A stretch of DNA of 23,530 nucleotides from a virus: positions 1 to 23,530 of the IMG/VR virus record IMGVR_UViG_3300013093_000286; one strand, written 5' to 3'. Below are positions 1 through 23,530 of this stretch, piece by piece; the stretch's first letter is position 1, and every line of letters starts with the position of its first letter. Below the pieces are notes generated by a model. The model saw only the letters and a program-made list of their open reading frames with translations, did not search any database and was not told the DNA's origin. A program made the position numbers and the translations under genes.

Positions 1-3000
1 GGTGGGTTTTATATAGGTAGAATCTAGATATTTTACTGGTACAGTTTTTGGATACAGTCCCAACTTGGTGGGAGTTTCTGGTACATAATTACCGTCTGTG
101 GTAATATAATCTCTGATGCTAATCGTATCGCCAACAGTGAGCGTGATATCAAACAACACTGCTGGAATTACTTGACTGAAAGTATAATCTTTACCAAAAG
201 TCAGCTGGCGTGTTGCGGTTGTATTGGCCGGAGTATAATAGATAATGACTGCACGATTACTCAATACAGTATTGTTAAAAATACTTTTTATTTCGTATTG
301 CAGTTGTCTGGCATTGAGCACAGTGTATGTGGTTGTGTTGTACTCACCGCCTTGTGGTACCATGTCACTGTAGTACCATGGAAAACTGCTATTTTTGGCA
401 CTGTTGATATTTTTCAGTATGGTATCTACTCCAGACACTGGGTCTGAATGCTTAAGAGTGCCCAATGTACTGCATAGACTTATAAATTTATTTTTAAATT
501 TACTGTATTCTTTACGTGCAAGATCAAGTCCATTCTTGAAATTCACCACAGGATCTGCCATGAATGTCATAGCGTAAACTAAAGGACTACTGTGTTGTAG
601 TAGTGTTCCGCCCTTGGCCTTTATATAGTTGTCTTGTACAGGAATATTGATAGTGCCAACATTGGTATTTTCAATCAGTTTATAATAATGATTTCTAACC
701 TGTCCCAGCGTTATGGTTGTAAAATTATTATTTAAAGTATTAAAATCAAGATTTTGCGGCACTTGATAGTAGCCTAGGCCACTGGCTGTACCTGCGTTAT
801 AAACTGCAACATCAATTTTATCGCCCATTGCCACTGTGGATTTAAAAATAACAACTGGATATACTCCAAAATTTGTTATTGAGTATTGATCAACAGTTTG
901 CAGTGTATTATTGACGTAGACCTTGATATAGGGTATGGTTTTTTCTGCGTCAGGCAATATGTCAATTTGAATAAACGGATAATTGGTACCACTGATATCT
1001 AGTACATACCCTTCATAGGTCTTGCTGATGATTTGGTACTGCTTGGTAGATTCAACTGTGGCAATCCAGTTATTCAATTTTGTTGGGGTAGATAACCCAG
1101 AATTTTTTGCTAGGTAACCTGAGTTATAACTGATATTGGCAGTGGCACCAGTATTGATGTTTGTGGTATATGTGAATTGATTAAGAGGATATTTAGTGTC
1201 TGTGTTGTCATAATAGTTAACAAAAACAATGTCACCAATGTTGTTAAAATTTTGATATACCAAGGGAAATCCCAGCACACTGTCGTTGGTGCCAGTACCA
1301 ACTGCATAACCAAAAAATGGTGTGCCAGCAAATGTGGTGTTTGGATATACTGTGGTGTCACCAAAACTGTATCCGTTGGCATCTACAAGATCAAATAAGG
1401 GTGCTTGGTTAATTGTGGTCTTTTGTTGACTCTGTGTCCAAGACAAACCATTGAACCAGTAACTGACGCCGGCATGTATGCCGCTAGTGGCCAAAACATT
1501 TTCTCCGGCCTGTACCGGATCGTCGCTGGTGGGGATCAGTCTTAGAAATGATTGTCCACCAATGGTTTCAATATCCACTTGCCAGATTGTGTTAGTAACG
1601 TTGGGATCGTAGTCATTGGCAAATATAACTCGCATGCCAGTGGTCAATGCAACTCCATCTAGTGTATAGCTGGTTTGACCTTCAATTGTGGCAAAAGCAT
1701 TTGTGGCCGACGTTGTAAGCACATTGACCCAGGACTTGCCTTGTACGCCAAAATTAAACAGTTGTAAATTAGGCTCAAACTCAATAATGGCACGGCGAGC
1801 CGCAATGTTTGGTCCGTAATCAACGCTGGCAGCATTGTTGTACTTGGCTGTGGTTGTTAGTACATCTTTATGAAACCAACGATTGTATCGGCTCCATGGA
1901 TTGTGATCCTGGCTGGCACGATTAATGGTAACATATTCAGGAGTAGTAGCAATATTTTGACCAATGGCTTCAGGCACAACCAATTGTGAGATTGGAACCA
2001 GTGTTATGGCAGTACCAACACCTTCCACATAGTAGGTGCCGCTGGCATAGCTAGCAGGTACTACGCTGGTATCGAAGAATACTTTTAGTCCATTGGTAAA
2101 AATTACTCCATTGGGACTGGTGTAGCTTCGACGTCCAATGATATCGTTTGTAACGTTGATGGGCACTGCTGTGTTGTCAACAATTTTGATTTCGCCAACA
2201 AAGTCAGGATTGTTACTGTCCTGATAATACAAGTAATTGGTGGTGGCAGTTATTAGCGGTACAATATTGTAGGCATAATTGTTGTTTAACCAGAATTGAT
2301 TTGAAGCGTAAGTGGCTCCAGATCCAATGGACACTTTCTGTAAACTAGAAACCAATGTTGTTGGTTTAATTTGTATTAGGTAGTCGTTGCCACTGGGCAC
2401 TAGAGTAATTTGCCAAACACTGGTTCTAGGTGCATACAGGTATGGAGGTACTTCTAGTGTGGCGGGATAACCAATTACATCTCCTGGAGAAATACTTGAT
2501 GCCACATAACTGTCAGGAGGAACAAAACTGTCAGGCAGTGCAGGTGTGGTCCAATAACTGTCGTCAAGATCATTATTGATAAAAATAAAAGTTTTGTTAT
2601 TGAGTTGTGAATTGATTCCATCCAATCCCTCAGGGAATTGAGTCAAGAACGTGCTCAACAATTGATTTTGAATATCAGTATATCTAAATGTTACTGCTGC
2701 GTTTACTGTGTCTTTGTTTACTAACCCAGTATAAAAATCCTGTGCGTCAGCCAAGGGTACATTGAAAGTGATTGTACCATTGTCGGTGCCGTTATTTTTA
2801 ACACCAAAAACATCACGAGTGTTAATGGTGTTTACTTTTGAGTCAACCCCACGCACTCCAGGTTCGCTTTGAATCCAAAATTGATTGCCAGGCTGATCAA
2901 CGTTGAATGTGTATGTGCCGCCACGTGCTAGACTGATTTGAGTATTGGGATGGCCGCCTAGTCCACTGAATGTGTATCCGCCAACATTGGTGTCGCGAGT

Positions 3001-3471
3001 CACTGTGTAGTTGGCCACATACGGAGTTTGATTGGCACTGACTGTGACCGAGTCTGGACCGCTAGGCATCCAGTAGTAGTTGTTGTGATTTACAAATTTG
3101 TCGTAATCAAAATGCCCATCAAAATTGTAGTCTTGTGACTCAAATAGGCGTTGCTGAAGACGCGAATTACCGCCATTGTTGGCAATATTTTGCAACAGTT
3201 CGATGTAGTCGCTGTTTAAAATAACGTTGCCATTTTTGTCTCGTATCACCACACTGGGTTCAAGTTGATAATTGGTTTTTAGGGCGGATGCTTCAGGAAC
3301 ATAATTGTCACCAGGTTTGTAGGTGGGCGCAAACGTTCTTCCAATATAGCCATTAACCGGCACATTGGCTGATTCTGCAGTCAAGTGATCTACAGTGGCC
3401 CCTAAAAAACGTTGATTGGTTGTGCTTCTAAATGCTTCAGGTAGAAGATTAATTGTGTTTCTAATTGGCAT
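1..3471 (-). CDS. Large virion structural protein, N-terminal 1157 codons (partial, runs off left edge)
   Basis: The reading frame is open from an ATG at 3471 to the window edge, with no stop seen. The ATG overlaps the gp6 stop as TAATG, so the two are probably translationally coupled. The protein begins MPIRNTINLLPEAFRSTTNQ and is rich in Asn, Thr, Tyr, Val and Gly, as expected for a beta-rich virion protein. Near residues 186-205 a segment reads YTFNVDQPGNQFWIQSEPG, which resembles a cupredoxin-like beta segment (tentative). Near residues 680-695 it reads QQKTTINQAPLFDLVDANG. Both resemble, from memory, the giant structural proteins that follow gp6 in marine T4-like phages. The position after gp6 is that of T4 gene 7 (wedge, 1032 aa), so a baseplate wedge or periphery role is inferred. 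I cannot show homology to T4 gp7. Full length is unknown and no enzymatic motif is visible. Confidence 0.7.
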   Translation of the reverse strand, partial: MPIRNTINLLPEAFRSTTNQRFLGATVDHLTAESANVPVNGYIGRTFAPTYKPGDNYVPEASALKTNYQLEPSVVIRDKNGNVILNSDYIELLQNIANNGGNSRLQQRLFESQDYNFDGHFDYDKFVNHNNYYWMPSGPDSVTVSANQTPYVANYTVTRDTNVGGYTFSGLGGHPNTQISLARGGTYTFNVDQPGNQFWIQSEPGVRGVDSKVNTINTRDVFGVKNNGTDNGTITFNVPLADAQDFYTGLVNKDTVNAAVTFRYTDIQNQLLSTFLTQFPEGLDGINSQLNNKTFIFINNDLDDSYWTTPALPDSFVPPDSYVASSISPGDVIGYPATLEVPPYLYAPRTSVWQITLVPSGNDYLIQIKPTTLVSSLQKVSIGSGATYASNQFWLNNNYAYNIVPLITATTNYLYYQDSNNPDFVGEIKIVDNTAVPINVTNDIIGRRSYTSPNGVIFTNGLKVFFDTSVVPASYASGTYYVEGVGTAITLVPISQLVVPEAIGQNIATTPEYVTINRASQDHNPWSRYNRWFHKDVLTTTAKYNNAASVDYGPNIAARRAIIEFEPNLQLFNFGVQGKSWVNVLTTSATNAFATIEGQTSYTLDGVALTTGMRVIFANDYDPNVTNTIWQVDIETIGGQSFLRLIPTSDDPVQAGENVLATSGIHAGVSYWFNGLSWTQSQQKTTINQAPLFDLVDANGYSFGDTTVYPNTTFAGTPFFGYAVGTGTNDSVLGFPLVYQNFNNIGDIVFVNYYDNTDTKYPLNQFTYTTNINTGATANISYNSGYLAKNSGLSTPTKLNNWIATVESTKQYQIISKTYEGYVLDISGTNYPFIQIDILPDAEKTIPYIKVYVNNTLQTVDQYSITNFGVYPVVIFKSTVAMGDKIDVAVYNAGTASGLGYYQVPQNLDFNTLNNNFTTITLGQVRNHYYKLIENTNVGTINIPVQDNYIKAKGGTLLQHSSPLVYAMTFMADPVVNFKNGLDLARKEYSKFKNKFISLCSTLGTLKHSDPVSGVDTILKNINSAKNSSFPWYYSDMVPQGGEYNTTTYTVLNARQLQYEIKSIFNNTVLSNRAVIIYYTPANTTATRQLTFGKDYTFSQVIPAVLFDITLTVGDTISIRDYITTDGNYVPETPTKLGLYPKTVPVKYLDSTYIKPT

Positions 3472-6400
3472 TAGGGTGTTCCTACTAGTGTGTTACCAAG
3501 ATTGAGTTCAGCTGCAGTAACTGCACTTATAATATCCACGTTGTCAACAGTGGCAGCACTGGTAATAATTTGCCACGGCTCACTGTTGATTTGGAAGTAA
3601 TTGCCAAATACCAATGTATCGTCTTCAGGCACAATCAACACGCTGGCCAAATTGGGTGCTAGCGAAGTGTGCAGATATGCTGCTAGTTCACTGAAGTAGA
3701 AGGTATCACCAAAGTCCCAATTGTGTATGTCAAAGTAGGCATTGATGGCGCTGATAATATTGCTTTTTATTTCGTTGTCGGTTATACCAACAGCCGGATT
3801 CTTGACTACTTTGAATCTTGCTTGTAGACTAGATTGTGCTTTGGCACCAAACAAGGGTAAAAACTGTGCCGGATTATAAATTATAGTGTCGCCCACTGTT
3901 TTGTAGTTGTCCAAGGCACTGTAGGCTATTTCCAAGCTACTGCTGGTAGGTGCCACTGGTTCTTTTACAGTTCCAGTTAGATCACGCAAATAGTTGATGT
4001 AGCTGGTGGCATAGTCAGCAGTTAGAATATACAGGTCAATTATGTTGACTGGTGTAGGATCAATTCGGTTTCTGCTGGGTGCATTGTGTCGGTACTGGAA
4101 ATACAATCCGCCTCTGGCGCTGGATGCACCGGCAATGGTTGTAAATAAATCAGGATTGTCAGGAACACCGGACACCTGAGTTTGTGGCATGTTTACTAGC
4201 ACTTGACCGCCATTTACATAACCGTCATTGGCAGTTATCACATTATAGATGTTCCAGGTAATGTCACTACCAATTGGTGTATTACCATTGGGCACACTGT
4301 TGATCTTTAATATTTTAACAGTGTCAGATACACTGGCACCTATCACACTGTCATATACCTTGACTGTGGGATCTAGATAAAAATTAGTCTCGCCGACACT
4401 TATAAAATTATATTCCAATTGATAATAGACAATGTTATACAACCCATTGTTATAAGTAAATTTCACGAGCCAATTGGTGCTAGTTCCTATGTTGCTGGGC
4501 GGAATATTGATCCAGGCCTGTTGTGTTTGATCGTATGTGAGCCCAAAGTTGACTCGAGCAACAATTTGTGACACAATGGTAGATACCAAACTGTTTGACA
4601 AATCATTTTTAAACGGTGCAATAATTGATGTTAATGTAGATCCATTTGGAACCACAGTACCAAAATAGGGTTGTGTGTTGTTGACTACTTGACTCACACT
4701 GGCATAAAAAGCTGATCCATTGTTGGTGAATTGCAAACTTGAGCCCGCATTAATATACTGTAAATTGCCGCTGGCAATGGAGCCAATGGTTTGTACAGTA
4801 CCCGAGTAGTATAAATTGCCCCAGCTAGAGTTAGTTGTGACTCCGTTTGTGGCTTGAGTAAATGTTATGTTGTTGTTTGGTGGCAGATATCTGGTGTAGT
4901 TGGCATAGTAGTAATTGGTCATGCCAACACTGCTCACTATAGGAATAATTTTGTTGTAGATGGTGTTATAGATATCATTGGTAGTAACAAAACTAAATGT
5001 ACTTGAGCCCACATAAGTGTTAGCTGCTAAAACCCCGTCATCAGCAAAAATATTTGTGCTACTGAATGTGCCAGTAGGATCTAGTGTATCCAGATACAAA
5101 CTGACTCCGCTACTGGTACGATTAACTGCTTTGACTTTTTGTATACTAGTAAAGTTGGTTAACGGGAAGATGTTATAATCTTCGCCAGTAATCATGCGAT
5201 TTTGTGTGTAGTACTGTTGTGGCGCATAGGTCTTGATTGAATCAAGGCTCTGTGCCGAAGTGGCATTGGTAACTGTGTACTTTAAGCTAGCACTTATGGT
5301 CAGTGTTTGTAGAGTTCCATTAGTGTTAACATAACTCAATGATATTGTTACATTGCTGATATCGTCGGGTGTGATTGAGTAGTTTAATCCGTTGCTGCTG
5401 CGATAATAGAATCTAAAAGCGCCTTGCGGAATGTTAGCAAAACTACCGTCACCAAATACAATGTTGACTTGATCGTTATTGGTGGTATTCAGCTGATATA
5501 GATTTTTATTTGTGAGCTGATTGTAAATTACGTTTACACCAGGAAGCGCAGGAACCTGTTGCCATAGTGTTTGCACACTGTTGTTGACATTTAAGCTGTA
5601 CAACCAAGCATCAGTGGCGTTGATGTTGTTTGTGGTAATAGGCACAAAGTTGTTGGGGATGGAATTGTTAATTGTGAAGTTGGTGGCTTGTAGTCCGCCC
5701 TGTTTAAAATACAAAAAGAAGCCGGTGTTGTTGCTGCCATTTCCGTTGTTGTCGTTTTGATACAGTATATTGAACTGTCCTTGTTGTGTGGGATCGCGTT
5801 CGTATATGTAGGTTTGTCCCACGGTGGTGGCACTGACTGCTTCAAAATTCACTGTGCTTGAATTGATGTTTACCGAAAATGGTGCCACTGGCAACAGAGC
5901 AGGATTTAGGTTAATTCCGTACTCGTCAGTCTGTATTCCATTGATTGATTGACTGTTGCCTGGCTTGCCAATAGTTTGGCTAGTAACCAGGGCTGAATTG
6001 ATTATGGTGGTAAACTGCTCAAGCCAGTTGTCATTGGTCAAATCATTCCAATACACTGTGGTATTGGTCAAATCAATACCGTTGCTGTCCATCAAGCTCT
6101 CGGTGGTACTGATGCTGTCAATTTTTAATAGTCCGCTGGCACTGTTGGTTCTAGTAGGATTGTAGCTGAGCATACGTGCCAGTTTAAGGATACTGTCACG
6201 GCGTTGTGCAGTATCTATAAAATTTTCACGTGCGTTTAGATCGGTTCTGAATGCCAGGCTCTGCCCCAGGAAAGCCAGCATGTCGATTAGGGCTAGATAT
6301 TCACTACTTTCAATAAAATCATTGAACGATTCTGGGTAGTAGGTTTGCAAATATTTGATCATGCTAGCCCGAAGAGTTTCAAAATCGTAGCTAGTAAAAT

Positions 6401-6479
6401 CTGCATTAGTAAAACTTTGATAGACCTTGGTCCAATCTTGTTCAACTAAGAGATTTGTTTGACGGGTTGTTTGTGCCAT
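3471..6479 (-). CDS. 6: Baseplate wedge protein gp6-like
   Basis: This 1002-residue protein is a structural component of the baseplate wedge; in T4, gp6 forms the inner ring linking neighbouring wedges. The N-terminal 120 residues carry the typical gp6 layout: QDWTKVYQSF, then YLQTYYPESFNDFIESSEY, then LALIDMLAFLGQSLAFRTDL and NARENFIDTAQRRDSILKLA. The C-terminus (about residues 900-990) contains FDIHNWDFGDTFYFSELAAY, another feature of gp6/baseplate-J-like proteins. The middle is a long Asn/Thr-rich beta region, making it about 340 residues longer than T4 gp6 (660 aa). The ATG at 6479 is preceded by AGGTAAAG at suitable spacing and by its own late promoter box. It lies directly downstream of gp25, as gp25 and gp6 commonly do. 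Identification is strong; the role of the central expansion is unknown. Confidence 0.9.
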   Translation of the reverse strand: MAQTTRQTNLLVEQDWTKVYQSFTNADFTSYDFETLRASMIKYLQTYYPESFNDFIESSEYLALIDMLAFLGQSLAFRTDLNARENFIDTAQRRDSILKLARMLSYNPTRTNSASGLLKIDSISTTESLMDSNGIDLTNTTVYWNDLTNDNWLEQFTTIINSALVTSQTIGKPGNSQSINGIQTDEYGINLNPALLPVAPFSVNINSSTVNFEAVSATTVGQTYIYERDPTQQGQFNILYQNDNNGNGSNNTGFFLYFKQGGLQATNFTINNSIPNNFVPITTNNINATDAWLYSLNVNNSVQTLWQQVPALPGVNVIYNQLTNKNLYQLNTTNNDQVNIVFGDGSFANIPQGAFRFYYRSSNGLNYSITPDDISNVTISLSYVNTNGTLQTLTISASLKYTVTNATSAQSLDSIKTYAPQQYYTQNRMITGEDYNIFPLTNFTSIQKVKAVNRTSSGVSLYLDTLDPTGTFSSTNIFADDGVLAANTYVGSSTFSFVTTNDIYNTIYNKIIPIVSSVGMTNYYYANYTRYLPPNNNITFTQATNGVTTNSSWGNLYYSGTVQTIGSIASGNLQYINAGSSLQFTNNGSAFYASVSQVVNNTQPYFGTVVPNGSTLTSIIAPFKNDLSNSLVSTIVSQIVARVNFGLTYDQTQQAWINIPPSNIGTSTNWLVKFTYNNGLYNIVYYQLEYNFISVGETNFYLDPTVKVYDSVIGASVSDTVKILKINSVPNGNTPIGSDITWNIYNVITANDGYVNGGQVLVNMPQTQVSGVPDNPDLFTTIAGASSARGGLYFQYRHNAPSRNRIDPTPVNIIDLYILTADYATSYINYLRDLTGTVKEPVAPTSSSLEIAYSALDNYKTVGDTIIYNPAQFLPLFGAKAQSSLQARFKVVKNPAVGITDNEIKSNIISAINAYFDIHNWDFGDTFYFSELAAYLHTSLAPNLASVLIVPEDDTLVFGNYFQINSEPWQIITSAATVDNVDIISAVTAAELNLGNTLVGTP

Positions 6480-6498
6480 ATTCTTTACCTATATCGTG

Positions 6499-6506
6499 TA
6501 TTTATT
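6499..6506 (-). promoter_or_regulatory. T4-type late promoter box for gp6
   Basis: On the minus strand the 47-bp gap between gp25 and gp6 contains AATAAATAC about 20 nt before the gp6 ATG. It is followed by the Shine-Dalgarno-like AGGTAAAG. T4 late promoters consist of a TATAAATA -10 box read by gp55. The spacing to the start codon is nearly the same as at the box in front of the first baseplate gene (12942-12949). Confidence 0.6.
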
Positions 6507-6526
6507 TAGGCTAGTAATATGGGTAG

Positions 6527-6904
6527 TTAATTAGTGGTAAGATGTTGACTGTTTCGGTCAAATGTGAGAAGTATAGTGTCACTTTGATTGGTTGGCACAT
6601 AATTGAGGCTGATCTGTATCATTATGCCGTTGGTTTCTTGCGTGACCGAGATTTGATTCACAGTCAATCTTGGATCGTATGCCACAATACGTTGTATATC
6701 GCTGGTGATCACGTTCTGCGTGGTCTCGTTCAAGGGCTCAAACAACTGTTCCCATATTATGGTACCAAAATTGGGTTGCATGAGTTTTTCACCTCTACGG
6801 ATGCTGAAGTAGTTGATGAGATCCTGTTTTGCAAGGTCATAGTCAGTAAGACTGTATTTTTTCTTGCTCACTAGAGTACTGAATCCGCGATAGGTAATAG
6901 ACAT
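6527..6904 (-). CDS. 25: Baseplate wedge protein gp25-like (GPW/gp25 family)
   Basis: This 125-residue protein (T4 gp25 is 132 aa) is a small wedge component conserved across contractile injection systems, where it helps join sheath and wedge. The diagnostic block is at residues 36-57: RRGE, then QPNFGT, then W51 and LFEP. The C-terminal half alternates beta strands (LTVNQISVTQ, IMIQISLNYVP). It begins 7 nt after the stop of the lysozyme-like gene and has no clear Shine-Dalgarno sequence, so translation may be coupled. A perfect TATAAATA lies only 4 nt before the ATG (see separate entry). Gene order 25 then 6 on the same strand supports the call. Confidence 0.93.
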   Translation of the reverse strand: MSITYRGFSTLVSKKKYSLTDYDLAKQDLINYFSIRRGEKLMQPNFGTIIWEQLFEPLNETTQNVITSDIQRIVAYDPRLTVNQISVTQETNGIMIQISLNYVPTNQSDTILLTFDRNSQHLTTN

Positions 6905-6908
6905 ACTG

Positions 6909-6916
6909 TATTTATA
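6909..6916 (-). promoter_or_regulatory. Perfect TATAAATA late-promoter-like box abutting gp25
   Basis: The minus strand reads TATAAATACAGT immediately before the gp25 ATG at 6904. It is the only exact match to the T4 late consensus noticed in the window. Because T4 late transcription starts about 6 nt downstream of the box, the RNA would begin at or near the start codon and be almost leaderless. It overlaps the stop codon of the upstream gene, so it could also be a chance match. Confidence 0.35.
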
Positions 6917-7580
6917 TACTCAAAGATGTGGCAGCGTAGCGTCCGCTGTTGAAACTGTTGGTTCCTGTAGAATCAAAATTGAAATATCTCCAGGCCCATG
7001 CTCCGGATCCGCCCGGTGTACTGGCCGAGCTGGATGCACCCACTCCCAGGGTCCAGCACACATACAACATACCAGCCACAGTATCTGCACTGTCAGTGGA
7101 CAATATAACATCAGCATTGATGGCCGACAGATACAGATCCACCAAAAGTTGATAGGCCAAATGATCCTGTGCATTGGTGGTAGAAAGAAATTGTTGCAGA
7201 CTGTATATGTTATAAAAATAATTCTGATAGTTATTGATTCCGTTGTTGACCACAACTGGGTGCCAACAAGTTTTATAATTTACACAACTGGTACCAAAAG
7301 TTTGATTTGATCCTGCGGCCAACAATCCATACAGTTCCAGTGTGGCAGTGTTGAGTTGATATCGCCCCAACTGATTGTTGGCGCCAATCAAGTTGTAGTT
7401 CCAGTTGCTGAGATCGTATCCGATTTGTGCTAGCAGGGCTCTAGTTTGTGTGCCCGACAACACACCAATATTGGCCCAACTTGGCACCAAGGCCGGAGCG
7501 TCGGCTCGTCCCAACCAGCTGGGCGGTAACGGGTTTGATATTGGTAAACCAACAGCCGATTGAATGCCTGCGTCTATCAC
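6912..7580 (-). CDS. Lysozyme-like baseplate-associated protein, separate from the gp5 spike
   Basis: This 222-residue protein probably has a lysozyme/transglycosylase-like fold acting on peptidoglycan during tail penetration. Visible evidence is LGRYQLNTATLELYG (residues 71-85), like the G-R-Y-Q helix of goose-type/Slt-like lysozymes. The C-terminal part VAGMLYVCWTLG, AWAWRYFNF and SGRYA (about 168-216) resembles, from memory, lysozyme-like domains in other T4-like phages. In T4 the lysozyme domain is inside gp5; here it is its own gene directly after the gp5-like spike. The start is GTG at 7580, overlapping the spike stop as GTGA, which suggests coupled translation. The -1 frame is closed by TAA just upstream, so a frameshift fusion is unlikely. 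An expected catalytic Glu shortly before LGRYQ is not apparent (only D56, in GYDLSNWNY). Activity is therefore uncertain. Confidence 0.55.
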   Translation of the reverse strand: MIDAGIQSAVGLPISNPLPPSWLGRADAPALVPSWANIGVLSGTQTRALLAQIGYDLSNWNYNLIGANNQLGRYQLNTATLELYGLLAAGSNQTFGTSCVNYKTCWHPVVVNNGINNYQNYFYNIYSLQQFLSTTNAQDHLAYQLLVDLYLSAINADVILSTDSADTVAGMLYVCWTLGVGASSSASTPGGSGAWAWRYFNFDSTGTNSFNSGRYAATSLSI

Positions 7581-9148
7581 TTAGAAGCTCCGTTAAAGAA
7601 ACTGCTTATAGACTCTGACGCACTGATTCCGCCTGATACTGCCAGTGATCCCAATGCACCAGTAGCAATACCTATGGCCAATCCGCCCAGTAGTCCGGGA
7701 CCGCTTGCGCTGATGGGCTTGGGACGTTGTTTGGTCTCGGGATCAATCCAGGGCTCATGTGATGGAGCCCAGACACATACACTGTCTAGTTTTCCGGTTT
7801 CATATTGCCAATTGGTGCCATTCCAAGACACATCGGGCAACTGATTGGTTTTTGCTGGCAACACTGGTTTGATTCCTTTGCCTGGTAAACCAGTCAAGTT
7901 GGTGGTTGCTCCCGATATGGTAGTTGCCCCTATAGCGCTGAGAGTCAGTGCCCCGCCAGCCAACACACTGGTAGCAACACCGCCGCTTATGGTGCAGAGT
8001 GCGTCGCTGGCCAGTAACACAGATGCAATTGCCTGCACACTTACACTATTGGTTGATGTGATGCTTACACCTTTTTCACCATTGATGGCAATAGATTTAC
8101 TGTTGATAAGAATAGCTTCATCGCCTTGTAAGTTCAGCACACCCTCACTACGCATGTTGATACCACCCTTGGCATACACATTGATGGTTCCATTATTGCT
8201 AAACTCCATCCAGTGCATGCCGCTGGCACTGGCAATGTACAACACATTTTCAGTATCGTTCATGAGAATTTGATGACCACCTGAACTGCGTAGGCGTATC
8301 AGCTGATCTGTGCCATCGGCCACTGAGGAATCGGCTGCTCCATTAGCGCCATCGTCCATGACAAAACTGTGACCGCCACTGCGTGCAATCACTGCTTCTT
8401 CACCTTGTTGACCTGGCAAATTGGTTTGTGCTTTGGTACCAAGAGCTCGTCCTGGTGTACTGATTCCATAAACATTGCTGGGCACTTCTCTCATGCTACT
8501 ACTGGTGATAGCTCCACGTATGGGGTCTCGATCAAGGCCTTGATTGATCAACACACTGGCCTGGTACGGATGTATAAATCGTGGAGTATTTATTAGCCCG
8601 TCAGGAGTAAATGCTGTACTTGCACTGGTATCATATTCTACTACCGGCATTGAGCTATTGGTGCCTATTGCGTCAGTGATATTGGGATAGTTCTTATCAG
8701 CATAGCTGTTTTTTTCGCCGCCAATATTTCTTGCCAAGCCCGGAACCATGTGATGACTGGGACTGTTGTACACACAGGCAAACCAGTAGCCGCGACTTTT
8801 GTCTCCAGCAGCAAATGTCACCAAAACTGTGCTGCCTATGTCGGGTGGTACCATCCACATACCATAACTTTGTCCGGTAGTAAATGCACTGTCTGGTAGG
8901 CTTTGCTCATTGGTACCGTATGTGGTGCCGTAAAACGGACTGGCATAACTCACAATTGTGGGATTGTCGGGATCATAACTACCTCCCCAGTCCGGTATGT
9001 AAACTTCTAGTTGTCCCATGCGATTACCTCGCACATGTGACATTACCACAGCCTCATACGGGCCGGGATCAATTGTGAGTCCAGAATCGCCGTCGGCTTT
9101 GGCCTTGGGGTCGGCGCCGGTTTTTCTTATTTGATTACTATCACCCAT
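7577..9148 (-). CDS. 5: gp5-like baseplate central spike (OB-fold plus beta-helix)
   Basis: This 523-residue protein probably forms the trimeric needle at the centre of the baseplate. Residues about 30-140 look like an OB-fold: GPYEAVVMSHVRGNRMGQLE, VYIPDWGG, then MVPPDIGSTVLVTFAAGD and GYWFACVY. This is the spike N-domain of gp5 and VgrG proteins. Residues about 250-420 contain SGGHSFVMDD, RLRSSGGHQILMNDTENVLY, then short valine/isoleucine/serine repeats (NVYAKGGINMRSEG, INSKSIAINGEKGVSI), typical of the VgrG/gp5 triple-stranded beta-helix. No lysozyme domain is inserted, unlike T4 gp5. A C-terminal extension of about 100 residues has SHEPWIDPETKQRPKP and a Gly/Ala-rich hydrophobic stretch. 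The ATG at 9148 has an AGGAATT Shine-Dalgarno sequence overlapping the upstream TAG. It sits between the hub protein and the lysozyme-like gene. Confidence 0.82.
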   Translation of the reverse strand: MGDSNQIRKTGADPKAKADGDSGLTIDPGPYEAVVMSHVRGNRMGQLEVYIPDWGGSYDPDNPTIVSYASPFYGTTYGTNEQSLPDSAFTTGQSYGMWMVPPDIGSTVLVTFAAGDKSRGYWFACVYNSPSHHMVPGLARNIGGEKNSYADKNYPNITDAIGTNSSMPVVEYDTSASTAFTPDGLINTPRFIHPYQASVLINQGLDRDPIRGAITSSSMREVPSNVYGISTPGRALGTKAQTNLPGQQGEEAVIARSGGHSFVMDDGANGAADSSVADGTDQLIRLRSSGGHQILMNDTENVLYIASASGMHWMEFSNNGTINVYAKGGINMRSEGVLNLQGDEAILINSKSIAINGEKGVSITSTNSVSVQAIASVLLASDALCTISGGVATSVLAGGALTLSAIGATTISGATTNLTGLPGKGIKPVLPAKTNQLPDVSWNGTNWQYETGKLDSVCVWAPSHEPWIDPETKQRPKPISASGPGLLGGLAIGIATGALGSLAVSGGISASESISSFFNGASK

Positions 9149-9159
9149 TTGTTGAATTC

Positions 9160-11601
9160 CTATTTAGTTTTGAGGTTGGTTAGTCTTAGACCACTGGTTT
9201 GATTCAATTGAGATTGATTCAATGACAAGTCGCCTTTGGCCACTGCATTTTGCGTTGAGCCTGAAGTGGCATTGGTACTGGTGGCATTATTTTGTGCAGT
9301 AGCAGCAGCACCAGCACCAGCACCGGTTCGAGTGGCATTGGTACTGTTCTGTACACTGGTTTGGAAATTGGTAGAAAAATCACTGTTCATTAGTCGTACC
9401 AAGGACAGTGTCTGAGTAAATGTTCCAACACTAAAAGTATTTTTGATTGTCAATATTTTGTACAATCCACTGAAAAGGCTTTTAGTAGTACCCGGTCGAG
9501 GAAATCCTAATCCTTGATTGGTAAAGTCAGTGTCTAGGTCAATGATACTGTTGATATTTAATTTGACCACCAGTACTCCCGAATCCATACGTAAATGACC
9601 GTATTTGGCAGCAAAATCATTTTGACTTATAGTATCCCAAGAACTAAAATTGTCACTCGATCCCGGAGTTGGACTGGGCACATACAACCAGTCGTCCTGT
9701 TTACACAATAAAGGATCGCCTACTATTTTTAGATCCACAGTCAACATGTCGCCGCTGGGTTTGCTGTAGATAGATTTCAATGCATCAGCTGAAGTGGCCT
9801 TGTTGGGATCGCTTATAATATTCAAACCAGTCACGTTTCCTTGATCAATCACTATTGGTTTAAACCTCAAGGGATTTGGCACCGGAACTTTACCCAGTTG
9901 TGGAATCAGGCCTGATGCTGCCAACCAAGGTGGTCCCAACATGATGGTGGCCGTATCAGTCAATCCCTCATTGACTTTGGTGTCAACCGTGGCTATTGTG
10001 GCTGGAACTTCATTGCCATATGTGGTTACCGCGGTGTACCACGTGGTATCAAATTCCAAATTTAAATCAAGTATATCAATATTTTTACCAGTATACAAGT
10101 AGTCGTATTGCTTGACTATAAATTGCTTGCCATCAGTCAAGGATGGCAATGCAGGGTGTGAAGGATCAGCAACATAGTATTGATGCACTTTGTAGGTAAA
10201 AGCATGTGCATAAGTGTTTCGTTTGGCATCAAATACGCTATCATACGAGTTACCTGAGCCATTGACTCCGGCATATCTAACTTGCACAGTGGTTTTAATA
10301 GTGTTGAAAATTTTTGATAAATCTTGCACTTCCTGATTCTTCAATGTTTGCGGATCTGTGGTTGTGTTATTTTGTGGCTTCTTTTTTAGTTGTCCAATAA
10401 TAAAACTGCTTTGAAGAACAATTTTGTTAACCACCTCAGAAATAACTGATCCTGCCGGAATACTGAATGATGATTTTGAAACATCAAGTGTGACTCCCTT
10501 GGGATTGGCCTGTGCTAGAGAAACTTGTTTATCGTATACCACATTAGTTACCGCAATTGACGGGTCAACATCAAATGCAATAGTGTCAGCGTAGAGTACA
10601 TCGCCTGCTACCGCCTCTTGTTGCCAATGCTTGTTGAGCTTGCTTGCAAAATCGGTCAATAAATCATTTACTGTTTTACCAGTTATGGTGATATTTTTTG
10701 GGCATTTGGCATATTCGTTTTGATGTGTGATATGTCCAGCCGGGCAAAAATCAATTTTGTATTGGGCTCCACCACTGGTGACTTTGACACTCACGCCCAG
10801 GAATCTGATAGGGAATCGTTTTCTATAGGTGCCAGTTTCACTGTCGGGTACAGGCTTGCCGTTATCATCGTAACCCACAAAATCAATTTGTAGCATGTAG
10901 GGTTGTGCAGTGTAATTTCTAAAAGATCCGTCTTTGGTAGTGGACGCAAATATAAGGCTGTCCATGAAGGTAACGCCGTACGGTTCAACAACAGTCATTG
11001 TGCCACTAATCAAGTTGGTATTTTTACTTGATGTATTAGGACCAATCACAGTATCAAATTCAATGTCCTCAATGTTGTAGTTCAGTCCGCCGGTACTGGG
11101 CAAACGACGATTGGTATATTTTCTGTTGTTGGCGTATGCTCCGCCATCCTCGGCCACCACATAACTATAGGGTAAATCTTTAGTAAGTCCAGGGCCAGCA
11201 TCAAGTGTGTCTATCAAGTCATTATAGTCACCGGTGTCCAACCACCACAGACTGGTCCTATAGGTCCAACTTGCATATTTGTGCATGGGATTGGTAATTG
11301 GAGTTGAAGCGACTGGTATTTTTGTAGTCGACGGCACCACAGTGGAACTATCTACCGCAGTGTCAACTGCAGGCAGTTTACTGGGAGTTTTTGTTTTTTT
11401 TACCGGTGTAGTTGGATAAAGGTTTGCTGCTTGTTCAGCGGTTGGGCCACCTGCTCCAGTACTACGACCAGGACCAGCCCCAGTGGAGGGCAAAGTGGTT
11501 TGGTATGACGTGGTATTAATATTTGGGGTTGGTGTGCTTATTGCGCCACCAGAAACACTGTTCTGTTGATACGGATTATATCCATTGATATTGGTAGGCA
11601 T
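9160..11601 (-). CDS. Large baseplate hub protein (gp27 position)
   Basis: This 813-residue protein is probably the hub on which the gp5 spike sits; T4 gp27 (391 aa) holds this place. The call rests on its position directly upstream of the spike gene and on structural-protein features, not on clear gp27 sequence match. Residues 1-105 are a Pro/Thr/Ser/Gly-rich, probably disordered leader. The folded part starts near MHKYASWTYRTSLWW and includes IEFDTVIGPNTSSKNTNLIS followed by GTMTVVEPYGVTFMDSLI, a pattern seen in hub-like proteins of marine T4-like phages (from memory). The last 85 residues are again low complexity (Gly/Ala/Thr/Asn/Gln). The ATG at 11601 begins 1 nt after the upstream stop. 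It is twice the length of T4 gp27, so extra domains are likely. It could instead be a marine-specific structural protein. Confidence 0.55.
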   Translation of the reverse strand: MPTNINGYNPYQQNSVSGGAISTPTPNINTTSYQTTLPSTGAGPGRSTGAGGPTAEQAANLYPTTPVKKTKTPSKLPAVDTAVDSSTVVPSTTKIPVASTPITNPMHKYASWTYRTSLWWLDTGDYNDLIDTLDAGPGLTKDLPYSYVVAEDGGAYANNRKYTNRRLPSTGGLNYNIEDIEFDTVIGPNTSSKNTNLISGTMTVVEPYGVTFMDSLIFASTTKDGSFRNYTAQPYMLQIDFVGYDDNGKPVPDSETGTYRKRFPIRFLGVSVKVTSGGAQYKIDFCPAGHITHQNEYAKCPKNITITGKTVNDLLTDFASKLNKHWQQEAVAGDVLYADTIAFDVDPSIAVTNVVYDKQVSLAQANPKGVTLDVSKSSFSIPAGSVISEVVNKIVLQSSFIIGQLKKKPQNNTTTDPQTLKNQEVQDLSKIFNTIKTTVQVRYAGVNGSGNSYDSVFDAKRNTYAHAFTYKVHQYYVADPSHPALPSLTDGKQFIVKQYDYLYTGKNIDILDLNLEFDTTWYTAVTTYGNEVPATIATVDTKVNEGLTDTATIMLGPPWLAASGLIPQLGKVPVPNPLRFKPIVIDQGNVTGLNIISDPNKATSADALKSIYSKPSGDMLTVDLKIVGDPLLCKQDDWLYVPSPTPGSSDNFSSWDTISQNDFAAKYGHLRMDSGVLVVKLNINSIIDLDTDFTNQGLGFPRPGTTKSLFSGLYKILTIKNTFSVGTFTQTLSLVRLMNSDFSTNFQTSVQNSTNATRTGAGAGAAATAQNNATSTNATSGSTQNAVAKGDLSLNQSQLNQTSGLRLTNLKTK

Positions 11602-11602
11602 T

Positions 11603-11905
11603 TTAGAGTCCCAGTGCAGAATAAACTACAGATTTTGGCGGAACATAAATTATGTTGGGTGCCACAAAACTAAAAACTGGATCTATTATGACATCAGGAT
11701 TGCGTACTGCAAACACCCACCACAGATTGCTGTCTTGATACATGTCGTATGCCAGCAGGTCTGGTCTAAGATTGTAAGGAGGATCAATTTGATATTGTGC
11801 ATCGCCTACATCGGCTGGTATAGTTACTCCTTGCCAAATATCCAAGAACGGTCCCCATGTACCAGTATTGTAGTACGGGCTTGTGGTTGAATAGGTTGCT
11901 GCCAT
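11603..11905 (-). CDS. 53: Baseplate wedge protein gp53-like
   Basis: This 100-residue protein is a small wedge component. The identifying block is residues 46-76: LRPDLLAYDMYQDSNLWWVF, then AVRNPDVIIDP. It matches the RPEELANAIYGNPQLYWVL pattern of T4 gp53 and its cyanophage relatives (LysM/tail-protein-X-like fold). A following VAPNIIYVPP resembles the end of that fold. It is about half the length of T4 gp53 (196 aa), consisting mostly of the conserved core. The ATG overlaps the upstream stop as TAATG, and the next gene starts 1 nt after its own stop, so it lies inside a translationally coupled chain. Identification is good from the motif; the shortness is common in marine relatives as far as I recall. 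Confidence 0.75.
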   Translation of the reverse strand: MAATYSTTSPYYNTGTWGPFLDIWQGVTIPADVGDAQYQIDPPYNLRPDLLAYDMYQDSNLWWVFAVRNPDVIIDPVFSFVAPNIIYVPPKSVVYSALGL

Positions 11906-12921
11906 TACAAGAATCCTCCAGTGCCAGCATTACCACCATTGAGTGCTGGCACTGTGGCACCAAATGCAGTTGCTGGACCACCTGCACGATACAATCTAGT
12001 ATTAATTAATGCTCCACGTGCAAAATCGTTAAGATTAAAGTTAAACGATTGTGCAGTTCTACTGTATACCGGTTGCAGTGTCAAACTAACTGTACTGGTA
12101 GTAGGCAATCGTGTGCTGTTTTGTACTGGAGTCGAAAGGTAGGGATTGTAGTTGATACCGGGTTCAGGAATGTCCATGTAGTCCACTTCGGCTGGCATAG
12201 TATGACTAAATGATTTTACTATACAAGGAACATTGGGTAGATAATACTGTCCATAGCCGTTTAGGTACACAATGGGCGGTGGATTACCAGCGTCAGCATC
12301 ATTGCCAAAAAACATCTTAGTAACACTTCTAAAGAAATAGATTGTGGCCAATAGGTACTGGCCCTCAGTGACGTTTTGTACAGTAAATTCACCGTTAATG
12401 GTTATTTCGCCCACTTCACTGTTTTGATAGAAGTACTGGGCATAGTTGTTGTGTGTGAGCTTTTGTTGCTCGTAGTTGGCCGTGTGTGTCACTGCCACTG
12501 TGGGAGTGTAGGGGAATACCACACCAATACGAGTCTGTCCGTTTGTTGCTCCGCCGGTCAAGGTGTCTATGCCTTGAACCAAGGCACTGGTTACATTGTT
12601 GCTGGCTTCGGTACGCAACGGTGACAACAGGTTGTTACTGGGATCGTTATAGAAGTACTTGCTGTTGGGCGCTAGGCTTACACGTACCCGCCAATCAAAG
12701 CTGGCTTGAGGATAGTTGACAAGAATATTCGGGCCATTGGTTTGAAATCCGCCGGTATTTTTGGTACTGTATGCAAACATACCGTTTACATTCTGGCGAT
12801 TCATAAATGGGTTTACACCCAGTTGTCCGCCAATTGAATTGCCCGCAGCTTGAGCTATTCCACCAATGAAACTGGTAGAGCTGATACCTCCGGCTAAGGG
12901 TGCATTTGATAAAACTGGCAT
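11905..12921 (-). CDS. Tail-tube cap / baseplate-tube junction protein (gp48/gp54-like)
   Basis: The 338-residue protein is first in the baseplate operon. Its layout resembles tube-fold proteins: VGEITINGEFTVQNVTEGQY, LLATIYFFRSVTKMFFG, then GNPPPIVYLNGYGQYYLPNV and PCIVKSFSHTMPAEVDYMDI. T4 gp48 has a comparable arrangement: TWDLTPRSTEDLMAIINIY, then PCQIQSIRFDK, then a beta strand near the C-terminus. I infer a gp48- or gp54-type protein that caps the baseplate and starts the tail tube; which of the two is not decidable here. The start chosen is the ATG at 12921, preceded by AAGGA at good spacing and by a late promoter box. An in-frame TTG at 12954 would lie upstream of the box's expected transcript start. 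The N- and C-termini are Gly/Ala-rich. Confidence 0.55.
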   Translation of the reverse strand: MPVLSNAPLAGGISSTSFIGGIAQAAGNSIGGQLGVNPFMNRQNVNGMFAYSTKNTGGFQTNGPNILVNYPQASFDWRVRVSLAPNSKYFYNDPSNNLLSPLRTEASNNVTSALVQGIDTLTGGATNGQTRIGVVFPYTPTVAVTHTANYEQQKLTHNNYAQYFYQNSEVGEITINGEFTVQNVTEGQYLLATIYFFRSVTKMFFGNDADAGNPPPIVYLNGYGQYYLPNVPCIVKSFSHTMPAEVDYMDIPEPGINYNPYLSTPVQNSTRLPTTSTVSLTLQPVYSRTAQSFNFNLNDFARGALINTRLYRAGGPATAFGATVPALNGGNAGTGGFL

Positions 12922-12941
12922 CGGATTCCTTGTGTGTCTAG

Positions 12942-12949
12942 TATTTATT
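12942..12949 (-). promoter_or_regulatory. T4-type late promoter box for the baseplate operon
   Basis: The minus strand reads GCGAATAAATACTAG about 20 nt before the ATG at 12921, followed by ACACAAGGAATCCG with the AAGGA ribosome binding site. The AATAAATAC box equals that upstream of gp6. Transcription starting about 6 nt downstream would give a leader of roughly 15 nt. This is the likely late promoter for the gp48/54-like to gp25 genes. Confidence 0.6.
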
Positions 12950-12991
12950 CGCAATCATTATGTGTGTAGATAATGTTTTTTTAGAAAAAGG

Positions 12992-13021
12992 TTGACAACG
13001 CCACAATAAATATGTTAGCAT
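12992..13021 (+). promoter_or_regulatory. Possible sigma70-type promoter and late box upstream of gp55
   Basis: TTGACA at 12992-12997 is followed, after 18 nt, by TAGCAT preceded by TGT (extended -10), an early-type promoter for host RNA polymerase. An AATAAATA late box (13005-13012) lies inside the same stretch. The GTG of gp55 follows at 13049 with AAAGGA as ribosome binding site. TACACTAAC at 13021-13029 recurs just before gp47. Assignment of the exact -10 is uncertain. Confidence 0.45.
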
Positions 13022-13048
13022 ACACTAACTTGAACAAAGGAATTAGAG

Positions 13049-13933
13049 GTGCGTCACAATTATCTAAACAACAAAGATATCTTAAAAGAAATCCACAAAA
13101 GCAAAAATACTTACTGTTACTACACCAGCCCGGATGTAGCTGACTACGACATGATACTGCCCGATCGAGGCAAAATAAACAAAAAGAACATCAAAGAAGC
13201 CAGACAAAATCGTGCTGATCGTTTGGCCAAATTGGCGCACGAAGCAGCAACTGCTGATGGTACCAAGCACAAACTAGACGAGTTTGAAATCAAGCTCAAG
13301 GATGTGGCCGATACTGATGTGGTATTTAGAGTCATGACCTGGGATCATATTCCGGTTGATGATGTCAAATCAAGAAAGGCCGCAGTCAAGGCTCTGGAAG
13401 ACGAAGAAGGCAGCATTCCTCGTAGCGAATACGACGACGAAGAATTGGACTTGATTGGTAACACCAAATACGTCAAAGTCAACTTCCCACCATTTGAGCA
13501 TTACAAAGTCAACGAAGCCGGTGAACCAGTGTGTGTGGGTCGCAGTCACTGGAAGGGTGATTTGGACAAAGGCACATTCAATCGTATGCACGGACAAATG
13601 ACACCCAAATTGGCACACATGTTTATCAAGTTGTGTGAACGCTATGCTACACGTAGCAACTGGCGCGGTTATACTTACAACGACGAGATGCGTAGCCAAG
13701 CCCTGTTGCAACTGAGTCAGATAGGATTACAATTTGATGAATCAAAAAGCCAAAACCCTTTTGCTTACTATACTGCCGCTATTACTAATAGTTTTACTCG
13801 TGTGCTCAATATAGAAAAGCGCAATCAAAATCTACGTGATGACATTATGGAAATGAATAACCTAACGCCAAGTTATACCCGTCAGGGCATGAGTGGCGGT
13901 TACTCAGGCGGCGATGGCGGATATGACGAGTAG
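13049..13933 (+). CDS. 55: Late-transcription sigma factor gp55-like, with large central insertion
   Basis: gp55 is the phage sigma factor that directs host RNA polymerase to TATAAATA late promoters. The N-terminus NYLNNKDILKEI (4-15) matches NYVNNKELLQAI of T4 gp55. Residues 184-258 (LAHMFIKLCERYATRSNWRG, YTYNDEMRSQALLQL, LQFDESKSQNPFAYYTAAIT, FTRVLNIEKR) match the T4 core ending in FDETKYKNPHAYITQ. Between them is a highly charged insertion of about 150 residues (roughly 20-183) absent from T4 gp55 (185 aa total). It includes a Lys/Arg/Ala-rich likely helix (45-66) and VKVNFPPFEHYKV. The C-terminus is Gly/Tyr-rich (SGGYSGGDGGYDE) and lacks a recognisable SLDFLYE-like clamp-binding tail. The GTG start is supported by AAAGGA and by alignment to the T4 N-terminus. 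First gene of the 55-47-46 block. Confidence 0.82.
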   Translation: MRHNYLNNKDILKEIHKSKNTYCYYTSPDVADYDMILPDRGKINKKNIKEARQNRADRLAKLAHEAATADGTKHKLDEFEIKLKDVADTDVVFRVMTWDHIPVDDVKSRKAAVKALEDEEGSIPRSEYDDEELDLIGNTKYVKVNFPPFEHYKVNEAGEPVCVGRSHWKGDLDKGTFNRMHGQMTPKLAHMFIKLCERYATRSNWRGYTYNDEMRSQALLQLSQIGLQFDESKSQNPFAYYTAAITNSFTRVLNIEKRNQNLRDDIMEMNNLTPSYTRQGMSGGYSGGDGGYDE

Positions 13934-13946
13934 GACAAATTACCAT

Positions 13947-13976
13947 TTGCTCTTTGCCTAGAAGTTCTGTTACACT
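13947..13976 (+). promoter_or_regulatory. Possible sigma70-type promoter before gp47
   Basis: In the 49-bp gap after gp55, TTGCTC (13947-13952) is followed after 18 nt by TGTTACACT, an extended -10 with TACACT at 13971-13976. TACACTAAC here is repeated exactly upstream of gp55. The predicted start would fall close to the gp47 ATG, leaving little leader, so the call is tentative. Confidence 0.3.
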
Positions 13977-13982
13977 AACGGA

Positions 13983-14999
13983 ATGAGTAACTTATTTAAA
14001 AAAGCCGCGCTATTCACTGATATACATTTTGGCCTAAAGTCAAATAGTACACAACATAATGAAGATTGTCTTAATTTTATAAAATGGGCCACTAGTAAGG
14101 CAAAAGAGGAAGGATGTGAGACATGTTTCTTTTTAGGAGATTATCACAATAATAGAGCATCAATTAATGTACTCACACTGGGGTACTCACTTAAAGGATT
14201 GGAGCATCTCAATGACAATTTTGATAGGGTTTATTTTATTCCTGGTAATCACGATTTATACTATCGTGACAAACGTGATGTTCAAAGTGTTGAGTGGGCC
14301 AAGCACCTACCCAATGTTCAAATTTGTAACGATTGGTTTAGCAGTGGTGATGTGGTCGTCGCTCCTTGGCTGGTTGCTGATGACTATAAGCGCATACCAA
14401 AATTAAAAGGCAAATACATGTTCGGGCATTTTGAACTGCCCGGTTACTTGATGAATGCCATGGTGGCCATGCCCGAACATGGTGAGCTACGTGGCGATAG
14501 CTTTAGTAATTTTGATCATGTGTTTACCGGGCATTTTCACAAACGCCAAACACAACGAAATATAACCTATATCGGCAATTGCTTTCCGCACAACTACGCC
14601 GATGCCGGCGACGACGATCGAGGTCTCACCATACTAGAATGGGGCAAGACGCCCGAGTATCATGCCTGGCCCGACCAACCCCTGTATCGGGTATTTAATT
14701 TGAGCGATGTTATTAATCACACCGAGGCAATGTTGCGACCCAACATGCATGTGCGTGTAAATTTAGACATAGATATCAGTTATGAAGAAGCTAGTTTTAT
14801 CAAGGAAACATTTGTTGCTGACTATAAGCTACGTGAAATTACTATTATCCCAGCCAAGGCAACCGACTTGACCGAGTACGAAATACAGGGCAATATTGAA
14901 TTTGAGTCTATAGATCAAATTGTGTATAATCAGCTCAACAACATAGACAGTCAACAGTTTAACAAAAACCTATTAGTGGACATATATAGAAATCTCTAA
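13983..14999 (+). CDS. 47: Recombination endonuclease subunit gp47-like (Mre11/SbcD family)
   Basis: This 338-residue protein (T4 gp47 is 339 aa) is the nuclease subunit of the gp46/47 complex. The complex resects double-strand ends for recombination-dependent replication and repair. Calcineurin-like phosphoesterase motifs appear in order: DIH (13-15), GDYHNNR (52-58), GNHD (88-91), GHFE (148-151) and GHFHKR (183-188), supplying the two-metal centre. YIGNCFPHNYADAGDDDRG follows, as in phage Mre11 homologues. The C-terminal region (about 230-338) would contact gp46. The ATG has GGA only 1 nt away, a poor ribosome binding site, but the start fits the length of the family and the DIH position. 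Its stop overlaps the gp46 start as TAATG. Confidence 0.95.
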   Translation: MSNLFKKAALFTDIHFGLKSNSTQHNEDCLNFIKWATSKAKEEGCETCFFLGDYHNNRASINVLTLGYSLKGLEHLNDNFDRVYFIPGNHDLYYRDKRDVQSVEWAKHLPNVQICNDWFSSGDVVVAPWLVADDYKRIPKLKGKYMFGHFELPGYLMNAMVAMPEHGELRGDSFSNFDHVFTGHFHKRQTQRNITYIGNCFPHNYADAGDDDRGLTILEWGKTPEYHAWPDQPLYRVFNLSDVINHTEAMLRPNMHVRVNLDIDISYEEASFIKETFVADYKLREITIIPAKATDLTEYEIQGNIEFESIDQIVYNQLNNIDSQQFNKNLLVDIYRNL

Positions 15000-16768
15000 T
15001 GTTTAAAATTAAAGATATCACCGTAAAGAATTTTATGAGTGTGGGCAATGCCACACAGGCCGTTAACTTTGATCGCAGTGATCTTACTCTAGTACTAGGT
15101 GAAAATCTAGACTTGGGCGGGGATGACTCGGGTGCACGTAACGGTACCGGCAAGACCACTATTATAAATGCGCTCAGTTACGGCTTGTATGGTAATGCAC
15201 TTACCAATATCAAAAAAGATAACCTAATAAACAAAACCAACACCAAGGGCATGATGGTTTGTATTGACTTTGAAAACGATGGAGTTAGTTATCGTATCGA
15301 GCGCGGACGCAAGCCCGGGGTAATGAAGTTCTTTGTTGATGATCAAGAACGTGAAATCACAGACGAGGCACAAGGTGATTCAAGAGAAACACAGGCCGAG
15401 ATAGAACGTATGTTGGGCATGAGTCATGATATGTTTAAACATATTGTGGCTCTTAACACTTATACTGAGCCATTCCTGAGTTTAAAAGCCAACGATCAAC
15501 GTGTTATTATTGAACAGTTGTTGGGCATTACATTACTAAGCGAAAAGGCCGACCGACTCAAAGAACTAGGTAAAGCCACTAAAGATGCAATCACACAAGA
15601 AGAATTTAGAATCAAGGCAGTTACAGATGCCAACCGACGTATCGAAGAACAAATAGAAAGTCTCCGACGCAGACAGGCCATGTGGCTTAAAAAGAAAGAA
15701 GACGATTTACAACGGTTGGTTACGGCCTATGACGAACTGAGTCACCTAGACATCGAAGCCGAGCTTGTGGCTCATCAACAGTTAAGCGAATACACAAAAA
15801 AGAAAAGTGAGATAGATCGTATTCAAGATTACATCGCACAAAACGAACGGGATCAAGCTCGAGAAGATAAAGTGTTGGCTCGATTACGAGCCGAACTAGA
15901 AGCACTGAAAAATCATCAATGTCATGCTTGTGGTCAAGACATACACGACGACAATCATGAACAGATGCTGGCAGACAAGCAACGGCAAATCAGTGACACT
16001 GCGCTCAATGCACTTGCAGCCCATACACAGTGGCTGGAAAATACCGAAGCGTTGCAGGCTTTAGGCGAACTGGGCGAACGACCCACAGTTTACTATACTA
16101 ACGAAGCAGATGCGTTTGAACATCGAAGCAGTATGGGCAGTATCCTAACACAACTGACTGCCAAGCAAGAAGAACAGGATCCTTACGTGGAACAGATTGC
16201 TGAGATGCAGACACAGGGTGTGGAAGAGATCAAGTTTGATGTCATGAACGAACTGACCGATCTCAAGGAACATCAAGACTTTTTATTAAAACTGCTGACC
16301 AACAAAGACAGTTTTATTCGTAAACGTATTATAGATCAAAACTTATCCTACTTGAATGCCAGGTTAGGACAATATTTAGATCGCATTGGCTTGCCACATA
16401 CTGTAAAATTCAACAACGATTTAACCGTCAGCATCACAGAACTAGGCCGAGATCTAGACTTTGATAATTTATCAAGGGGAGAACGTAACAGACTTATACT
16501 AAGTTTAAGCTGGGCGTTCCGTGATGTTTGGGAAAGTTTGTATCAACCCATCAACTTGTTGTTTATCGACGAGTTGATTGATAGTGGTATGGACTCAAAC
16601 GGGGTTGAAAACAGTCTAGCAATATTAAAGAAAATGAGCAGAGATGCCAATAAGTCTATTTGGCTTGTATCCCACAAGGACGAGCTGGCGGGACGAGTTA
16701 ACAATACTCTGCACGTAATCAAGGAAAACGGCTACACAACCTACAGTACCGACGTCGATATAGTATAA
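14999..16768 (+). CDS. 46: Recombination endonuclease subunit gp46-like (Rad50/SbcC ATPase)
   Basis: This 589-residue protein (T4 gp46 is 560 aa) is the SMC-type ATPase partner of gp47. Walker A is GARNGTGKTT at 45-54, preceded by a GENLDLGGDDS loop. A coiled coil rich in Glu, Arg, Lys and Gln spans about 180-305. The zinc hook CHAC is at 308-311, and a return coiled coil runs to about 440. The ABC signature is LSRGERNR (491-498). Walker B with catalytic acidic residues is NLLFIDE (519-525), and the switch His is in WLVSHKDE. All parts of a working Rad50-like ATPase are present. The start is coupled to gp47 through TAATG, consistent with equimolar production. Confidence 0.96.
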   Translation: MFKIKDITVKNFMSVGNATQAVNFDRSDLTLVLGENLDLGGDDSGARNGTGKTTIINALSYGLYGNALTNIKKDNLINKTNTKGMMVCIDFENDGVSYRIERGRKPGVMKFFVDDQEREITDEAQGDSRETQAEIERMLGMSHDMFKHIVALNTYTEPFLSLKANDQRVIIEQLLGITLLSEKADRLKELGKATKDAITQEEFRIKAVTDANRRIEEQIESLRRRQAMWLKKKEDDLQRLVTAYDELSHLDIEAELVAHQQLSEYTKKKSEIDRIQDYIAQNERDQAREDKVLARLRAELEALKNHQCHACGQDIHDDNHEQMLADKQRQISDTALNALAAHTQWLENTEALQALGELGERPTVYYTNEADAFEHRSSMGSILTQLTAKQEEQDPYVEQIAEMQTQGVEEIKFDVMNELTDLKEHQDFLLKLLTNKDSFIRKRIIDQNLSYLNARLGQYLDRIGLPHTVKFNNDLTVSITELGRDLDFDNLSRGERNRLILSLSWAFRDVWESLYQPINLLFIDELIDSGMDSNGVENSLAILKKMSRDANKSIWLVSHKDELAGRVNNTLHVIKENGYTTYSTDVDIV

Positions 16769-16807
16769 TTTTTTATCCTGCTTGTGCGGTGATAATTAGT
16801 TATACAT

Positions 16808-17236
16808 ATGACATGGATTTATCAAGGCTCAATTGTTGAGGAACTACCCGAAGACTGCGCGGGCTTTGTATATCTTATCACAAACACACTGAGTGGACGC
16901 AAGTACATAGGTAAGAAACTGGCAAAATTCGCAAAAACAACATACAAAACAGTAAAACTCAAAAATGGCAAAAAGAAGCGCAAGAAAATTCGAGGCAAAA
17001 TTGAATCGGACTGGCGCGAATATTATGGCTCAAGCACAGAACTCACTGCAGACATTGAAAAACTAGGCTCCCTAAATTTCACCCGAGAAATACTCTTTTA
17101 CTGTAGATCCAAAGCGGAATGCTCTTACATCGAGGCTCGAGAACAATTCACACATCGTGTATTGGAATCAACCGATTACTATAACGGACAAATCTCTGTC
17201 CGTGTCCATGGCTCCCACATTATCAACAAGATTTAA
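16808..17236 (+). CDS. GIY-YIG nuclease-like protein
   Basis: This 142-residue protein has a GIY-YIG-type N-terminus: GFVYLI (19-24) and KYIGKK (32-37) occupy the two strand motifs. IESDWREYYGSS (65-76) and IEAREQF (108-114) could supply the arginine and the metal-binding glutamate (E109). A basic linker KLKNGKKKRKKIRGK (50-64) suits DNA binding. Similar stand-alone proteins occur in many T4-like phages, usually annotated as Seg-like or putative endonucleases; target and role are unknown. No C-terminal specificity domain like that of I-TevI is visible, so it may be a repair or host-DNA nuclease rather than a homing enzyme. It follows gp46 by 39 nt without an obvious Shine-Dalgarno sequence, and precedes the 450-bp hairpin-rich noncoding region. 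Confidence 0.7.
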   Translation: MTWIYQGSIVEELPEDCAGFVYLITNTLSGRKYIGKKLAKFAKTTYKTVKLKNGKKKRKKIRGKIESDWREYYGSSTELTADIEKLGSLNFTREILFYCRSKAECSYIEAREQFTHRVLESTDYYNGQISVRVHGSHIINKI

Positions 17237-17351
17237 TTAAATTGGTTTGACTAGCGCAGGTTAATGTCGTGCGCCCTAGACCTGGATCACGGATCACAGG
17301 GACGGAAGCCTTGCCGCCAACGCAAGCACTCAATCACTACCCGCGAGGATG

Positions 17352-17384
17352 AGGACTGGAAATGCCCCAGTTTGATTGTTTGAA
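17352..17384 (+). terminator. Possible weak terminator of the 55-47-46-nuclease operon
   Basis: A stem-loop AGGACTGG/CCAGTTT with a 7-nt loop (two G-U pairs) is followed by a T-rich but interrupted tract TTTGATTGTTTG. It lies 115 nt beyond the last plus-strand gene of the block. The stem is modest and the tract broken, so this may instead be part of the structured RNA. Confidence 0.25.
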
Positions 17385-17619
17385 TATATTTTTCATGGCT
17401 GAAAAGACGTACTAGTGATAGTACACGGTTATCGATTGTGCTGATATACATTTGATAATCCGCCGTTGTATAAAGACGGAGCTCGAGGTACCGGACAACC
17501 GCCTCTGCAATGCTCTAATATCAGTGACTGTGCTGCTCGGATGATGCACTTGATTTTTGCCCGCCCTGGGCAAAGAGTGACCGCTTAGTCTGGATGATAC
17601 TGGAGTCAGTTGACTGTGT

Positions 17620-17628
17620 TGTTATAAT
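17620..17628 (+). promoter_or_regulatory. Extended -10 promoter-like TGTTATAAT
   Basis: A perfect TATAAT (17623-17628) with upstream TGT forms an extended -10 element. No -35 match is present at 16-18 nt; TTGACT at 17610 is too close. Transcription from it would run into the two hairpins at 17646-17687 and then antisense to the gp51-position gene. Confidence 0.3.
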
Positions 17629-17668
17629 TGCTCTGAAAGAAAACAGTTGTGAGCGCAAGCGAAACAAC

Positions 17669-17687
17669 AGATGTTCGTAGAACATCT
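17669..17687 (-). terminator. Hairpin at the 3' end of the gp26-gp51 operon
   Basis: A perfect 8-bp stem, AGATGTTC/GAACATCT with a 3-nt loop, starts at the last base of the small gene's TAA stop. Read on the minus strand it is followed by GTTGTTTCGC, only partly T-rich. It is a reasonable candidate for a weak intrinsic terminator or an mRNA 3'-end stabiliser. Confidence 0.4.
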
Positions 17688-17905
17688 TAAAAGAATGGCA
17701 TTCCTGATTCTTTAGTCATTTCCATGTTTTTCTTAATAATACTTGCAATGAGCTCACGTTCCTGGCTACTCATATACATAGCATCTTCGTAACTAACACC
17801 ACCACGCATATACCACGACATTTTAAGCAGTTCTTCTTTTATGGCTCTTGATTCATTATCCATGCGATCCAGTAATGCTACTGTTTCGTCATAGGTTAAG
17901 TTCAA
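17687..17905 (-). CDS. Small gp51-position protein; possible frameshift extension of gp26
   Basis: The frame encodes 72 residues if started at the TTG at 17905. It is helical and charged: TYDETVALLDRMDNESRAIK, then MSWYMRGGVSYEDAMYMSSQ, then ERELIASIIKKNMEMTKESG and a final MPFF. I recall similar small proteins ending this way after gp26 in marine T4-like phages; in T4 gene 51 follows gene 26. The TTG overlaps the gp26 stop as TTGA, and the only Shine-Dalgarno-like sequence is AGG a few nt away. The frame is -1 relative to gp26, with a slippery heptamer 15-21 nt before the TTG. It may therefore be made as the C-terminal part of a gp26 fusion of about 356 residues. A role in hub or tape-measure assembly is inferred from position. 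Confidence 0.6.
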   Translation of the reverse strand: MNLTYDETVALLDRMDNESRAIKEELLKMSWYMRGGVSYEDAMYMSSQERELIASIIKKNMEMTKESGMPFF

Positions 17906-18756
17906 GAGCCTGTTGCGAAAAAATTTGAATAATCAAATTCGATTGGAACTACAAACTCTTTTGTGCAACTGGTACAATTGGTTCTTTGCGGCACAAGATC
18001 GGCTTCGTTGGATAATTCCACCAGTCGTTTTTGTACGTCCCGTATAATCGAACCTTCTGCGTTGTTGTAAAAATCTTTTATGAACTTGCGGTCAGTTACT
18101 GATTGCCCGTCAACTTCGATAGACTCAGTGCTGTTTGTTGCAGCTTCTATACTTAAATCTAGTAGCCGCTTCATGCTTTCGTTTACTTGTCTAATACGCT
18201 CTTCTTCGGGTATTGCTTGATCACCAATTGCTTTAACTAATCTGGTTTCTTCAAAGTTTACTGTATTTGTTTTATTGATTTCTGTAAATTTTTGTGGTTT
18301 GAGTATTATTTTGAGATTGTGTGTTGTGACCGGATTGGTATAGTCTGGTTTTGGGGTATTGGCCAATAATAATCTTAAATCGAGTGCAAAGTTATTTTCT
18401 GCTTGGCAGTGCGGGCAATTGACATCTAGATCCATATCGTGTCCGTAACTGGCAACTCTGATGGCAATCAAAGTGGTATCTACATCAATACTGGGCATGC
18501 TCCAGGGATCAACGATGTTGGGACAACAACTTTTAATGACTTCTACTACACCGGTCCCGCTCATTAATGCATCGGGAGTTCTTAGTGTGATCTCGTCTCT
18601 AGCAGTCATTGGGTATACCGGAATTTCCTCATTTATAGGGAGATCTAGTGACCCTGGTGGCCAATACTTTCCGTTTGATGGCAATTTTAAATAAATTGCA
18701 GGTTGTCTAAAATATTTAGACAGTGGGTTACTTGGTTGTGGTGCAGTATTTTCCAT
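17902..18756 (-). CDS. 26: Baseplate hub assembly protein gp26-like
   Basis: This 284-residue protein (T4 gp26 is 208 aa) belongs to the T4 gp26/baseplate family. Its signature is the N-terminal part: LKLPSNGKYWPPG (24-36), then IPVYPMTARDEITLRTPDAL (45-64), then VVEVIKSCCPNI (70-81) and LIAIRVASYGHDMDLDVNCP. Two Cys pairs, CPHC (114-117) and CTSC (261-264), could form a zinc ribbon at the two ends of the C-terminal region. gp26 is needed for hub assembly in T4, and is probably an assembly factor. It is divergently transcribed from the tape-measure-like gene through a mirrored promoter. ATG at 18756; its first 10 nt (ATGGAAAATA) are identical to those of the tape-measure gene. Its stop is embedded in TTGA with the following gene. 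Confidence 0.85.
   Translation of the reverse strand: MENTAPQPSNPLSKYFRQPAIYLKLPSNGKYWPPGSLDLPINEEIPVYPMTARDEITLRTPDALMSGTGVVEVIKSCCPNIVDPWSMPSIDVDTTLIAIRVASYGHDMDLDVNCPHCQAENNFALDLRLLLANTPKPDYTNPVTTHNLKIILKPQKFTEINKTNTVNFEETRLVKAIGDQAIPEEERIRQVNESMKRLLDLSIEAATNSTESIEVDGQSVTDRKFIKDFYNNAEGSIIRDVQKRLVELSNEADLVPQRTNCTSCTKEFVVPIEFDYSNFFATGS
17920..17926 (-). promoter_or_regulatory. Candidate -1 ribosomal frameshift site A-AAT-TTT
   Basis: Read on the minus strand in the gp26 frame (TCA AAT TTT TTC), A-AAT-TTT is a full X-XXY-YYZ slippery heptamer with another TT following. The -1 frame is open from just after a TGA at 17935-17933 through the whole downstream small gene. A slip here would give ...SNF-FRNRLLNLTYDET..., fusing gp26 to the small protein. 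The window in which a slip could work is only about 30 nt and contains this heptamer. Confidence 0.5.
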
Positions 18757-18768
18757 GTTTTTTGATCC

Positions 18769-18776
18769 GATAAATA
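18769..18776 (+). promoter_or_regulatory. Late promoter box GATAAATA for the tape-measure gene
   Basis: The box lies 34 nt upstream of the ATG at 18811 in the left arm of the inverted repeat. Expected transcription start is in the 13-nt spacer, giving a leader of about 28 nt. Confidence 0.6.
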
Positions 18777-18789
18777 ATGTTGATAGTAA

Positions 18790-18797
18790 TATTTATC
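18790..18797 (-). promoter_or_regulatory. Late promoter box GATAAATA for gp26
   Basis: This is the mirror image of the plus-strand box, 33 nt upstream of the gp26 ATG on the minus strand. The two boxes overlap functionally, so polymerases at the two promoters would probably exclude each other. Confidence 0.6.
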
Positions 18798-18810
18798 GGA
18801 TCAAACCTTC

Positions 18811-21498
18811 ATGGAAAATATAGATTATAAAACAATGGCAACTGAGATTGCGAAAGCAATCAAAGGTGAGTCCCGCGGCATGGGCTACGATCCTGAAAAA
18901 ATAAAGGATTTTGAAGAAAGCGCCGAAGATTTTACAAACAGTATTAAGAAATCTAATCCTGGGCTTAAAATGTTCAGGAACATGCTCACTGGCACCGGCG
19001 GTAGCTTTGTAGACATCACAGACCACGTCAAGTCATTGAATCGTGCACTTGAAAAAGAAGAAGAACTTATTAAGCAAACTCAGTTTGACAAAACAAAACA
19101 ATCTGAGATGAATGCTGCTATTGACAATAGAGATAGACTACTAAAGCAAAAAGGTCAAGCAGTACAAGCAGCACTATTTACAAACACTGCAATCTTGGCA
19201 CAAAAGGTTGGTGGTGTAATATATAGCACTGAAATGGATTTTGCTAAAACAGCAGCCGACTTCCAAAAAGAATTACATAGAAGCACAGACGGTACAAAAC
19301 TATACGCAGAGTTACAAATAAAAACTATACAAAAGGCTGCTGAAGCAGCAGACAAAATAGGAGAAGTGGCGACAGAGGTTGGTGAAATGGTCTCAGCCGT
19401 TGGTCTTGTGGTTAAACGATTTAAATACCTATACTTTATTATTGGCGGTATAATGACCTTGCTTGGTGGGGGCACCAAGCTACTAAAAGACGGCACCGAA
19501 TTGGCAGTAAAAGGACTTGAAGATTTAAATGGTCAAGTAGAAGGTTTAAGAATTGGGTTTAAAGAAATAAATTCTGCAGGCATTACCCTAGCCGGCGGAA
19601 TGGATCAGCTTAACCGCAATGCAATAGAATTTGGATTAATGCCTGAACGATTTGCCAAGGGTCTAGAAGGTGCCAAAGACGACATTAAAAATCTTGGCAT
19701 GAGCACCAGCAACGCAACACAAAAAATTGCCAGTCTGGGTCATGCTCTAGACCAGGGCGGAGTCACTGCTTCGTTGTATAAACTAGGATACAGTTTTGAA
19801 GATCAAATTGGTGTGCTCACTGGTGCAATGGCACAAATGCAAATAGCTGGAACGTTACGTTCTGCGTCTGATAAACAGATCGCTGATCAAACTCTTAACT
19901 ATGGCAAAAGTTTAAAAATTATTGAACAGATAACTGGTAAGAATGCCAAAGAACAATTGGCTAGAGCAAAGACTGCCGCTGCTGAAGCAGCAATTTTTGG
20001 CCAACTAAATCCGCAACAACGCAAAGCATTCATGAATGCGATGGCAACAGTTCCTGAGGAAATGAAAGATATTGTTGTTAAAGGTTTTGCGGCAAAGCTA
20101 CATACCGGCAGCGTATTCTTCACAGAAGCCGCAGATGCAATATATGCACAAACCAATCCAGCAATTTTGGGATTAGTGGAAGGGATCGGACGAGTGGCAA
20201 TGTCGGGTGTAGATGATTTAAAGCAAACATCTAGAGACGTTGGATCAATGATGGAGACTGTTTACAAAGGCAATGAACGTGCAAGCCAGCAGTACGGGGA
20301 TATGGCGTTTGCAGGGGCTGTTGGGCATCAGGCAGTGGTAAATTCTTGGTATCAGAAGACATCAAAGATGAATGAATTGGCCATGACTCAGGAAGAAGGA
20401 CGGGCGAAAGAAATTGCAGTGGCAGTTGAAGCAACAACACATAATTTGTCTAAATTAGATAATGCTGTATTAGCATCTGAAACGGCAATGAAAAATTCGG
20501 CAATTGCTACTGCTGCTTCTGCGGATACGTTAGCATCGCATATAATCAATACAATGAACACAACTGCTACCCCGGTTGCGTCGTTGAAAGATGCAGCCCT
20601 AGCATCAAGTAGTGCACTAATGCAGTTTGCAGCACGACTAGATTTAATAAGTCCGGAAAAAGCACAAACCGGCAACTGGTGGGATGATTGGGGTAAAAAT
20701 ACGGCCATAGCGGCGGCAGGTGGTGCGATGTTTGCAGGTGGCACTGCGCTAAGTGGAACTGGCATAGGGGCAGTGATTGGAACGCCTTTAGCATATAGTG
20801 GGCTTGGATTGATGGCGTACGGTGTCGGAAAAGGCACAGAAAGAACCCTTAGTACAAATGTATTTGGTAAACAAGGTGCTGGCGGTGCAACTCAAACTAC
20901 TGGCGCCGCAGGTTCTAAAATTGCATTGAACTTTAGCCATACCAGACCCGGCGATACTGGTGACGAAGCGCATTGGGCACAAATGCCAGGTGGCACTAAA
21001 GAAAAATTCATGAATTTGTTGGCCGAGGCCGGTGTAACAAATGCAACTATTCTAAGTTCGTATCGCAGTGCACAAGAACAAGCTGAATTAAGTACGTCGC
21101 ATCCCAAAGCCGGACCAGGGCTAAGTGCACACAATCAAGGAAACGGTATTGACGTTGACCCTGGAACTTATCAGATTTTAAGAACAAGACCAGACTTGGC
21201 AGCCAAATATAAAGTCAAGTTCTTAGAAACCGATCCCAACCATCTTGAGTTTTACAAAAACGGTGGATACATTCCCGGCGGCAAGCGCGGTATCGTGGGC
21301 GACGGCGGTATGGAAATGGTTGAAGGCCCGGCGCATGTTACCAGTGTAGACAATTCCATGGCAGTGTTCAAGAAGATGGCCGAGAACATAGAAAAACTGG
21401 TGTTGATAACCAAAAATGACACACGACTGGATGATATACTGACCGAACTTGAATCACAGTCAAGAAGCAATCAAAAGATATTGACAGCTGTCAGCTAA
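18811..21498 (+). CDS. Tail tape-measure-like protein with C-terminal M15-type peptidase domain
   Basis: This 895-residue protein is probably the tail length ruler (role of T4 gp29, 590 aa). The N-terminal 200 residues are helical and charged. Hydrophobic segments lie at about 204-225 (LYFIIGGIMTLLGGG) and about 631-673 (Ala/Gly-rich). The long middle is alpha-helical and Ala/Lys/Gln/Glu-rich. Residues about 720-815 look like a D-Ala-D-Ala carboxypeptidase/M15 domain: ILSSYRSAQEQAEL, then SAHNQGNGIDVD with H774 and D781, and DPNHLEF with H811, fitting the SxHxxGxGxD...H zinc pattern. It ends with GGYIPGGKRGIVGDGGMEMV EGPAHVTS (shown in two parts), typical of tape-measure C-termini. Adjacency to gp26/gp51-like assembly factors and the portal supports the call. 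ATG at 18811 with GGAT at 9-nt spacing. Confidence 0.72.
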   Translation: MENIDYKTMATEIAKAIKGESRGMGYDPEKIKDFEESAEDFTNSIKKSNPGLKMFRNMLTGTGGSFVDITDHVKSLNRALEKEEELIKQTQFDKTKQSEMNAAIDNRDRLLKQKGQAVQAALFTNTAILAQKVGGVIYSTEMDFAKTAADFQKELHRSTDGTKLYAELQIKTIQKAAEAADKIGEVATEVGEMVSAVGLVVKRFKYLYFIIGGIMTLLGGGTKLLKDGTELAVKGLEDLNGQVEGLRIGFKEINSAGITLAGGMDQLNRNAIEFGLMPERFAKGLEGAKDDIKNLGMSTSNATQKIASLGHALDQGGVTASLYKLGYSFEDQIGVLTGAMAQMQIAGTLRSASDKQIADQTLNYGKSLKIIEQITGKNAKEQLARAKTAAAEAAIFGQLNPQQRKAFMNAMATVPEEMKDIVVKGFAAKLHTGSVFFTEAADAIYAQTNPAILGLVEGIGRVAMSGVDDLKQTSRDVGSMMETVYKGNERASQQYGDMAFAGAVGHQAVVNSWYQKTSKMNELAMTQEEGRAKEIAVAVEATTHNLSKLDNAVLASETAMKNSAIATAASADTLASHIINTMNTTATPVASLKDAALASSSALMQFAARLDLISPEKAQTGNWWDDWGKNTAIAAAGGAMFAGGTALSGTGIGAVIGTPLAYSGLGLMAYGVGKGTERTLSTNVFGKQGAGGATQTTGAAGSKIALNFSHTRPGDTGDEAHWAQMPGGTKEKFMNLLAEAGVTNATILSSYRSAQEQAELSTSHPKAGPGLSAHNQGNGIDVDPGTYQILRTRPDLAAKYKVKFLETDPNHLEFYKNGGYIPGGKRGIVGDGGMEMVEGPAHVTSVDNSMAVFKKMAENIEKLVLITKNDTRLDDILTELESQSRSNQKILTAVS

Positions 21499-21499
21499 C

Positions 21500-21507
21500 G
21501 GTAAATA
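21500..21507 (+). promoter_or_regulatory. Late promoter-like GGTAAATA before gp20
   Basis: The 30-bp gap between the tape-measure gene and the portal gene contains GGTAAATATAG about 21 nt before the ATG. It matches the TAAATA core and the spacing of the other late boxes. A weak GCGAG ribosome binding site follows. Confidence 0.45.
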
Positions 21508-21528
21508 TAGCATTAGCGAGAACACAAT

Positions 21529-23235
21529 ATGGCCGGCTGGAAAAAGTATTTTAAAACAAGCAACTTACCAAGTAACATAAGTCCTTTGGGTGCTGGCCGT
21601 GTTGCTGACCCAGGCTACAGAAACTACCAAAGCCAGTTACCCGAAGTGTATACTGGACAACCAAACCGTATTGAGCGTTACAATCAGTACGAACAAATGG
21701 ACATGGATTCGGAAGTGAACGCGGCCCTGGATATCTTGGCCGAGTTTTGCACACAAAAGAACCTAGAGAATCATACTGCATTCACAGTTAAATTCAAAGA
21801 TACGCCAAGCGACAACGAGGTCAAGATCCTCAAAGAGCAGTTACAACAGTGGGTAGCATTAAATGAATTTAACAAACGGATATTCAAAATTGTACGTAAC
21901 GTGTTTAAGTACGGCGATCAGGTTTTTATTCGTGATCCAGAAAATTTTAAACTCATGTGGACTGAGATGTCTAAGGTTACAAAGGTTATTGTTAACGAAG
22001 GCGAAGGAAAAAAGCCTGAACAGTATTTGATCAAGGACCTAAATCCCAACTTTCAAAACTTAACAGTGACCGCAGTGGCCACAACTGACACTTACATGAA
22101 CCATCCGCAAACTGGCGGACCCAGCGGCAGTTACACACAACCACAAGCACCCTACGGTGGCGGAAGCCGATTCCAACATGCTCAAAACGAAGCTGTAATC
22201 AATGCCGAACATGTGATGCACATCAGCTTGACTGAGGGCCTAGATGTGTATTGGCCATTTGGTAACAGTGTGCTAGAAAACATCTTTAAGGTGTTCAAAC
22301 AGAAAGAGTTACTGGAAGACTCGATCATTATCTATCGTGTACAACGTGCACCGGAACGTAGAATATTCAAAATTGACGTGGGCAACATGCCATCGCACAT
22401 GGCCATGGCATTTGTGGAACGCATCAAGAACGAGATACATCAGCGTAGAATTCCCACACAGACCGGTAATGGCCAAACCAACATGATGGATACTACTTAT
22501 AATCCATTGAGTCAAAACGAAGATTACTTTTTTCCTACTGGTGCTGACGGACGTGGTTCAAGCGTGGACGTACTACCTGGTGGACAGAATCTAGGCGAGA
22601 TTACAGACTTACGTTTCTTTACTAATAAACTATTCCGTGGCCTACGTATTCCCTCTAGCTATTTGCCTACCACTGCCGAAGACGGTAGCCAAGCATACAC
22701 AGATGGTAGAGTGGGCACTGCCTTGATACAAGAGTGGCGCTTTAATCAGTATTGCCAGCGACTACAGGCCATGATAGCCGACAAACTAGACAGTGAATTC
22801 AAACTGTTTATGCGCTGGAGAGGCTTCAACATTGACGGAAGTCTGTTTGATTTAACATTCAATGAGCCACAAAACTTTGCACAATATCGCCAGGCCGATA
22901 TTGATGCTGCCCGTATTCAGAACTACACTGCACTAGAGCAAGTGCCCTATTTGAGCAAGCGATTCCTAATGAAACGCTACTTGGGCATGACCGAACAAGA
23001 GATCAGCGAGAACGAAACCGCATGGGCCGAAGAGCGTGGCGACATTGACAATGCTCCAGCAGACGCACCCAATGTACGTAGTGCTGGTATCAGCCCCGGC
23101 GGAGTACAGAGTGATCTAGAAGGCCTAGGACCAGAACCCACAGCAGCCGGTCCTGCTGGCGGACCTGACATGGCTGGTGCCACTGCCAGCCCAGGTGCAG
23201 GAACACCAGGCGCAGCTCCTGCCCCGGCACTATAA
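21529..23235 (+). CDS. 20: Portal vertex protein gp20
   Basis: This 568-residue protein (T4 gp20 is 524 aa) is the dodecameric portal through which DNA is packaged and to which the tail attaches. Family features include RIERYNQYEQMDMDSEVNAA, LDILAEFCTQKN, then IVRNVFKYGDQVFIRD and HISLTEGLDVYWPFGNSVLE. They continue with LLEDSIIIYRVQRAPERRIF, KIDVGNMPSHMA, NEDYFFPTGADGRGSSVDVL, GGQNLGEITDLRFFTNKLFR and GLRIPSSYLP. A Gly/Ser/Gln/Pro-rich insertion occurs near 190-220. The C-terminal 60 residues are Pro/Ala/Gly-rich and probably disordered. The ATG at 21529 gives MAGWKKYFKTSN, consistent with the family start. It is followed by a small gp67-position gene, matching T4 order 20-67. Confidence 0.97.
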   Translation: MAGWKKYFKTSNLPSNISPLGAGRVADPGYRNYQSQLPEVYTGQPNRIERYNQYEQMDMDSEVNAALDILAEFCTQKNLENHTAFTVKFKDTPSDNEVKILKEQLQQWVALNEFNKRIFKIVRNVFKYGDQVFIRDPENFKLMWTEMSKVTKVIVNEGEGKKPEQYLIKDLNPNFQNLTVTAVATTDTYMNHPQTGGPSGSYTQPQAPYGGGSRFQHAQNEAVINAEHVMHISLTEGLDVYWPFGNSVLENIFKVFKQKELLEDSIIIYRVQRAPERRIFKIDVGNMPSHMAMAFVERIKNEIHQRRIPTQTGNGQTNMMDTTYNPLSQNEDYFFPTGADGRGSSVDVLPGGQNLGEITDLRFFTNKLFRGLRIPSSYLPTTAEDGSQAYTDGRVGTALIQEWRFNQYCQRLQAMIADKLDSEFKLFMRWRGFNIDGSLFDLTFNEPQNFAQYRQADIDAARIQNYTALEQVPYLSKRFLMKRYLGMTEQEISENETAWAEERGDIDNAPADAPNVRSAGISPGGVQSDLEGLGPEPTAAGPAGGPDMAGATASPGAGTPGAAPAPAL

Positions 23236-23260
23236 TCGTCAAAAGGGTTAAATAGTTTAT

Positions 23261-23503
23261 ATGAACGTGTTTGAATTATTTGACCCTGCACCCAAGGGCT
23301 ACTACAACGAAAAAGACGACAATACCACGCTTAAAATGGATGATAGTCGTAAAACTCGCTTGACTCTAGCACACCTAAATCAGTTGCGCCAGTCACACGA
23401 TGTGCGTAAACTCGAACACGAAAAGAAGCTGGAAGCAATTTCCAAGCAGTATGCACCTGCTCCCGAAGCTGGCGGAGTTGGTGGCGGCCTAGGCGGATTA
23501 TAA
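23261..23503 (+). CDS. Small prohead core protein (gp67 position)
   Basis: This 80-residue protein (T4 gp67 is also 80 aa) lies 25 nt after the portal stop, the place of T4 gene 67, which encodes a prohead core component. It begins MNVFELFDPAPKGYY and has a charged helical centre, SRKTRLTLAHLNQLRQSHDV then RKLEHEKKLEAISKQY (about 29-64). It ends in a Gly-rich tail. The central RKTRLTL...LNQLR pattern resembles small proteins after gp20 in marine T4-like phages (from memory). Sequence identity to T4 gp67 is not obvious, so the call rests on position and size. TTAAATA just upstream (23248-23254) resembles a late box but sits only 6 nt from the ATG; AAGGG is 13 nt away. Confidence 0.5.
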   Translation: MNVFELFDPAPKGYYNEKDDNTTLKMDDSRKTRLTLAHLNQLRQSHDVRKLEHEKKLEAISKQYAPAPEAGGVGGGLGGL

Positions 23504-23530
23504 TTTATCTGTCAAAAATCCTTAAAAAAC

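Follow-up and report, generated by a model that had tools for sequence, protein, structure and literature searches.

The gp26-family gene of the virus record studied here very probably encodes a tail assembly chaperone that is made in two lengths by a programmed -1 frameshift and that would coat the tape measure protein. The record is a 23.5-kb stretch of DNA (23,530 nucleotides, referred to here in its entirety as the window), and our reading of it comes from sequence, with the window compared to its relatives. A preliminary description of this DNA had proposed at its core such a frameshift, giving rise to a short and an extended chaperone. The comparison supports that proposal, as the second frame lies in the -1 phase, the slip site is invariant, the second frame has no conserved start codon, and the RNA stem downstream of the site shows compensatory changes. 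The features of the locus are given in Table 1.

Table 1. Features of the chaperone locus in the window, with the basis of each assignment.
Feature	Position	Strand	Basis
Short chaperone (TAC-N or "G-like"), gp26 homologue, 284 aa, with zinc-ribbon Cys pairs	17902..18756	-	PF12322 and AlphaFold
Divergent gene adjoining gp26, probably for the tape measure protein (895 aa)	18811..21498	+	Virion proteins encoded at the corresponding position in CBB, phAPEC6 and PA5oct
-1 frame, opening after stop TGA 17935-17933 and ending at stop 17689-17687	17687..17932	-	Conserved -1 frame in relatives
Slippery heptamer T_TTT_TTC (codons NNT TTT TTC would re-pair one base back)	17917..17923	-	Comparison of relatives
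A_AAT_TTT heptamer chosen in the preliminary description, overlapping T_TTT_TTC	17920..17926	-	First A not conserved
Spacer GCAACA, 6 nt, from heptamer to stem	17911..17916	-	Sequence
Stem 5' arm GGCTCTTGA, holding the frame-0 stop TGA	17902..17910	-	Synonymous shuffles and covariation
Stem 3' arm TCAAGAGCC, loop of 50 nt	17843..17851	-	Synonymous shuffles and covariation

The gp26 homologue and its divergent neighbour

Family matches identified several T4-like genes in the window, including a portal, a SegE-like endonuclease, a late sigma factor, and baseplate genes. The gp26 homologue matched the Pfam family PF12322 (T4_baseplate) with an E value of 3.9e-16 and 59.8 bits, relative to a curated cut-off of 24.5. 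When aligned with small profiles using hhalign, it matched both T4 gp26 (E 1.4e-6) and T4 gp51 (E 3.5e-4). The AlphaFold model of the protein had a pLDDT of 91.5, and its best structural matches were T4-like baseplate hub assembly proteins; a fold search of the PDB with the same model returned no resembling solved structure.

The preliminary description had placed a tape-measure-like gene next door to gp26. A gene of that kind does adjoin it, but the two are divergent; in lambda, by contrast, the tape measure gene lies downstream in the same operon. We consider that the 895-aa product of this neighbour is probably the tape measure protein. Searches of the 895-aa protein against family and tape-measure profiles gave no match at threshold; its residues 732-814 were observed to have a weak match to a VanY-type peptidase (E 0.0042, below the curated cut-off). 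As a rule of thumb, a tape measure protein accounts for ~0.15 nm of tail per residue. The equivalent neighbour in phage CBB has 722 aa and its length is consistent with a tape measure, since the ~108 nm predicted at ~0.15 nm per residue is near that of the 123-nm tail less the baseplate.

The virion protein lists of three relatives indicated that it is the neighbour which is found in the particle. In the CBB virion proteome, the divergent neighbour (CBB_251) was represented by 29 peptides, and CBB_250 (gp26) and 249 were not listed. For phAPEC6, in which gene correspondence was inferred from gene order and size, gp231c, beside the portal, was listed and none of gp232-237 was. In the PA5oct record, gp335 (the neighbour) is marked ESI-MS/MS and gp336 (gp26) is unmarked. 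Each single absence from such a list is weak evidence, and the wording of the RaK2 paper fits gp26 having been either seen or unseen in the virion. Because the neighbour, and not gp26, is in the lists of CBB, phAPEC6 and PA5oct, we favour a tail assembly chaperone resembling lambda G/GT over a virion part as the role of gp26. It is unlikely, in our estimation, that the frameshift is real and gp26 is nevertheless a structural protein of the baseplate hub, with the fusion a minor structural variant of it. That possibility is suggested by the family name in databases (baseplate hub), by the GenBank product name of CBB gp250 ("structural protein"), and by older T4 genetics in which gp26 was assigned to the hub (PMC3004832). 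However, besides the three virion lists, that same source classes both gp26 and gp51 among the hub assembly chaperones, and the cyanophage gene order of gp26, small frame and large protein is the order of lambda G, T and H.

The slip site and the -1 frame

The 3' codons of the gp26 homologue are GAT TAT TCA AAT TTT TTC GCA ACA GGC TCT TGA, with the frame-0 stop TGA at 17904-17902 on the minus strand. Two overlapping heptamers in this sequence would yield an identical fusion peptide, T_TTT_TTC at 17923-17917, which lies 12 nt before the gp26 stop, and A_AAT_TTT, which the preliminary description took as the operative one. The positions given there were all verified, with A_AAT_TTT in the gp26 frame at 17926-17920, 15 nt before the stop, and the -1 frame open across it back to the nearest upstream -1 stop at 17935-17933.

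Relatives were gathered as 30 loci by gp26 protein search and 80 by an internal motif remote from the junction, and 98 distinct gp26 genes, five named phages and the RaK2, GAP32, PA5oct and Atu_ph07 types among them, were compared and grouped into 69 clusters. T_TTT_TTC was carried by all 98 and was in frame in 97; the 98th (L027) has a premature gp26 stop far upstream of the junction, and the heptamer is still there. L004, L006, L010 and L013 have G, T or C in place of the first A of A_AAT_TTT, and among the relatives the codon preceding TTT TTC was variously AAT, AGT, CAT, CGT or GCT. As this base varies among the relatives and T_TTT_TTC is invariant, the latter is the conserved signal, three bases further on than the heptamer originally chosen, and A_AAT_TTT was ruled out as the operative site. 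In its other aspects, the alignment of junctions suggested in the preliminary description gave the result anticipated there, as the phase was always -1 in close relatives and a heptamer of the X-XXY-YYZ type was conserved.

Within the window's genes, TTTTTTC occurs in frame as a single copy in 7448 codon positions, at codon 277 of 285 of gp26. All 69 clusters (which share ancestry) have TTT followed by TTC, with an NNT codon ahead of them; elsewhere in the genes of these relatives, Phe is encoded by TTT in 71% of cases and NNY codons end in T in 53-60%. The frame-0 stop was found at 3-18 nt past the heptamer across the 97 in-frame relatives, with the heptamer and the -1 frame unmoved. A Shine-Dalgarno-like stimulator was sought in the 20 nt upstream of the site and none was seen, except for GGAG in 4 of the 69 clusters.

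The small -1 open frame is of 81 aa, and slippage would add 76 of these residues (RNRLL...GMPFF) as the TAC-C or "T-like" domain. With slippage inside AAATTTTTTC, the fusion would read ...DYSNFFRNRLLNLTYDE... and have 356 aa. The preliminary description had predicted a fusion of about 356 residues spanning SNFFRNRLL, and the translation (...DYSNFFRNRLL...) agrees in both respects. The variability of the -1 frame in the relatives by codon position was 0.28/0.17/0.48, which is a coding signature. An AlphaFold model of the extension was helical (pLDDT 89.6). A viral fold search with the extension returned nothing below E 0.001, and its weak matches were to a Moogle tape measure chaperone and a gp51 of Acinetobacter phage ZZ1. 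The extension also aligned weakly by hhalign with the C-terminus of T4 gp51 (31 columns, E 0.0016, probability 16%). Used by itself as the query of a protein search, the small frame retrieved three close contigs and no others.

Could the small frame be an ordinary overlapping gene, in which re-initiation at the gp26 stop, or coupling of translation there, makes use of a TTG start? Stop-start overlaps are common in phages, and many relatives, like the window, have a TTG at or near the stop; in the window it is at 17905-17903, overlapping the gp26 stop, and is, as first described, the sole start near the junction (within TTGA), the next in-frame ATG being at 17863-17861. We nonetheless regard this explanation as very unlikely, as many lineages have no start nearby. 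When the upstream region and the first 15 codons of the -1 frame were searched for ATG, GTG or TTG, none was present in 22 of 69 clusters, and PA5oct has no start codon anywhere in the frame. A search for ATG or Shine-Dalgarno starts of the small gene, which the preliminary description had named as counterevidence, revealed no start that is conserved in the relatives. A -1-frame stop is located immediately 5' of the heptamer in 8 of 97 sequences, so in these the -1 frame opens exactly at the heptamer. In addition, the residues FFR and RLL are conserved in the -1 frame ahead of any start (in the case of RLL perhaps partly on account of the stem arm), the synonymous sites of the heptamer do not vary, and the stem lies downstream of it.

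Two additional elements were observed beyond the -1 frame. Immediately past its stop is a terminator-like hairpin, AGATGTTC-TAC-GAACATCT (17687-17669, minus strand), which is followed by GTTGTTT. The gap from the SegE-like GIY-YIG gene to the end of the -1 frame also contains a strong match to the Polynucleobacter-1 RNA (Rfam RF01718; 17249-17381, plus strand; 107.6 bits, cut-off 37), a structured RNA that is here phage-borne; a search of phage records for DNA similar to this region found none.

The combination of an in-frame T_TTT_TTC and a -1 frame was found in Atu_ph07, Phosso, RaK2, GAP32, PA5oct, CBB, Vibrio phage 2.275.O, Munch, XbC2, 121Q, SCTP-2, Serratia phage BF, XaC1, and the cyanophages P-SSM4 and S-RIM8. 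In GenBank, the cyanophage frame is a separate gene termed "gp51" or "baseplate hub assembly catalyst" (L136, 2196-2381; L137, 2118-2255); judged by its sequence, this "gp51" is the predicted frameshifted end of gp26. Phages XacN1 and RAS14 have T_TTT_TTT instead. In these two phages (L132 and L138), the frame-0 stop is ~30 nt after T_TTT_TTT and smaller genes replace the large divergent virion gene beside gp26. The pattern was not matched in a distant uncultured 484-kb phage or in Bacillus phage SP-15. The SP-15 locus (L140, 1375-2314) has a distantly gp26-like gene that ends GAA TTT TTT CAC ... TAA. The long frame downstream of this gene is in the +1/-2 phase, immediately before the annotated tape measure gene, and may represent a different kind of frameshift.

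An RNA stem downstream of the slip site

Compared with base-shuffled copies, the 90 nt past the slip site had a much more stable fold (mean z -3.3). The stem was stronger than in synonymous shuffles, which preserve the -1 protein and the codon set, at p<=0.05 in 57 of the 69 clusters. Covariation was assessed in 53 aligned sequences, in which 90.4% of cells were paired and double-change cells numbered 33, compared with 11.4 +/- 2.4 when partners were dealt anew (0/500); as the 53 sequences leave out lineages with a visibly moved 3' arm, these counts describe the main arrangement. Controls in which the stem was slid had fewer paired cells, fewer double changes and a lower covariation score. Several relatives have arms of different sequence with pairing kept, for example L072 (AGCCTCTTAACT/AGTTAAGGGGCT), L091 (AGCTCTTAAC/GTTAAGAGCT), and L103 (CGCCTCTT/AAGAGGCG), whose 3' arm is further downstream. 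Similarly, L106 has GCCACTA/TAGTGGC versus TCCACTA/TAGTGGA in L113, the latter not significant alone.

The stem was clear in the window's clade, Atu_ph07 and Phosso; a local hairpin was seen in PA5oct (p 0.013) and a stem in Vibrio phage 2.275.O (p 0.027). The stem was not clearly present or significant in most other members of the RaK2 group or in the two cyanophages. Because of this, we read the stem as a probable frameshift stimulator for the window's clade only. Tentatively, we suggest that a conserved long-loop stem may set the ratio of short to long chaperone in a large clade, where stem opening, termination and slippage would be physically linked, with the 5' arm holding the stop of the short form and the 3' arm shifting in some lineages with pairing kept. 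Slippage by RNA polymerase at the six-T run, which would create mRNAs with an altered base count and a fusion made without ribosomal slippage, is highly improbable, since such slippage happens at longer homopolymer runs than this one (T6C without exception in the main set, with T7 confined to XacN1 and RAS14), and the stem, whose near-fixed spacing suits a ribosomal stimulator, would be unmade when the polymerase crosses the run.

We hypothesize that, with ribosomal frameshifting at this locus, most ribosomes would terminate at TGA and produce the 284-aa short form. A minority, which is the rate of slippage we envisage, would pause at T_TTT_TTC, held by the stem starting 6 nt downstream, and slip back one base, with the two tRNA-Phe re-pairing from UUU-UUC to UUU-UUU. 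These ribosomes would then read 76 more codons and produce the long form of 356 aa. If the two forms act as G and GT do in lambda, the tape measure protein, which is probably the 895-aa neighbour, would be bound and coated by many copies of the short one, and a few long copies would recruit tail tube subunits via the extra helical domain. Both forms, again as in lambda, would leave before the tail is completed.

T4 genes 26 and 51 and known frameshifting chaperones

Both T4 gp26 (215.6 bits, 8.8e-64) and T4 gp51 (177.5 bits, 3.9e-52) match PF12322, and the match in gp51 stops at residue 201 of 249, so that a C-terminal extension remains. Since both proteins belong to the family and gp51 has the extension, T4 (Straboviridae) appears to encode the short form and the long form separately, with gp51 a stand-alone long form. 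The arrangement differs from that in the window: T4 and five further phages of the T4 type have genes 26 and 51 side by side in divergent orientation, an in-frame heptamer is absent from the end of gene 26 in all six, and in T4 gene 25 follows 26. The preliminary description was correct that T4 has 26 and 51 as separate genes, the T4 record showing two divergent genes. Its designation of the small frame as being in the gp51 position is in keeping with the annotation of cyanophages P-SSM4 and S-RIM8 but not with T4, where gene 51 is encoded on the opposite strand and diverges from 26.

Phage lambda, in which the slip site is G_GGA_AAG, resembles the window in that gpG and gpGT are short and long forms produced by a -1 slip near the 3' end, with an extension of some tens of residues and a tape-measure candidate adjacent. 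The window differs in having T_TTT_TTC, a covarying stem, and a tape-measure candidate that is divergent rather than downstream. The -1 frameshifts of long-tailed phages have been reviewed (PMC5009743). Tail chaperone genes with a poly-T frameshift were described for T4-like phages in 2022 (Vladimirov, Gautam and Davidson, Virology 566:9-15, as cited in PMC10274946 and PMC12846349). According to these citing papers, the TAC-N genes of T4-like phages are known to use poly-T sequences as -1 signals, and some phages of this kind have a short gene and a separate fused long gene. As far as the citing papers portray them, the TAC-N/TAC-NC proteins are, like those of the window, of the same family as T4 gp26/gp51, an assignment that is made here. 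The chaperone locus of Pakpunavirus Adele and the Andersonviridae (PMC12846349) is also similar to that of the window, with a -1 frameshift at a T-rich site and a downstream frame that is routinely annotated as a hypothetical gene; it differs in its GTTTTT motif and in the position of the tape measure gene, which follows the chaperone. In the literature, with Vladimirov et al. represented by the papers citing it, we found no description of a stem of this kind stimulating tail-chaperone frameshifting. A T4-like chaperone with a -1 frameshift is already described, and what is added here is the invariance of T_TTT_TTC over this breadth and a covarying stem that contains the stop codon.

These data have consequences for how the locus is annotated and understood. 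Databases currently present it as a "baseplate hub" gene and a hypothetical or unannotated second half, even in jumbo phages as well studied as RaK2, PA5oct, GAP32 and 121Q; the evidence points to one chaperone locus of two lengths, which is a concrete annotation fix. Our findings also support T4 genes 26 and 51 being a split version of such a locus, and point to the probable tape measure gene in phages with this locus. Finally, the compensatory stem variants represent a natural set in which the tuning of frameshift levels could be tested.
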